The position numbers and the translations under genes are program-made. The notes beneath the pieces were generated by a model. It did not search any database. It was not told the DNA's origin and saw only the letters and a program-made list of their open reading frames with translations. Positions 1 to 64,000 of a stretch of DNA of 64,000 nt are shown here, one piece after another (position 1 is the stretch's first letter; each line of letters starts with the position of its first letter). The stretch lies in assembly GCF_000010985.1 (NCBI RefSeq), contig NC_013939.1, positions 1,455,501 to 1,519,500 on the forward strand. The letters run 5' to 3'. The DNA comes from Deferribacter desulfuricans SSM1 (GTDB taxonomy: Bacteria; Chrysiogenota; Deferribacteres; Deferribacterales; Deferribacteraceae).

Positions 1-10
1 TCTCTAAATA

Positions 11-382
11 TTAACAACCCCAATCTCTTTCCTCTTTTAAAGGAGGTAATATGTTGTATATTTTTTCAATCTTTTTCGATTCTACCTCAATGGTAATTTT
101 TACTTTAACACCATTAAAACATTTATTATCAAGCTCTAAATAACTATTATCTCCAGTTTTAATATATTTGTTTCCACGCTTCTCTAAATTATTAACACCA
201 GAAACTTTCATACAATTATTATCAATAGTCACTCTAAAGGGTTTATCCGTGTTAATAACCACAATTTGGTTTTCAAGCTCATGAATTTCATCTGGAAAAA
301 TAACTAAATTATCCACAGCATAAATTGAAAAACAAAATATAAACAGAATTATAATTGTTTTTATATATATAAACTTTTGCAT
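11..382 (-). CDS. Small secreted protein of unknown function
   Basis: I do not recognise this 123-residue protein. It opens with a hydrophobic Sec-type signal peptide (about residues 1-22, ending SIYA before VDN). The rest is a short beta-rich polar domain with three cysteines, and the protein ends in WGC. It lies downstream of the molybdenum reductase pair on the same strand, but a strong hairpin terminator separates it from the catalytic gene, so it would be reached only by read-through. The start is supported by AGGGG about 8 nt before the ATG. It may be a periplasmic accessory of the reductase, but nothing in the sequence proves that. Confidence 0.6.
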   Translation of the reverse strand: MQKFIYIKTIIILFIFCFSIYAVDNLVIFPDEIHELENQIVVINTDKPFRVTIDNNCMKVSGVNNLEKRGNKYIKTGDNSYLELDNKCFNGVKVKITIEVESKKIEKIYNILPPLKEERDWGC

Positions 383-399
383 ACTTAACCCCTAAAAAA

Positions 400-418
400 A
401 GTGGGGCAGAGCCCCACT
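400..418 (-). terminator. Rho-independent terminator after the molybdenum reductase gene
   Basis: AGTGGGGC-AGA-GCCCCACT forms a perfect 8-bp stem. On the minus strand it is followed directly by a run of seven T. It starts 3 bases after the reductase stop codon. Confidence 0.9.
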
Positions 419-421
419 AAA

Positions 422-3400
422 TTAAGCCTTTACTACTTTTACTCTTGTATCATAAAAGGAGGCACTACCGCCAATTTTATCTGTTAGACACATATTTTTC
501 AATACTGGGTCTACAAGCATTGCAGCATTTGGACAAAGCCCTGTCGCACGGCGCTTATCACCTTTTACAACTTTTCCATCAACAATAACATCGTGAGAGC
601 CGTATGCCCAGTGACCATAATGCCAACTAACAGCTACAGTTCCAGGAATTATTGCCTCTGATACTTTCACTTTACCTTTCATCTCTATCTTCATACCATT
701 TTTAAGATCCCATACACCATCAGGGTTTGTAGGTGATACAAGTTTTGCAACATCACCATCACTCAATCCAAGCCTATCTGCATCTTTGCTGTTCATCAAG
801 ATAAAGTTTTCATCAAGATATAGATCTAACATCCAGTAGTCGCCAACTGTTCTTGATTGACCACCAGTAATTTCTTTGTAAGAGATTAATTGTAAATCAT
901 ATCCAGCTTGATTTAGTGGTCTATCAAACATATCAGCAGCAGGCACATATACAGGATATCCATAGAATCTCTTACCAGTCATAGAATCTCTTGTAGTTGC
1001 AACTTTTTCCATATAGATGTTGATCTTTTTCTTAAATTGATGAGCAAGTTTATCACCTTTTATAGCTTTTGATGTATGTTCAAATCTACCACCACGATTT
1101 AATACATAGATAATCTTCTTCCAGTTTTCGCTTTCTTTTACCTTCATCACATCAAAAGCAGCTTTTGACAGATGTTTTCTTGCTTTAAAGAATACATCAA
1201 TTTCTCTACTGTCAGCATCCGGTACAGGTGTTCCTTCCATAGCTAAATTTTCAGCTAATTTGAGATAAAAATCCTCTTCACGATAGTTATCCATACCTGG
1301 GCCAAATCCATCTTTACCAAAACCAGGTAAATTAAGTTTTTCAGCTATTGCATACATCAATGTTTCCATACCAAGATGCACTTCTTGACCAAAAACTTTT
1401 GTCTTATCAGTCATAGGTTCTACAACAGGTTGTCTTACTTTTGAAACTTTTACTGTGTTATCAGGTGTAGGATGCGAAAATCCCCATCTTTCCCAAATTG
1501 CTTTATCAGGGAAAATATAGTCACAATACATTGTTGTTTCGCCAATTACAATATCACTTCCTATCAACAATGGTATTCTATCAACATCTTTTAGCATTTC
1601 AATAAAAACATGACCTGCAGGTGCTGAAAAAGCAGGGGTACCTTTATGAATCATCAAACAGTCAATGGAATATGGATAACCTTCATAAGCTGAAGGGATT
1701 ATCTCCTGATAAACATTCCCGGTAAATGGATAGAATGGTCTTTTAGCTGGATATCCATTAAAGAATGTTGTCTTTTCATATTTAGTTTTTTCTCTTGTTA
1801 CAGGATAACCAAAATGTCCCAATTTTCCTTTAACAAGTTTTTTCATATTGTATGGATTGCCTTTTTTACCACCGTATTCATGCCAATGGCCACCACCAAC
1901 AGCTAAACCACCAGCCCAGTCAACATTACCAATAAGTAAGTTTAATGCAATAATTGCTGTAGCATTGTAATAGCCGTTTGTATGCTGAACTGGACCACGA
2001 TAAAGATCTATTGCAGCCTTCTTACCATAGGAAGTAAACTCTCTTGCCAATGTGATAATCTGCTCAACAGGAACTCCACAAATATTAGCCCATTCCTTGA
2101 GAGTCCTTGATTTAGTTGATTCATAATAAATCTGAAATCCTGATTTAACTCTAATTCCGTTAATTTCAGTATCAACAAAAAGATCACCAAATACAGCATC
2201 CCCTTTCTCTTTTCCAGCTACTGGCTTTCCGTCTTTCATAACCACAAAATCACCACTTAAGCCAATTTCAGAAGGTTTCAGCATACCAGCAGGGCCATCT
2301 TTTTCTATTTTCACAAGGTGAGTTGCATTTGTAAATGTAGTTTCATTTATACTGTATGCAGCTTTATAGTTTGCAGCAGATAAATATTTTTTGTCATATC
2401 TATTTGTTTCAATAATATATCTACCCATTGCGAGTGCAAATGCTGCATCAGTTCCAGGTCTTATTGGTACCCAGTAATCAGCTTTTGCTGCAGTCTTAGA
2501 CATTCTTGGGTCAACTACAGCAATTTTCATACCTCTTTCTGTATATCCAGCTGTAAGTTTTTCAGATATTGGAGGAGGTCCAAAATTTGCTTCAAAACCA
2601 CCAGTACCAAAATAAATAACAAACTTAGCATTCATAAGGTCTGGCTTTAGATGATGTTTACCAAACATTTCATGAAAACCGATATGGTGTGATTGCTCAC
2701 AAATTGTTGTATGCTCATAAAAGTTTACTGAGCCAAAACAATCTTTCATAAATCTTTTCATAAACTCTTTTCTACCATGCTCGATACGACCAGCCATGAA
2801 AACAAATCTATTGTTATATGGTCCTGCATCTGGATGATCAGGGTTAGCAAAAAGATCCATTTTACCAGCATATTTAGATTTAAACTCGGACCAGCTCATT
2901 TTCTTTTCAGCCAAAGCTTTTGCATCCTTAGCCATTTGCTTCATTAATTTTGGATCACGAACTTTAAAAATATCTCTCAAACCTTTTACTTTTCTATTTT
3001 CTTCACCTGGAACATCTTTAAAAAGGTATCCACCTTCAACAATCTCTTTTACTGCTTGCTCAAAAGGTATAGCTTTCCATTTATTCTCACCTCTTTTACC
3101 AGTTCTCTTCAATACTTTTACTATACGATAAGGATCATAAAGGGACTGGATACCTGCCTGCCCTTTTGGACATATTTTACCATCAACTCTAGCAGCAACA
3201 TCCACTGGAGTATTATATGGCAAGTTTTCAAACATATTCTGAGCAGAATAAGGGTTACCATCAATTTTAAGTAATATCCCTTCATCTACCTTACACTTTA
3301 TATTACAGGCTGTATGACACTGCAAACAGACAGAATATATTACGTGCTCAGGTTTTGCTAAAACATATTTCGAAAGTTCACCGCTTTTTGACATTTCATC

Positions 3401-3523
3401 AAGTTTCTTTTGTACACAACCAAGCTGTGACATAAGCATAGCAGAACCACCCAAAAATGCAGAGGACTTTAAAAACCCTCTCCTGTTAATTTCTATTTTA
3501 TCCACAATAGATTTCTTACTCAT
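422..3523 (-). CDS. TtrA-family molybdopterin oxidoreductase, catalytic subunit
   Basis: This is a 1033-residue CISM-family reductase of the TtrA (tetrathionate reductase) type; the related SrdA-type selenate reductases are of similar build. It has a twin-arginine signal (NRRGFLKS, residues 13-20), so it acts in the periplasm. A 4Fe-4S motif follows: C66, C69, C73, then C118 with K120. The likely Mo ligand is C275 in HTTICEQSHH. Stretches such as KRGENKW, TNATHLV, LNLPGFG and EDFYLKLAENLA match what I remember of Salmonella TtrA, and the length (about 1020) agrees better than ArrA (about 850). It follows the Fe-S subunit by 32 bases. No NrfD/TtrC membrane anchor is in the window. The substrate is not readable from sequence: tetrathionate, selenate, arsenate or another oxyanion are all possible. 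The GGAGG before ATG fixes the start. Confidence 0.9.
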   Translation of the reverse strand: MSKKSIVDKIEINRRGFLKSSAFLGGSAMLMSQLGCVQKKLDEMSKSGELSKYVLAKPEHVIYSVCLQCHTACNIKCKVDEGILLKIDGNPYSAQNMFENLPYNTPVDVAARVDGKICPKGQAGIQSLYDPYRIVKVLKRTGKRGENKWKAIPFEQAVKEIVEGGYLFKDVPGEENRKVKGLRDIFKVRDPKLMKQMAKDAKALAEKKMSWSEFKSKYAGKMDLFANPDHPDAGPYNNRFVFMAGRIEHGRKEFMKRFMKDCFGSVNFYEHTTICEQSHHIGFHEMFGKHHLKPDLMNAKFVIYFGTGGFEANFGPPPISEKLTAGYTERGMKIAVVDPRMSKTAAKADYWVPIRPGTDAAFALAMGRYIIETNRYDKKYLSAANYKAAYSINETTFTNATHLVKIEKDGPAGMLKPSEIGLSGDFVVMKDGKPVAGKEKGDAVFGDLFVDTEINGIRVKSGFQIYYESTKSRTLKEWANICGVPVEQIITLAREFTSYGKKAAIDLYRGPVQHTNGYYNATAIIALNLLIGNVDWAGGLAVGGGHWHEYGGKKGNPYNMKKLVKGKLGHFGYPVTREKTKYEKTTFFNGYPAKRPFYPFTGNVYQEIIPSAYEGYPYSIDCLMIHKGTPAFSAPAGHVFIEMLKDVDRIPLLIGSDIVIGETTMYCDYIFPDKAIWERWGFSHPTPDNTVKVSKVRQPVVEPMTDKTKVFGQEVHLGMETLMYAIAEKLNLPGFGKDGFGPGMDNYREEDFYLKLAENLAMEGTPVPDADSREIDVFFKARKHLSKAAFDVMKVKESENWKKIIYVLNRGGRFEHTSKAIKGDKLAHQFKKKINIYMEKVATTRDSMTGKRFYGYPVYVPAADMFDRPLNQAGYDLQLISYKEITGGQSRTVGDYWMLDLYLDENFILMNSKDADRLGLSDGDVAKLVSPTNPDGVWDLKNGMKIEMKGKVKVSEAIIPGTVAVSWHYGHWAYGSHDVIVDGKVVKGDKRRATGLCPNAAMLVDPVLKNMCLTDKIGGSASFYDTRVKVVKA

Positions 3524-3555
3524 AAATTACCTCCAAACTATTTTTTAAATTAAAT

Positions 3556-4296
3556 TTATTCATGACATCTCTTACAAAGTTCTACATCATCAGCCACATA
3601 TTTTGTAGTAGGTTTAGTACCTTCACTTGCTAAGAATGTATATAAATTAAGCTCTTTTGCTTTTTGATATACAAGGCTTTCAGGGTCATTAATATCTCCA
3701 AAATAGTTTGCACCACCAAGACAAGTAGTAACGCATGCTGGTAAAACGCCCATTTCCAACCTATGAAGACAGTAATGACATTTTCTACAACTACCTATAG
3801 GAAGGTTATTACCTTCTCTCTCATATTTATGTCCATACTCATAAATAGGTCCTTTTTCATAATCCATCACTTTTGGTGTACCTTCAGTATAGTAATTACC
3901 TTTATCAACAGAAATAGCTGAATAAGGACAAGCATTCGCAGCTGCACCACCACAGCTTTGACACTTAGAATAATCAATTGCAACTATACCATCTTCTCTT
4001 TTGTAAATAGCGCCAGATGGGCAAGCTTTGATACATGGAGCATTATCGCACTGCATACACATTCCAGGCATAAAAATACGCATTACATTAGGGAATTCGC
4101 CATCTTCAGCTTCTTTAACCCAACGATAATTTACACCTTCTGGAGTTTTGTTTTCTGCCTTACATGCAACAGAGCATGAATGACAACCTGTACATTTTCT
4201 AATATCTACCAGCATTACCCACTTTCTCTTATTTGCTGGTTTTAATAGAGCCCTTTCAAGATCCTTTTGCATACGCAAAATTATAGATTCGCTCAT
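3556..4296 (-). CDS. TtrB-type ferredoxin-like electron-transfer subunit
   Basis: This 246-residue protein carries four Fe-S cluster sites and passes electrons to the catalytic subunit. Cysteines are at 35/38/41/45, at 80/83/88/92, at 112/115/123 (one ligand short), and at 170/173/176/188/192. The LPACVTTCLGGANYFGDI stretch and the length match TtrB. It has no signal peptide of its own, so it presumably rides out with the Tat-carrying partner. The third cluster reads CQSCGGAAANAC, lacking the usual third Cys, while C170 is an extra one. The last six residues contain a CxxCH (CKRCH), which would bind heme c only if the protein were exported unfolded. It is the first gene of the operon, with AGGAGG 7 nt before ATG. 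Confidence 0.9.
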   Translation of the reverse strand: MSESIILRMQKDLERALLKPANKRKWVMLVDIRKCTGCHSCSVACKAENKTPEGVNYRWVKEAEDGEFPNVMRIFMPGMCMQCDNAPCIKACPSGAIYKREDGIVAIDYSKCQSCGGAAANACPYSAISVDKGNYYTEGTPKVMDYEKGPIYEYGHKYEREGNNLPIGSCRKCHYCLHRLEMGVLPACVTTCLGGANYFGDINDPESLVYQKAKELNLYTFLASEGTKPTTKYVADDVELCKRCHE

Positions 4297-4330
4297 AATC
4301 TGACCTCCTAAAAATTAATCATTATTTTAT

Positions 4331-4348
4331 AAGCATAAAACATGCCAA
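4331..4348 (-). promoter_or_regulatory. Sigma-54 (-24/-12) promoter of the reductase operon
   Basis: The minus strand reads TTGGCATGTTTTATGCTT, with GG and GC separated by exactly 10 bases as sigma-54 requires. Transcription should start near 4321, leaving a leader of about 25 nt that holds the AGGAGG ribosome site. An NtrC-type activator with the GAFTGA motif is encoded at 12430-13800. Confidence 0.75.
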
Positions 4349-4408
4349 AATTGCACTTCAGTAAAATCAATATTTTAAGGATATTTAAAAACATTACGTG
4401 AACAGAAT

Positions 4409-4437
4409 CTTTACACACATTGTAAAGTTTCTTTACA
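4409..4437. promoter_or_regulatory. Probable activator binding site (perfect inverted repeat plus half site)
   Basis: CTTTACA-CACAT-TGTAAAG at 4409-4427 is a perfect 7-bp inverted repeat. A third copy of the half, CTTTACA, follows at 4431-4437. The site lies about 100 bases upstream of the predicted sigma-54 start, the usual place for an enhancer-type activator. The rest of the 345-base gap 4297-4641 shows only AT-rich sequence and the terminator of the neighbouring RND operon. Confidence 0.6.
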
Positions 4438-4608
4438 ACTGTTGTTTCAATATTAGGGATTTAAAAATGGCAGGATTGAAATAACACCAAAATGCAGTCA
4501 TTATAAGGGTTAGTGAAACAATTTCAAATAACATTAGATTTATAGTTTTAGAATATTGTGCAATTTTTTATATTAAATAACGTTGAAAAATAATAAAAAT
4601 AGATATGC

Positions 4609-4631
4609 GGTGTGTCTAATTTCGACACACC
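4609..4631 (-). terminator. Probable terminator of the RND operon
   Basis: GGTGTGTC at 4609-4616 pairs with GACACACC at 4624-4631 just after the transporter stop codon. The T-rich stretch that follows on the minus strand (GCATATCTATTTTTA) is imperfect. Confidence 0.55.
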
Positions 4632-4641
4632 ACAACAAATG

Positions 4642-7600
4642 TTATTTCTTTCTATCAGATATATACGCAAACATCGGGATGTAAATCAATGTCAATATAG
4701 TACCTATTAATAACCCCCCTACAGCAACATCAGCAAGCGGAGATAGCCTTTCTAACCCAACAGCTCTTTCAAATGCAATAGGTAACATACCAGCTATGGT
4801 ACCAAAAGCAGTCATGAATACTGGTCTAAACCTAACACGTACACTTTCCAAAGCTGCTTCAAAAGCACTTTCACCTTTTGCCCTGAATTCTTGATAAAAA
4901 TCCACTAACAATACCGAGTTTTTAATAATTATACCAAAAAGTAACAGGATACCAACCAGACTTGGCATACATCTAGGCTTATTAAAAATCAACATACCCC
5001 ACGCTGCACCAATCATTGCAAGGGGTAAAACAAAAATCATGACAAAAGACAGTATCACAGTTCTATAAATAGCTATTAAAGCCATTAGTAGCAAAACTAC
5101 TCCAATACCTATAGCTTTAATCATTCTACTAAAACTATCTTTCATCTGTTTAATATCACCTTCCTGACTAACAATAACTCCTGCATGATCCACATTTTTT
5201 AACGCTTCTACACTATCTTCAGTTATCATAGAAACAGGTCTAACTGCCCTATAACCATTTACATCTATTGAGTAAAGCATATTATCCCTTTCAATTCTCG
5301 CAGAAGTTATATCATATTTTATTTTTGCTATTTGTGATAAAGGTATTGTTCCCTTTGGAGTATTTATTGGTATCATCTTTAAACTATCAGGATTTTCTTC
5401 AAAAGGTGATTTAGAATATAACCTCAAAAATTGCAATTGCAAAGTGTGAAGATTACCATTGATAGAAACTGGGACACCTTTTAATGGCAACTGCATAGCT
5501 ACTTGTAAAGGTGTAATACCGTAAGCCAATGTCTTGTTTTCATCTACGATAAGTTTGGTTTCAACAAAATCGTTGTCCCAGCTAATATTTACACTTCTAA
5601 GCCCTTTTACCTTATACAACTCCTTAACAACATTATGGGCAATAGATGGAAGGTAATTATAATCTTCTGAGAACAGTCTCACATCCAAAGGCGCTTTAAT
5701 ACTTGACAAAGCAGTTGCTCCAAAATCGTAAACATCCACATCTTTTACATTTTTTAATGAACGAAGTTTAGTCCTTATTTCATCTTCTAATTCCCAAATA
5801 GATTTCTTACGATGAAATCTATCAACACAGTTTATTGTCATAGTAACTTCTGTTGGGAGAGATCCGCTACCAATAGACAAAATTCCAGGCTCGCTACCCA
5901 CTGCAATAGAGCTCATCACCACTTCTTTTTTACTATGCAACCACTTTACAAAATCAGCCAATCTTTTTTCAACCTGCTCAGTGGTTTCATTAGAACTAAA
6001 CTTCAAATGAACTTTAATAATTCCTGTATCCATAGGAGGCATTAAATCCCCACCAATTGTAGGCATAATGTTTCTTAAACTAAAAAGAAAAAACATTATA
6101 ACAGGAACAATCAAAATCATTTTTCTAAATAATTTTAATCTATTCCCATTTGAAAATTTTAATACTCCAAGATACAAGTTTACTAATCTTCCAAAAGTAT
6201 TTTGATAAATTTTTTCTAACAATTTCTCAAATTTTGTTTTTTCATGCCCTTTTCTATAAAGTATTTTGGAAAAATGAGGAATAAAGGTAATGGATAAGAA
6301 ATAACTTGCTGCCAAAGCTATCAACAATGTACTTATAAGTGGCCTAAAAATCTTTTGAGGGAAATCACCAACAAATAGAAAAGGTACCATAATAATTGAA
6401 GTCGCAACCGTACCTGCAAAAACAGGCATTATTACTTCTTTTGTCCCTTGAACAATAGAGGTTTCCAGATCATTCTTTAACTCAGATAAATGCCGTTCTA
6501 TATTTTCTAGCACCACAACAGCATCATCAACAAGCATACCAAGAGCAAGTATAATAGCTGTGTAGATAACAATATTTAATTCACCACCAAACATCCATAT
6601 AATTGCCAACGTAGAAAAGAAAACCATTGGTATGGATATCAGAGCTGCTATTATGGCTCTAATATTACCCAAAAAGAGTAAAATAACTATTAGAGTGAAT
6701 ATTATCGCATCTCTAAGAGCCTCAAGCATGTTTCTGTTTGCAGTGTTGATAAGTATTCTCTGAGTATCTGTAAGCTCAAAATTTATATTTTTATATCTAT
6801 TTTTCAATTTATCTATAATTTCTCTAGCAGCTGTACTCGTATCAAGCACACTACCGCCAGGAGCTCTTTGAACAGCAACTGCAATAGACTCCTTACCATT
6901 GCCTAAATATCCTGCAAACCTTTTTTGAAAATCCCATTTTATATCTGCAATCTGTGAAAGAGTTATATTTGGAGCTACTGGCAATTGTTTAAGCCTTTCT
7001 ATAATATCCCTTTCGCCATAGATTGTGATTGTATAAAAATTATCTTTTGAAATCGTAAAACCTACTGGGATATCTTTATTAGTAGTATAAATTATTTCAC
7101 CAATCTTACTAAGAGGTATATTCATTTTTTTCAATTTCAATGGATCAATATTTATAGTAATGGCACCTTGATAACCACCAAATACTTCCACATTTCCAAT
7201 CCTAGAATCTCTCAGAAGAGCAGGTTTTATATCACTCTCTACAATTTTTCTAATATCAGCAACTGTTATTGTTTTATCCTTTGGTGAAAGAGCAAAAACA
7301 TCTACAGGGAGTGTAAAAGAACCAGCAGTATATATTGCGGGATTTACTCCTTGAGGTAATTTAGCCTTAACCTTATTGATAGCATTATTTACATCAACTG
7401 CAGCAGCATCAAGCCCTTTTTTGTACTCAAATTCCACGGTAACAACGGAAACACCCGCCATATTTATAGAGCTTACTTCTCTAACCAAAGCAAGGGTGCT
7501 AACTTCTTCTTCTATAGGCTTTGAAACAGTTGCGGCAACAACTGCAGGAGTTGCTCCAGGTACTTTTGAAACAACAATTACTTTTGGTCTATCACTATCT

Positions 7601-7707
7601 GGGAATAGATTTTTTGGCATAGTAATAAGACCAACAACACCCATAATAAAAAGAGCAGCTATAACACTATACAGTAAGTATGGCCTTTTATAAAAAAATT
7701 CAAACAT
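4642..7707 (-). CDS. RND-family efflux transporter, inner-membrane pump
   Basis: This is a 1021-residue AcrB-like proton antiporter with the standard layout: one N-terminal helix, a large periplasmic loop, a helix bundle, then a repeat of the same. The proton relay is intact, with paired Asp in GMLVDDAVVVLEN and the Lys in IIIKNSVLLVDF, which favours the HAE (drug or hydrophobe) class over the metal HME class. It is the last gene of an outer-membrane channel, adaptor, pump operon, with gaps of 11 bases or less. The operon faces away from arsR across a shared promoter region, so a link to arsenic or metal stress is possible, but its substrate is unknown. Confidence 0.9.
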   Translation of the reverse strand: MFEFFYKRPYLLYSVIAALFIMGVVGLITMPKNLFPDSDRPKVIVVSKVPGATPAVVAATVSKPIEEEVSTLALVREVSSINMAGVSVVTVEFEYKKGLDAAAVDVNNAINKVKAKLPQGVNPAIYTAGSFTLPVDVFALSPKDKTITVADIRKIVESDIKPALLRDSRIGNVEVFGGYQGAITINIDPLKLKKMNIPLSKIGEIIYTTNKDIPVGFTISKDNFYTITIYGERDIIERLKQLPVAPNITLSQIADIKWDFQKRFAGYLGNGKESIAVAVQRAPGGSVLDTSTAAREIIDKLKNRYKNINFELTDTQRILINTANRNMLEALRDAIIFTLIVILLFLGNIRAIIAALISIPMVFFSTLAIIWMFGGELNIVIYTAIILALGMLVDDAVVVLENIERHLSELKNDLETSIVQGTKEVIMPVFAGTVATSIIMVPFLFVGDFPQKIFRPLISTLLIALAASYFLSITFIPHFSKILYRKGHEKTKFEKLLEKIYQNTFGRLVNLYLGVLKFSNGNRLKLFRKMILIVPVIMFFLFSLRNIMPTIGGDLMPPMDTGIIKVHLKFSSNETTEQVEKRLADFVKWLHSKKEVVMSSIAVGSEPGILSIGSGSLPTEVTMTINCVDRFHRKKSIWELEDEIRTKLRSLKNVKDVDVYDFGATALSSIKAPLDVRLFSEDYNYLPSIAHNVVKELYKVKGLRSVNISWDNDFVETKLIVDENKTLAYGITPLQVAMQLPLKGVPVSINGNLHTLQLQFLRLYSKSPFEENPDSLKMIPINTPKGTIPLSQIAKIKYDITSARIERDNMLYSIDVNGYRAVRPVSMITEDSVEALKNVDHAGVIVSQEGDIKQMKDSFSRMIKAIGIGVVLLLMALIAIYRTVILSFVMIFVLPLAMIGAAWGMLIFNKPRCMPSLVGILLLFGIIIKNSVLLVDFYQEFRAKGESAFEAALESVRVRFRPVFMTAFGTIAGMLPIAFERAVGLERLSPLADVAVGGLLIGTILTLIYIPMFAYISDRKK

Positions 7708-7718
7708 TTTAAACTCCC

Positions 7719-8861
7719 CTATTCTTTATTGAGAAAATGTACAGGAACACCCATAGCCACTCTTAACAATATATCAGGCATTGCTGAAATTAACTCTTTA
7801 CCTGACAAATCCTGATCAACAACAACACCTTCACTACCTGATGCAATTACATTTACTTTTATTTTATCAATTTTACCATTATCATTTACAAACACATAAG
7901 AGCTATCACCCTTAGTTAAAATAACAGTATGAGGCAACAATACATTTTCACCTTTATATGTTACCAATTTAAGGTCGATATACTCACCTTCCACAAGGTT
8001 TTTAAATGTGCCGATTACTTTATAAGTTCTGATACCATTGATTGTTTTATTTAATGACTTAATGGGATATTCTTTACCATCAATAATAACTGTTTTAATA
8101 TTCAAATCAGAAGGTATCCTTGTTTCAATATATAAATTATTGTTTGAACTAATCTTAAATAGAGGTTTACCAGGCATTGCCATATCACCTTCATTTATAA
8201 ATCTCTCAGCAATTATTCCATCAATTGGAGATGTTATTTTAGCATAAGTGATCTGATTTTTAATCTCCTTGATACTGTTATTTAAAATACCTAACTTATT
8301 TTTTAAGCCTTTAATAGCATTTTCCAGAGAACTTATCTGCGCTTTAGTTGCAGCAATAGCTGTTTCTTCATTGTTGTATTGCTCTATAGAAGCTCCCTTA
8401 ACATCTAAAAGCTCTTTAGTCCTCTTATGGGTATCAAGTAAATTTGCTAACTTAACCTTTAATGCTTCTAAATTGGCTTTTTGAGAATTAATCTCTATGT
8501 TAATGTTTGACTTTTCAATTGCTAAACTAGACAGTTTAGATCTTAGATCGTTATCGTCGATTATAGCCAGTAACTCTCCCTTTTTAACTAAATCACCATT
8601 TTGCTTAAATACCTTTAAAACCCTACCGCTTAATCTGGTAGAAAGAACAGCATTCTCTGAAGATTTTACAACCCCCAATGCCGGAATAGTCAAAACAATC
8701 TTACCTTTTTTAACTACAACCTTCTCAACATTTGCAGGTACAACACTTGCAGGTTTTGCTTTAGCCAAAGCTGCTCTTCTCTTTTTCAAAAGTCCTATAC
8801 CAGCAATTAAAAGCAGTACAATAATTACAAAAACTATTAATCTTTTAACATATACACTCAT
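7719..8861 (-). CDS. RND membrane-fusion (adaptor) protein
   Basis: This 380-residue periplasmic adaptor is of the HlyD/AcrA type. It has an N-terminal membrane anchor (about residues 7-24), a lipoyl-like half motif (LSTRLSGRVLKVFKQNGDLV), a long coiled-coil hairpin (about 110-205), the second lipoyl half (ITSPIDGIIAERFINEGD) and a beta-barrel end. It links the inner pump to the outer channel. Its ATG overlaps the stop of the TolC-like gene by 4 bases, so the two are translationally coupled. Confidence 0.9.
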   Translation of the reverse strand: MSVYVKRLIVFVIIVLLLIAGIGLLKKRRAALAKAKPASVVPANVEKVVVKKGKIVLTIPALGVVKSSENAVLSTRLSGRVLKVFKQNGDLVKKGELLAIIDDNDLRSKLSSLAIEKSNINIEINSQKANLEALKVKLANLLDTHKRTKELLDVKGASIEQYNNEETAIAATKAQISSLENAIKGLKNKLGILNNSIKEIKNQITYAKITSPIDGIIAERFINEGDMAMPGKPLFKISSNNNLYIETRIPSDLNIKTVIIDGKEYPIKSLNKTINGIRTYKVIGTFKNLVEGEYIDLKLVTYKGENVLLPHTVILTKGDSSYVFVNDNGKIDKIKVNVIASGSEGVVVDQDLSGKELISAMPDILLRVAMGVPVHFLNKE

Positions 8862-10135
8862 TTTATCACCTCAACTAAATCTTTTCCATTTAATAATGCC
8901 TTTTCGGCAATTAACTTCCATTTTTCAGCTATCATATTTGAAAGCTCTGCTTGAGACTGAAGTAAATTAACTTCATATCTTAAATACTCTTCTGTAGTCA
9001 TTCTTTGATTTTTATATGCTACTTTTGCAATATTAAGAAGATCCCTTTGATTTTCCACCTGTTTTTGATACAAAGAAATGTTTTCTTCAATTATTGGCAA
9101 CTGCTCATCAATTTTCTGTTTTGTAGATTCAATCTCTAGTTTAGCCTTATTATACTTTTGTTTTGCTTTGAAAAGATCAATTTTACTCTCTTTTAAACCG
9201 GTAAAGTTAGTTTTTTCAAACAATGGTATTTTTAAAGCTACCATAATAGAACCATAAGTCCTCTCAATATGTGTATCAGTATTATATGCAGTACCTGCAT
9301 TTTGAATATAAGATGCAGTCAAATATAAAGAAGGGTAAAATTTATCTTTAGCTGCCTGTTTTGAAATGAGATTTGCCTCTATATCTTTGTTTAATATTTT
9401 TAATGTTAAATTTTCACCATTAAGATTCTGTTCAACAAGAGTCATAGGGACTGACTCTTCAATATCTTTACTTGTCAGAATTTTAATATTTTTGACAATT
9501 TCAACTTTCTTATTAACCAGATTATTTTTCATAGACTTTAACTGGAGAATAAGATTGTCTATTTTATAAAGTTCTGCTTCAGGAAGTCTCCCATTTTTAA
9601 CCATCAAAGAAATATGATTTTTGGTAGTATTTAAAGATTCTATCCTTTTATCTAAATAATCAATATAACTTTCAAGGTATGATAGTGATGCATTTAAAGA
9701 TACTACCGCAGCTTCTCTTGATATAATGTTTTGTTTTCTTTTAAGCCTTAATTCTGATTGAACTACAGAAAGTTTTTTCCTTAAAGTATAAATCTCTTTA
9801 ACGAATAAAGGCATTTTCAATTCTAAACCATATCTTAGAATCGCCTTCGAAAAAGGGATTGGATCTACCCTTGGATTAACTTCTGTAGGAGGCATAGGCC
9901 TTAAATTGGTAGGAGAATTGTGATACTCATAACTAACAATACCATCAACTGATGGATATAGTTTGGCAGTCAGTTTTTCTTTTTCAATATTGGATTTTTC
10001 AATCTGCAATTTGTCGATAATTGAATCTGGTTGATTTTTAACAGCATTAAGTAAGTCATCAATCGTCAGTGCATACATAGTATTAAAAGATGTAAAAGTA
10101 AACACAAAAAACGTAACTAAAAAAATTCTTTTCAT
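8858..10135 (-). CDS. TolC-family outer-membrane efflux channel
   Basis: This 425-residue protein has a signal peptide ending near MYA-LTIDDLL, followed by the helical, coiled-coil-rich repeats of TolC-type channels. It would form the exit duct of the RND pump encoded by the next two genes. I chose the ATG at 10135 rather than an in-frame TTG three bases upstream, because GAGG is then spaced 6 nt away. It leads the operon and faces arsR across a 113-base control region. Confidence 0.85.
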   Translation of the reverse strand: MKRIFLVTFFVFTFTSFNTMYALTIDDLLNAVKNQPDSIIDKLQIEKSNIEKEKLTAKLYPSVDGIVSYEYHNSPTNLRPMPPTEVNPRVDPIPFSKAILRYGLELKMPLFVKEIYTLRKKLSVVQSELRLKRKQNIISREAAVVSLNASLSYLESYIDYLDKRIESLNTTKNHISLMVKNGRLPEAELYKIDNLILQLKSMKNNLVNKKVEIVKNIKILTSKDIEESVPMTLVEQNLNGENLTLKILNKDIEANLISKQAAKDKFYPSLYLTASYIQNAGTAYNTDTHIERTYGSIMVALKIPLFEKTNFTGLKESKIDLFKAKQKYNKAKLEIESTKQKIDEQLPIIEENISLYQKQVENQRDLLNIAKVAYKNQRMTTEEYLRYEVNLLQSQAELSNMIAEKWKLIAEKALLNGKDLVEVIK

Positions 10136-10148
10136 CAAACACCTCTAC

Positions 10149-10197
10149 AATATTTCTATCAATATAGAAATATTAATACTCTTTTATTTTTTGTCAA
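10149..10197 (-). promoter_or_regulatory. Promoter and palindromic operator of the RND operon
   Basis: On the minus strand TTGACA (10192-10197) and TAATAT (10170-10175) are 16 bases apart. A perfect 11-bp inverted repeat, AATATTTCTAT-CAAT-ATAGAAATATT (10149-10174), covers the -10 box and predicted start. This is where a repressor would bind. Which repressor uses it is unknown; the divergent ArsR is a candidate. Confidence 0.6.
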
Positions 10198-10213
10198 TAG
10201 AAAAGTTTTTGTA

Positions 10214-10241
10214 TTGACATATCGTGATTTATCGATATATT
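10214..10241 (+). promoter_or_regulatory. Promoter of the ars operon with internal palindrome
   Basis: TTGACA (10214-10219) and TATATT (10236-10241) are 16 bases apart, and the arsR ATG follows only 7 bases later with no ribosome site. The spacer holds ATATCG-N8-CGATAT (10219-10238), a likely ArsR operator that would block RNA polymerase when occupied. Confidence 0.7.
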
Positions 10242-10248
10242 CCACTTT

Positions 10249-10947
10249 ATGATTGAAGAATTTCTAAAAGCTATTTCTGATAAAACAAGACTTAGAATTT
10301 TAAATTTAATCAATTTTGCAAATGAAATATGTGTGTGCGATTTAGAAAACACACTTAAGCTAAAACAATCAACATTATCAACTCATTTATCAAAATTAAA
10401 TAAAACAAACATAATAAATTATCGAAAGAAAGGGAAATGGTCCTATTATAGAATAAACAATGAACTTGATAAAAATTATCAAAAATTACTTAAAAATATA
10501 ATTAATGTTTTCAAAAAATCAGAAACTGCAAAATCAGACATAAAAAATTACAAATCCAACAAAAACAGTTGCTCTATCAGTTATAAGATTTTAATTGTTG
10601 ATGACAAAAATGATCTTTACAGTCAAATTTTAGAAAAAGAACTGTCCAAAAAAGAAAACTTTAATATTGTCAGTGCAGGAATAAATCCTGCTGATAAAGT
10701 TTCACCCTTATTAAAAAAATTATATCCTGACGATTTCAAAAATTTTAGTTTCTTTACCAAGAGTATTAATAACTTCTTAGACTACGAGTTTGATATTATT
10801 TTTTATTTAATATCAGACAAGAAACAAAATCTACCTGACTTAAAAGCGAAAAAGCTAATAGAAATCACCATCAAAGAAAATGAACAAAAATTACCAATAA
10901 ACGATCTAAAAAAGCTATTACTAAAAAAATGTGAGAGGTATCTATGA
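10249..10947 (+). CDS. arsR: ArsR repressor fused to a degenerate ArsC-like domain
   Basis: Residues 1-90 are an ArsR/SmtB winged-helix repressor with the arsenite-binding ICVCDL motif (C28, C30). Residues from about 111 align to the arsenate reductase encoded next door: KILIVDD against KLLFLCT, then SQ...E and VSAGI against YSAGI. The catalytic loop is lost. The nucleophile Cys aligns to D118 and the loop Arg to Y124, and both resolving Cys are replaced by Ile and Leu. It is therefore a 232-residue fusion of a working-looking sensor and a dead reductase fold. The transcript looks leaderless. It overlaps arsC by 4 bases. Confidence 0.85.
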
Positions 10948-11360
10948 AGAAAAAATTACTATTTTTATGCACAGGTAATTCCTGCAGAAGCCAGATGGCA
11001 GAAGGCTATGGTAAAATCTTTTTAGGGGATAAATACGAAGTCTATTCAGCAGGAATAGAAAAACATGGCCTAAACCCAAATATGGTTAAAGTTATGAAAG
11101 AAGACGGTGTTGATGTAAGTAATCAATATTCAAAGACTTTAAATGATTTAGTAGATATAGACTTTGATGTGGTTGTAACAGTTTGCGGTGACGCTCATGA
11201 GACCTGCCCTATGTATCTTAAAAAAGCTAAAATAATTCACAAAGGGTTCAAAGATCCAGCGAAAGCGAAAGGAACAGAAGAAGAAATTTTGAAAGTATTT
11301 AGAGAAGTAAGAGATCAAATAAAAGATTATATAAAAAATGAGTTAATAAATTTGATTTAA
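10944..11360 (+). CDS. arsC: Thioredoxin-coupled arsenate reductase
   Basis: This 138-residue protein of the low-molecular-weight phosphatase fold reduces cytoplasmic arsenate to arsenite. The P-loop CTGNSCRS gives nucleophile C9 and loop Cys C14. C81 and C88 in [10 protein letters not shown] complete the redox relay typical of the Bacillus/Staphylococcus thioredoxin-linked type. It sits between arsR and the arsenite exporter, overlapping the former by 4 bases, so the product can be pumped out at once. Confidence 0.93.
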
Positions 11361-11370
11361 GGAGATTGTA

Positions 11371-12411
11371 ATGGAATCAATAAGCAAAAAATTATCATTT
11401 TTAGACAGATATTTAACTCTATGGATTTTTTTAGCAATGATAGCTGGTGTTGCTATCGGTTATTTTGTGCCACAAAGTGTTCAAGTAATTAATAAGTTTC
11501 AGATTGGTACAACAAATATATTAATTGCAATCGGTCTTATTCTTATGATGTACCCCCCATTTGCAAAAGTTAGATATGAAGAGCTACCCGATGTATTTAA
11601 AAATGTAAAAATCTTGACAATATCACTATTGCAAAACTGGATTATCGGTCCTTTTCTGATGTTTTTTATCGCAATCATCTTTTTGAGAAATTATCCAGAG
11701 TATATGGTTGGTCTTATAATGATTGGATTGGCAAGATGTATTGCAATGGTTATCGTTTGGAATGAGCTTGCAAAAGGTGATACAGAATACGCTGCTGGTC
11801 TTGTTGCATTTAACTCTATTTTTCAAGTTTTATTTTACTCGATTTATGCATGGTTTTTTATAACAGTTTTACCTAAATATTTTGGTCTCAGTGGTGCGGT
11901 AGTTCAGGTAACAATATCACAAATAGCAAAAAGTGTGTTCATTTATCTGGGAATACCTTTTATTGCAGGAGCACTCACAAGATACATTGGAGTCAAAATT
12001 ATGGGTAAAGAAAGATATCATAAAGTTATCGTTCCTAAAATCAGCCCAATAACTCTTATCTCTTTATTATTCACTATCATTATCATGTTTAGTTTAAAAG
12101 GGAAATTAATTGTAAAACTACCAATGGACGTAGTTACTATAGCTTTACCACTTTTAGTTTACTTTACAGTAATGTTTTTTATCTCCTTTTATATAGGGAA
12201 AAAACTTGGTGCAGATTACAGTAAAACAACCACTTTAGCTTTTACAGCTGCAAGTAATAATTTTGAACTAGCAATTGCGGTAGCAGTTGCTGTCTTTGGT
12301 ATAAATTCTGGAGCTGCATTTGCTGCAGTAATTGGACCTTTAGTTGAAGTTCCTGTAATGATTGGCCTTGTAAATGTTGCTTTATACTTTCAAAGAAAAT
12401 ATTTTCAATAG
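11371..12411 (+). CDS. acr3: Arsenite efflux permease Acr3
   Basis: This 346-residue membrane protein has about ten helices. It carries the Acr3 signature [16 protein letters not shown] with the conserved C123, and a late helix with the expected acidic residue ([10 protein letters not shown]). It exports arsenite using the proton motive force. It follows arsC by 10 bases with an AAGGAG ribosome site and ends at a terminator shared with the convergent regulator gene. Confidence 0.93.
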
Positions 12412-12430
12412 GGTGTTTTGACACCCTATT
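12407..12430. terminator. Bidirectional terminator between acr3 and the NtrC-type gene
   Basis: AATAGGGTGT-TTTG-ACACCCTATT forms a 10-bp stem. It covers the 3' ends of both convergent genes. Confidence 0.8.
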
Positions 12431-13800
12431 TATATCTTTATTTCATATTTTTTCAGTTTTGCATTCAATGTTACTCTACTGATACCTAAAATTTCTGCTG
12501 TTTTACTTAAATTATAACCATTCATCTTTAATGCTCTTTTTATCAATCTTGCTTCGATCTCTTCCACACTTTTTACAAGCAAATTATCCTTATATTTATT
12601 GAAAAAATACTCCGTAACATAAACGTTATTAGATTTAATCTTATCAATTTTTATATCTTCAGGTTTTATTAAATTATCTTTTGTAATCAACACAGCTTTT
12701 CTAATAACATTCTCTAACTCTCTCACATTTCCTGGCCAATCGTATTCTAATAAAATATTAAAAACTTCATCTTCTATACAGCAAATACTTTTATTAAGCT
12801 CTTTTGAATATTTTATAGTAAAATAAACAGCAAGATCTTTAATATCCTCTTTCCTCTCTCTCAATGGAGGTAAATTAATGTTTACAACATTAAGACGATA
12901 ATAAAGGTCTTCTCTAAACAACCCCTTTTGTATTAATTCCTTTAAATCTTTATTTGTAGCTGCCACTATTCTAACATTAACTTTTTTGAGTTTGTTGCTA
13001 CCCAACCTTTCAATGGCACCATCTTGCAAGACTCTAAGAAGCTTAGCCTGAAGATCTAAAGGCATATCACCAATTTCATCAAGAAATAATGTCCCACCAT
13101 CAGCAATCTCAAATTTACCCATTTTGCTTTTATCAGCACCAGTAAAAGCACCCTTTTCATAACCAAACAACTCACTTTCCAACAACTCTTCAGGTATAGC
13201 AGCACAATTTATCGGTATAAAAGGTTTTTCTTTTCTGTCACTGTATTTATGAATAATTTTAACAATTAATTCTTTACCTGTGCCACTTTCACCTGTAACT
13301 AAAACCGGGTAATTTGTTTCAGCGACACCAGCCACCATAACCATAATATCCCTTATTGCTTTAGAAGACCCAATAAATATTTCATCACTAAAACTTTCAT
13401 AATCCAGCTTTAAAGCATTTTCAGGACAATATTCTTGATTATCAATTCTTGCTATTTTAGTTGCAATTTCAACAATATATTCTGGCTCAACAGGTTTAAC
13501 TATGTACTCCACTGCACCTAATTTTATACTATCCAATACAAGATTACTTGTGCCATAAGCAGTCATCATCACAACAGGCACATTTGCATCTATTTTTTTT
13601 ATAGCCTTTAAAACTTCTAACCCGTTTTCTTCTCCCAACTTATAGTCCAAAAAAATAATATTAAATTTATTCTTTTTAACTAAATCTAAAGCATCGCTAC
13701 CATTTAATGCTGTATGAACGTCAAAACTATCACTAAGTAACCTTTTTAAACCATAACACAATGCACTATCATCATCTATTATCAATACCCTAACCGACAT
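12430..13800 (-). CDS. Sigma-54-dependent NtrC-family response regulator
   Basis: This 456-residue protein has three parts: a receiver domain with phospho-acceptor D52 (FLDYKLG), an AAA+ domain with Walker A GESGTGKE and the sigma-54 contact loop GAFTGA, and a C-terminal Fis-type helix-turn-helix. It should activate sigma-54 promoters when phosphorylated by the kinase encoded just upstream. The only good sigma-54 promoter I found is at 4331-4348, so the molybdenum reductase operon is the likely target. The ATG at 13800 is preferred to a GTG 6 bases earlier because of the GAGG spacing. It overlaps the kinase gene by 11 bases. Confidence 0.93.
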
Positions 13801-15172
13801 AAGCACCTCGTAAGCTTATTCTAAAAACTGTATTATTATCTTGACTTTCTACCAATATTAACTCACCATCCATTGCAGTTACTATCATATCACAGATTGC
13901 TAGCCCTAAACCCGTCCCTTTTGCTTTAGTGGTAAAAAAAGGCATAAATATTTTATCTTTAGCTTCTTCATTTATACCAGTTCCATTATCTATAATATCA
14001 ATTATCACATCTTCGCTTATATTAAATATATTGATTTCAATTTTATCCGCACCAGCATCCAATGAATTGTTGATCAGGTTTAATAATACCTGCAATAACT
14101 TCTCTTTATCAACCTTTATTATTTTTAACTTACTATTGAAATTAAATTCTGCGCTAATATTTAGTCTGTCAAAATACCTTTTTAATTCATCTTTAACCTC
14201 ATTAACAATAATATCAGTCTTTTCAATATTTACAGGTTTAGTATATTCCAAAAATTCATTTATTCTTCTAACAAGACGGTTAGCTTCACTTTTAATAACA
14301 CTTAAATCTTCGTGGCAACTACTATTTGAAGCACTGCATTTCGATAATTGATAGACCATAAGATTTATTGTCATAATTGGATTTTTAAGCTCATGAGCAA
14401 GACCAGCAGCCATCATACCTATAGAAGCAAGTTTTTCACTCCTTCTTGCCTTACGTTCCTCTTCATAAAATCTATTCAAAGTATCGTACAATCTCTCAGA
14501 CATTTCATTTAATGTTTTTGAAAGTTTTTTTATCTCTATTGAAGCATATTCTGGAACTTCTGTTTTAAATGGTAGGTTATCATAGTTTAACTCATTTATT
14601 TGATTCACAAAATTATTCATAGGCCGTATTAATAATTTTGTCAAATAAAGCCCCAGTAAAACCCCAAATAAAATAATCAAAATATTAACAAACCCTAATT
14701 TAAATAAGTTTAGTTTCACCTCATCATTTATCGCTTTTTTGTCTATAATAAAAAGTATATAACCTATGGGATCATTCTTTATTTTCATAATTTTAAGTTT
14801 CATATAATCATTATCAACCCCTTCACTTAATAAATCCATATCCCTTTTTGCTTTAGCATCTGCCAAATAACTTTTATTTTTATCAAATAAATATATATTT
14901 TTTATATACCTCGTATTATCACTAATCTGTTTCAGCGTAATAAAAAGTGTATAAACATCCTCATAGAGTATTGACTCAATTAATCTTTGTTCATTTGTTT
15001 TATAATGAGACTCTATAACTTGCTTTATATTATCTTTTATAAAACTATTTAGATAAATAAAAAGGATTATCAGATTTATAACAACAGTGCCAAAACCTAA
15101 AATTCCAATTAATAATCCAACTCTGTGTTTAATTTTAGGAGGTAAAAATCTATAAAACAAACTACTCTTCAT
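13790..15172 (-). CDS. Membrane sensor histidine kinase
   Basis: This kinase of about 460 residues has two transmembrane helices (about 16-40 and 155-175) flanking a periplasmic loop, then a HAMP linker, a DHp domain with H-box AAGLAHELKNPI, and a CA ATPase domain (DNGTGI, GTGLGLAIC). It is placed between a periplasmic PhnD-like binding protein and an NtrC-type regulator. The likely logic is that the loaded binding protein touches the periplasmic loop and starts phosphotransfer. The ATG at 15172 overlaps the end of the binding-protein gene. Confidence 0.92.
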   Translation of the reverse strand: MKSSLFYRFLPPKIKHRVGLLIGILGFGTVVINLIILFIYLNSFIKDNIKQVIESHYKTNEQRLIESILYEDVYTLFITLKQISDNTRYIKNIYLFDKNKSYLADAKAKRDMDLLSEGVDNDYMKLKIMKIKNDPIGYILFIIDKKAINDEVKLNLFKLGFVNILIILFGVLLGLYLTKLLIRPMNNFVNQINELNYDNLPFKTEVPEYASIEIKKLSKTLNEMSERLYDTLNRFYEEERKARRSEKLASIGMMAAGLAHELKNPIMTINLMVYQLSKCSASNSSCHEDLSVIKSEANRLVRRINEFLEYTKPVNIEKTDIIVNEVKDELKRYFDRLNISAEFNFNSKLKIIKVDKEKLLQVLLNLINNSLDAGADKIEINIFNISEDVIIDIIDNGTGINEEAKDKIFMPFFTTKAKGTGLGLAICDMIVTAMDGELILVESQDNNTVFRISLRGAYVG

Positions 15173-16019
15173 AACCAAACTTACTTAAATAATCCTTCAT
15201 AATAACAACTTTTTTCAATAATTTATAATCTGGTAAAATAAATCTTTCTATCTTCAATTTTTTTAAAATACTTTTCCCTTTATCATCCTTATGCATATTT
15301 AAAAGAACTTTTCTAATTTTATCACGTAAATCCTTGCTCATATAAGTTGATGCTACAAAAGGTGGAGCAAGAAATTCATCAGACTTATGTATAATTTTTA
15401 TATTTTTTACCTTATCAGGCTCATTCTGTTCTATAAAATCATAAACCAAACTATCAACAGCTGCACCATCTATCAATCCTATATTCACCAAATAAATAGA
15501 CTTATCATGGCTATTAGTAAAAAAAATCTTTTTAAAAAACTTATCAGGTTTCACACCAACCTCTTTTAAAATTAAATAAGTTGGATAAATAAAACCACTA
15601 TTTGATAACCTATCAGTAAAAGCAAATACTTTACCTTTCAAATCTGAGATTGTTTCAATTTTAGTTTTTTTATTAACGATTATATATGATCTGTACGTAC
15701 TTTTACCATTTACAACAGGAACCCCTAAAATATCATACCTCTTATTGTCTAAATAAATTAGAGCACCTGTGCATATGGAGGCAAAATCCACTCTACCAGT
15801 TTCTATTAATTTATTGATTTCAGAATAGTTTCTCCTAAAAATTGGATTTATTTTCTTTCCCACTTTCTGCTCTATGTATTTACCAAAATCTTTATATAGG
15901 AAAAAAGTTTCATCAGGTGAAATCATTGATGCAATAGCAAAATTCAGCTCTGCTCTTACAGTATTACCTATTAACAATAAGTTAATTAAAAAAATTATAT
16001 TTATAATTTTTTTAGCCAT
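15162..16019 (-). CDS. PhnD-like periplasmic binding protein, putative ligand sensor
   Basis: This 285-residue protein has a signal peptide (residues 1-23, VRA before ELNF) and a phosphonate/phosphate-type binding fold with the usual [10 protein letters not shown] and [10 protein letters not shown] segments. No permease or ATPase is nearby; a two-component pair follows at once. This is the layout of AioX-AioS-AioR (arsenite oxidase control), and TtrS has a built-in domain of the same kind. The mature protein has a single Cys, C83, in [10 protein letters not shown] at the expected ligand pocket. The start is set by GGAG before ATG at 16019 and gives an 8-base overlap with the gene before. Confidence 0.82.
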
Positions 16020-17076
16020 TGTAATTCTCCGGAACATAATCACAGAAAGGCTCTTCTGCCATATAATCACCCGTAACCGCATATGCTCTTGCTCTACACC
16101 CACCGCACACACCTAAATATTTACAAACTCCACATTTCCCTTCATATGACTTAAAATCCCTAATATCTTGAAACAACTTTGAATTTTCCCAAATATCCTT
16201 AAATTTCTCTTTAAATACATTACCTGCACTTATAGGAAAATATGAACATGGATAAACATCCCCTTTTGCACTAATAAAGCATATAGATTGAGCAGCTATA
16301 CAACCTTTCCCTCCGCCAGTTGAAAATTTTAAACTTCTTCTCTGAGTATCAAGCCCCTCTTTTTTACTTCTTTCATGCCATATTCTGTAATATTGTGGTG
16401 CACAGGTAGGCCTTACCAAAATTTCATCCTCTTCTCTTTCCATCTCATAATGCCAATTTAAAATGTCTTCATAATCTTCCTTACTAACAAGCTCTTTCAT
16501 TATCTCCTCACCTCTACCTGTTGGCACAATGAGAAACATATACCAAGCTGTAGCACCAAGTTTTTTAGCTAATTTATAGGTGTTCTCTATATCATGCTGA
16601 TTCCTTTTAGTAAAAGATGAATTTATTATAAAAGGGATATCATGTTTATTAAAATATTCTGCAGCTCTCATAACTCCTTCAAAAGCTCCTGGCTGCCCCC
16701 TAAAATCATCATGAATCTCTTTTGTAGATCCATCAAGGCTCAAAGAAACAATTTTTATACCGCTATCCTTAATTTTCATACAAATTTCATCATTAACTAA
16801 AACCCCATTTGTAGCCATGCACATTCTAAACCCTTTTTCCGTGCCATATCTCGCAATATCAAAAACATCTTTTCTAAGCAAAGGCTCACCACCAGATAAA
16901 ACTATCACAGGTGTAGCAACTTCTTTTATCTCATCTAACAGTTTGAAGCATTTATCCAGCGTAAACAACCCTTCCGGTGAATGAATATCTGAAGAAGATC
17001 TGCAATGAACACAGTTTAGATTACATTTTTCAGTTATTTCCCACGCCATCCATTTTAATTCCCACTTTTTACTCAT
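16012..17076 (-). CDS. Radical SAM/SPASM protein, AhbC/AhbD/NirJ-like
   Basis: This 354-residue radical SAM enzyme has the CX3CX2C cluster motif at C18, C22 and C25. A SPASM-type C-terminal region ([18 protein letters not shown]...EEPFC) resembles the alternative heme and heme d1 enzymes AhbC, AhbD and NirJ. It may act in heme formation from siroheme; another modification role is possible. The ATG at 17076 with GGAG 6 nt upstream is chosen over earlier in-frame starts, giving an 8-base overlap with the TtcA-like gene. Confidence 0.75.
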
Positions 17077-17737
17077 CCTTCTCTCCATAAATTTCATAAT
17101 TTTCAATAATATAATTTATATTTCCTACTAATTCAATATAATTAATCTCAAGCAACTTTGAAACCTTTTCAACAAAACCAGTTACTCTATTTTTCACCAA
17201 ACACTTATACTCATTATCTGTTATCCCATACTTTTTTGCATATTTTTCAATATCTCGTTTGAACACATAAAAAAAAGGCCTCAACACTGTAACTTCGCCA
17301 AAATAATCCCTTTTTACTGGCAATGATTCCAACTTTTTTTGATAAAAAATATTCCATAAAAATCTTTCTGCAAAATCATCTGCATGATGTGCAAATAATA
17401 CATACTTACAACCAACCTCTTTTGCAAATTGAAAAATATAATGCCTTCTAAGCCTTGAGCAAAAATAGCAATCTATCGGAAATTTTACATCCTCTTTAAC
17501 TTCAACATTTATTGCGTCAGGCAAAGTAGTCTTCAAATCCCCAGATATTCCAACATGAACAGGATAAATTTTGCCAGCAAAACTATTATTCTCATAGAAT
17601 TTACTAAGCAAATGATAAAGAACAGCAGAATCAATACCTCCCGAAACACCAACTATTAAATCTTCTCCTAGAAATGGGTATTTTTGATGAGTTTTCAATA
17701 AACTACCAATCAATCTTTTTTCTATCTTTTTATACAT
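17069..17737 (-). CDS. PP-loop ATPase, TtcA-like
   Basis: This 222-residue adenylating enzyme has the PP-loop SGGIDS and a CYFCSRLRR motif close to the CxxC(SRLRR) of TtcA, which thiolates tRNA cytidine 32 using an Fe-S cluster. It is shorter than TtcA of E. coli and the third cysteine context (EYKCLVKN) is atypical, so the substrate is open. It lies between archease and the radical SAM gene with 8-base overlaps on both sides. Confidence 0.7.
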
Positions 17738-18128
17738 CAAAAATAAAATTCCCTTCTATCAAATTGTCTTTTTCCAATACGTAAAAATTATGCTTAGTTA
17801 TAGCCTTTATCTCAATTTCAATATCTTCATTACTTTTAAAAAGTGAAAACACAGCTTTGGAATTAACCAATTCTACTAATCTAAAAATAACCCTTTTTGC
17901 ATATAGATAAAAAATTAAATCTTTTAATAGCTCATAAACAAAAACATCAAAATCTTCAATTAAATACCCCTTTTTATCTGCAATATCTTCTATGTTTTCT
18001 ATTTTCTTATCAAAACACAAATAGTAAAAACTTTCTAATAAATTTTTAATAAACTCTTCTCTATCTTTTCCATAAACTTTTAATCCTACATCAGCAGTGG
18101 TATCTACAATTTCAAATTTTTTCTCCAT
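17730..18128 (-). CDS. Archease-family protein
   Basis: This 132-residue protein opens with DTTADVGLKVYG and ends with IEIKAITKHNFYV, the two conserved ends of archease. Archease activates the RNA ligase RtcB and has been linked to tRNA modification enzymes. No rtcB is in the window; a tRNA-thiolase-like gene overlaps downstream by 8 bases. An AGGTGA ribosome site precedes the start. Confidence 0.78.
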   Translation of the reverse strand: MEKKFEIVDTTADVGLKVYGKDREEFIKNLLESFYYLCFDKKIENIEDIADKKGYLIEDFDVFVYELLKDLIFYLYAKRVIFRLVELVNSKAVFSLFKSNEDIEIEIKAITKHNFYVLEKDNLIEGNFIFDV

Positions 18129-18135
18129 AAATCAC

Positions 18136-19008
18136 CTAATAAACAAACATATAGTTTAATTTATATGAAAAATAGCCTGTAACATTCAACCTTTTTAAAC
18201 CATAGGATTCTGGTAAAGGTACACCTTTCATTGTCTTTAATGCTTTTACCGCTTCTTTATCAAGAGCTGGATATCCACTACTTCTAATCACCCTTATATT
18301 AGTGATAGTGCCATCTTTTAAAATAGTAAATTTCACTTTTACCGTTCCCTCTTCACCGTTCATAGCAGAACTTTTTGGATAATGCCATACCTGATAAAGT
18401 CTCCTCTCAAATTTTTTAAAATATGAAGCGTATTTAAATTTCATCATACTTACGTCTACATCATCTTCACCTTCTTTTGATCCTTTATCTGAAGGGTATG
18501 CGTATTTTGATATTATGTCTTGAGGATTCAAAATTCTTGCAACCTTATCGTCACTTATTACTTCATTTTTCTTAGTTTGTTCACTCTTCTCTTCAACTTT
18601 TTTTTCTTTTATCTTTTTTTTGATAACCGTTTTTTTATTGTTTTCTTTCTTAATTTCTTTTGTTGTTATACCTTTTTGAACTGTCTTTTTCTTTTCACTT
18701 TGCTTTGGAATAATTTTTTTACTTTCTTTCTTTTTTTGAGGTTTTAAAGGTATAGATTCTTTCTTTGAGACTATTTCACCCTGTTTTTTCTCTATTTTAC
18801 CCTTTTTCTTAAAAATTTTCTCTTTTTCAGATAATATATCAGGTTTTTTCTTTATTTCTTTCTTAGTAACTGGTTTCTTTTTCTTTATTATATCCACATA
18901 TAAAGGCTTTTGTTTTTTCATTGGAACTTTATTAATCTTAACAAAAACAATAACTGCTAAGTGTATTAATAAAGAAATAATTATAAATATAGTTAATTTT
19001 TTATTCAT
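18136..19008 (-). CDS. tonB: TonB-family energy transducer
   Basis: This 290-residue protein has one N-terminal helix, a very Lys/Glu-rich periplasmic spacer (about 30-150) in place of the usual Pro-rich one, and a C-terminal TonB domain (YPKSSAMNGEEGTVKVKF...RSSGYPALDKEAVKALK). It carries energy from the inner membrane to outer-membrane transporters. ExbB and ExbD are not adjacent. It starts a seven-gene run that ends with the NtrC-type regulator. No ribosome site is visible, and TATATT ends 7 bases before ATG. Confidence 0.85.
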   Translation of the reverse strand: MNKKLTIFIIISLLIHLAVIVFVKINKVPMKKQKPLYVDIIKKKKPVTKKEIKKKPDILSEKEKIFKKKGKIEKKQGEIVSKKESIPLKPQKKKESKKIIPKQSEKKKTVQKGITTKEIKKENNKKTVIKKKIKEKKVEEKSEQTKKNEVISDDKVARILNPQDIISKYAYPSDKGSKEGEDDVDVSMMKFKYASYFKKFERRLYQVWHYPKSSAMNGEEGTVKVKFTILKDGTITNIRVIRSSGYPALDKEAVKALKTMKGVPLPESYGLKRLNVTGYFSYKLNYMFVY

Positions 19009-19057
19009 GAGTCACAATATATAGAAAATTTCAAATATATTAAGTTCAAATTAAAAA

Positions 19058-19076
19058 GGCTGGCATACTGCCAGCC
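19058..19076 (-). terminator. Terminator of pckA
   Basis: GGCTGGCA-TAC-TGCCAGCC forms an 8-bp GC-rich stem five bases after the pckA stop codon. It is followed on the minus strand by TTTTT. Confidence 0.88.
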
Positions 19077-19081
19077 CAATT

Positions 19082-20674
19082 TTATATTTTTGGCGCACCT
19101 TTCAAAATTTCTGGATCCAAATCCTTTTTATATTTCTCCATATTTTCCACAAAAGCTTTAGCCAAGTGTAATTTTGTCTTATCATACTCTTCTTTATCGC
19201 TCCAGGCCAATCTTGGATTTAACACATCATCAGGAACACCAGGAACACTTTTAGGAATTAAAAATCCAAAAACATCATCCTCTACAAATTCCACATTTTT
19301 CAACTTCCCTTCTAAAATTGAGTTTACAATATTTCTGGTATGCTGAATTTTAAACCTTGAACCTACACCATATGGCCCGCCAGTTAAACCAGTGTTTATA
19401 AGCCAACAATCAACATTAAATTTTTCCATTTTTTCGCCTAATAACTTAGCGTAAACAGTAGGATGAAATGGCATAAAAGGTGCTCCAAAACAAGCACTGA
19501 AAGTGGTTTTAGGTTCTGTTACCCCTTTTTCTGTCCCCGCCACCTTTGCTGTATAGCCAGAAATAAAATGATACATTGCTTGAGGCAAGGTTAACTTAAC
19601 CACTGGAGGTAAAACTCCAAAGGCATCGTAAGTAAGAAAAATAATATTTTCTGGATGCCCACCTTTACTACCTGGTGCAATATTTGGTAAATGGGTCAAC
19701 GGATAACTTGCCCTTGTATTCTCTGTCAATGAATCATCATCAAGATTAACTCTTCTCGTCCTCGAATCTATCGTTACATTTTCCAGTATTGTTCCAAATT
19801 TCCTGGTGCATTCATAAATATCAGGCTCAGCTTCAGGAGATAGCCTAATCACTTTTGCATAACATCCACCCTCAATATTAAAAACTCCATCATCACTCCA
19901 ACCATGTTCATCATCACCTATAAGTGCTCTATTTGGATCTGTAGATAAAGTTGTCTTCCCCGTTCCAGACAATCCGAAGAAAAGTGCCACATCACCTCTT
20001 TCTCCGATATTGGCTGAACAATGCATAGACATAACATTTTTCTTTGGCAATAGATAATTCATTACTGTAAAAATAGATTTTTTTATCTCACCAGCATAAC
20101 TGGTGCCACCTATTAAAACTAAACGTTTTTTAAAATTTAAGATAATAAAAGTTTCTGAGTTAGTTCCATCTATTTCTGGAATTGCATGAAACCTTGGAAC
20201 ATCAATCACAGTAAAATCTGGTTCAAAAGTTGCTAATTTATCTTGATCCAGTTCTCTAATAAACATATTTCGAGCAAAAAGGTTGTGCCAAGCATATTCT
20301 GTTATAACTCTTACTTTAATTCTATGATTTTCATCAGCACCAGCGTAACACTCCTGGACATAAACCTCTTTGTTTTGCAAATATGCTTGTAATCTATGAT
20401 ACAGTCTTTCAAAATGCTCTTCACTTATAGGTTTGTTGCCACCATCCCAGTAAATATCATTCTCCACATCCTCAGTTTTGACAATAAATTTGTCGTTAGG
20501 TGATCTACCTGTATGATGCCCTGTTCTTACAACAATTGGTCCTAAATGAGCAATCAACCCCTCTCTACGCTTAATTGCCTCTTCATACAATTGAGGAGTT
20601 GTAAGATTCCAATAAATTCTTGATAAGTTGACCAGACCATGTTCCTCAAGGCCGGTATACTCAGTTTTCTTCAT
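19082..20674 (-). CDS. pckA: ATP-dependent phosphoenolpyruvate carboxykinase
   Basis: This 530-residue enzyme converts oxaloacetate and ATP to phosphoenolpyruvate and CO2, the entry to gluconeogenesis. The P-loop GLSGTGKTTLSTDP and the metal and substrate segments (GGTSYAGEIKKSIF, TRASYPL) are intact. This fits a cell living on fatty acids or other carbon entering as acetyl-CoA. The ATG at 20674 is preferred, with AGGGGGA upstream; an in-frame ATG 15 bases earlier lacks such a site. Confidence 0.96.
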   Translation of the reverse strand: MKKTEYTGLEEHGLVNLSRIYWNLTTPQLYEEAIKRREGLIAHLGPIVVRTGHHTGRSPNDKFIVKTEDVENDIYWDGGNKPISEEHFERLYHRLQAYLQNKEVYVQECYAGADENHRIKVRVITEYAWHNLFARNMFIRELDQDKLATFEPDFTVIDVPRFHAIPEIDGTNSETFIILNFKKRLVLIGGTSYAGEIKKSIFTVMNYLLPKKNVMSMHCSANIGERGDVALFFGLSGTGKTTLSTDPNRALIGDDEHGWSDDGVFNIEGGCYAKVIRLSPEAEPDIYECTRKFGTILENVTIDSRTRRVNLDDDSLTENTRASYPLTHLPNIAPGSKGGHPENIIFLTYDAFGVLPPVVKLTLPQAMYHFISGYTAKVAGTEKGVTEPKTTFSACFGAPFMPFHPTVYAKLLGEKMEKFNVDCWLINTGLTGGPYGVGSRFKIQHTRNIVNSILEGKLKNVEFVEDDVFGFLIPKSVPGVPDDVLNPRLAWSDKEEYDKTKLHLAKAFVENMEKYKKDLDPEILKGAPKI

Positions 20675-20696
20675 GACATCCCCCTGCACATTTTAG

Positions 20697-20724
20697 TTGA
20701 AATATAACAGTTTTAAACTATAAT
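20697..20724 (+). promoter_or_regulatory. Sigma-70 promoter of the HNH-alaS operon
   Basis: TTGAAA (20697-20702) and TATAAT (20719-20724) are 16 bases apart. The HNH gene ATG comes 7 bases after the -10 box, so transcription should start at or next to the start codon. Confidence 0.7.
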
Positions 20725-20731
20725 CAGAAAA

Positions 20732-21055
20732 ATGGAAATGAACAACAACTTTTTTATAATAGAAGTAGATGAAAAATTTATAAAAAGAGAAAAACAAAAA
20801 GCTAGAGAACTGAGAAAAAAGCAATGGTGGAAGAACAAATTAGCAGAGGGGAAATGCTATTACTGTGGAAAATCTTTTTCACCAAAAGAACTTACAATGG
20901 ATCACATTGTCCCTATAATTAGAGGTGGCAAAACAACCAAAGGGAATGTGGTACCTGCTTGCAAGGATTGCAACAATAAAAAGAAATATATGCTACCAAT
21001 TGAGTGGACAGATTATTTAAACAAACTTAAAAACGGAGAGGGAAATGACAGGTAA
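20732..21055 (+). CDS. Small HNH-family endonuclease-like protein
   Basis: This 107-residue protein has a basic N-terminal helix and an HNH zinc-type fold: CYYCGK, MDHIVPIIRGG, GNVVPACKDCNNKK. HNH proteins cut or bind nucleic acid, but no target is evident. It shares the transcript of alaS, overlapping it by 11 bases, and the alaS ribosome site lies inside its last codons. This placement suggests a housekeeping role rather than a mobile element. No ribosome site precedes it. Confidence 0.8.
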   Translation: MEMNNNFFIIEVDEKFIKREKQKARELRKKQWWKNKLAEGKCYYCGKSFSPKELTMDHIVPIIRGGKTTKGNVVPACKDCNNKKKYMLPIEWTDYLNKLKNGEGNDR

Positions 21056-23660
21056 AGAGATTCGTGAAAAATTCTTAAAATATTTTGAAAGTAAAGGTCA
21101 TACAAGAGTGCCATCGTCATCACTTGTACCTCACAATGACCCTACTTTACTTTTTACAAACGCAGGAATGAACCAATTCAAAGATGTTTTTTTAGGCAGA
21201 GAAAAAAGGGATTATACCAGAGCATGTTCCTGCCAAAAAGTTGTAAGAGCAGGTGGGAAGCACAACGACTTAGAAAATGTTGGTAGGACTGCAAGACACC
21301 ACACATTTTTTGAGATGTTAGGAAACTTTTCCTTTGGCGATTATTTTAAAAAAGAAGCTATTGAATACGCCTGGGAATTCCTCACAAAAGAAATAAATCT
21401 TCCTGCGGATAAATTATATATTACTGTTTACAAAGATGATGATGAGGCATTTGAAATATGGAATAAACATATAGGTGTTCCTGCAGATAGAATATACAGA
21501 ATGGATGAAAAAGATAATTTTTGGGCGATGGGTGATACTGGACCATGCGGGCCATGCTCAGAAATTTTGATTGATCAGGGACCTGAAATAGGATGTGGAA
21601 GGGCAGATTGTGACCCATACTGTGACTGTGATAGACATCTTGAGTTGTGGAATTTAGTTTTTATGCAATACAATAGAGATGAAAGTGGAAAATTAAACCC
21701 ATTACCAAAACCAAGTATAGATACTGGGATGGGGCTTGAAAGAGTCACAGCTGTAGTTCAAAAAGTCCCAAGCAATTTTGATACAGACCTTATTAAACCC
21801 ATCATCGAATATGCAGCAAAGCTATCCAACAAAAACTACGGTGATAATGAAAAAGATGACACTTCATTAAGAGTCATTGCTGACCATGCAAGAGCAACAA
21901 CTTTTCTAATTTCTGATGGTGTGCTACCTTCAAACGAAGGTAGGGGTTATGTTTTAAGAAGAATAATGAGAAGAGCCATGAGACATGGCAAAATGCTCGG
22001 ATTTAAAGAGTCTTTTTTCTATCAAGTTTGTGAGTTTGTTTGTGATTTTATGAATGACCCTTACATAGAATTGATGGATAAAAAAAGCTATGTTTCAAAA
22101 GTAGTAAAATTTGAAGAAGAAAGATTTAATAAAACTCTGGAAACAGGCTTAAAAATAGCTGAAGAACTTTTGGAAAAATATAAGGAAAATAAGGAAATTC
22201 CTGGTTTTGAAATATTTAGACTTTATGATACTTACGGTTTCCCTGTAGATTTACTTCAGGATATTATGGAAGATAACGGCTATAAACTTGATCTTGTTGG
22301 CTTTGATGAAGAGATGAAAAAACAGCAAGAAAGGGCAAAAAATGCCTGGGCTGGTAGTGGAGAATCATTCATCGCAGATATCTACAAAAAGTTAGAAAAC
22401 CAGTTCAAAACAGAATTTATTGGTTATGAAAATACAAAATCAGAAAGTAGTGTCCTTGCCATCGTTAAAGATGACAATGAAACCCAAGAAATATCAGAAA
22501 GTAGTGAATTTGAATTGATTTTAGACAAGACCCCATTTTATCCAGAAAGTGGTGGTCAGGTTGGAGATACTGGTAAAATTTATAATGAAAACTGCAACAT
22601 AGAAGTATTAGATTGTAAGAAAGTGGGAAATTTAATTGTTCATAAAAGTAAACTTTTAAGTGGTAAAATAAAAAAAGGTGACAAAGTAACAGCAGTAATC
22701 GATGTAGAAAAAAGAAAGAATACAGAAAGAAACCACACAGCTACACACCTTTTACATAAAGCTCTACAAATGGTACTTGGTGATCATGTAAGACAGGCTG
22801 GTTCGCTTGTTGCACCAGATAGATTGAGATTTGACTTTACCCATTTTGCTCCGGTAGATGATGAAGAGATAAAGAAAATAGAACTCCTTGTAAATGAAAA
22901 TATAATTAAAAATATAGAAGTAACTAAAACTATAAAACCCATCGAAGAGGCAATTAAAGAAGGGGCAATGGCACTCTTTGGTGAAAAATATGACAAAGAG
23001 GTAAGAGTTGTAGAAGTACCAGGATTTAGCAAAGAGCTATGCGGTGGATGCCATGTGGGAAGAACTGGGGATATAGGTATATTTAAAATAGTAAGTGAAG
23101 CAAGTGTAGCTGCTGGAATCAGAAGGATAGAAGCAGTTACTGGATTAGAAGCTGTAAAATTCACGCAAGAAATAAATAGTATTGCCAAGAAAAGTGCACT
23201 ATTACTTAAATCAAATATTAACGATGTACCTTCTAAAATCACTGAACTTCAAGAACAACTAAAAAATACACAAAAAGAATTAACCAAACTGCAAGACAAA
23301 CTAAATGCTAGTAAAGCTGAAGATATATTATCAAATGTAAAAGAAATTAATGGCATTAAAGTGTTAGCTATAAGAATGGACAACACAGAGATTAATGCAC
23401 TTAGAAACTTTGTTGACATGGCAAAAGCAAAAATCAAATCTGGAATTGTGCTTGTTGGCTCAGTAAATGGTGACAAAGTAACATTTTTATGCGGTGTTAC
23501 TAAAGACTTAACATCAAAATACAAAGCTGGAGATATCGTTAAAGAGATAGCAAAAATTACTGGTGGTGGCGGTGGAGGTAAACCAGAGTTGGCTCAAGCT
23601 GGCGGTAAAAACCCAGAAAAAATCGATGAAGCATTAAACCATATATATAATATTTTATAA
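21045..23660 (+). CDS. alaS: Alanine-tRNA ligase
   Basis: This full-length 871-residue enzyme charges tRNA-Ala. The class II catalytic core (FTNAGMNQFKDVFLG, RTARHHTFFEMLGNFSFGDYF) is followed by the editing domain with its zinc site (HTATHLLH, CGGCHVGRTGDIG), a coiled coil, and the Gly-rich C-terminal domain (GGGGGGKPELAQAGG). Nothing is missing. It is preceded by GGAGAGGG within the HNH gene and ended by a hairpin. Confidence 0.97.
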   Translation: MTGKEIREKFLKYFESKGHTRVPSSSLVPHNDPTLLFTNAGMNQFKDVFLGREKRDYTRACSCQKVVRAGGKHNDLENVGRTARHHTFFEMLGNFSFGDYFKKEAIEYAWEFLTKEINLPADKLYITVYKDDDEAFEIWNKHIGVPADRIYRMDEKDNFWAMGDTGPCGPCSEILIDQGPEIGCGRADCDPYCDCDRHLELWNLVFMQYNRDESGKLNPLPKPSIDTGMGLERVTAVVQKVPSNFDTDLIKPIIEYAAKLSNKNYGDNEKDDTSLRVIADHARATTFLISDGVLPSNEGRGYVLRRIMRRAMRHGKMLGFKESFFYQVCEFVCDFMNDPYIELMDKKSYVSKVVKFEEERFNKTLETGLKIAEELLEKYKENKEIPGFEIFRLYDTYGFPVDLLQDIMEDNGYKLDLVGFDEEMKKQQERAKNAWAGSGESFIADIYKKLENQFKTEFIGYENTKSESSVLAIVKDDNETQEISESSEFELILDKTPFYPESGGQVGDTGKIYNENCNIEVLDCKKVGNLIVHKSKLLSGKIKKGDKVTAVIDVEKRKNTERNHTATHLLHKALQMVLGDHVRQAGSLVAPDRLRFDFTHFAPVDDEEIKKIELLVNENIIKNIEVTKTIKPIEEAIKEGAMALFGEKYDKEVRVVEVPGFSKELCGGCHVGRTGDIGIFKIVSEASVAAGIRRIEAVTGLEAVKFTQEINSIAKKSALLLKSNINDVPSKITELQEQLKNTQKELTKLQDKLNASKAEDILSNVKEINGIKVLAIRMDNTEINALRNFVDMAKAKIKSGIVLVGSVNGDKVTFLCGVTKDLTSKYKAGDIVKEIAKITGGGGGGKPELAQAGGKNPEKIDEALNHIYNIL

Positions 23661-23665
23661 ACTCT

Positions 23666-23687
23666 GAGCACCTTATCTAAGGTGCTC
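23666..23687 (+). terminator. Terminator of alaS
   Basis: GAGCACCTTA and TAAGGTGCTC pair perfectly around a 2-base centre (TC), followed by TTACTTT. The T tract is interrupted. Confidence 0.75.
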
Positions 23688-23751
23688 TTACTTTATAAAC
23701 AATAAATTATAAATAAGAATATTTGCACGATAAAATGAACTTTAGTTCCAC

Positions 23752-23822
23752 AGATTGCTTCGTCGCTTACGCTCCTCGCAACGACTGGAAATCTGTCATT
23801 GCGAGCGTTAGCAAAGCAATCT
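23752..23822. repeat. Palindromic intergenic repeat, copy 1
   Basis: The left arm (AGATTGCTTCGTCGCTTACG..., 23752-23785) and right arm (GTCATTGCGAGCGTTAGC..., 23795-23822) are inverted copies of one sequence. The unit lies between alaS and a metallo-hydrolase gene and looks like a REP-type element. Related copies are at 32385, 37264, 44591 and 44682. Confidence 0.85.
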
Positions 23823-23874
23823 AAAACTACTTTAGTTTCGAAAATTATATTATTATTCAAATATCTCTAAATAC

Positions 23875-24804
23875 TTAAAAGCAGATTTTAAAAGGGATAC
23901 CTATTTTTTGTAGGGATTCTTGAAGTTTTATAGGATTTTTATAAAAGTCGTAGAAAAATAATATTTCAGAAAGTTTTATATAAGTTTTAAAAGGATCTTT
24001 AACAAAATCACCCACCAACGATTTTAAAGCTCCCAAAATATCATCATTAGCTAAAAATTCCTTAATATTATTCAATCTTTCGCACATCTTTTTAACATAA
24101 AATTCTACTCGTTCATTTACGCTATCAATATACTCTCTATGACCAGGTAAAAATTTATAATTTTCCTCTAATTTTTTCATTTTCAAAATCGTATCACAAA
24201 ATGCTGAGTAATTGTCAAACTTTCTATCTTGAAAATCTGCATCAATATCTAAAAGTGGAGTTTGAAAAATACCTCTTAAAAAAACATCACCGGTTATCGC
24301 AACACCATCAAGAAGATAAACAATATCACTTTGCGAATGTCCAGGACATCTAATATATGCGATATCAAGACTCTTTAATATATCCTCTGACTCCTCTAAG
24401 ACATTCAAATTATTTGGTACAGGAACTTCTTTTGAAAAACTAATCAATGTCTTAATAACGCCATCAATAGCAGACTGCTCCATATTGATATCTTGAAGGA
24501 TCTTTTCCATCATTTTGATTCTATAATCAAGGTTTTTAAGCCTAAACAAATCATATTTTGATACAAAAATCTCTGCATCTGTGTTATCTTTTAAAAATTG
24601 TATTAAACCGTAATGATCTGCATGACAATGAGTTATAAACACATATTTCAGTCTGCTAAAAACTACTGTCTTTTGTAAAAAATCTTTTGCTAAAGGGGTA
24701 TTGGGACCAGTATCAAATAATACTAAAAAATCATTATAATCTTTTACATAAAAATGGACAGGTCCAACTGGATACGGTGTATCAACTGTATACTGATTAA
24801 CCAC
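23875..24804 (-). CDS. Metallo-beta-lactamase-fold hydrolase
   Basis: This 309-residue protein has the metal-binding motif THCHADH, a later His in CPGHSQSD, Asp in TGDVF and His in LPGHREY, so the dinuclear site looks complete. The layout is that of glyoxalase II-like thioesterases with a helical C-terminus. It follows the fatty-acid operon but beyond that operon's terminator. The start is GTG with GAGGG 7 bases upstream. A thioesterase role in fatty-acid use is a guess from position. Confidence 0.8.
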   Translation of the reverse strand: MVNQYTVDTPYPVGPVHFYVKDYNDFLVLFDTGPNTPLAKDFLQKTVVFSRLKYVFITHCHADHYGLIQFLKDNTDAEIFVSKYDLFRLKNLDYRIKMMEKILQDINMEQSAIDGVIKTLISFSKEVPVPNNLNVLEESEDILKSLDIAYIRCPGHSQSDIVYLLDGVAITGDVFLRGIFQTPLLDIDADFQDRKFDNYSAFCDTILKMKKLEENYKFLPGHREYIDSVNERVEFYVKKMCERLNNIKEFLANDDILGALKSLVGDFVKDPFKTYIKLSEILFFYDFYKNPIKLQESLQKIGIPFKICF

Positions 24805-24828
24805 TCTTTAACCCTCTTTTGAAAAAAA

Positions 24829-24846
24829 GGGGCTTTTAATAGCCCC
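24829..24846 (-). terminator. Terminator of the fatty-acid degradation operon
   Basis: GGGGCT-TTTAAT-AGCCCC forms a 6-bp stem followed on the minus strand by seven T. It starts 4 bases after the acyl-CoA dehydrogenase stop. Confidence 0.85.
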
Positions 24847-24850
24847 CAAA

Positions 24851-26629
24851 TTAGAATATGTATTTTTCTGCTTCAATTGCTTCATCAGCTAATAATCTCT
24901 TAGCTTGAAGCAATCCAGTTGCATCATATTTTGTAAATCTTCTGATACCACTTAAAATCATCATTAAATTATCACCCTCTTCAGTAAAGAAGGCAGCTTT
25001 TCTAGCAGCTTTTGCTACTGTTTCCACAGCATCAAAAGTAAATACTTTTACTGCAGCTTCCATCAATTTAGCTTTCTTTTCACTTACTCTGCCAATATTC
25101 TTCTCAGCTCTTAAAAGAGCACTTTCTATTGCAAAAATTTGAATAGCGATATCAGCTAATGCAATTAATAACTCTTGTTGATGTACAAGTTTATCCATAT
25201 ACTTTTGAGCAGCAGCACCAGCTACCACCAAGAAAAGTGTTTTAAGATTTTGTAATGTGTATTTCTCTTGAGCAAAAGGTACAGAATCATCAATTTCATC
25301 AAAAGATGGAGTCATAAGAGCATCAACAGCTTTCATAGCTTCTTGTTGGAATGGTAATTGACCCTTCATTGCTCTCTTTAAAAGCATACCAGGGATTAAC
25401 AATCTATTAATTTCGTTTGTACCTTCAAAAATTCTGTTAATCCTTTCATCTCTATAAAATCTTTCTGCAGGATACTCTTGTATGAAACCGTAACCACCAA
25501 AAATCTGTACAACTTCATCAACAACTTTAGCTAAAACTTCAGATGGGAAAACTTTTGTGATAGAGCATTCTATTGCGTACTCTTCAATAGCTTTTTGATA
25601 AAGTTCATAATAATTTTCTGCTGATTTATCAATAGTTGCAATCCTATCATCAATTAGTCCAGCTAACCTATAAATAGCTGATTCAGATGCAAAAATATGC
25701 GCAACCATATCAGAAACCTTCTCTTTGATAGCTCCAAAACTGCTTATCTGTCTTCCAAACTGTTTTCTTTCATTTGCATATTTGATACCCTCAGCAAGAG
25801 CAAATTTTGCAGCACCAGTAACCGCAGCACCAAGTTTAAACCTACCAACATTCAATATATTAAAAGCTATTTTATGCCCTTTACCGATCTCACCAAGAAG
25901 ATTTTCAACTGGTACTTTACAGTTATTTAAAATTACCTGACGAGTTGAAGAACCTTTGATACCCATTTTCTTCTCTTCTGGGCCAAGCTCTACACCCTCA
26001 AAAGTTCTTTCTACAAGAAATGCAGTGAAATGCTCTTTATCAACTTTTGCAAAAACAGTAAAAAGATCAGCAAAACCAGCATTTGTTATAAACTGTTTTG
26101 TTCCATTTAAAATATAGTATTTACCATCTTCACTTAAAGTGGCAGTGGCTTTAGCTCCAAGAGCATCACTACCAGAACCTGGCTCAGTCAAACAGTAAGC
26201 TGCTAACCATTCTCCAGTAATAATTTTTTCTAAATATTTATCTTTTTGTTCTTTAGTCCCGTAATAAATAAGTGGTAAAGTACCAATACCAGTATGAGCT
26301 GCATAAGCAACTGAAAAAGAACCAGCAGGCGCTATCTTTTCTGCCACAAGCATACTTGTAGCTTTATCAAGATCAAGGCCACCATACTCTTCTGGAGCAT
26401 CAATCATTAAAAGACCTAGCTCACCACATTTTTTCATATGTTTTACAACTAAATCGAAATTCTGGTTATCAATCTCTTCTAAATCAGGTAATACCTCATT
26501 TTGTACAAATTGCTCAGTTGTTTCAGCAATCTGTTTTTGTTCATCTGTGAAATCTTCAGGTGTAAATACATCATCTTTAGTAACTTCTGTTATTAAGTAC
26601 TCAGCACCTTTGAACAATTTTTTCTCCAT
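24851..26629 (-). CDS. Acyl-CoA dehydrogenase, large (very-long-chain type)
   Basis: This 592-residue flavoenzyme performs the first oxidation step of beta-oxidation. The core (CLTEPGSGSDA, GIKGSSTRQV, QIFGGYGFIQEYPAERFYRD, IFEGTNEINR with the catalytic Glu) is followed by about 170 extra C-terminal residues, as in long-chain enzymes such as VLCAD or FadE of Bacillus. It follows the thiolase gene by 21 bases and ends the operon. The electron acceptor ETF is not in the window. Confidence 0.93.
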   Translation of the reverse strand: MEKKLFKGAEYLITEVTKDDVFTPEDFTDEQKQIAETTEQFVQNEVLPDLEEIDNQNFDLVVKHMKKCGELGLLMIDAPEEYGGLDLDKATSMLVAEKIAPAGSFSVAYAAHTGIGTLPLIYYGTKEQKDKYLEKIITGEWLAAYCLTEPGSGSDALGAKATATLSEDGKYYILNGTKQFITNAGFADLFTVFAKVDKEHFTAFLVERTFEGVELGPEEKKMGIKGSSTRQVILNNCKVPVENLLGEIGKGHKIAFNILNVGRFKLGAAVTGAAKFALAEGIKYANERKQFGRQISSFGAIKEKVSDMVAHIFASESAIYRLAGLIDDRIATIDKSAENYYELYQKAIEEYAIECSITKVFPSEVLAKVVDEVVQIFGGYGFIQEYPAERFYRDERINRIFEGTNEINRLLIPGMLLKRAMKGQLPFQQEAMKAVDALMTPSFDEIDDSVPFAQEKYTLQNLKTLFLVVAGAAAQKYMDKLVHQQELLIALADIAIQIFAIESALLRAEKNIGRVSEKKAKLMEAAVKVFTFDAVETVAKAARKAAFFTEEGDNLMMILSGIRRFTKYDATGLLQAKRLLADEAIEAEKYIF

Positions 26630-26650
26630 CGTTCACTCCTTCTATATTTT

Positions 26651-27829
26651 TTATTTTACTATTTCAAAAATTCCGGCAGCACCCATACCGCCACCTATAC
26701 ACATTGAAACCATTCCATATTTTACATCTCTTCTATGCATTTCATGAAGCAATGTAGCAGTAAGCTTTGCACCTGTACACCCTAATGGGTGACCAAGAGC
26801 AATAGCACCACCATTCACATTGGTTATTTCTCTATTTAACCCAAGCTCTTTAATAACTGCCAATGATTGAGCAGCAAAAGCTTCATTCAACTCTATCAAT
26901 CCGATATCTTTTAACTCAAGCCCAGCAAGTTTTAACGCAGCTGGAATAGCAGCAACAGGTCCAATACCCATGATTTCAGGAGCCACACCTTTTGCTGCAA
27001 ATGCAACAAATCTTGCAAGTGGTTTACCACCTATCTTTTTCAAATAATCTTCGCTAACTACCAAAACTGCAGCAGCTCCATCTGTCATCTGAGAAGAATT
27101 ACCAGCGGTTACAGAACCATTTGCTCTAAAAACAGGTTTTAATTTTGCCAAACCTTCGATTGTAGTGTCAGGTCTTACACCATCATCTATATCCACAACT
27201 TCTTTAACCTTTTTAACCTTATTTTTCTCATCAATACTTGTGTACTCAACTTCAACAGGGATTATTTCATTTTTAAATTTCCCCTCTTTAATAGCTGCAG
27301 CAGCTCTCATATGACTTGTATATGCAAATTCATCCTGCTCTTCCCTACTAATTCCGTATTTTTCAGCAACCAACTCAGCAGTAATACCCATTGATGCATA
27401 TGTCTCTGGCCAGCTTGCTATCAAATCTGGGTTTGCACTAAACTTATTTCCACCCATTGGAACCATAGTCATAGACTCTGTACCACCAGCAATTATACAG
27501 TCTGCAAAACCAGCCATTATTCTTTCTGCTGCAAGAGCAATAGTTTGCAAACCACTTGAACAAAATCTATTCACAGTCATCGCAGGCACTTCAATTGGCA
27601 ATCCAGCTTTAAATGCAGCAACACGAGCCACATTCATACCCTGCTCACCTTCAGGGAATGCACATCCAATAATAACATCTTCGACATCCTTAGCATCAAC
27701 ACCTGTTCTTTCAACGAGCCCCTTAATAGCCTCTGCAGCCAGATCATCTGGCCTCATATCTTTAAATTTACCTTTTTTAGCCTTACATCCAGGTGTTCTG
27801 TATGCGGCTAATATATATGCTTTTCTCAT
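26651..27829 (-). CDS. Acetyl-CoA acyltransferase (thiolase)
   Basis: This 392-residue thiolase cleaves 3-ketoacyl-CoA, the last step of beta-oxidation. Acyl-carrying C90 lies in NRFCSSGLQ, a His in [11 protein letters not shown], and the acid/base C377 in [10 protein letters not shown]. Gene order (bifunctional enzyme, thiolase, dehydrogenase) matches the fadN-fadA-fadE operon of Bacillus. GGAGG precedes the ATG. Confidence 0.95.
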
Positions 27830-27852
27830 TTTTATTCCTCCATCAATCTATT

Positions 27853-30240
27853 TTAGTTTCTTAAAGGTTTACCTTTTTTAAGCATGTGCTGAATTCTTTC
27901 AATTGTTTTCTTCTGTGAGCAAAGCTTAACAAAAGCATCTCTTTCAAGTTTTAACAAATATTCTTCTGTGATAAGTGTTCCAGGATTTACGTCACCACCA
28001 GTAATCACATCAGCAATTACACTGCCAAGATATTCTTCATACTCTGTGATAAATCCACCCATCTTCATATTCCATAATTGGGACTTAATACTTGCAGCAA
28101 CACTCTTACCTGGTGCTTTTAAGTTTTTAAGTGGAGTTTTAGGTCTATAATTTTGAGCAAGATCCAACACTTTCATTTTAGCGTCATAGATTAGATTATC
28201 TATATTCATAGTTACAGAATCACCATCTGTTAAATAACCAAGATCAAATAGCTCATATGCACCCATTGAAACTTTTGCCATAGCAATGTTCATAAAGTTT
28301 TTGAAAATAAAAGGTGAAACATCTGTATTATACCTTTCAGCAAGTTTTATAGCTCTAATAGCCATCTCTTTTGTACCACCACCTGCTGGAAGTAAACCAA
28401 CACCTATCTCAACAAGTCCCATATATGTTTCTGCATGAGCTACTCTTGCATCAGCATGTAAGCAAAATTCACATCCACCACCAAGTGCCATCTGGAATGG
28501 TGCAGCCACTACAGGAACTTTAGAATATTTAATAGCCATAGCAGCATCTTGGAAAGCTTTAACCATCATATAAATATCATCAAACGCACCTTCTGCAATT
28601 GCAACAGCAAGCATAGCTAGGTTTGCACCAACACTAAATTGTTTACCCTGATTTGCAAGAACAAGACCTACACCATTTTCCTCAACATACTGAACTGATT
28701 TTTTAACCATAGAAAGAACATCGCCACTGATAGAGTTCATCTTTGTATGGAATTCAAGGCAATATACACCATCACCAAGATCTATAAGTGAAGCACCTTT
28801 GTTAGACTCAACAACTTTTCCTGCATTTTTCAATAATGCAAGATTTATACTTTTTTCATCAGTTGGAACTGGTTTATACTCACCAGCTAAAATGTCGTAA
28901 TAATATCTAATACCATTTTCAACTTTATAAAATCTTTCTATTGACTTGAGTTTTTCAGGAACTTTTACACCTTCTTTTTCTGCTCTTTCAACAAAATATT
29001 TAACACCTATAGCATCGAAAATTTCAAATGGGCCAAGCTCCCAGTTATAACCCCATTTCATTGCATTATCTACATTTACTATATCATCAGCTATCTCAGG
29101 TATTCTATTAAAAGTATAGATTAAAGAATCTCTAAGCAGTCTCCATGCAAATTCTGCTGCTTTATCCTTTCCTGTAACAACAGTTTTAATTCTGGTCGCT
29201 ACATCATCAATCTGTTTTGTAGCTTGAACAGAAGGGAATTTAGGTTTTACAACATCTTTGTATTCACCAGTATTTATATCATAGTAATAAGTCTTTCTAC
29301 CTTCAGCTGTTTTCTCTTTTTTATAAAATCCTTGTTTAGCTTTATTACCAAGCAACCCTTTTTTAACCATTTCTTCAAGAAATTCAGGAACCTTATATAT
29401 TTCTCTTTCTTCATCATCTTTCAAAAGATTATATGAGTTGTGACCAATATGTACGATAGTGTCTATACCAACTAAATCAGCAAGCCTAAAAATAGCAGTT
29501 TTTGGCATACCTATTGCTGGGCCTGCTGCTACGTCAGCTTCTTCTACAGTCATTTCAAGATCTCTTAGATGTTTAAAAGCTGAGTAGATTACGTAAACGC
29601 CAATTCTGTTACCTATAAAATTAGGTGTATCTTTGGCATAAACGATACCTTTACCTAAACGTTTACTGATAAAGTCAGCCATAAAAGAAACAACTTCAGG
29701 ATCAGTATATTTAGATGGTACGATCTCCATCAATCTCATATATCTTGGTGGGTTGAAGAAATGTGTTACAAGAAAATTCTTTTTCATATCATCTGGCAAT
29801 ACTTCTGCCATTTCATTAACTGAAAGACCACTTGTGTTTGTTGATAAAATTGCGCCTTTTTTAAAATTTGGAACTACTTTTTCAGTCAACAACTTCTTCT
29901 TGATATCCATATTTTCAACAACAACTTCAACTACCCAGTCACATTCAGAAATCTTATGCATATCATCTTCAAAATTGCCAACTGTGATTAACTCAGCAAA
30001 CTCTTTTAAATAAAAAGCTGCTGGTTTCATCTTCAATGCATTTTGTAAACCATTTCTAGCAATCCTATCACGAACAACCTTATCCTCTAATGTTAAACCT
30101 TTTGCCTTCTCTTCCTCTGTAAGCTCTCTTGGAACTATATCAAGCAATACTACCTCTACGCCGGCATTGGCTAAATGAGCGGCAATTGTTGCCCCCATCA
30201 CACCAGCACCCAAAACGGCTGCTTTTTTAATTTGTCTCAT
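27853..30240 (-). CDS. 3-hydroxyacyl-CoA dehydrogenase / enoyl-CoA hydratase, FadN type
   Basis: This 795-residue bifunctional enzyme has the NAD-binding dehydrogenase first (AVLGAGVMGATIAAHLANAG at the N-terminus, two helical domains to about residue 440). The crotonase-type hydratase follows (GKQFSVGANL, ALGGGCEF, GLLPAGGGT). This order is that of Bacillus FadN and reversed relative to E. coli FadB. It catalyses the two middle steps of beta-oxidation. The ATG at 30240 has AGGAGG 5 bases upstream; an in-frame GTG lies 3 bases before it. Confidence 0.93.
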   Translation of the reverse strand: MRQIKKAAVLGAGVMGATIAAHLANAGVEVVLLDIVPRELTEEEKAKGLTLEDKVVRDRIARNGLQNALKMKPAAFYLKEFAELITVGNFEDDMHKISECDWVVEVVVENMDIKKKLLTEKVVPNFKKGAILSTNTSGLSVNEMAEVLPDDMKKNFLVTHFFNPPRYMRLMEIVPSKYTDPEVVSFMADFISKRLGKGIVYAKDTPNFIGNRIGVYVIYSAFKHLRDLEMTVEEADVAAGPAIGMPKTAIFRLADLVGIDTIVHIGHNSYNLLKDDEEREIYKVPEFLEEMVKKGLLGNKAKQGFYKKEKTAEGRKTYYYDINTGEYKDVVKPKFPSVQATKQIDDVATRIKTVVTGKDKAAEFAWRLLRDSLIYTFNRIPEIADDIVNVDNAMKWGYNWELGPFEIFDAIGVKYFVERAEKEGVKVPEKLKSIERFYKVENGIRYYYDILAGEYKPVPTDEKSINLALLKNAGKVVESNKGASLIDLGDGVYCLEFHTKMNSISGDVLSMVKKSVQYVEENGVGLVLANQGKQFSVGANLAMLAVAIAEGAFDDIYMMVKAFQDAAMAIKYSKVPVVAAPFQMALGGGCEFCLHADARVAHAETYMGLVEIGVGLLPAGGGTKEMAIRAIKLAERYNTDVSPFIFKNFMNIAMAKVSMGAYELFDLGYLTDGDSVTMNIDNLIYDAKMKVLDLAQNYRPKTPLKNLKAPGKSVAASIKSQLWNMKMGGFITEYEEYLGSVIADVITGGDVNPGTLITEEYLLKLERDAFVKLCSQKKTIERIQHMLKKGKPLRN

Positions 30241-30250
30241 CACTTCCTCC

Positions 30251-30264
30251 TGACTATTCGTTCA
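30251..30264. promoter_or_regulatory. Candidate fatty-acid regulon operator, site 1
   Basis: TGACTATTCGTTCA lies just before the FadN-type gene. Its complement (TGAACGAATAGTCA) matches most of the Bacillus FadR box as I remember it (TGAATGANTANTCATTCA). The core ACTATTC recurs at two more fad starts. Confidence 0.4.
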
Positions 30265-30299
30265 TTTTATAACAAACATGTTTATAACACATTTTTCCT

Positions 30300-32132
30300 T
30301 TACGTGCAAGTAAAACAATCACCATCATCGGAATATAAACATTCTATCTTATCTTTATACTTATTATAGATAACTCTTCTCTTTAGTTTTAATGTTGGTG
30401 TAAGCTCACCACCCTCAATTGTAAAGTCAACTGGGACAAGTGAAAATTTCTTAATAGTCTCATATTTAGGCAATTTTTTGTTTATCTCTTCTACTCTTTC
30501 TTTGAAAAGTTTCAATATTTTTTCATTTGCAACCAAATCATTCATATCAAAATATTCTATATGATGCTCTTTTGCATATTCCACTATCCTTTCAAAATTT
30601 GGAACGAGTAAAGCCACAAGATAAGGCTTTCTATCACCATAAACAAAAGCTTGAGAAATATATTTATCTAACTTTAATTCATTTTCTATAGGCTGTGGAG
30701 CAATATTTTTACCTCCAGCAGTAATGATAAGCTCTTTCTTCCTGTCCACAATATATAAAAAGCCATCCTCATCTATTTTACCTATATCACCTGTTCTAAA
30801 CCAACCCTCTTCGTCCAATGCCTCTTTAGTAGCTTCTTCATTTTTATAATAACCTTTCATTATCATAGGACCTTTCAACAATAATTCTCCATCTTCATCA
30901 AGCTTTGCATATGTATGCTCAAACATTGTCCCTACAGAGCCAAATCTCACTTGCTTGAAAGTGTTTATACATACACCTGGGCTTGTCTCTGTTAAACCGT
31001 ACCCTTCAAAGATTGGCATACCAATCACCCAGAAAAACTCATTTATATTTTTATCAAGAGGAGCACCACCAGAAACAAACCCTTGGATATTCCCACCAAA
31101 ACGCTCTCTAATTTTTGAAAAAATAAGTTTATCAAAAAAGGCATATTTAAAGCTAAGCATACCAGGATTTTCTTTTTTTATATATTTTTTCTCTACATAT
31201 TTTTTACCGACCTCTACTGCTTTATGAAAAAGGCTCTTTTTAAATCCACTCATAGCATGAACATTTTCATAAATTCTTGAATACATCTTTTCAAAAAGCC
31301 TTGGGACACTCACCATCCAGGTTGGCTTAACTTCAACCATATTTTCAGGAACCTTATCTATACTTTCAGCAAAAACCATCTGGCAACCATTGTATATCGG
31401 GATATAATATCCAACTGCTCTTTCCAAAGCATGGCTCAATGGTAAAAAGCTCAAAAATTTATCTTCAGGTTTTAAAACTTCCACCTTCTTAGTGCCTAGG
31501 ATAATTTCAGAAACAAAATTATAATGTGTCAGCATTACACCCTTAGGAACACCTGTAGTACCTGACGTATATATGAGAGTGGCTAAATCATCAGGTTCTA
31601 TCTTAGCTATAATCTCTTCAATTTCATTTTTTTCATCATCTGTTAATGGGACAGAGATCTCAGCAAGTTGCAAGTGAGTGTTAACTGGAAAGTCTTTAGT
31701 ACCCAAAAATCTATCAAAAGAGATAATATGCTCCACATGAGGAATCTCGTCTTTGATTTGAACCAGTTTATCATATTGAACTTTATTGGATATGAATACA
31801 ACCCTTGATTCAGAATGATTAAGCACATACTTTACCTGCTCAGGAGTGTTAGTTGCATAAATAGGTACAGTTACCGCACCTGCTGACAATATACCCATAT
31901 CAGCAATAACCCAACCAGGTCTATTTTCAGATAGTATTGCGACTCTATCTCCGGGTTTTATCCCAAGCTTTCTCAAACCACGAGCTACCATCAATGCCAA
32001 CTCATAAAATCTTGCATAAGTAACATCGACCCATTTACCAGATTTTTTATAACCCAAAGCAGGTTTATCAGCAAATTTCACAGAATTGTGTTTTAAAATC
32101 TCTGGAACCGATTTAAATGGCCATTTAATCAT
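30300..32132 (-). CDS. Long-chain fatty acid-CoA ligase
   Basis: This 610-residue AMP-forming ligase activates fatty acids to acyl-CoA. It has the P-loop TSGTTGVPKGVMLTH, the GYGLTETSPG adenine motif, TGDIG and the C-terminal catalytic Lys region (PTLKLKRRVI). It is the first enzyme of the beta-oxidation set, separated from the FadN-type gene by 59 bases. GGGAGGGA precedes the ATG. Chain-length preference cannot be read from the sequence. Confidence 0.93.
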   Translation of the reverse strand: MIKWPFKSVPEILKHNSVKFADKPALGYKKSGKWVDVTYARFYELALMVARGLRKLGIKPGDRVAILSENRPGWVIADMGILSAGAVTVPIYATNTPEQVKYVLNHSESRVVFISNKVQYDKLVQIKDEIPHVEHIISFDRFLGTKDFPVNTHLQLAEISVPLTDDEKNEIEEIIAKIEPDDLATLIYTSGTTGVPKGVMLTHYNFVSEIILGTKKVEVLKPEDKFLSFLPLSHALERAVGYYIPIYNGCQMVFAESIDKVPENMVEVKPTWMVSVPRLFEKMYSRIYENVHAMSGFKKSLFHKAVEVGKKYVEKKYIKKENPGMLSFKYAFFDKLIFSKIRERFGGNIQGFVSGGAPLDKNINEFFWVIGMPIFEGYGLTETSPGVCINTFKQVRFGSVGTMFEHTYAKLDEDGELLLKGPMIMKGYYKNEEATKEALDEEGWFRTGDIGKIDEDGFLYIVDRKKELIITAGGKNIAPQPIENELKLDKYISQAFVYGDRKPYLVALLVPNFERIVEYAKEHHIEYFDMNDLVANEKILKLFKERVEEINKKLPKYETIKKFSLVPVDFTIEGGELTPTLKLKRRVIYNKYKDKIECLYSDDGDCFTCT

Positions 32133-32144
32133 AATCCCTCCCTA

Positions 32145-32192
32145 TGAATAACTATTCAACTTTACTAATAACACATTTAACGTAAATGTCAA
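32145..32192 (-). promoter_or_regulatory. Promoter and operator of the acyl-CoA ligase gene
   Basis: On the minus strand TTGACA (32187-32192) and TATTAG (32165-32170) are 16 bases apart. The perfect inverted repeat TGAATA-AC-TATTCA (32145-32158) sits at the predicted start, a good position for a repressor. The remaining sequence to 32725, apart from the repeat and the fadL promoter, is AT-rich with nothing else I recognise. Confidence 0.55.
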
Positions 32193-32384
32193 GCCTTTTA
32201 GAATATCATTTTAATTTGAACGAAATTTTATTCACAATACTTTGTTAATCAAAGTTAAAGTGTAAAAAAGGATTTTCACAATATAAATATAAATCTTTTA
32301 AGATTACTCAATGTTGATTAAAATTTTAAATTTGAAAAGAATGTTAAATAATTGTTTAACTTATTAATAATTATCATGACAATG

Positions 32385-32457
32385 AGATTGCTTCGTCGCT
32401 TACGCTCCTCGCTATGGCCAAAATATACTGTCATTGCGAACGTTAGCGAAGCAATCT
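32385..32457. repeat. Palindromic intergenic repeat, copy 2
   Basis: AGATTGCTTCGTCGCTTACG... pairs with ...GCGAACGTTAGCGAAGCAATCT around a short AT-rich centre. It lies in the divergent gap between the fatty-acid ligase gene and fadL. Confidence 0.85.
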
Positions 32458-32666
32458 AGGGATTTGGAAAAAGATTACTGAGAAAAGTCCTTGAGCACAA
32501 AGTTGCAAAAAACAACTAATAAACCTAAAATAAAGTTTTTAATTTATACTCAAATAAAATAATATTTTGCAAACTACAACTTATATTTCACAGCAATATA
32601 TGCTTTATTTTCAGATAATTACATAATTTTGAAAAAATCGATACATACACATTCCCATACATTCTA

Positions 32667-32695
32667 TTGACTATTCAAAAAAAATATAATATTGT
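32667..32695 (+). promoter_or_regulatory. Probable fadL promoter with operator motif, site 3
   Basis: TTGACT (32667-32672) and TATTGT (32690-32695) are 17 bases apart, with TATAAT also present at 32685. The -35 region is part of TGACTATTCA, the motif shared with the other fad starts. An AAGGAGG ribosome site follows before the fadL ATG. Confidence 0.4.
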
Positions 32696-32725
32696 TTGCT
32701 TATGAAACTTATATAAGGAGGTATT

Positions 32726-34012
32726 ATGAAAAAATTACTGGTCTTTTTATCCATTTCTCTTTTTTTAGCAATAAGTTCCTTTGCTGGGAATGTTGACACT
32801 TTTGGTATCGGCTCCAAGGCAACAGCTCTTGGTGGCGCATTTTCAGCTTATGCAGATGACCCATTTGCAGTGTATTACAACCCAGCTGGTTTAACTCAAA
32901 TTAAAAGAGTAACTTTATCAGCAGGTGCACACATCATTGATCCTACACTAAAAGCTTATGACTGGGATGCAAAAGGTGGAGACGGAAACACCTTACCTGT
33001 AAAAGATTTTGAAGATGAATCTGATACATTAATTGCACCTCACATTGGTGCTGCAGTACCACTTACAGATAAATTAGTTTTCGGTGTTGCACTTTATGCA
33101 CCTTGGGGTTTACATGTAAAATGGGATGATGACCCAGCAAAAAACCCAGGTGCTTACAATTCATTTGAATCTTATTATGTAAGAGTAGTCGTATCACCAA
33201 CAATCGCGTATAAGTTTTCTGATAAGTTTTCCTTGGGTTTTGGTGTTTCACTTGGTAGATCAGATTCTGGAACACAAAGAAGAGTTTATGCTCCATCAAT
33301 ACCATATTTACACAACAGAACACTAAAATCTAAATTTGAAGATGATTCTAATTATTCTTACAACATAGGTATTATGTATAAACCTGTAAACTCATTAACA
33401 TTTGGTTTAACATATAGATCAAAAACTGACACAGATTTTGATGGTTGGGTAGAATTAGATGGTGTCCAAAAGGTAGATGCAACAACAGAGGTTGACCATC
33501 CAGACCAAATACAGTTTGGTGTCAGATATGCTCCACATAAAAGAGTATCTTTAGAAGCTGATGTTGTATGGACTCGCTGGAGTATAATAGATGATTATAC
33601 TGTAAAATTTAAACAGCCGCTTCTTGGTAAAACCTCTGAAACTTTTGTAAGAGACTGGAACGATACAAGGCAGGTAAGAGTGGGTATAGAATACAAAGTT
33701 AGCGACCTCTTGACACTTAGAGGTGGATATTTTTATGACCCATCACCTATACCAGACGATACTTTTGATATAGTTTGGCCTGATGCTGACAAAAAAACAT
33801 ATTCTATAGGTGCAGGGCTCAACTTTGGTAAATTATCAGTTGACCTTGTATTTCAATACATCGTTGCTGAAACTAAAAGATATGTAGGTGGAGAAAGTGA
33901 TGAAATGAATAACAGTTATGCAGACCCAGTAACAGGTAATCCTGGTGAAGTTTCTATGAGCGCAAAAGGACATCTCTATGGATACGGCATAACATTCAAC
34001 TATAAGTTTTAA
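32726..34012 (+). CDS. fadL: FadL/OmpP1-family outer-membrane fatty acid porin
   Basis: This 428-residue beta-barrel has a signal peptide (cut near SSFA-GNVDTFG) and the FadL N-terminal pattern of a Gly-rich hatch with the YYNPAGL segment. It ends in an aromatic residue (FNYKF), as outer-membrane barrels do. It brings long-chain fatty acids or similar hydrophobic molecules through the outer membrane. It is divergent from the fatty-acid degradation genes and is followed 13 bases later by a lipase lipoprotein. Confidence 0.92.
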   Translation: MKKLLVFLSISLFLAISSFAGNVDTFGIGSKATALGGAFSAYADDPFAVYYNPAGLTQIKRVTLSAGAHIIDPTLKAYDWDAKGGDGNTLPVKDFEDESDTLIAPHIGAAVPLTDKLVFGVALYAPWGLHVKWDDDPAKNPGAYNSFESYYVRVVVSPTIAYKFSDKFSLGFGVSLGRSDSGTQRRVYAPSIPYLHNRTLKSKFEDDSNYSYNIGIMYKPVNSLTFGLTYRSKTDTDFDGWVELDGVQKVDATTEVDHPDQIQFGVRYAPHKRVSLEADVVWTRWSIIDDYTVKFKQPLLGKTSETFVRDWNDTRQVRVGIEYKVSDLLTLRGGYFYDPSPIPDDTFDIVWPDADKKTYSIGAGLNFGKLSVDLVFQYIVAETKRYVGGESDEMNNSYADPVTGNPGEVSMSAKGHLYGYGITFNYKF

Positions 34013-34025
34013 TAGGAGGTAACTT

Positions 34026-36272
34026 ATGAGAAAATACTTATTATATATTTTATCTGTCATTTTACTTTCAATGACACTGATATCTTGTGGTTCAAGCACC
34101 CAAGATATTGACGACAAACCAGCACAAGTGGACAGCAATGCAGTTACACACAACCAACTTGTGTTTGACAGCTATGGCAATATATATCCTTTTCCAAATG
34201 ATATTCTTTGGAAAGATACCGATGGCATAGTTGATTTAACATCTCAAGCAAATGGTGACCCACAAAAATTGGCACTTTACACTGCAATCAAGGCATTGAA
34301 AATAAAAGGCTTAAGTCCAGCTACTCCAATTGCGATACCACTTGCAAATAATATAAAACTTGACCCTGCTACATTTGAAAATAATTTAGGTATAGTAGAT
34401 ATAACTAGCTTTGTTGGTTATACTTTAAATTATGCAGAAAATTACGATAACACAACTTTTAGTAATATAACATACTGTCAATATTATTATGCAGATAAAG
34501 ATAATGAAACTTTAGCTCAGGCATGTTTTTCAGAACTTTTATCTTATTATTCCGAAAATGACTTAGCCACATTAGCAACTATAGTGCAAAATGCTGATGA
34601 TAATGGTTATCTATTTTTCGACGATATTGAAATCAAACAAAATGCAAATGTCTTAAATATTTATCCACTAAAACCATTTGAAGCTGGACATCAATATTTA
34701 GTAGTTATAGGTGATGGTATTAAAGATGTTAATGGAAATGATTTACTACCTTCTCCAGTTTACACCACAATAAGAAATACCGATAACTGTAGCGTCATAT
34801 CAGATAGCGATTTACAAACACTCTGCTCAAGCTATCAACCATTGTGGGACTTGGCAAGTGCTGTAACTTTTACAAGTAAAGAAAATTTATTAGAAGTATT
34901 CACTTTTACAACTGCTGATAAAACATTGAGTGTTGAAGATTTTGGTGTAATCCAAGCAACATTGGATAATGCATCATTAATCAATAATTATGATAGTTTA
35001 ATAACTGGTTATAAATACAGCGACTTAATCTTAGATAATGCATCTAATGAGTTTATTTATATCGACCAATTAAGCGATTTACCATTAGTTTGTCAAAATT
35101 CTTATGACAATATAACATTAAGAACTGCTTTTAATTTGCCAATAATAACTGATAATCTAAGTAATTATATTAAAACTCCTAATCTTTATGCCCTAAATAA
35201 TATTGAACAGATATTAACTCAGTATAATTTCCCTGACAATCAAAGTAATATCCCTTTTGTATGTAAAGAAATTTTTGACAATAGTTCTCTTTATGATAAT
35301 GTTACTATGGATGAATACAACGATAATTTAACTAATCCTAATGGAATTGTTATCTATCAACATGGACTTGGAAAAGATAAAAGTGATGCAAGTGTTATAG
35401 CACAATTTGTCACGGATAAGCAAATTTATGCAATTGATTTACCATGGCATGGTGATAGGGTTTTACCTACCGATCTAACCGATACATCATGTTATGAAAA
35501 TGTTTCAGGAAGCTGTTATTTAACAGATAATCCAATCTATGATAGATTAAACCTCTATCAATCACTCTTGGATATGCACACGTTAACTAAATTTTTAGGT
35601 TTAAGTGCTTTACAATACAATCTGCCTCTCTATTTTGCTGGTCAGTCAATGGGTAGTATAACTGGTTCCATGTTACTAAACTTAGACAATGTAACAATAT
35701 CTCAAGCCGCTTATACTGCTACTAGTGGACTAAAATACAACAACTTTATTTCTAAGGCTGTACTCAATGTTGGTGGTGCTGGCTATGCTGCTCTTCTTAA
35801 CGAAGCTACTAACAGTCTTATTACTGATTTACTGAGCACCTTAAACTTAGAAAAACATAGCTTAGAATACTATATTACATTAGGAGTTTTCCAATTACTA
35901 CTTGACCCAGTTGATCCTATTTATTTTGCTAATAATCCATCTATTAACAGTAAAGTATTACTGCAATCTGCAAACGGTGATACTATTGTTCCTAATGTAA
36001 CAAATAAAGCACTTGCTCTAGCTTATAATTATGACAATGCAACATTTATAACAGACAACACTTCTGATACTGATAGCCCTATTGCAAATCCTGTTCCAGG
36101 ATGGTATATGTTTGGTAAAGATGATAACTGGGTAAATCATGGATTCCTAATTCACACTCTCATTCAATATTATCCAGAAGCAGCTGATTATTTGAATCAA
36201 GCATACGTTGATCAGATGCAAGATTTAGCTAGAAAACAATTAGATAACTTTCTAAATAATAACCTTAACTAA
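34026..36272 (+). CDS. Lipase-like outer-membrane lipoprotein, VolA-related
   Basis: This 748-residue protein has a lipoprotein signal (LISC, lipid on C21) and a long N-terminal part with Ig-like features, followed by an alpha/beta-hydrolase domain. The nucleophile is S541 in AGQSMGS; the acid may be in SANGDTIV, and H in NWVNHGF. The layout matches the lipase N-terminal family that includes VolA, the Vibrio surface lysophospholipase encoded next to a FadL. Here too it shares an operon with fadL, so it probably frees fatty acids from lipids at the cell surface. The assignment to VolA is by architecture and position. Confidence 0.75.
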   Translation: MRKYLLYILSVILLSMTLISCGSSTQDIDDKPAQVDSNAVTHNQLVFDSYGNIYPFPNDILWKDTDGIVDLTSQANGDPQKLALYTAIKALKIKGLSPATPIAIPLANNIKLDPATFENNLGIVDITSFVGYTLNYAENYDNTTFSNITYCQYYYADKDNETLAQACFSELLSYYSENDLATLATIVQNADDNGYLFFDDIEIKQNANVLNIYPLKPFEAGHQYLVVIGDGIKDVNGNDLLPSPVYTTIRNTDNCSVISDSDLQTLCSSYQPLWDLASAVTFTSKENLLEVFTFTTADKTLSVEDFGVIQATLDNASLINNYDSLITGYKYSDLILDNASNEFIYIDQLSDLPLVCQNSYDNITLRTAFNLPIITDNLSNYIKTPNLYALNNIEQILTQYNFPDNQSNIPFVCKEIFDNSSLYDNVTMDEYNDNLTNPNGIVIYQHGLGKDKSDASVIAQFVTDKQIYAIDLPWHGDRVLPTDLTDTSCYENVSGSCYLTDNPIYDRLNLYQSLLDMHTLTKFLGLSALQYNLPLYFAGQSMGSITGSMLLNLDNVTISQAAYTATSGLKYNNFISKAVLNVGGAGYAALLNEATNSLITDLLSTLNLEKHSLEYYITLGVFQLLLDPVDPIYFANNPSINSKVLLQSANGDTIVPNVTNKALALAYNYDNATFITDNTSDTDSPIANPVPGWYMFGKDDNWVNHGFLIHTLIQYYPEAADYLNQAYVDQMQDLARKQLDNFLNNNLN

Positions 36273-36277
36273 GAAAA

Positions 36278-36295
36278 GCGGCTCTTAAGAGCCGC
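36278..36295 (+). terminator. Terminator of the fadL-lipase operon
   Basis: GCGGCTC-TTAA-GAGCCGC is followed by seven T. It lies five bases after the lipase stop codon. Confidence 0.92.
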
Positions 36296-36304
36296 TTTTT
36301 TTAT

Positions 36305-36333
36305 TTGAATTAATTTATTTTTTCTAATATAAA
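36305..36333 (+). promoter_or_regulatory. Sigma-70 promoter of the PHP gene
   Basis: TTGAAT (36305-36310) and TATAAA (36328-36333) are 17 bases apart. Six bases separate the -10 box from the ATG, and there is no ribosome site. Confidence 0.6.
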
Positions 36334-36339
36334 AACTGT

Positions 36340-37173
36340 ATGATTGATTTGCATACACACTCTACATATTCTGATGGAACACTTGCACCTGATGAGTTAA
36401 TCAGACTTGCTGAGTGCAAAAACATCAAAATGCTTGCTCTTACCGATCACGACACTGTAAATGGGATTGATAACTTTTTATCTGTTGATACCGATATTAT
36501 CAAAATACCAGGTGTTGAGATAAGTATCGATTATAACCCTGGGACTTTTCACCTTGTAGGTTTATTAATAAACCACAAAAATGAAAAATTAAGGAACACA
36601 CTTGATAAACTTATTGAATACAGAAAAGAGCGGAACAAAGAGTTATTAAAGCTTATCGAAAAACATTTTAATTTAAAAGTAGATGAAAAGGAACTAAAAT
36701 CAAACACAGATGGTGAACTTGGAAGACCACATATCGCAAAGTTTTTAGTAGATAAAGGAGTAGTAAAAACTACTCAAGAAGCCTTTGATAAATATCTTGG
36801 GAAAGGGTGTCCACTTTATATTGCGAAAAAAAGACTAAAAATAGATGAGGCAATTGAAATTATTCACTCTGCAAACGGTATCGCAATAATTGCTCACCCT
36901 ATATCACTAAATCTAAATAATAATGAGTATGAACCTTTTCTAAAAAAATTAAAAGATATCGGACTTGATGGGATAGAGGTCTTTTGCTCTCTGCACACAG
37001 AAGATGATGCAAAACTATTTTTAGAAATAGCAAAAAAATACAATTTTTTAATATCAGCAGGTAGCGACTTTCACGGCATAAACAAATTTGGTATTGATAT
37101 CGGTTTTACCGGCTGTCACAAAGATATCGAAAACTTTATTTATGATAACTTCATAACACTATTATCCAAATAA
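36340..37173 (+). CDS. PHP-domain phosphoesterase, YciV/RNase AM-like
   Basis: This 277-residue protein has the four PHP metal motifs: DLHTHSTYSDGT, LTDHD, IAHP and GSDFHG. The size and the GRPHIAKFLVDKG insert fit the YciV (RNase AM) group, which removes nucleotides from RNA 5' ends or hydrolyses nucleoside bisphosphates. It appears to be a single-gene transcript starting at its own ATG. Confidence 0.85.
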   Translation: MIDLHTHSTYSDGTLAPDELIRLAECKNIKMLALTDHDTVNGIDNFLSVDTDIIKIPGVEISIDYNPGTFHLVGLLINHKNEKLRNTLDKLIEYRKERNKELLKLIEKHFNLKVDEKELKSNTDGELGRPHIAKFLVDKGVVKTTQEAFDKYLGKGCPLYIAKKRLKIDEAIEIIHSANGIAIIAHPISLNLNNNEYEPFLKKLKDIGLDGIEVFCSLHTEDDAKLFLEIAKKYNFLISAGSDFHGINKFGIDIGFTGCHKDIENFIYDNFITLLSK

Positions 37174-37263
37174 AACCTAAACAATAAAATAATTTTAGAT
37201 AGTAATTCCCAAACAATCAAATAAGTCAAAAATGAAATAAAGCAATTGTCGTTCAAATGCCCC

Positions 37264-37416
37264 AGATTGCTTTGCTAAAGCTCGCAATGACAGCATTTTT
37301 GGGTCATTACGACCCCGCCATTTAGTAGTAAATTTTAAGCTTAAAACTTTTTGTGTGTATAGTATTTGGTTTTATAATTTTAAATATTTGGAGCTTAATG
37401 GCGGGGGAAGCAATCT
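37264..37416. repeat. Palindromic intergenic repeat, copy 3, expanded variant
   Basis: A left arm, AGATTGCTTTGCTAAAGCTC... (37264-37292), is followed by a right arm split by extra sequence: GTCATTACGACCCCGCCATT at 37304-37322 or so, about 75 bases of AT-rich DNA, then AATGGCGGGG-GAAGCAATCT ending at 37416. The CCCCGCCATT/AATGGCGGGG pair makes a second nested inverted repeat. The rest of the 560-base gap 37174-37733 holds only a promoter and a doubtful short ORF. Confidence 0.75.
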
Positions 37417-37476
37417 TATAATTATGGTAATTTTCGACATGTCAAACTATTGAACAACATTCTTAATGCATTTTAG

Positions 37477-37504
37477 TTGAAGCTAAATATAATAGTGTTA
37501 TAAT
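37477..37504 (+). promoter_or_regulatory. Sigma-70 promoter upstream of cfa
   Basis: TTGAAG (37477-37482) and TATAAT (37499-37504) are 16 bases apart. If it serves cfa, the leader is about 220 nt. An ATG opening a 76-codon ORF lies 6 bases after the -10 box. Confidence 0.5.
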
Positions 37505-37733
37505 TATAATATGGTAATTTATCTAAAATATTGCACTATAGAAAGCCCAACTCTTTTAAATTTCTTCCCTGATGCTCAGAGTTACAAAATATTAAGTTAC
37601 TACAAGAAAACCAAATCTTCTAAAGCAATCTTTTGTAATTTTAAATCTATGTTATTGAATAATAACTTCATGTCAAATCGCAGTGTATCAAATATTTTCG
37701 TTTTTTTAAAAATTTTATCATCTGGAGGACATT

Positions 37734-38849
37734 ATGGATAAAATAAAAGCTTATGCTATTAAACTATTAAATGAAGCTGGAATTACAGTAAATGGTAATA
37801 ATCCTTGGGACATAAAAGTTCATAACGATGAGCTTTTTAGAGAAGCATTATTGAAAAAGAATCTAGCTTTAGGTGAAGGATATATGCAGGGCTGGTGGGA
37901 TTGCCAAGCAATTGATCAATTTATCTGCAAAATTTTAAAAGCAAAATTAAATGAAAAAATAAAAGAAAATTGGAGAGAGATTATTTATCTAATTCCATCT
38001 ATTATTTTTAATAAACAAAACAAAAGTGGAGCAAAAGAAGTAGCAGAAAGACATTATAATCTGGGAAATGAGCTATTTGAAAACTTTTTAGATCCATATA
38101 TGCAATATAGTTGCGCATATTTTCTAAATACAGAAGATTTAGCACAAGCACAAATTAATAAAATGGAGTTAATTTGTAGAAAATTAGAATTAAAAAAAGG
38201 TGATAAAGTCTTGGATATTGGCTGCGGATGGGGTGGACTTGCAAAATATATGGTAGAAAAATATGGTTGCAATGTTGTTGGGATAAATATTTCAGAAAAA
38301 CAGATAGAGTATGCAAAAAAATTTTGTAAAGGGTTACCTGTCGAAATTATTAATACTGATTATAGGGATATAAAAGGGGTTTTTGATAAAATCGTTTCAG
38401 TGGGGATGTTTGAACACGTAGGGCCTAAAAACTACAGAACATATATGAAAACAGTTTACAACTGCTTAAAAGATGATGGAATTTTCCTTTTACACACAAT
38501 AGGCTCTAATGAATCTGAATATACTTGCGATCCCTGGATTGATAAATATATCTTTCCAAATGGAACACTTCCAAGTATTTCTCAAATAGCAAAAGCAGCA
38601 GAAGAGCTTTTTGTAATCGAAGATTTACACAATATGGGTCCACATTATGACAAAACCCTACTTTGCTGGAATCGAAATTTTCAAGAAAATTGGAATAGAA
38701 TAAAGCACTTATATGATGAAACTTTTAAAAGGATGTGGGAATATTATCTTTTATCTTCTGCTGGAGGTTTTCGTGCAAGACATATTCAACTATGGCAGAT
38801 AGTTATGACAAAAGAAGGAAGAACACAACCATATAACCTCAGAGGATAA
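37734..38849 (+). CDS. cfa: Cyclopropane-fatty-acyl-phospholipid synthase
   Basis: This 371-residue SAM-dependent methyltransferase adds a methylene bridge to unsaturated acyl chains in membrane lipids. It has the LGEGYMQGWWDC N-terminal signature, VLDIGCGWGGLAKYM for SAM binding and the SVGMFEHVG segment. GGAGG precedes the start. Its last 11 bases overlap the end of the convergent hydrolase gene. Confidence 0.95.
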   Translation: MDKIKAYAIKLLNEAGITVNGNNPWDIKVHNDELFREALLKKNLALGEGYMQGWWDCQAIDQFICKILKAKLNEKIKENWREIIYLIPSIIFNKQNKSGAKEVAERHYNLGNELFENFLDPYMQYSCAYFLNTEDLAQAQINKMELICRKLELKKGDKVLDIGCGWGGLAKYMVEKYGCNVVGINISEKQIEYAKKFCKGLPVEIINTDYRDIKGVFDKIVSVGMFEHVGPKNYRTYMKTVYNCLKDDGIFLLHTIGSNESEYTCDPWIDKYIFPNGTLPSISQIAKAAEELFVIEDLHNMGPHYDKTLLCWNRNFQENWNRIKHLYDETFKRMWEYYLLSSAGGFRARHIQLWQIVMTKEGRTQPYNLRG

Positions 38850-39654
38850 ACTGCTCACCCGTTTTTAAATAAATAAAATTAATATGAAAATTATTCTTTA
38901 AATAATAAAAGTTATCAAGCCCTGTGCAATGGCCTGTAATAACATTTTCGACACTTACTTCATTTTGTAAAAAATTCCCAACTTTTTCAACATAACTTAA
39001 ATCTGATCTAAAAAGATGCATACCACCTATCAAATAATCCAACCTATCGATACCAGCCTTTTCAAAACAATCTTTTACAATATTTATAATGCCTGCATGT
39101 GAGCAGCCTGTAATCAATATATTTTTCCCACCATCTTTAATTAGTAGATATAACTCATCTCTAAAAGGATCTTTAACAATTTTATTATCTATCTCACAAA
39201 AAAGCCTTTTATCAGCTAAAAACTCTTCAAACCTTTTAATACTGCCATAAACAATAATATTTTCTGACAACTGATAGCTATCTTCCACAAATAAAAATTC
39301 AAAATCTTTTTTCACATCATCTTTTAATCCAATAAAATCATAATTATCATCAGTTTTTCTTAAATGTTTATCAAATACATATTTGGATGCTATCACCTTA
39401 TTACATAAGTCTTTTAAATAATATCTGTTTTTATATAAACCACCTGTATGATCATAATGCCCATGACTTAAAATGATGTAATCTATTTTTGAACGTTTAT
39501 AATTCAGAATATTTAAATTATTTACAATTGAAACAGCCTGTCCAGTGTCAAAAAGTAGTACTTTATTTTCCAACTCTATCAACAAAGAGAGTCCATGCTC
39601 TGCAAATAAACCCTGTTTATCCACATAATTTTCATTGATTACAGTAATCTTCAT
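38839..39654 (-). CDS. Metallo-beta-lactamase-fold hydrolase
   Basis: This 271-residue protein has SHGHYDHTGGL as metal motif, H in GCSHAGI and H in TGHCTG. It resembles the small MBL group related to the dihydropterin ribofuranosylaminobenzene-phosphate synthase annotations; the real reaction is unknown. It is downstream of glnA past a terminator and has no obvious partner. Confidence 0.78.
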   Translation of the reverse strand: MKITVINENYVDKQGLFAEHGLSLLIELENKVLLFDTGQAVSIVNNLNILNYKRSKIDYIILSHGHYDHTGGLYKNRYYLKDLCNKVIASKYVFDKHLRKTDDNYDFIGLKDDVKKDFEFLFVEDSYQLSENIIVYGSIKRFEEFLADKRLFCEIDNKIVKDPFRDELYLLIKDGGKNILITGCSHAGIINIVKDCFEKAGIDRLDYLIGGMHLFRSDLSYVEKVGNFLQNEVSVENVITGHCTGLDNFYYLKNNFHINFIYLKTGEQFIL

Positions 39655-39668
39655 ATCTAAATCTATAA

Positions 39669-39688
39669 TGGCGCCTTATCAGGCGCCA
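39669..39688 (-). terminator. Terminator of glnA
   Basis: TGGCGCCT-TATC-AGGCGCCA forms an 8-bp stem eight bases after the glnA stop. The minus-strand tail is not strongly T-rich. Confidence 0.65.
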
Positions 39689-39696
39689 ATAATATA

Positions 39697-41109
39697 TTAA
39701 TTATCAAAATAGAGTATAAACTCGTATGGGTGAGGTCTGCTATTTACAGCAGATGTCTCATTTTCTCTCTTATATTCTATCCAAGTTGCTATAACATCCT
39801 CAGTAAACACATCCCCTTTCAACAAGAACTCATGATCTTTTTCCAACTCATTTAATGCCTCATCAAGAGATGCAGGCATCTGAGGAATATTTGAAAGCTC
39901 TATTGGATCAAGATCATACAAGTTTTTATCCATTGGCTCACCTGGATCAATCTTGTTTTCAATACCATCAAGCCCAGCCATGAGCATTGCAGTAAAAGCA
40001 AGATATGGGTTGCATGATGGGTCAGGGAATCTCACCTCTATCCTTTTTGCTTTTGGTGAAGCTGAATACATAGGAATTCTTATGGAAGCACTTCTATTTC
40101 TCGATGAATAAGCTAAATTAACTGGTGCTTCAAAACCAGGAACTAACCTTTTATAAGAGTTTGTAGTTGGATTAGTAAATGCAGCTATTGCTCTTGCATG
40201 CTTAATAATACCACCAATATAATATAATGCGAGCTCACTTAAACCTGCATATTCATCACCAGCAAAAAGTGGCTGTCCATCTTTCCATAAAGACTGGTGG
40301 CTGTGCATACCACTACCGTTATCACCATACATTGGTTTTGGCATAAATGTTGCAACTTTACCATGTCTTCTTGCTACATTTTTGACGATATATTTATAAA
40401 GTAATAAATTGTCAGCTTGCTCTACAAGTGGAGCGTATTTAATATCAATTTCACACTGACCACCTGTTGCAACCTCATGATGATGAGCTTCAACAACAAT
40501 ACCCATTTTTTCCATTAACATAACCATCTCATTTCTTATATCCATTAAAGAATCATGTGGTGGAACAGGGAAATAACCTTCTTTATGTCTTATTTTATAA
40601 CCAAGATTAGGCATTTCATCTGCACCAGTATTCCAAAAACCTTCTACGGAATCAAAAGAGAAAAAAGCCTCATTAGAATTGTAAGCATACTGAATATTGT
40701 CAAAAACAAAAAATTCTGCTTCAGGACCAAAGTAAGCTGTATCAGCTATACCAGTGCTTTTCAAATAATTTATAGCTTTTATAGCTATGTGTCTTGGATC
40801 TCTTGTGTAAGGCTCTTTTGTTATAGGATCATAAACATTACATATCATTATCAATGTAGGAACTTCACTAAACGGATCAACTTTAGCTGTAGATGGATCA
40901 GGTATCAAAATCATATCACTTGCATTAATTGATTGCCAACCTCTAATACTTGAGCCATCAAACCCAAGCCCTTCTTCAAAAACATCCTCATTAAATTCAT
41001 GAGCTGGATATGAGCAATGCTGCCACAGCCCTATAAAATCCATAAACCTGAGATCAACAATTTTAATTCCTTCATCTTCAATTAATTTTAAAACTTCTTT
41101 TGCTGTCAT
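39697..41109 (-). CDS. glnA: Glutamine synthetase, type I
   Basis: This 470-residue enzyme makes glutamine from glutamate, ammonia and ATP. It is of the beta subtype, with the adenylylation-site segment KNLYDLDP, which suggests control by GlnE. The catalytic stretches [22 protein letters not shown] and [10 protein letters not shown] are intact. It lies 21 bases after a PII gene, the common nitrogen-control pair. Confidence 0.96.
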
Positions 41110-41130
41110 AAATTTCCTCCTTATTTATAT

Positions 41131-41487
<357 letters not shown>

Positions 41488-41586
41488 CTATTATTTATCA
41501 AATTATATGCCAATCTACACTTTATAAAATTGTTAGAAAATAAACCTTTAACATAATAACCTGCTACATTTTTAATCATCCTCTGA

Positions 41587-42270
41587 TTATTTTTTAATCA
41601 TCTTTTCTAGCATATTTAATCTCTTTTCTAAATTAGAGTATCCCTTTTTATACTTTTTACAAAAATAATATTTAAGCTTTAAATCTAATAAAAGATAAAG
41701 TGAGTATGAGTTAAACTTATCTAATTGATACGCTTTCTCAATAAATTTTTGGGATAATGCCTTGTCTTTATCCTTTAGTTCTTCTGCAATCTGTCGATAT
41801 ACCTTAGATTTGACATAATCTGGATAATTATCAATGATTTTTACTATACCTTCATACTTCCCTTTTTCAAGAAATTGTATATAGTGCTTATAAAAGTCAT
41901 CATTTACTCTATTTAAATCAATCTTTTTATTTAAATTATAAAATTCAATGACCTCCTCAATTTGATTACACTTACCAATAGTCGCATAATAATTAGCACT
42001 TTGAATATAGCTTGACGCATTTGGATTTATCTCTTCTTCAACAAAAAATCTTTTAAGATACAACCTTGAAATATTGCATATATCATCTGATTTTTGAAAT
42101 TGCATAAGTGCACGATCAAAATATTTCTCGGCTAATTTTTTATTACCGGACAAATAAGTTTTTACGTAGCTTTTAAAATAATTTTCTCCAACTCTAAGAT
42201 AATCAGGAGGTGCAGTTTTTGCACCACAACCTAACAAAAAGGCTATTAGTAAAATAAACCACTTTTTCAT
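41587..42270 (-). CDS. Lipoprotein of unknown function in the Mla operon
   Basis: This 227-residue lipoprotein has a short signal and lipobox LLGC (residues about 12-15). The rest is almost all helix, with TPR-like pairs of aromatic and Ala/Leu residues (for example SYIQSANYYATIGKC). I do not recognise a family. It overlaps the MlaD gene by 4 bases. By position it could be the outer-membrane partner of the lipid transporter, taking the place of MlaA or an ABC-type lipoprotein, but that is inferred only from linkage. Confidence 0.7.
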   Translation of the reverse strand: MKKWFILLIAFLLGCGAKTAPPDYLRVGENYFKSYVKTYLSGNKKLAEKYFDRALMQFQKSDDICNISRLYLKRFFVEEEINPNASSYIQSANYYATIGKCNQIEEVIEFYNLNKKIDLNRVNDDFYKHYIQFLEKGKYEGIVKIIDNYPDYVKSKVYRQIAEELKDKDKALSQKFIEKAYQLDKFNSYSLYLLLDLKLKYYFCKKYKKGYSNLEKRLNMLEKMIKK

Positions 42271-43247
42271 GGCAATTTTAACCTATTATATTCATATTTT
42301 TTAGCTGGTGGTTTAAAAGGCCATCTACTTTGCATATTCAAAAGGAGCATATTTGCATTTAACAATAAATAATCAATCTCATCAAGATAGTTTGACAAAT
42401 TATCACTCATTAATCTAAAGTTTTTGACCAATTTAGTACTTTCAAAAATTAACTCATCAGTATCATTAACTTTTTTATCTATATCAAGTACTAATCGATT
42501 ACTTTTGCTCAATAGCTTATTAGTAAGTGTTATTGTCTCTTTTGATTCATCTACGCGTTTTTCCACTTTGATTAAAATATTATCAACCTTTTTACTCAAT
42601 TTATCAAAATTTGCGGTTAAATAATTAATTTTGTTGACAAGATAATCACTACGGCTCAAAACTCCTATACTCCCTTTTTTATTATGTAAATCATCCCCAA
42701 TATCACCAAGCCCCTTTGATAACCTTTTAACATCAGGCATAATAGAAACCATTTCATCGCTCAATATTTTCAGATTTTTAACAATCAATTTGACATCATT
42801 TAAAATCGGTTTAACCTCACTAATTATCTCTTCCACCCCTCTGTCCCTTTTTAAATTAAAAACATCGCCATCTTTTATAGATTCTTTAGTCCCACTTGAA
42901 AAGACAAGAACAGATGAGCCTATAAAATTCTTTGAACTAAGTTTGACAATAGAATCTCTCTTTATCCATTTAGCATATTTTATAGGTATTTTTATCTTAA
43001 CTTCAACTTTACCATCATCCCTCAAATATAGATCATCAACCTTTGCAATCTGAAACCCTGAATATAAAACTGGCATCCCTTTAACCAAACCATCCCCACT
43101 TGCTGCAATAACCTTGACTCTAACTTTTTTCGTAAAAATATTTTTTTGAACAGCTAAAAATACCACTATAAAAACAGCAATAAGCAATGAGATAAAAATA
43201 AATAATCCAACCTTTAACTCTAAGTTTTTAAACCGTTTTTCAGCCAT
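42267..43247 (-). CDS. mlaD: MlaD-type MCE-domain lipid transport protein
   Basis: This 326-residue protein has one N-terminal helix (about 12-34), an MCE domain (about 38-115, GLVKGMPVLYSGFQIAKVDDL) and a long coiled-coil tail of about 170 residues. It would form a periplasmic ring bound to the MlaE permease and carry phospholipid between membranes. The tail is longer than in E. coli MlaD, nearer to the tunnel-forming MCE proteins. Confidence 0.9.
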   Translation of the reverse strand: MAEKRFKNLELKVGLFIFISLLIAVFIVVFLAVQKNIFTKKVRVKVIAASGDGLVKGMPVLYSGFQIAKVDDLYLRDDGKVEVKIKIPIKYAKWIKRDSIVKLSSKNFIGSSVLVFSSGTKESIKDGDVFNLKRDRGVEEIISEVKPILNDVKLIVKNLKILSDEMVSIMPDVKRLSKGLGDIGDDLHNKKGSIGVLSRSDYLVNKINYLTANFDKLSKKVDNILIKVEKRVDESKETITLTNKLLSKSNRLVLDIDKKVNDTDELIFESTKLVKNFRLMSDNLSNYLDEIDYLLLNANMLLLNMQSRWPFKPPAKKYEYNRLKLP

Positions 43248-43708
43248 AAATCCAGATCCATCTCTTTTAGTTTTAAGTTATCTATTAACAGTTTTTTATA
43301 AACATCTCGTTCTATTATAACAAAATTTTCTGAATAATTCTCTCTAAAAAATTCATAAAATATTTCCCTTTTATGAACAAAACTATGAAATTGGTTAACA
43401 AAACAAATAGTATCTGCCTGAAAGTACTTGCACATCAAATACTTCACAAAAAATATTTCAAACAATTCTAATGAATCTTTTCTATAATAACGTTTATTAA
43501 AAAGGTTATATCTCTTTAAATCTTCAACTATGCTGTTTTTATCAATGTTTAACCCATGATATTCTACTATCAATAAAAGATTTTCAATTAAATTTAGATT
43601 AGATATCAAAGGTAAACTATCACAAACAAAGCCCACCTTTTCAACCCTTTTACTCTTTATTTCATAGATAAGCTCTTTTTCATCTTTATTTGTAAAAATT
43701 AATATCAT
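43220..43708 (-). CDS. Degenerate ABC-ATPase-like protein in the mlaF position
   Basis: This 162-residue protein sits exactly where mlaF is expected, between mlaE (4-base overlap) and mlaD (28-base overlap). EKVGFVCDSLPLISNLNLIENLLL resembles the Q-loop region of MlaF-type ATPases, and QADTICFVNQFHSF falls at the Walker B place. There is no Walker A (GxxGxGK), no LSGGQ signature and no catalytic Glu, and the length is about 60% of a normal ATPase. The reading frame is open and overlaps are kept, so it is probably expressed as a non-hydrolysing subunit rather than a random pseudogene. Confidence 0.6.
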   Translation of the reverse strand: MILIFTNKDEKELIYEIKSKRVEKVGFVCDSLPLISNLNLIENLLLIVEYHGLNIDKNSIVEDLKRYNLFNKRYYRKDSLELFEIFFVKYLMCKYFQADTICFVNQFHSFVHKREIFYEFFRENYSENFVIIERDVYKKLLIDNLKLKEMDLDLWLKNGLKT

Positions 43709-44481
43709 ATTATAGCTCCCGTTAACTCAACAAAAACAATCGCAAAAAATAGACGCATCATCCCTTTTAAGAGTGAAATAGGGATCTCTGTGTTTGCCTT
43801 TTTAACTGATAGTGCACTAAAGATAGGGATACTCATCAAAAAGAAACCAAACATAATTGTCTTGTAAAAAAAAGCTGCTATATCTGAAATTGAAATATAA
43901 TCAAAAATCAACTTCATTAAATAATCAAATGTAATACCAAGTTTAAAACTGATTAATAAATAACCACCCGTAATTGATACAAAAGAGAAAAAGATAGATA
44001 GAGAAACCATACAGGTAAGGCCAGCAAGCACACGAGGTAAAAAAAGATATATTAACGGATCTATCTCAAAAAATGTCAAAGTTTCAATCTCACCACTCAA
44101 TTTCATTACGCTAATTTCAGCTCCCACAGCTGTTGATGATCTCAAAGAAAGTAAAATAACTGTAACAAGCGGTCCAAGCTCCCTTACTATGAGTAAAACT
44201 AACAACTTACCAAGTTCATTATAAATACCAAGATCTATTAATAATTTTGACAATATCCCAACAAGAGCTATACCAAAAATCAATGATATAAAAATATATA
44301 TAGGTAAAATCTGAACCCCTGTAAAATAAACCTGTCTCAAATATACAGAAAAAATAGCCTTATTAAACAGATTAAACTTGAATAAAGACTTAAGTATCTG
44401 TAAAGAAAAAATAATATAATTTTGCAAAAATAAAAAAAATCCCACAACATAGGAGCCAAGACTTTCAATGAAGTTTTTCAT
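43705..44481 (-). CDS. mlaE: MlaE-type lipid ABC transporter permease
   Basis: This 258-residue permease of the MlaE family has five or so helices and the conserved segments LVVILLVRELGPLVTVILL-like and SAVGAEISVMKLSGEI-like (here TAVGAEISVMKLSGEIETL). It moves phospholipids with MlaD and an ATPase. It leads the operon. There is no ribosome site, but a sigma-70 promoter ends 6 bases before the ATG. Confidence 0.9.
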   Translation of the reverse strand: MKNFIESLGSYVVGFFLFLQNYIIFSLQILKSLFKFNLFNKAIFSVYLRQVYFTGVQILPIYIFISLIFGIALVGILSKLLIDLGIYNELGKLLVLLIVRELGPLVTVILLSLRSSTAVGAEISVMKLSGEIETLTFFEIDPLIYLFLPRVLAGLTCMVSLSIFFSFVSITGGYLLISFKLGITFDYLMKLIFDYISISDIAAFFYKTIMFGFFLMSIPIFSALSVKKANTEIPISLLKGMMRLFFAIVFVELTGAII

Positions 44482-44487
44482 ATTAAA

Positions 44488-44516
44488 ATTATATCTTATT
44501 AATCAGTAATAAACAA
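44488..44516 (-). promoter_or_regulatory. Sigma-70 promoter of the mla operon
   Basis: On the minus strand TTGTTT (44511-44516) and TATAAT (44488-44493) are 17 bases apart. Only six bases (44482-44487) separate the -10 box from the mlaE start codon. Confidence 0.65.
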
Positions 44517-44590
44517 GAAAAATGGTTTTAGATAATTTATTAAATGGATATTGCACAATGAAGCAATTTTTTGATATCAATGTAACTTAG

Positions 44591-44660
44591 AGATCGCTTC
44601 GTCAGCTTACGCTTCCTCGCGATGACTGCCTTTGTCATTGCGAACGAAGTGAAGCAATCT
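44591..44660. repeat. Palindromic intergenic repeat, copy 4
   Basis: AGATCGCTTCGTCAGCTTACG... pairs with ...GCGAACGAAGTGAAGCAATCT. It stands 21 bases from copy 5 in the same orientation, in the 313-base gap between mlaE and a membrane-protein gene. I see nothing else in that gap except the mla promoter. Confidence 0.85.
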
Positions 44661-44681
44661 CCTGCTCCAATGTTTTACTTG

Positions 44682-44748
44682 AGATTGCTTCGTCGCTGCG
44701 CTCCTCGCAATGACTGTATCATCATTGCAAGCGTTAGCGAAGCAATCT
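44682..44748. repeat. Palindromic intergenic repeat, copy 5
   Basis: AGATTGCTTCGTCGCTGCGC... pairs with ...GCAAGCGTTAGCGAAGCAATCT. It forms a tandem pair with copy 4. Confidence 0.85.
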
Positions 44749-44794
44749 CATATTTACAATAATTATCAATATGTTAAACTGTTATACAATTTAC

Positions 44795-45313
44795 TCATTT
44801 AGTTAATAAAAGAAAATTATATGTGCCAAATAGTAATAAAAATAAAATTGCCATAACCAAAAATATATTTAAAAATAACTTAGCCTTTTTGTACTTTTTT
44901 AAGTCAAACTCATTTAATCGTTTTTTAGTATCTTCATTAACCTTATCTTTGATATAGTCTAAGATATTATCAAATCTATCAATTAAAGATGATAAAAAAA
45001 CAAATTTTTGATCATCACTCAAAATTAATATGGTTCTCCCTTTTAGGTATAAAAATACTGCATCATTAATATCTTTAAAATCAAGACTTTTTTCCCCTAA
45101 TAGCGCCCTAACAGTTATCTTATTATCATCCAACTTAATCTCTTTTCGCACAAGACTAATAATATTAAATAAAATAAAAACCAATAAAACGCCCAATATA
45201 ATAAACTTATAAGGGCTACCCCCGATAAAGAAATGTGAAACAGCGAAATAAATTGCGGAAATTAACAAAGTAATCAACAACAAAAAAACTCTTTTATCAT
45301 ACCTATAAATCAT
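44795..45313 (-). CDS. Membrane protein of unknown function, PH-like
   Basis: This 172-residue protein has two N-terminal helices, a polar middle domain (about 60-135; IKLDDNKITVRALLGEKSLDFKDIN is like a bacterial PH fold) and one C-terminal helix. No catalytic motif is visible. Its start overlaps the end of the TPR lipoprotein gene by 11 bases, so it is the last gene of the Nif3-to-TPR operon. Confidence 0.65.
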   Translation of the reverse strand: MIYRYDKRVFLLLITLLISAIYFAVSHFFIGGSPYKFIILGVLLVFILFNIISLVRKEIKLDDNKITVRALLGEKSLDFKDINDAVFLYLKGRTILILSDDQKFVFLSSLIDRFDNILDYIKDKVNEDTKKRLNEFDLKKYKKAKLFLNIFLVMAILFLLLFGTYNFLLLTK

Positions 45314-48011
45314 TTAGTAGTATCTCCAAGCTCCATCTTTGCTCTGCATCAGGTGTAATGCTCTTTATAGATATTAAATCATCTAAAATCTTTTTCAAGT
45401 TATTATTTTTAAAAGAGAAAAGTGCATCCACCATAAGACCTTTGTAATCAACTGGATAATCCTTTATAAATTTATTTATCTCTTTAACCAGCCTTTTTTC
45501 GTTGTAGTTTAAAAGAAAATACAGCATTCTGTAATATTGCGTATATAAGTTTGAATGTTTCAATTTCTCAAGTGTTGTATAAGAAGCCTCAGCATTAATA
45601 AAGTCCCTAATCAAAAGAAAGTAATAAAAACTTATCTCATATAGCCTTGGATATCTAAAATCTTTTCTAGATAAAACTTGCAAATTTTTAAAAGCATCCT
45701 TCAATTTATTTAAGGCAACAAAATACATTGTATTTTGAGCTATCTCGTACTTATCCTTTTTGAAATTTGGAGAAAAATTGACATCATCAGATTTTACCCT
45801 TTTATAAGCCTTGTAATGATCACAAACCCTATTACCTGTAAAACTTAAATTATTGTTTAATAAATCATTAAAACAGACAAAATTATAGATATTTTTAAAT
45901 TTATCCACATCAAAAGTTTTATCTCTCTCTTTAAAAAATTGTGCTAATTTCCCCATAAATGTTTCATACAAAAAGTCGTGATTGGAATTTGCAACTTCAA
46001 AAATCACCTCATCATATTTTCCAAGTCCAATCTCAGCCAAATATTTTGCATATTTGAATATTTGCGGATATTCTAATTTGTCTTTACTAATATCATAATT
46101 ATTCAAAACTAAATCGTATTGAGTGCTAATTCTAGACATTTTACCTTCTAAATGGAAAATAACTGCTTTACCTAAATAAGCATATAAAATAAACTTATTG
46201 TTTAAAAGTGCGCTATCAAAATATGAATAAGCTCTTTTTAAATCTCCAAGACTTAAATATGAAAGCCCCAAGTTGTAATTTATAATTGGATTGTTCTTCA
46301 ACAACTTTGCAGCAAGTTTAAAGTTTTTTATTGCATCATAAAATTTAAAATTTAAATATGCTTTAACACCTTTATTATTATAATAAATCCCCTCGTTGAA
46401 ATTTGCAGACTTTTTTAACTCATTTATAGCTTTGATATTTTCTTTATCCTGTAACAGTTTATAACCAAGTACTAAAAACTCCACCGATTCATTTGGATCA
46501 ATTATCAAGGGAACAAGAAACAGCCTAAGAACATCTTCAAAATTATCATCATAACGATATAAAAAACCGATATCATAAACATTTGCTTTTATTTTAAAAC
46601 TTATATCAGGTTTCTGCCTGTTGTATTTTAAATAATCTATTCTTAATTTAGAAAGTCTAATCAACCCATCTAAATCAGCTATATTCCATAATGATACAAA
46701 TTTATAAATATAGTATCTGTTTTCATATACGCTCATTTTATCTATATATTTCAATGCAGTTTTATAGTCCCCTTTTACAATGAAATAGTAACTATACAAA
46801 AAGTAATATTCACTATCTTTCTTGTTTATCTTTGATAAAGCAGAAATCATTTTGTCAAACTGTTTTACTTTGGCATAATAAACCGCATAAGCTAAATAAT
46901 CATAATCGTTTGTTGCTTTAGCTCTTTTAATCAATTTTTCTGCAGACTTATAATCGTTGAAATAAAGTAACAGATGTTTTACATACAGATACTTAAAAAA
47001 AGAAGAATTTATCCTTTTATACGCTTTGGCCAATACATTTTTAGCTTCAACATACTTTTGTTCATTTATCAATATATCATACTTTAGTTTATAATATTTC
47101 CCCTCAAAAGGGTATTGATTTATTAAGGAGTTGATAACCTCTTTTGCTTTTGAAAAGTCTCCACTTTTAAAAAGCGCTAAAGAAAAACGATACCTGTATT
47201 CTGGCCTGTTTTTCAACTCTATTAATTCAGATAGTATTGATGCTTCTAAGATATAATCATTGATAGCATTGTAGTTGTCTGCCAAAAGCTTAAGTGCTTT
47301 TTCAGTTTTTTTAATTTCAATGGCCTTTTTAATAAAATTAATGGACTGTTTATAATCTTTTTTATAATAAAAAGCTTTAGCCAAATTAAAATATTCATCA
47401 TACCCTTTATTTTTTATCTCTAAAAGATATTTTATCCCCTGATCAATATTATTTACACTTATTAGAAAACTGCCAAAACTTGATTTTACAAAATCGTTAT
47501 CCTTACCCTTATCAAGAGCCTTTTGAAAATAGTAATAAGATTTTGCTGTGCTCCCCTTTAACAAATATAAGTTTGCCAAATTGATATATGTTTTTAAGTC
47601 ATCATATTTTTCAATTATCTTTATGTATTTTTCTGCTTCATCCGCTTTACCTTCGTTTACTAAAACTGCCACTAAGTTTATGTACGCCTCTTTAAATTGA
47701 GGATCATCTTTTATAGCCAATTTAAAATACTTTTCACTCTCTGCTAAATTGCCCAATAAAAAGTAACTTACGCCTATATTATAATATGCCACAGACTTAT
47801 TCTCTTTCACCCCTTTTTCATAGTATTTTAAAGCCTCTTCATAATTTCCATTTAGAAATAACTTATTACCTTTAGAAATATTCTCTTTCTTTATCTCAAC
47901 GACAGGATTTATTGGAAGATTTTTTGTTGCATTATCTTGAACAAGCTCTTTTTCTTTTTTACAAGAAATCAGCAATATAAGAAACAGCAATAATATTAAA
48001 TATTTTTTCAT
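45303..48011 (-). CDS. Large TPR-repeat lipoprotein
   Basis: This 902-residue protein has a lipoprotein signal (LLISC, residues about 13-17) and then tetratricopeptide repeats for nearly its whole length (such as GNYEEALKYYEKGVKENKSVAYYNIGVSYFLLGN). It is an all-helical scaffold for protein-protein contacts, anchored in a membrane and facing the periplasm or surface. No enzyme motif is seen. Related large TPR lipoproteins take part in secretion, adhesion or envelope assembly, and none can be chosen here. Confidence 0.8.
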   Translation of the reverse strand: MKKYLILLLFLILLISCKKEKELVQDNATKNLPINPVVEIKKENISKGNKLFLNGNYEEALKYYEKGVKENKSVAYYNIGVSYFLLGNLAESEKYFKLAIKDDPQFKEAYINLVAVLVNEGKADEAEKYIKIIEKYDDLKTYINLANLYLLKGSTAKSYYYFQKALDKGKDNDFVKSSFGSFLISVNNIDQGIKYLLEIKNKGYDEYFNLAKAFYYKKDYKQSINFIKKAIEIKKTEKALKLLADNYNAINDYILEASILSELIELKNRPEYRYRFSLALFKSGDFSKAKEVINSLINQYPFEGKYYKLKYDILINEQKYVEAKNVLAKAYKRINSSFFKYLYVKHLLLYFNDYKSAEKLIKRAKATNDYDYLAYAVYYAKVKQFDKMISALSKINKKDSEYYFLYSYYFIVKGDYKTALKYIDKMSVYENRYYIYKFVSLWNIADLDGLIRLSKLRIDYLKYNRQKPDISFKIKANVYDIGFLYRYDDNFEDVLRLFLVPLIIDPNESVEFLVLGYKLLQDKENIKAINELKKSANFNEGIYYNNKGVKAYLNFKFYDAIKNFKLAAKLLKNNPIINYNLGLSYLSLGDLKRAYSYFDSALLNNKFILYAYLGKAVIFHLEGKMSRISTQYDLVLNNYDISKDKLEYPQIFKYAKYLAEIGLGKYDEVIFEVANSNHDFLYETFMGKLAQFFKERDKTFDVDKFKNIYNFVCFNDLLNNNLSFTGNRVCDHYKAYKRVKSDDVNFSPNFKKDKYEIAQNTMYFVALNKLKDAFKNLQVLSRKDFRYPRLYEISFYYFLLIRDFINAEASYTTLEKLKHSNLYTQYYRMLYFLLNYNEKRLVKEINKFIKDYPVDYKGLMVDALFSFKNNNLKKILDDLISIKSITPDAEQRWSLEILLNDL

Positions 48012-48042
48012 ATTATTTATTTCGGATAAATTTTTATATTCT

Positions 48043-49227
48043 TTAATCTTTTCCCTTATCCAATTTTAGCATTTTTATACCATCAAGGTACTCTTGATAA
48101 TCAATAGATTTAACCTCTTGCAGCTTTTTGACAATATCTGAAATATTTTTTATACTAGTTTCAATTATCTCAAAAGATTTTAACAGCTTTTCATCGTTAC
48201 AAAATCGTTTTATATATTCAAAATTTAGTGAAATACCCAAAAGATTATTGTTTATTGTATGATTTAAACTAACCGCCATTGCAAAAATAGCCTTCATCTT
48301 TTCATTTTCGGCAAGTTGAGCTTGAGCTTCTTTTAACTGCAACATTACAGACCTATTATAAATATGAATAGACAGATGCTCACTAAGTAGCTCAATATAA
48401 AGCATCTCATGATTTTGAAGACTTTTTTCAACGCAAATATGGCCAAAATAATTATTATTGTAATAAAGTGGAAAACAAATAAAGTTTATTTCTTTATTAT
48501 CAAGTTTTAAACTAAACCCTAATTTTTTATTATTATTTTCATCAATAAAAAGTTTATCTAATGATTCGTTTAATAAATTCTCACCATTAGGTATATTTGT
48601 TATACATATTTCTTTTATGTTATTAAAATTTTTAACAACAAAATAAAATTTATCATAAACCTGTTGTTCAATATAAGAAGAAACTATACTTTCTAAATCA
48701 TCCAGCTCAACATTATTTACTTCTTTGATAAAATTGTTAATCAATTTTAATGCATCTATTACATCATTAAGATGTTTTTTCTCTACTTCGAGCTCTCTTG
48801 TTTTATTCAGCAACTGATTATTTGACTCTTCCAAATTTTTAGCAAGAGCCCTAACATTTTCAAAACTTAGTTTATTTTCAACAGCCTCTTCTATTATTGA
48901 CTGAATAACTATATCCTCTTCATCATAACTTAAACAATCATAAAACCCATTTTTTAAAAAAAATCTAATTTCATCTTTTGTAACATCACCGATAAATATA
49001 AAAGAGCTGTTACATCCAAAATTTCTTAAGGTTAAAATGAATGAAATAGGGTTATTTATAATTTCTCTTGTTATAAAACAAACAGAAACATCTTCATTTA
49101 ATAAAAAATTTCTGGCTTCATTCAAATCATCAACATAGAAAAAATAGTAATTATTCTTAGTACAAATATCATGCAATTTCTTTAAAAGTTTTTTATCACT
49201 ACTTAAAAGTAGTACTTTTATAACCAT
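48043..49227 (-). CDS. Degenerate receiver-GAF-DHp signalling protein without ATPase domain
   Basis: This 394-residue soluble protein has four parts. Residues 1-115 look like a receiver fold, but the phospho-acceptor place reads CFITRE with no Asp. A coiled coil follows (about 120-160), then a GAF-like domain (about 160-300). Last is a helical hairpin with SLNHTINNNLLGI, close to the H-box plus N of kinase dimerisation domains. No CA (ATP-binding) domain follows; the protein stops about 70 residues later. It may be a phosphotransfer or scaffold protein. Its start overlaps rnhA by 29 bases. Confidence 0.65.
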   Translation of the reverse strand: MVIKVLLLSSDKKLLKKLHDICTKNNYYFFYVDDLNEARNFLLNEDVSVCFITREIINNPISFILTLRNFGCNSSFIFIGDVTKDEIRFFLKNGFYDCLSYDEEDIVIQSIIEEAVENKLSFENVRALAKNLEESNNQLLNKTRELEVEKKHLNDVIDALKLINNFIKEVNNVELDDLESIVSSYIEQQVYDKFYFVVKNFNNIKEICITNIPNGENLLNESLDKLFIDENNNKKLGFSLKLDNKEINFICFPLYYNNNYFGHICVEKSLQNHEMLYIELLSEHLSIHIYNRSVMLQLKEAQAQLAENEKMKAIFAMAVSLNHTINNNLLGISLNFEYIKRFCNDEKLLKSFEIIETSIKNISDIVKKLQEVKSIDYQEYLDGIKMLKLDKGKD

Positions 49228-49624
49228 CTTCTATTGCCTTTTTAGCTAATTTATCAGCATAACTATTATCTTCTCTTGGTATATGAATAAGCTCAAAGTC
49301 TACACCTTGTATTAGTTCTAAAACCTTATCATAAAGCTTTTTCAAATTTTTGTTTTTTACCTTATAAACCCCTTTAATCTGCTTAACAAGAAGCTCTGAA
49401 TCAGAATAAATAATTAACTTATAATGCTTTTTATCTTTTATTGACTCCAAAGCTTTGATTAATGCTGTATATTCTGCAATATTGTTTGTTGCCTCTCCCA
49501 AATACTCAGAACACTCTTTTATTACATTATCATCCTCATCATAAATCACAAAACCTATACCTGCAGGACCAGGGTTACCACTACAAGCTCCATCGGTAAA
49601 AATCTTAATTTTCTTCTTGTTCAT
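49199..49624 (-). CDS. rnhA: Ribonuclease HI
   Basis: This 141-residue enzyme cuts RNA in RNA-DNA hybrids. The four acidic residues are in FTDGACSGNPGP, NNIAEYTAL, IYSDSELLVKQ and NSYADKLAK. The family needs only about 140 residues, so I start at MNKKKIKIFTDG (49624); upstream in-frame sequence is the end of the zinc-ribbon gene. That start overlaps the zinc-ribbon gene by 20 bases. Confidence 0.92.
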   Translation of the reverse strand: MNKKKIKIFTDGACSGNPGPAGIGFVIYDEDDNVIKECSEYLGEATNNIAEYTALIKALESIKDKKHYKLIIYSDSELLVKQIKGVYKVKNKNLKKLYDKVLELIQGVDFELIHIPREDNSYADKLAKKAIEDGYKSTTFK

Positions 49625-50327
49625 CTTCTTTGTAGTAAAGAAATCTCTGACAATTTGGACATTGCTGTATATGAACATTCTTTTTAACTTCAACAAAAAG
49701 CTGAGGTGGAACCTTCATATAACAACCTGTACATGTTTCATCTATTATTCTCACTATTGCAAGATTATTTCTTGCTTTTCTGATTCTTTCATATTTTGAA
49801 AGAGTAGATTTTTTAATTTTTTTAACCTGTTCTTCTCTTTCTGCTTTTAACTTTTCCAGCTCCTCAACCAACTCTTTATTCTCTTCATCTCTACGTTTTT
49901 TATCCTCTTCTAACTTCTGCTTGGCTTCATTATACTTTGAGGTCATTTCCTCAATATTTTTTTCATAATTTTCTATTTTTTCATTAAGGTCTAGCAACTT
50001 TAATTCTTCATCATTAACATTCTTTTTTAATATATCCAGTTCTTTTAAAACAGCTTCATACTCTTTGCTATTTTTAACTGTAGATAATTTCTTTTGAGCT
50101 TTATCCAAAAGTGCCTTGTTTTCATTGTAGCTTTTTTCAACAGTTTCTTTTTCAGCTACATTAGCTTCATATTCTGCTTTAGCTTCATTATATTTTTTTT
50201 CTAAAGTCTCAAAATGCTCCATACTCTCTTTTAAGTAAGTTGGGACATTAGCCAAAGCAGTTTCTATCTCAGCTATTCTGTTATCAATTTTTTGTAGGTG
50301 GATCAATTCAACTAATTCATTAAGCAT
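49605..50327 (-). CDS. Coiled-coil protein with C-terminal C4 zinc ribbon
   Basis: This 240-residue protein has a long antiparallel coiled coil (about 10-180) followed by a zinc ribbon with CTGCYMKVPP and CPNCQRFLYY. This is the CT398/DUF164 family, a tRNA- or RNA-metabolism-associated group of unknown exact role, commonly found next to rnhA and nif3 as here. GGAGG precedes the start, and it overlaps nif3 by 8 bases. Confidence 0.88.
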   Translation of the reverse strand: MLNELVELIHLQKIDNRIAEIETALANVPTYLKESMEHFETLEKKYNEAKAEYEANVAEKETVEKSYNENKALLDKAQKKLSTVKNSKEYEAVLKELDILKKNVNDEELKLLDLNEKIENYEKNIEEMTSKYNEAKQKLEEDKKRRDEENKELVEELEKLKAEREEQVKKIKKSTLSKYERIRKARNNLAIVRIIDETCTGCYMKVPPQLFVEVKKNVHIQQCPNCQRFLYYKEDEQEEN

Positions 50328-51438
50328 TATTTTGCCTCCAGTGATTTATTTTTACTTTATTTTTGTAAACTATTGTTTTTACATTAAATTTTTTAGCAAT
50401 AAGTGATGATAAATAATTCATAAATATGGATTCACTTTCATAATGTCCAATATCAATTATATACACACCATTTTCATAGGCATCAACAGCATCATGATAT
50501 TTCATATCAGAAGTCAATAGCACTTTTATATTTTGAATTTTGCAATCCTTCCAAAGAGATGCGCCACTACCAGTAACTACAGCAAATTTTTCAAAAGCAA
50601 AATCATCTCCAGGATTATTGTGTTTTATATTCTTTATGCCAAGCTTATCAGCTAAAATGCTAAGAAAATCATAAAACACAACTTTTTTATCAAAAGTACA
50701 AACCCTACCAAGCGAAAACTGATCCCCTATCTCAAGTTTATAAACATCATAAGCAACTTCTTCGTAAGGATGTACAGATAGTACAGCATTAATAACACTA
50801 TTTAAATATTTCTTTTTAACAATCGATTCTAACCTGTATTCATTTGCTTCTTCAAGCCTTCCAATTTTTCCTATAAAAGGGTGTGTCCCCTCTTCAGGCA
50901 AAAATGTCCCAACACCATCTGTATAAAATGTACATTTAGAATAATTGCCTATTTTACTACCACCTGCATTATCAATTGCATCAATAATTTTATTTTCATA
51001 ACCTCTTGGGACATAAACGACTAATTTATAATACTCTTCTCTACCAAAATCTGTAAAACCTGATATTACGCGCGCACCAATTAACTCTGCCAAATAGTCG
51101 TTTAAACTGTAATCAGCTCTATCCAAAACAGTGTGATAACTCAAGAGATTAATACCATGCTTAACACATTTAATTATCTTCTCTCCAATCGGAGTCGAAA
51201 AATCTAAGTATTTTAGTGGACGAAAAAAAAGGGGGTGATGAGTTATCATCAACTCACACCCCTCTTTTATTGCAAATTCAATGGCATCTTTGGTAGGTTC
51301 TAATGTAAAAACAATTTTCGAAATCTTCTTATCATGAGCAAATATTTGAATACCGTTGGAATCCCATTCATATTGTCTGTTTAAAGAAGTGAAATCGTTT
51401 TCGATGAATCTTATGATATCTTTAGTTTTTATCTCCAT
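50320..51438 (-). CDS. Nif3/YqfO-family dinuclear metal protein
   Basis: This 372-residue protein has the Nif3 metal motifs THHPLFF, SYHTVLDRA and IGHYESE, with an inserted PII/CutA-like domain of about 100 residues (around 140-235), as in Bacillus YqfO. The family binds two metal ions; proposed roles include GTP cyclohydrolase-like or NAD repair functions, without certainty. It heads an operon that runs to the membrane protein at 44795. Confidence 0.9.
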   Translation of the reverse strand: MEIKTKDIIRFIENDFTSLNRQYEWDSNGIQIFAHDKKISKIVFTLEPTKDAIEFAIKEGCELMITHHPLFFRPLKYLDFSTPIGEKIIKCVKHGINLLSYHTVLDRADYSLNDYLAELIGARVISGFTDFGREEYYKLVVYVPRGYENKIIDAIDNAGGSKIGNYSKCTFYTDGVGTFLPEEGTHPFIGKIGRLEEANEYRLESIVKKKYLNSVINAVLSVHPYEEVAYDVYKLEIGDQFSLGRVCTFDKKVVFYDFLSILADKLGIKNIKHNNPGDDFAFEKFAVVTGSGASLWKDCKIQNIKVLLTSDMKYHDAVDAYENGVYIIDIGHYESESIFMNYLSSLIAKKFNVKTIVYKNKVKINHWRQNNA

Positions 51439-51457
51439 TCATCTCTCAAGAAAAAAA

Positions 51458-51532
51458 TGGGCCAACCAGGACTTGAACCTGGGACCTACCGGTTATGAGC
51501 CGGTGGCTCTAGCCAGACTGAGCTATTGGCCC
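51458..51532 (-). tRNA. tRNA with CAU anticodon (Met or Ile2)
   Basis: The minus strand folds as a cloverleaf. The acceptor GGGCCAA pairs with TTGGCCC, the D arm is GCTC...GAGC, the anticodon arm is ACCGG-CTCATAA-CCGGT, and the T arm is CCAGG-TTCAAGT-CCTGG. The discriminator base is A and the CCA end is not encoded. The anticodon is CAU, so it is either elongator tRNA-Met or tRNA-Ile2 (which needs lysidine). The initiator is excluded by the paired first base. Confidence 0.92.
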
Positions 51533-51581
51533 GTTAAAAGCGTAGTGTATAATAATAATTTTTTTTATTTTGTCAACAAAA

Positions 51582-53378
51582 TTATTCCAAAAATGTTTTA
51601 AGTATTCTACTTCTAGTTGGATGTCTAAGCTTTCTTAAAGCCTTAGCCTCAATCTGCCTAATTCTCTCTCTTGTTACATTAAATCGTCTACCAACTTCTT
51701 CAAGTGTATGATCAGAATCACAATCTATACCAAACCTTAATCTTAAGACGCTTGCCTCTCTAGGAGTTAATGTATCCAAAATAGCTCTTGTATGTTCTTT
51801 AAGTTTTTCATAAACCACTTCATCCAAAGGGTTTTTTGCAGATTGATCTTCAATAAAATCACCCAAACTACTATCCTCATCCTCACCTATAGGTGTTTCA
51901 AGCGATACAGGTTCTTTTGCAATCTTTAAAACCTTTTTCACTTTTTCAACAGGGATATCCATCCTCTCAGCAATTTCCTCTGGCGTAGGTTCTTTACCAA
52001 GTTCAATCTGCAACTGCCTTATTGTCCTAATCATCTTATTAATTGTTTCTATCATATGGACAGGTATTCTAATTGTTCTAGCTTGATCCGCTATAGCTCT
52101 TGTGATTGACTGCCTAATCCACCATGTTGCATATGTAGAAAATTTATATCCTCTTCTATACTCAAACTTCTCAACCGCCTTCATCAAACCGATATTACCT
52201 TCTTGAATCAAGTCCAAAAACTGCAAACCACGGTTTGTATATTTTTTTGCAATACTAACTACAAGTCTAAGATTTGCCTCAATTAACTCAGATTTAGCTT
52301 TTTCTGCCTCATATTCCCCTTCTAACAAACTATTATATATTACTTCCAACTCATTTTTTGTAAAACCTAACTTCTTGTAAAAACCATCAAGCTTATGTTT
52401 TAATTCTTTATATTTATCTTTTAATCTATTTTTATCCCTAATGTTAAAGGAAGACTTATCTATCATCTCAAAGATTTCTTCATTATTAAGCTGTGATATA
52501 TCGCTTATATCTTTAATACCTATTAAATTTAAAAATTTCTTTATATCATTTTCGCAATCAGATATCTCTTCATAACTTCTTTTTATTTCATTTGCAATTT
52601 CAGTTATCTTTTTATAATTGATTTTTATCTCAACAAGTTTGTCAGTTATTTCATCAACTGTTCTATTAATCTGATCTTTTATACTTAATATATTGTCAAT
52701 ACTGATATTATTAGATTTCAATTTTTTCGTCAATTTAATATTCTCTTTCAATTTACTAACAATATCATTTAATACAACAATAAAATCTTCTCTCACCTGG
52801 TTCTCTTTTTCATCTTTTAGTACCTGTAACTCTTCATCATCTAAATCATCATAATCGATCTCATCAAAATCAAGCTCGTCCCCAATATCTATAATATCTT
52901 TTATACGTAATGTCCCTTCATTAATCTTTTCAGCTAAAGACATTATTTCAGAAGCTGTGGATGGGAAAAGCAGAACACTTCTTATAACTTTTTTCTGCCC
53001 CTCTTCAATTCTTTTAGCAACTTCTACCTCTTCCTCTCTTGATAAAAGCGGAATATTACCCATCTCTCTTAAATAGAGCCTAACAGGGTCATCAACCCCT
53101 ATACGCTCTTCAGATGCGGTAGATGAAGACGTATCATCCATATCAAAACCATCTTCATCCTCATCTAAATCGATATCTGTTATAACAGCATTTTTACTAT
53201 TGTTATCTATCACATCAATTTTTAGTTGAGCTAAAAGCATAAAAATTTCATCTAAAAATTCTGGAGTCAAAATCTCTTTGGGTAAAATCTCGTTTATTTC
53301 ATCTACAGTTAAAAACCCCTTCTCTTTACCCAAAGCAATAAGTTGCTTTACTTCTGGAGTTTTAATCTTTTTGCTCAT
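51582..53378 (-). CDS. rpoD: RNA polymerase primary sigma factor
   Basis: This 598-residue sigma-70 has region 1.2 ([21 protein letters not shown]-like), an acidic non-conserved insert (about 170-320), region 2 ([22 protein letters not shown]-like, then [17 protein letters not shown]), region 3, and region 4 helix-turn-helix ([20 protein letters not shown]). It directs housekeeping transcription. It overlaps dnaG by 4 bases, the usual macromolecular-synthesis arrangement without rpsU. Confidence 0.97.
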
Positions 53379-55096
53379 ACAGACTGGACCTCCAATAATC
53401 TCTTTTCAAAATCTTTTTGTTTTTTTATTATTTGATTAATTTCGTTGACCAATGCCATTCTTTCTGGCTTATCCTGTGCCTTTTTCAGTTCTTCTTGTTT
53501 TTCTTTTTTTAACTTTTTCAAATAATTCAAATGTATTTTATATTTATTCAACAATGCATTATAATAATCATCATGGAATTCATCTTTCAAAAGTATTTCA
53601 GACAGCAGTTCTCCCACCTCAGAATCATCTACAAGAAGATGGATACTAACATTTTTATTTAAAAATTCAACAATTTTTTTAAAAATTTTTTTCATATTTT
53701 CATCAAAGAAAAATTCCTCTTTCATATCGTGTACTAACTCATCAATAACATCTTCAGCTAAACCAAATAAAGATGAGATAAAATCATACTCACATATATA
53801 TTTAATTTTATTCTCGCTTCTCTTTAAAATTCTCTTTGCAGTGGAAAAATCAACCCCCTTTTTGAAAATTTGTGGATCAATTCCAAAAATCTTTGATATC
53901 TTTTCGATATATGATTCCTTTAATAATTCATCTTTAATCAAAACCAATTTACTTTGTAATATCTTTAAATATTTAGTTTTGAGATTCACATTGTTTATAC
54001 TCTTTTTAAACATCCTTTTAATAATCAACTCAAACAGATCATATTTATTATCCAAGATCTTAAGAAATTTTTCTTTCCCAAATTTTTGTAAAAAGCTATC
54101 AGGATCTTCACCTTTATTTAAAAACACAACAAAAGGGATAAAGCTGTTTTTCAAAAAAACATCAAGCGACCTCATCGCTGCATTTTTCCCAGCTTCGTCA
54201 CCATCAAAAAGTAACACTACTTCATCGGCATATCTTTTCAGAAGTGAAACATGATCTTCAGTAAGAGCTGTCCCCATTGGAGATACAACATTTTTTATCC
54301 CATACTGCCACATTCTAATAACATCCATATACCCTTCAACAACGTACAAAACTTTAACTTCACCAGATAAATGTTTTTTGGTTTTATCAAGATTGTATAA
54401 AATCTTCCTTTTAGAAAAAATTTGTGTTTCAGGAGAATTTATATATTTTGGTAGGCTATCGTCAGTAACCCTTCCTGAAAAACCAACCACCTTTTCTCGC
54501 AAGTTTTTTATAGGAAATAATAATCTGTTCTTAAGCTTAAAAGAAAAAAAACCATCCTGCTCATAAAAAAGTCCAGAGCTTTTAACAATGTCTTTATCAT
54601 ATTTTTTTAATATAGATGATAATTTATCTAAACTATCTAAATAACCTATATCAAATTCATTTATTAAATCATCATTTAAATCTCTTCTTGCCAAAAATTC
54701 TAACACTTCATTTTTTTTACATGTAATTAGATTATTTTTAGCAGCAATCATTATATCCTTGTGAAACTCATATAAATCAAGGGAAATTTTTCTATCACTT
54801 TCTGATATTTCAATACTAATATTGTACTTCTCAGATAAAAAGTTTACAGCATCCACAAAATCATACCCAAAATACTTCATCACAAATGAGATAGCATTAC
54901 CAGAAGCTCCACAACCAAAACAGTGAAATACAGATTTTTCTTCTGAAACATAAAATGATGGCGTTTTTTCAGTATGAAAAGGACATAAACCCCTATGGTT
55001 TTTACCTGTTTTTTTCAGATCCACATACTCAGATATCAAATCCACAATATTTATCTGATCCAATAGTAATGATATACTACCTTCAGAAATTTTCAT
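53375..55096 (-). CDS. dnaG: DNA primase
   Basis: This 573-residue primase has the N-terminal zinc finger (C38, H41, C59, C62 in [11 protein letters not shown]...HCFGCG), the RNA polymerase core with the Toprim segments VVEGYMDV and LLFDGDEAG, and a C-terminal helical region for helicase contact. It makes primers for replication. Its start lies 14 bases inside the preceding hydrolase-like gene. Confidence 0.96.
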
Positions 55097-55640
55097 TTAT
55101 TATATCTTCTTCCAAAATATTTTTAAAAGTATCATATTTATCTACAAATGGAGCATACCCTGCATCTTCTATTAAATGAAAAGAAACCCCATGCAAAATC
55201 ATCCCAATTTTTAGGCAATATTCTAACGGTATTATTTTATTCATATCACCAAACACAATATATACTTTGTTGTTTTCAATTAATTGTTCTTGTAAAAAAA
55301 CCGGTTCTGCTTTTATATTATCTCTAATCGGCTGTAAATATTTTTTCTCAATACCAGACATTTTACTAAAATATTCGATATCTTTATCATTAAATTTTTT
55401 AAAGAACATATCAAAATCGAGATAAGGTGAAATCATTAGAATAACTTTATTTTTCAATAAAGGTAATTGCTTTAATAAAGGGAAACAACCAAAACCAAAG
55501 CCTATTAACAAATCATAGGAATTCAAATCTTTGTCCGAATTTATATCAACTACATCAAAATGGTTATTTAAAAAGGAAAAGTAATCTGAAAAGATTTTAT
55601 TATTACAATATAAATCATTGAGAAATAATGCTTTATACAT
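55083..55640 (-). CDS. Catalytically degenerate alpha/beta-hydrolase-like protein
   Basis: This protein of about 185 residues has the sequence pattern of a small alpha/beta hydrolase: LLIGFGFGCFPLL at the nucleophile elbow, YIVFGDMNKIIP at the acid and EDAGYAPF at the base. The elbow G-x-S-x-G reads GFGFG (nucleophile replaced by G49) and the catalytic His is Y162; only D132 remains. It thus looks like a non-enzymatic relative of BioH/BioG-like esterases. It overlaps dnaG by 14 bases. An in-frame GTG start at 55646 is also possible. Confidence 0.6.
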   Translation of the reverse strand: MYKALFLNDLYCNNKIFSDYFSFLNNHFDVVDINSDKDLNSYDLLIGFGFGCFPLLKQLPLLKNKVILMISPYLDFDMFFKKFNDKDIEYFSKMSGIEKKYLQPIRDNIKAEPVFLQEQLIENNKVYIVFGDMNKIIPLEYCLKIGMILHGVSFHLIEDAGYAPFVDKYDTFKNILEEDIINENF

Positions 55641-55717
55641 CAACACAATGCCTTTTTATCAAAACTAACTAAGAAAAATATCATAAGAAACTGTGGAAAA
55701 CCCATTTTATAAAAATA

Positions 55718-55746
55718 TAGACATTATATTTTTTTTCAATTAAAAA
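55718..55746 (+). promoter_or_regulatory. Possible sigma-70 promoter of the OppD-type gene
   Basis: TAGACA (55718-55723) and TAAAAA (55741-55746) are 17 bases apart, ending 6 bases before the ATG. There is no ribosome site. The -10 box is weak. Confidence 0.35.
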
Positions 55747-55752
55747 TTCATT

Positions 55753-56685
55753 ATGATAAAAATTAAAAATTTAAAAGTATATCATTCTCAAGAAGACTTT
55801 GTAATTTTAAGAAATATCAGTTTGACAATAAATAAAGGTGAAATATTTGGAATTGCTGGTGAATCAGGCTCTGGCAAATCTGTTTTAGCTAAGACTATGT
55901 TGGGGTTAACTAAAAAGCCATTGATTACTCAATACGATGAAATGATTATAAATAACAAAATGATATCTGGAGAAAAAGATTTTAAATTAATCAGAGGAAA
56001 AATTATCTCAATGATTTTTCAAAATCCTACAGCTTCTCTAAACCCTGTAATGACTGTAGGTTCACAACTTATTGAAACAATTATGTTTCATAATAAATGC
56101 ACTGAAGCTGAAGCTAAAGAAATAGCTGTGTCACTTTTAAAGCAGGTTGAAATCGATTTCCCTGAAGAACGATTAAAAAGTTACCCATTAAATTTAAGTG
56201 GTGGGATGAATCAAAGAGTGATGATAGCTTTAGCCCTATCAAGTAACCCAAAAATTTTAATAGCTGATGAACCAACAACAGCTTTAGATATAACCACCCA
56301 ATCAAAAATAATAAATCTTTTATTAAAGTTACAAAAAGAAAAAAATTTAACAGTAATATTCATCTCTCACGATCTAAACTTATTAGAAAAGATTGCTGAC
56401 CGCATCCTAATTCTTTATGCTGGTGAAGAAATGGAGCTATTAACAAAAGATGAAATCAGACAAAACAAAATCAGGCACCCTTATACTTTTGCATTAAGAA
56501 AAAGTATCCCAAAATTAGATGAAAAACCTGATTACCTTTTTTCAATACCAGGTCAAATAGAAAAAAACAGCTCTAAATATGACAACAGATGTATATTTTA
56601 CAATAGATGTGATAGAAAAACAGAGCAATGTTATAAGCAAAAACCTGATTTTAGAGATAAATGTAGGTGTTTTAACCCAATTTAG
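55753..56685 (+). CDS. Peptide ABC transporter ATP-binding protein, OppD/DppD type
   Basis: This 310-residue ATPase has Walker A GESGSGKS, signature LSGGMNQR, Walker B ILIADEPTTALD and the C-terminal oligopeptide-transporter extension with its Cys cluster (CIFYNRCDRKTEQCYKQKP). It would power uptake of peptides or similar solutes. No permease, binding protein or second ATPase (OppF) is next to it; the gene stands alone and its end overlaps a convergent gene by 4 bases. The partners must lie elsewhere. Confidence 0.88.
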   Translation: MIKIKNLKVYHSQEDFVILRNISLTINKGEIFGIAGESGSGKSVLAKTMLGLTKKPLITQYDEMIINNKMISGEKDFKLIRGKIISMIFQNPTASLNPVMTVGSQLIETIMFHNKCTEAEAKEIAVSLLKQVEIDFPEERLKSYPLNLSGGMNQRVMIALALSSNPKILIADEPTTALDITTQSKIINLLLKLQKEKNLTVIFISHDLNLLEKIADRILILYAGEEMELLTKDEIRQNKIRHPYTFALRKSIPKLDEKPDYLFSIPGQIEKNSSKYDNRCIFYNRCDRKTEQCYKQKPDFRDKCRCFNPI

Positions 56686-57344
56686 ATTTCATCCATTCTC
56701 AAAACACTTGTTATATCAAAACCGTTCTTTTTAATTTCCTCTATACATTTATCAATATTATCATTATCCCCATTTATCCTTATAACCAGATCCCTCAAAT
56801 GGGGTTTGTCTTTGATATAAAATGTTGCCAAGCTAATAATATTTAAATCAAACTGTTTTATTATCTTAGCTAAAACCGCAATAGCACCTGGTCTATCTTC
56901 CACCAAGATATTAACTCTGACACCTTTTTCTCTTATCCCCATAGCTTCTACAAAAACATCAAAAACATCAACTGCAGTGATTAACCCCACCAAGTTACCT
57001 TCGCCATCAACTACAGGGAGTCCACCAAACCTTTTATCTCTCAAAAGGATAGCGGCTTTTTCAATGGGATCATCAGGTGAAACAGTGATAACATCTTTTG
57101 TCATTGCATCTTTAACTTCATATTTGGCAAGGATATTATGAAGCTCATAAATATCGAGTGTTGTTGCTTTTGAAGGTGAAAAATCTTTAATATCCTTTTC
57201 TGTGATTATACCAACTAATCTATCACCTTCTAAAACAGGTAAACGTCTAAAACCATGCTCTCTCATCAGGTGTAAAGCATCCAAAATCGTGTCATTTTTA
57301 TTTACAACCACAATATCTTTCTTCATCCAATCTTTTACAAACAT
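56682..57344 (-). CDS. CBS-pair and ACT-domain protein, AcuB-like
   Basis: This 220-residue protein has two CBS motifs (about 1-60 and 75-135; RRLPVLEGDRLVGIITEKD and GGLPVVDGEGNLVGLITAVD) and a C-terminal ACT domain (about 143-215). CBS pairs bind adenosine ligands and ACT domains bind amino acids, so it is probably a sensor subunit or regulator. It is the last gene of the Liv-ligase operon, 5 bases after the PaaK-like gene. Confidence 0.88.
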   Translation of the reverse strand: MFVKDWMKKDIVVVNKNDTILDALHLMREHGFRRLPVLEGDRLVGIITEKDIKDFSPSKATTLDIYELHNILAKYEVKDAMTKDVITVSPDDPIEKAAILLRDKRFGGLPVVDGEGNLVGLITAVDVFDVFVEAMGIREKGVRVNILVEDRPGAIAVLAKIIKQFDLNIISLATFYIKDKPHLRDLVIRINGDNDNIDKCIEEIKKNGFDITSVLRMDEI

Positions 57345-57349
57345 AATTT

Positions 57350-58504
57350 TTACCTCTCTTTTAGATACTCCCTGTTATCAACAATTTCATTTTTGTTAAT
57401 TTCATCATTTATTACAACATCTTTTAAACTCAACTTAAACTTCTCTTTAAAAATTTCATAAATATTTTGAACGTTTTTATTTATTTTCAAAATAAGTTGA
57501 TCTACTCCACCCTTATTTTCAACCTCTAATCTACCATTTAAACCGAGATTTAAGCAAAACTCATCAAACTCCCATTGATGTATAAATACACCCTTTACCT
57601 TGACAGAACTATCAACTCTACCAAAAATACCAAGTAATCTTGGTATTTCTCTATCACATACACACTTTTGCAAAGTGTATTTTGATAAATCACCTGTTGA
57701 ATATCTAAGTAGTGGATACTTGCTATTTAGTAAAGTAACTACGACTTCTCCAATTTCATCTTCTGACACATGTTTTTGATGGTCAGGACTTAATAATTCC
57801 ACAAATATCTCATCATCTATATGCATCCCATCTTTATATTCACACTCAGTTGCTATTAGGCCTACTTCAGCAGTACCATACCCTTGATAAATTTCTATTT
57901 TATAATTTTCACTTAAATATTTTCTTTCAGATTCTGTTATTTTTTCAGCAATCAAATAAGCTTTTAGCAAAGGATTCTCTTTCCCTAAAACCTCCAATAC
58001 CTTTTTTAAAAAAGTTTTAGTCCCTATAAAAGCTGTTGCTCCAATTTTTCTTATAATTTCAGCACATTTGTCGCTATTTGTTGGACCTAAAGGGAAGACA
58101 GTTGCACCAATTTTCTCACTAGCCTCTTCAAACATCTCACCAGCAGGAGTCAAATGATATGAAAATGTATTAACTATAATATCACATGGGCCAAAACTTG
58201 AAATCTCAAGAGCTTTGTAAAATCTATACTGATTGTATCTATCAAATAAACAATTCAGAATACCACCAGGGGACTCAAATATCTTTAATGGACAACTTTC
58301 AAACAAACTAAAAAAGCTTTTACTATCTTTTGACAAATCTGCTAAATCCTTTCGAGATATAGTCCTTATTTTTAAAAAATCCTCGTAAGTTTTTATTTCA
58401 GAAACTTCAATATTAGATTTTTCCAGTTGAAATTGAATAAATGGATGATTGGCATTCTTTTTTATAAAAGAAATCGCTTTTTCAAAACCGCCTAAGATAG
58501 CCAC
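57350..58504 (-). CDS. Phenylacetate-CoA-ligase-like AMP-forming enzyme
   Basis: This 384-residue protein of the PaaK/CapK family has GATAFIGTKTFL, QGYGTAEVGLIATEC and YSTGDLSKY in the proper order. It is shorter than typical PaaK (about 430) and the usual P-loop is weak (ESPGGILN). It probably activates an aromatic or other carboxylic acid to the CoA ester. Its position inside a Liv-type transporter operon suggests it acts on the imported compound. It overlaps livF by 13 bases. Confidence 0.78.
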   Translation of the reverse strand: MAILGGFEKAISFIKKNANHPFIQFQLEKSNIEVSEIKTYEDFLKIRTISRKDLADLSKDSKSFFSLFESCPLKIFESPGGILNCLFDRYNQYRFYKALEISSFGPCDIIVNTFSYHLTPAGEMFEEASEKIGATVFPLGPTNSDKCAEIIRKIGATAFIGTKTFLKKVLEVLGKENPLLKAYLIAEKITESERKYLSENYKIEIYQGYGTAEVGLIATECEYKDGMHIDDEIFVELLSPDHQKHVSEDEIGEVVVTLLNSKYPLLRYSTGDLSKYTLQKCVCDREIPRLLGIFGRVDSSVKVKGVFIHQWEFDEFCLNLGLNGRLEVENKGGVDQLILKINKNVQNIYEIFKEKFKLSLKDVVINDEINKNEIVDNREYLKER

Positions 58505-59274
58505 CTTTTTCTCCTTCGGTAATGTTTAACATCTTTAAAACTTTTTTTACTACCTATTCCAAGATAAAACTCTTTTACATCATCATTTTCCATAAGCTCT
58601 TCAGATTTACCCTCTAACACTATTTTACCATTTTCCATTATATACCCGTAGTCTGCTACAGAAAGAGCCATATTCGCATTCTGCTCTACTAATAGTATAG
58701 CTGTATTATCCTCTTTGTTCAACTTTTCTATAATCTTAAATATCTCTTTTACCAAAACCGGACTTAAACCAAGACTCGGCTCATCCATTAAAATAAGTTT
58801 TGGACTTGCCATTAAAGCTCTACCTATGGCAAGCATCTGCTGCTCCCCACCACTCATAAAACCAGCAAGTTGCTTTCTCCTCTCTTTCAAACGAGGAAAA
58901 TATGTATAAACTTTTTCGAGATTACTTTTAAAATTAGAAGATTTTTGAGTATAAGCTCCAGCAATTAGGTTTTCCTCAACTGTCAAATCCTTAAAAACTC
59001 TCCTACCTTCCATAACTTGAAAAATACCCAATTTTACAATCTCAGCTGCATCCTTTTTATCTATTCTAACCTCATTAAAGAAAATTTCTCCATCAGTAAT
59101 CTCACCATTATCAGGTCTAAGCAAACCTGAAATCGCTTTTAAAGTGGTGGATTTTCCTGCACCATTTGAGCCAAGGAGAGCAACAATACTGCTCTCCTTT
59201 ACACTTAAAGACAAACCTTTTAATACAAGAATTACATCATTATAAACTACTTCTAAATTATTTACTTTGAGCAT
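58492..59274 (-). CDS. livF: Branched-chain-amino-acid-type ABC transporter ATPase, LivF
   Basis: This 260-residue ATPase has Walker A LLGSNGAGKST, the signature FMSGGEQQMLAIGRAL and Walker B LILMDEPSLGL. Its size and SGGEQQ form fit LivF. The partner ATPase LivG is not in the window and is likely upstream beyond the right edge. Substrates of such systems include amino acids, urea and aromatic or aliphatic acids. Confidence 0.92.
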   Translation of the reverse strand: MLKVNNLEVVYNDVILVLKGLSLSVKESSIVALLGSNGAGKSTTLKAISGLLRPDNGEITDGEIFFNEVRIDKKDAAEIVKLGIFQVMEGRRVFKDLTVEENLIAGAYTQKSSNFKSNLEKVYTYFPRLKERRKQLAGFMSGGEQQMLAIGRALMASPKLILMDEPSLGLSPVLVKEIFKIIEKLNKEDNTAILLVEQNANMALSVADYGYIMENGKIVLEGKSEELMENDDVKEFYLGIGSKKSFKDVKHYRRRKRWLS

Positions 59275-60417
59275 TTACTCCACCGAAATAAAATCTGTAA
59301 CAGGCTTAATTTCACCGTTAGAAATTTGATACAATCTCAATGCTCTAACACCTTTATGACTCTTAGATGTGAATGTGACAGGTGCAGTCAATCCCATTGT
59401 ATCAAAATTTTTCATAGATTCATAAACTTTTTTCAAATTTTCACCTTTATAATTTTTATTTGCCATTTTAAGACCAGAAAGTAACACATACATACTACTA
59501 AACCCCTGAATATAATTAACCTTTCTATAAGTAACATCAGGATGATATTTTTTATTAAGTTCATGTAGTAACTTAATCCCTTTCACATCATTGTCTGTCC
59601 AAAAAGCAAAAGGTACAGTCCCCATAAAACCGTTTGCAGCATCACCAGCTAACTTGATTAGCGTCTTACCAAATGTCCAGTTAAAACCTATAAATTTTGT
59701 TTTTACACCAAGCTTCTGAGCATCTTTCAATATAGTAGAAGTTGCCATATATGTTTCTTGAACAAGAGCAAATTCTGGATCCTTTTTAGACATATTTAAA
59801 AGCTGACTAGTGGCATCAAGTGCTTTTAATCCTACTACCTCTTTATCAACAACTTTTACTCTTATCTTTTTTGCATAATCTTCACCATCAGGGAAAAAAG
59901 GTGATCTACCAAATCCCGTATCGTTGTAAATAAATGCTACAGTTTTTTTAACGCCGTTCTCTTTGATATATTTTAAAGCAATTCTCGCCTGGTCAGAATA
60001 TGTAACACCAACAAGGAAATTATAAGGGTTCTTTTCAGCATTGGTCAAATGTTCAGAGTAAGATGCACTAAAATATGGGATTTTATCTTTTGTAATAAAT
60101 TTTGTTAACGCTTCTGTATCACCAGTCCCCCAACCATGGATAGCTACAACCTTTTCCCTTTTAAATTTTTTATAAGCAGAAATCGCTTGAGGTATTTTGT
60201 AACCATAATCGATCATTATTAGTTTTATTTTATCCCCATTCAATCCACCATTTTCATTAAACCATCTTACACAATCTCTAACCCCATCAGCATAAGGCTT
60301 ACCAACATCAGCAGTTGGCCCTGTAAGATCAACAAGCGCCCCAACTTTTACAGTTTTTGCCAAACCAAATGAGGCAAAAACAGCTAACATTAAAAATGCT
60401 ACAAACAACCTGTTCAT
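59275..60417 (-). CDS. livK: Liv-type ABC transporter substrate-binding protein
   Basis: This 380-residue periplasmic protein has a signal peptide (MNRLFVAF... cut near GLA-KTVKVG) and a type I binding fold (VGALVDLTGPTADVGKPYADG, KIPYFSASYSEHL). It delivers the ligand to LivHM. The ATG at 60417 with GGAGG 5 bases upstream is used rather than an in-frame ATG 12 bases earlier. Family members bind many ligands, so none is assigned. Confidence 0.92.
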   Translation of the reverse strand: MNRLFVAFLMLAVFASFGLAKTVKVGALVDLTGPTADVGKPYADGVRDCVRWFNENGGLNGDKIKLIMIDYGYKIPQAISAYKKFKREKVVAIHGWGTGDTEALTKFITKDKIPYFSASYSEHLTNAEKNPYNFLVGVTYSDQARIALKYIKENGVKKTVAFIYNDTGFGRSPFFPDGEDYAKKIRVKVVDKEVVGLKALDATSQLLNMSKKDPEFALVQETYMATSTILKDAQKLGVKTKFIGFNWTFGKTLIKLAGDAANGFMGTVPFAFWTDNDVKGIKLLHELNKKYHPDVTYRKVNYIQGFSSMYVLLSGLKMANKNYKGENLKKVYESMKNFDTMGLTAPVTFTSKSHKGVRALRLYQISNGEIKPVTDFISVE

Positions 60418-60440
60418 GACATCCTCCATAAATTTTTATA

Positions 60441-61493
60441 TTAATAAGAAAATGGCCAAAGCTTCCAATAAGCTTTTATAAGTTTCCATCTTCTATAAAG
60501 CCCTTCTGGCTCAAACATCAAAAACAGAATTATTACAAGGCCAAAAACCCCTTCTCTAATTGATGCAAACAACTGAGTAATATTTGGATAATACTGAGAA
60601 AGATAATCAGACACAAATTTGATAGATTCTGGTAATATAGTCATAAACACAGCACCAAAAATACTGCCCAAAACCTTGCCTAAACCACCAATTATTATCA
60701 TAGATAGGTATTGGATAGAAACCCCTATTGTAAAATGCTCAGGTGTTATAATTGTCGTATAAAAAGTCCATAACCCTCCAGCTACCCCAGCATAAAAACT
60801 ACTAATAGCAAAAGACAATATTTTATATTGGAATATATTCACTCCCATCACTTCTGCAGCTATATAATTGTCACGAATACTTAAAAAAGCCCTACCAATT
60901 TTAGTCCTCATAATATTCGCTGCAAAAAGAGTCATTACAATGCAAAAAACAAGCCCCAGATAATAAAATTTAAAATCATTATCGATTTCAATTCCAAATA
61001 TGGAAGCATAATCCACTGATAAACCTGTAACACCACCTGTAATGGACTCAAGTCTCACAAAAAAGAATTCAATAATAAATTGTGCAGCTAATGTGGCAAT
61101 AGATAAATACAGCCCTTTTAACCTCAAAGAAGGGATACCAAAAATACTGCCAACCAAAGCAGCCATAATACCACCAAACAGAATGGCAAACAGAAAATTT
61201 ATATGTAACGTGTTAAAAATATAACCTGCTGCATATGCACCCACACCGATAAAAGCTCCATGACCAAGTGAAATAAGCCCTGTTGCTCCTGTAAGAATAT
61301 TTAAACCAACAGCACCAATAACTGAAATAAAGATTAAATTAAAAAGATACAATACATAATCATTTGATATCACAGGGAGTAAAAACAGAATTATTATAAA
61401 ACCGTAAATCATAATTTTTGCAAATTTAGTCTGATAAATTGCAAAATCTTCTTTGTAATTACTTTTAAAATTTCCACAATTTACATAATTCAT
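60441..61493 (-). CDS. livM: Liv-type ABC transporter permease, LivM
   Basis: This 350-residue permease has 8-10 helices and the LivM patterns GLISLGHGAFIGVGAYAAG, GLYLSIATLA and GRAFLSIRDNYIAAEVMGVN. It forms the inner-membrane channel with LivH, whose gene it overlaps by 4 bases. Confidence 0.94.
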   Translation of the reverse strand: MNYVNCGNFKSNYKEDFAIYQTKFAKIMIYGFIIILFLLPVISNDYVLYLFNLIFISVIGAVGLNILTGATGLISLGHGAFIGVGAYAAGYIFNTLHINFLFAILFGGIMAALVGSIFGIPSLRLKGLYLSIATLAAQFIIEFFFVRLESITGGVTGLSVDYASIFGIEIDNDFKFYYLGLVFCIVMTLFAANIMRTKIGRAFLSIRDNYIAAEVMGVNIFQYKILSFAISSFYAGVAGGLWTFYTTIITPEHFTIGVSIQYLSMIIIGGLGKVLGSIFGAVFMTILPESIKFVSDYLSQYYPNITQLFASIREGVFGLVIILFLMFEPEGLYRRWKLIKAYWKLWPFSY

Positions 61494-62386
61494 ACCTTTT
61501 CAACCTCAACTGTCCCAAATAATCCATAAGGTTTTATCATCAATACAATAATCATAAAAATAAAGGGGAAGACCTCTTTTGCTCCGCCCCCTATAATAGG
61601 ATCAATATATCCACCAACCAAATTTTCTAAAACTCCGATTACCAATCCACCAACAATTGCACCTGTAATACTATCAAGACCCCCCAAAATAACAGCAGGG
61701 AACACTTTTAATCCAAATTGTGCCAAATTAGTATTTACACCGTTTATATTTCCCACAAAAACACCACCTATTGCTGAAACCACAGCAGCAATTGCCCATG
61801 CAAGGGCAAATACCTTTTTAATCTCAATACCCATAGAAAGAGCTGCCTGCTGGTCACTGGCCACCGCTCTCATGGCCACGCCAGCCTTTGATTTTTTAAA
61901 AAATACTGAAAATATCCCAAGAGAAATAATAACAGATATAACCGAAAAGATATAAACCTGGCTAACCTTTATCCCAAATAATGAAATAGGTTTTGTAGAA
62001 AAAATTTGAGGAAAAACTCTTGTGTCAGTACCCCAAAAAATCTGAACTATAGATTTTAAAACAGAGGAAAGTCCAATGGTAAGCATAATGATAGATATAA
62101 TGGGTTCACCTATCATCTTTCGTAAAAAAACTTTTTCAATCAAAAATCCAAAAAAGAACATAAAAACAAAAGTCAAAACAAATGATGGAATAAAAGGGAT
62201 TTTAAATGATGTAGTTAAATATAAACATATATATGCACCGATAAGAAGCAACTCACCCTGCGCAAAATTTACAACCCCTGTGGCTTTATAGATCAACGTA
62301 AAACCTAGAGCAAGCAAAGCATATATACTTCCAACCACCAAACCAGTTATTATCAAATTAAAGAAAAGTTCCATAAGCTCCCTCAA
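61490..62386 (-). CDS. livH: Liv-type ABC transporter permease, LivH
   Basis: This 298-residue permease has the LivH hallmarks GSIYALLALGFTLIYKATGV, NFAQGELLLIGAY, AMRAVASDQQAALSMGI and VILGGLDSITGAIVGG. It is coupled by 4-base overlaps to the ligase gene upstream and livM downstream. Confidence 0.95.
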   Translation of the reverse strand: MRELMELFFNLIITGLVVGSIYALLALGFTLIYKATGVVNFAQGELLLIGAYICLYLTTSFKIPFIPSFVLTFVFMFFFGFLIEKVFLRKMIGEPIISIIMLTIGLSSVLKSIVQIFWGTDTRVFPQIFSTKPISLFGIKVSQVYIFSVISVIISLGIFSVFFKKSKAGVAMRAVASDQQAALSMGIEIKKVFALAWAIAAVVSAIGGVFVGNINGVNTNLAQFGLKVFPAVILGGLDSITGAIVGGLVIGVLENLVGGYIDPIIGGGAKEVFPFIFMIIVLMIKPYGLFGTVEVEKV

Positions 62387-64000
62387 TCATACAGTTGATA
62401 TATTTTCAACACAGTTTTTATCTTTCTATCTCTACCATCTTGAAGTTTTATAGTAGCTTCAATCTCAATATCCTTGGCATCTGAATATAAAGCGCTCACT
62501 ATCTCTTTGTATTTTTCCTCAATAAATCCTCTTCTCACTTTTCTGGTTCTCGTCAACTCGCCATCATCTGCATCAAATTCTTTATACAATAAAACAAACT
62601 TTTTAATCTTGTGCTCATCTTTAAGCTGTTCATTGACTTTCCTAACTTCATTAGCAACTAATTCATAAACTTCATCTTTAGATGATAAATCGGTATAGGT
62701 AGTATAAGCTATTTTTTTGTTTTCAGCCCATTTACCAACAATACCAAAATCAATATTTAATATTGTTGTAATAAAATCTCTTTTATTACCCAAAACAACC
62801 GCTTCTTTAATATAAGGGCTAAATTTCAATTTGTTTTCTATAAACTGAGGTGAAAACATAGTGCCATCATTTAGATACATTAAATCTTTTTTTCTATCTA
62901 TTACCACAAGCTTACCATTTTCATCAAAATAACCAGCATCACCAGAGTACAACCACCCATCTTTCAATGTTTCTTGAGTTGCCTTTTCATCCTTGTAATA
63001 CCCCTTAAACACAGCTGGACTTTTTGATATGATTTCTCCATCTTCTGTTATTTTTATCTCTGTCCCCTCTATCGGTTTACCTACGGAAGTAAAGTCGATA
63101 TCATCATCTCTATGGATACAAGAAATACCTGAAATTTCAGTTTGCCCATAAATCTGTTTTAGGCTTACCCCTATAGCATGGAAAAACCTAAAAGTATCAG
63201 GCCCAAGAGCAGCACCACCTGTCATAGCACTTCTCAATTTACAAAACCCAAGACGTTCTTTTAATTTTCTAAAGAGAAAAATGTAAGCCAATCTATATTT
63301 TAAATTTTGCAAAAAAGTAGGTTCCTTTTTTTCAAATTTTAAATCGGCATACTCATAACCAATTTTTATACACTTGTTAAAAACATAATTTTTGAATTTA
63401 GTGGAATCCATCATCTTCATAAATACTGTTGATGCAAGATTCTCCCATACTCTTGGCGGTGAAAAAATTATATGTGGACCAATCTCTTTCATATCATTTT
63501 GAACGGTATCTGCACTTTCAGGAAAGTTTACAACAAACCCAAAAATTTGAGCACTGGCTACACTCATCATCTGCTCACCGATCCATGGTAAAGGCAAAAA
63601 AGATACAAAATCATCTGTTTCATATTTAGGATCTGCCTTAGCTAAACTGGTTGACATAAAAATCAAATTTTTATGGGTCAACATTGCAACTTTAGGTTTA
63701 GATGTGGTACCAGAAGTGGTACACATTACAGCGATATCTTCTTCTGTCACTTCACTTGATTTTTCGTGAAAAAACTTTTCTAATTCCTTTAAATCTAAAT
63801 CAAAATTTATCGCATCTTCAAAATAAATCAAATCTTCAATATCAGCATACAAATACATCCCCCTGTCATCATAATAAACTATTTTTTTGATATTTTCACA
63901 TTTATCCTTAATTTCTAATACTTTATCAACCTGCTCTTGATCTTCAGCAACAACTATTTTAGCTTCAGTTGTGTTTAAAAGATACTCGATCTCATCAGAA
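62383..64000 (-). CDS. AMP-forming acyl-CoA ligase, N-terminus beyond the window
   Basis: The frame is open from the stop at 62383 to the right edge, giving about 538 residues of a long-chain-type ligase whose start lies past 64000. It has CTTSGTTSKPKVAMLTH, LPLPWIGEQM, QIYGQTEISG, YSGDAGYFDENGKLVVIDRKKD and the catalytic Lys region LTRTRKVRRG. The edge portion (LLNTTEAKIVVAEDQEQVDK) is typical of this subgroup. It is upstream of livH with a 4-base overlap, so it is likely to activate the imported acid. Confidence 0.93.
   Translation of the reverse strand, partial: SDEIEYLLNTTEAKIVVAEDQEQVDKVLEIKDKCENIKKIVYYDDRGMYLYADIEDLIYFEDAINFDLDLKELEKFFHEKSSEVTEEDIAVMCTTSGTTSKPKVAMLTHKNLIFMSTSLAKADPKYETDDFVSFLPLPWIGEQMMSVASAQIFGFVVNFPESADTVQNDMKEIGPHIIFSPPRVWENLASTVFMKMMDSTKFKNYVFNKCIKIGYEYADLKFEKKEPTFLQNLKYRLAYIFLFRKLKERLGFCKLRSAMTGGAALGPDTFRFFHAIGVSLKQIYGQTEISGISCIHRDDDIDFTSVGKPIEGTEIKITEDGEIISKSPAVFKGYYKDEKATQETLKDGWLYSGDAGYFDENGKLVVIDRKKDLMYLNDGTMFSPQFIENKLKFSPYIKEAVVLGNKRDFITTILNIDFGIVGKWAENKKIAYTTYTDLSSKDEVYELVANEVRKVNEQLKDEHKIKKFVLLYKEFDADDGELTRTRKVRRGFIEEKYKEIVSALYSDAKDIEIEATIKLQDGRDRKIKTVLKIYQLYD

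Follow-up and report, generated by a model that had tools for sequence, protein, structure and literature searches.

Organization of the ars locus and its promoter

The window analyzed here is the whole stretch of 64,000 nucleotides taken from contig NC_013939.1 of Deferribacter desulfuricans SSM1, a deep-sea bacterium that grows at 40-70 °C and is reportedly arsenate-reducing (Takai 2003). Table 1 presents a three-gene ars operon in this window, where the first gene encodes an ArsR repressor fused to a second domain and is followed by arsC and acr3. The ATG of arsC lies on the stop codon of the fusion as an ATGA overlap. The stand-alone ArsC scores 181.1 bits against a TIGR02691 cut-off of 174.3, presents all of the catalytic Cys and Arg residues, and is the only protein of the D. 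desulfuricans genome matched by Pfam LMWPc.

Convergent with acr3 is a minus-strand sensor cluster (12430-16112) that appears by sequence to encode an NtrC-type response regulator, a histidine kinase and a phosphonate-type periplasmic binding protein. A second ArsR of the same genome (locus L002, 1465-1824; 119 residues with a CVC motif and a terminal Cys) is encoded divergently to a permease gene, which at a guess is ArsP-like.

Table 1 Features of the fusion locus (window coordinates; "." denotes a feature without strand)
Feature	Position	Strand	Detail
Sigma-70-like promoter	10214..10241	+	TTGACA-16-TATATT; 11/12 matches
Dyad, candidate ArsR operator	10219..10238	.	ATATCG-N8-CGATAT, between -35 and -10
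Fusion ORF, ArsR + pseudo-ArsC	10249..10947	+	232 aa
ArsR winged-helix half, residues 1-108	10249..10572	+	HTH_5 1.6e-12; NCBIfam HTH_metalloreg 2.8e-24
Pseudo-ArsC domain, residues 111-232	10579..10944	+	LMW-PTP fold, without catalytic residues
Dead P-loop, residues 118-125	10600..10623	+	DDKNDLYS (ArsC: CTGNSCRS)
arsC, thioredoxin-type arsenate reductase	10944..11360	+	TIGR02691 9.4e-54, above cut-off
acr3, arsenite efflux permease	11371..12411	+	TIGR00832 6e-140, above curated ACR3 cut-off

Inspection of the upstream region reveals that the -10 element ends 7 bases before the fusion ATG, a distance of 6-8 bases across four homologous loci (the window, L005 from a second Deferribacter, and L006 and L007 from a family designated g3). 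Because the -10 lies this near to the ATG, the repressor mRNA is probably leaderless. Sigma-70-like sites number three against 2.2 expected in shuffles. The operator dyad in the fusion's own promoter is conserved by sequence in the four aligned loci, where TATTGACATATC...GATAT precedes the start codon, with the dyad imperfect in some of L005, L006 and L007. It is plausible from this placement that the dyad is an ArsR operator sited to block RNA polymerase. A perfect palindrome with 11-bp arms, AATATTTCTAT-CAAT-ATAGAAATATT (10149-10174), lies at the promoter of an RND efflux operon that runs divergently from 10138 to 4642. This palindrome was looked for upstream of the homologous fusions and is absent there, and it is therefore probably the operator of another regulator.

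The C-terminal domain adopts an ArsC fold

An earlier note on this DNA had described the protein as an ArsR with a CVC arsenite site, followed at residues 111-232 by a domain that aligns with the neighboring ArsC. The ArsR half bears this out, with scores of 47.5 bits for HTH_5 (cut-off 22) and 84.7 bits for NF033788 (cut-off 55). Sequence searches of the fusion against Pfam, NCBIfam and the PDB recover this half only, with no match for the C-terminal domain, and TIGR02691 (cut-off 174.3) returns no match for the fusion. For annotators this serves as a warning that such a dead domain escapes all three kinds of search. BLASTP of the fusion against the neighboring ArsC produces an alignment that is off register and was rejected, so that pairwise evidence alone would be weak.

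An HMM built from ArsCs only gives the C-terminal domain 18.3 bits, a score exceeded by none of the 1935 reported shuffles (maximum 11.5), and a profile-profile comparison of the two dead Deferribacter domains against ArsCs only, made with separate sets and an ArsC set free of fused rows, yields a probability of 91% and an E-value of 1e-6. The profile of the dead domains alone also matches the P-loop-bearing fused domains of family g3 at E ~1e-14, and these in turn match Pfam LMWPc (two of four rows, best 2e-12) and TIGR02691 (1e-10), where the relative at L006 reaches 41.9 bits, under the cut-off of 174.3.

The AlphaFold2 model of the fusion has a pLDDT of 91.7 and was computed from an alignment that combined 24 ordinary ArsRs with a single homologous fusion and had no ArsC among its rows. 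Because the C-terminal domain alone gave a pLDDT of 49 in single-sequence AlphaFold2, the confident model leans on the one homologous fusion. The predicted order of secondary structure in the domain is b112-118, a124-133, b138-144, short helices, b180-189, b199-208 and a217-231. The best Foldseek match in the PDB is 8p6m, the arsenate reductase ArsC2 of Deinococcus indicus (probability 1.00, target TM 0.70), with pI258 ArsC lower in the list of matches, and the N-terminal half of the model matches CadC, SqrR, HlyU and SmtB. The ArsC-only HMM, the profile-profile comparison and the AlphaFold2/Foldseek result agree, such that profiles and model together confirm an ArsC/LMW-PTP fold for the domain and not an unrelated one.

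The fused domain lacks the catalytic residues of ArsC

When mapped on the neighboring ArsC, the nucleophile C9 is replaced by D118, and C14 and R15 of the P-loop are replaced by L123 and Y124, respectively. The resolving C81 and C88 correspond to I188 and L195 in an ungapped reading; one alignment places a gap near these positions, and either way no Cys is found there. In Bacillus ArsC, C10, C82 and C89 are required and the P-loop is the oxyanion site (PMC6193951). The CX5R loop and resolving Cys pair needed for a reductase are thus absent from the fusion, and the two linked claims of the earlier note, that every catalytic residue is gone and that the dead domain adjoins a working-looking ArsC, both hold. 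Dead and live domains still have N121, S125, Q126, E129, S142-A143-G144 and D182 in common, and most of these belong to loop or core and not to the catalytic chemistry. The pseudo-ArsC shares its fold and the core N, S, Q, E and SAG with thioredoxin-coupled ArsCs of the pI258/Bacillus type (TIGR02691), whereas the nucleophile, P-loop Arg and redox Cys pair of those enzymes have no counterpart in it. The same fold occurs in a non-enzyme setting in the mitoribosome assembly structures 6sga and 6sgb, whose LMWPc protein we take to be a pseudophosphatase that has lost catalysis; unlike the pseudo-ArsC, it is not fused to a metalloregulator.

The ArsR half retains an arsenite-type CVC motif

The As(III) site of ArsR repressors comprises three Cys (PMC4287715). 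In the fusion, C28 and C30 form a CVC motif at residues 28-30 and, together with C108, are invariant in 11 of 11 aligned ArsRs, while the position of E. coli ArsR Cys37 is occupied by Glu33. Beyond the CVC motif, C108 is the sole Cys invariant across the fusions and is probably the third As(III) ligand. It corresponds to the terminal Cys in ordinary ArsRs of the same type, including the paralogue in the same genome, so that the reductase domain appears to have been added just behind a complete ArsR. Ordinary CVC ArsRs (HTH_5/NF033788), such as the L002 paralogue, carry the CVC motif and C-terminal Cys as the fusion does, but they stop at most ~14 residues past the terminal Cys, where the fusion continues with a 122-residue pseudo-ArsC that begins three residues past C108. 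Arsenite binding would be expected to shift this attachment point. An alternative candidate for the third ligand is C228, which lies near the end of the pseudo-ArsC, is the sole Cys of the domain and occurs in Deferribacter only.

Relatives display a graded loss of catalysis

The fusion is present in five of the 51 genomes of the phylum. The same fusion, with the same placement and promoter/operator, occurs in the second Deferribacter (G005) and in three genomes of family g3 (G006-G008), and in each of the five fusion genomes a complete ArsC gene follows immediately, overlapping the fusion. The second Deferribacter also has D118, L123 and Y124 and no resolving Cys. The homologues with the same losses that the earlier note had proposed to seek do therefore exist, and the domain, which that note allowed might be missing from all relatives, is present in every homologous fusion found. 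Two genomes of the genus Deferribacter were found in the collections searched, and the dead state rests on these two species. The g3 proteins keep the P-loop (CTSNSCRS or CTKNSCRS) and the first resolving Cys and have lost the second. Read from these sequences, the series shows catalysis being lost in steps while purifying selection preserved the fold. Because relatives are caught in half-way decay, the domain resembles an enzyme repurposed as a non-catalytic component of a switch.

The g3 fusions (L006 1495-2208 and L007 1396-2109) are in their own right a possible single-turnover arsenate switch. They resemble the C89L mutant of pI258 ArsC, which has a structure, 1lk0, described as that of a disulfide intermediate.

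These relatives bear on whether the domain could be a sensor of arsenate (or phosphate), one that would bind the oxyanion but not reduce it. The g3 proteins keep the P-loop Cys and Arg and miss the second resolving Cys only, such that arsenate binding or a trapped disulfide of the C10-C82 type, a short-lived intermediate in ArsC (PMC6193951), is conceivable in that family. In both Deferribacter, however, the loop Cys has become Asp and the Arg has become Tyr, which leaves an acidic loop without Arg as a poor site, and the ArsR half retains the arsenite-type CVC motif. Arsenate sensing by the window protein, as the earlier note had suggested, is disfavored because the Cys and Arg of the CX5R oxyanion loop are replaced, and we regard an oxyanion sensor as highly improbable.

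Further searches delimit the distribution. A locus search with the fusion protein as a single query returned no related loci, and one with an alignment returned mostly ordinary ArsRs, plus one g3 fusion again. Plasmids searched with the window domain and phages searched with the L005 domain gave no match. A fusion profile run against ~1100 genomes of Pseudomonadota, Bacteroidota and Bacillota detected ordinary ArsRs or separate adjacent arsR-arsC genes only, at a threshold that lets divergent fusions such as the alphaproteobacterial ones go undetected, and with one screen judged by match length only.

ArsR-ArsC fusions examined in Pseudomonadota retain the catalytic residues

Fusion of ArsR to ArsC is not itself new, and is reportedly also the subject of Chen et al. 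(2022). Fusions termed ArsRC have been described in Leptospirillum ferriphilum, Microbacterium and Sinorhizobium (PMC6205960, PMC4443643) and in clusters C4/C7 of Actinobacteria (PMC6514093). As in the window, each is a single polypeptide, encoded in an ars operon, that joins an ArsR to an ArsC of the thioredoxin/LMW-PTP type; the window fusion differs in having lost all catalytic residues and in having a complete ArsC encoded next door. Probing 398 Pseudomonadota genomes with an alphaproteobacterial fusion revealed 21 single-frame fusions with both halves, all 21 of which keep the P-loop and both Cys, although these are not independent cases because most look like one clade. The earlier view that an inactive fusion is unusual is well founded, given that none of the known fusions examined lacks a catalytic residue (21/21 complete). 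No other dead fusion was found in the searches made, where the screens could miss divergent fusions; it is the dead version that is new.

Two alphaproteobacterial plasmids carry fusions (L052 2977-3810 and L055 2971-3819) in operons that also encode ArsJ and its GAPDH. These fusions have a complete P-loop, both Cys and an ArsR half without CxC, and by sequence are candidates for true arsenate sensing. In a Pseudoalteromonas protein with CVC (L051 3130-3894), the halves are reversed, giving ArsC-ArsR.

Constraint on the domain and its origin

Comparison of the two Deferribacter gives a pN of 0.33 and pS of 0.65 (dN 0.44, dS 1.5) for the C-terminal domain and a pN of 0.25 and pS of 0.75 for the HTH half, and third codon positions differ most in both halves. 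Across families, identity is 55% for the HTH half, 78% for the stand-alone ArsC and 26% for the C-terminal domain. Phylogenetically, the four fused domains group as a single clade (100/99), whose stem to Deferribacter measures 2.23 changes per site. These values, from two sequences with dS saturated or nearly so, are suggestive of a burst of change on the loss of catalysis, with constraint setting in anew afterwards. The pattern is that of a pseudoenzyme, where the fold is kept, the catalytic residues are lost in more than one species and constraint is detected, again from two sequences only.

The same data address whether the domain is a passive relic, a once-active fusion made redundant beside arsC and now drifting, its frame held only by translational coupling. 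A complete, redundant ArsC next door, the stepwise loss, the ATGA overlap and the faster change of the C-terminal domain than of the HTH half or ArsC across families would all suit such a history. The Deferribacter domains are nonetheless 51-52% identical with the same D118, L123 and Y124, pN is half of pS, and the core residues are retained in a model with a compact fold. Moreover, a stop codon after C108 would end the decay, and none of the five genomes has one. We consider a relic quite unlikely, though coupling to arsC via the ATGA overlap could account in part for the retained reading frame.

An origin of the domain by duplication of the neighboring arsC, as implied by the earlier note, is not supported, where the fused domains group apart from the neighboring ArsC in both trees. 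The first tree places them nearest to ArsCs of Bacteroidota/Ignavibacteria (95/84), a closeness that does not resolve in the second tree, from which the long Deferribacter branches are omitted.

A proposed role for the pseudo-ArsC

Our preferred reading, to which we assign a probability of roughly 0.55 from sequence and model, is that the fusion is an arsenite-responsive autorepressor in which the pseudo-ArsC serves as a non-catalytic structural/allosteric or docking module. The operon would be arsR*-arsC-acr3, with the pseudo-ArsC derived from a thioredoxin-type arsenate reductase. By analogy with ArsR biology, transcription would be blocked while the apo fusion occupies the dyad between -35 and -10; the stand-alone ArsC would then make As(III), and its coordination by C28, C30 and the linker C108 would free the DNA. 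The pseudo-ArsC would not reduce arsenate, would most likely not bind it, and would be kept for its fold. We infer that it either positions or stabilizes the linker and dimer during growth at 40-70 °C or presents a docking surface.

The main rival to a structural/allosteric module is docking on a partner, in which the pseudo-ArsC binds the stand-alone ArsC or thioredoxin such that newly made arsenite is passed on to the CVC/C108 site or the state of the reductase is transmitted to repression. The constant position of arsC, directly downstream and overlapping in the five genomes, is in keeping with such a partnership, as is the retention of the fold and of a fusion-typical FFxKxIxNF stretch (168-176) where catalysis is lost. 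Against this, the redox loop through which live ArsC contacts thioredoxin has neither Cys left in the fused domain, and the separation of the fused domain from the stand-alone ArsC in trees means that inherited self-association is not implied. Docking of this kind is unlikely in our estimation; on dimerization with ArsC and on coupling to the state of the reductase, both raised in the earlier note, the evidence is neutral.

A bolder sequence of events, which we offer as a very unlikely one, would lead from the fusion through a single-turnover or arsenate-binding stage, as in g3, to a Deferribacter pseudo-ArsC that docks on the catalytic ArsC or on thioredoxin and, by way of a Cys108 hinge, ties repression to what the reductase produces. 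If true, the lineage would have been caught while a resistance enzyme was becoming a regulatory subunit. Pseudoenzymes turned regulators are well known in eukaryotic signaling, and graded series with intermediates are, to our knowledge, rare. The finding is modest in scale and suited to direct tests. One small operon in one phylum presents a half-dead and a fully dead fused reductase, each beside an intact enzyme; what the non-catalytic part of such a fusion does, and whether these fusions serve catalysis, sensing or structure, is therefore directly testable.
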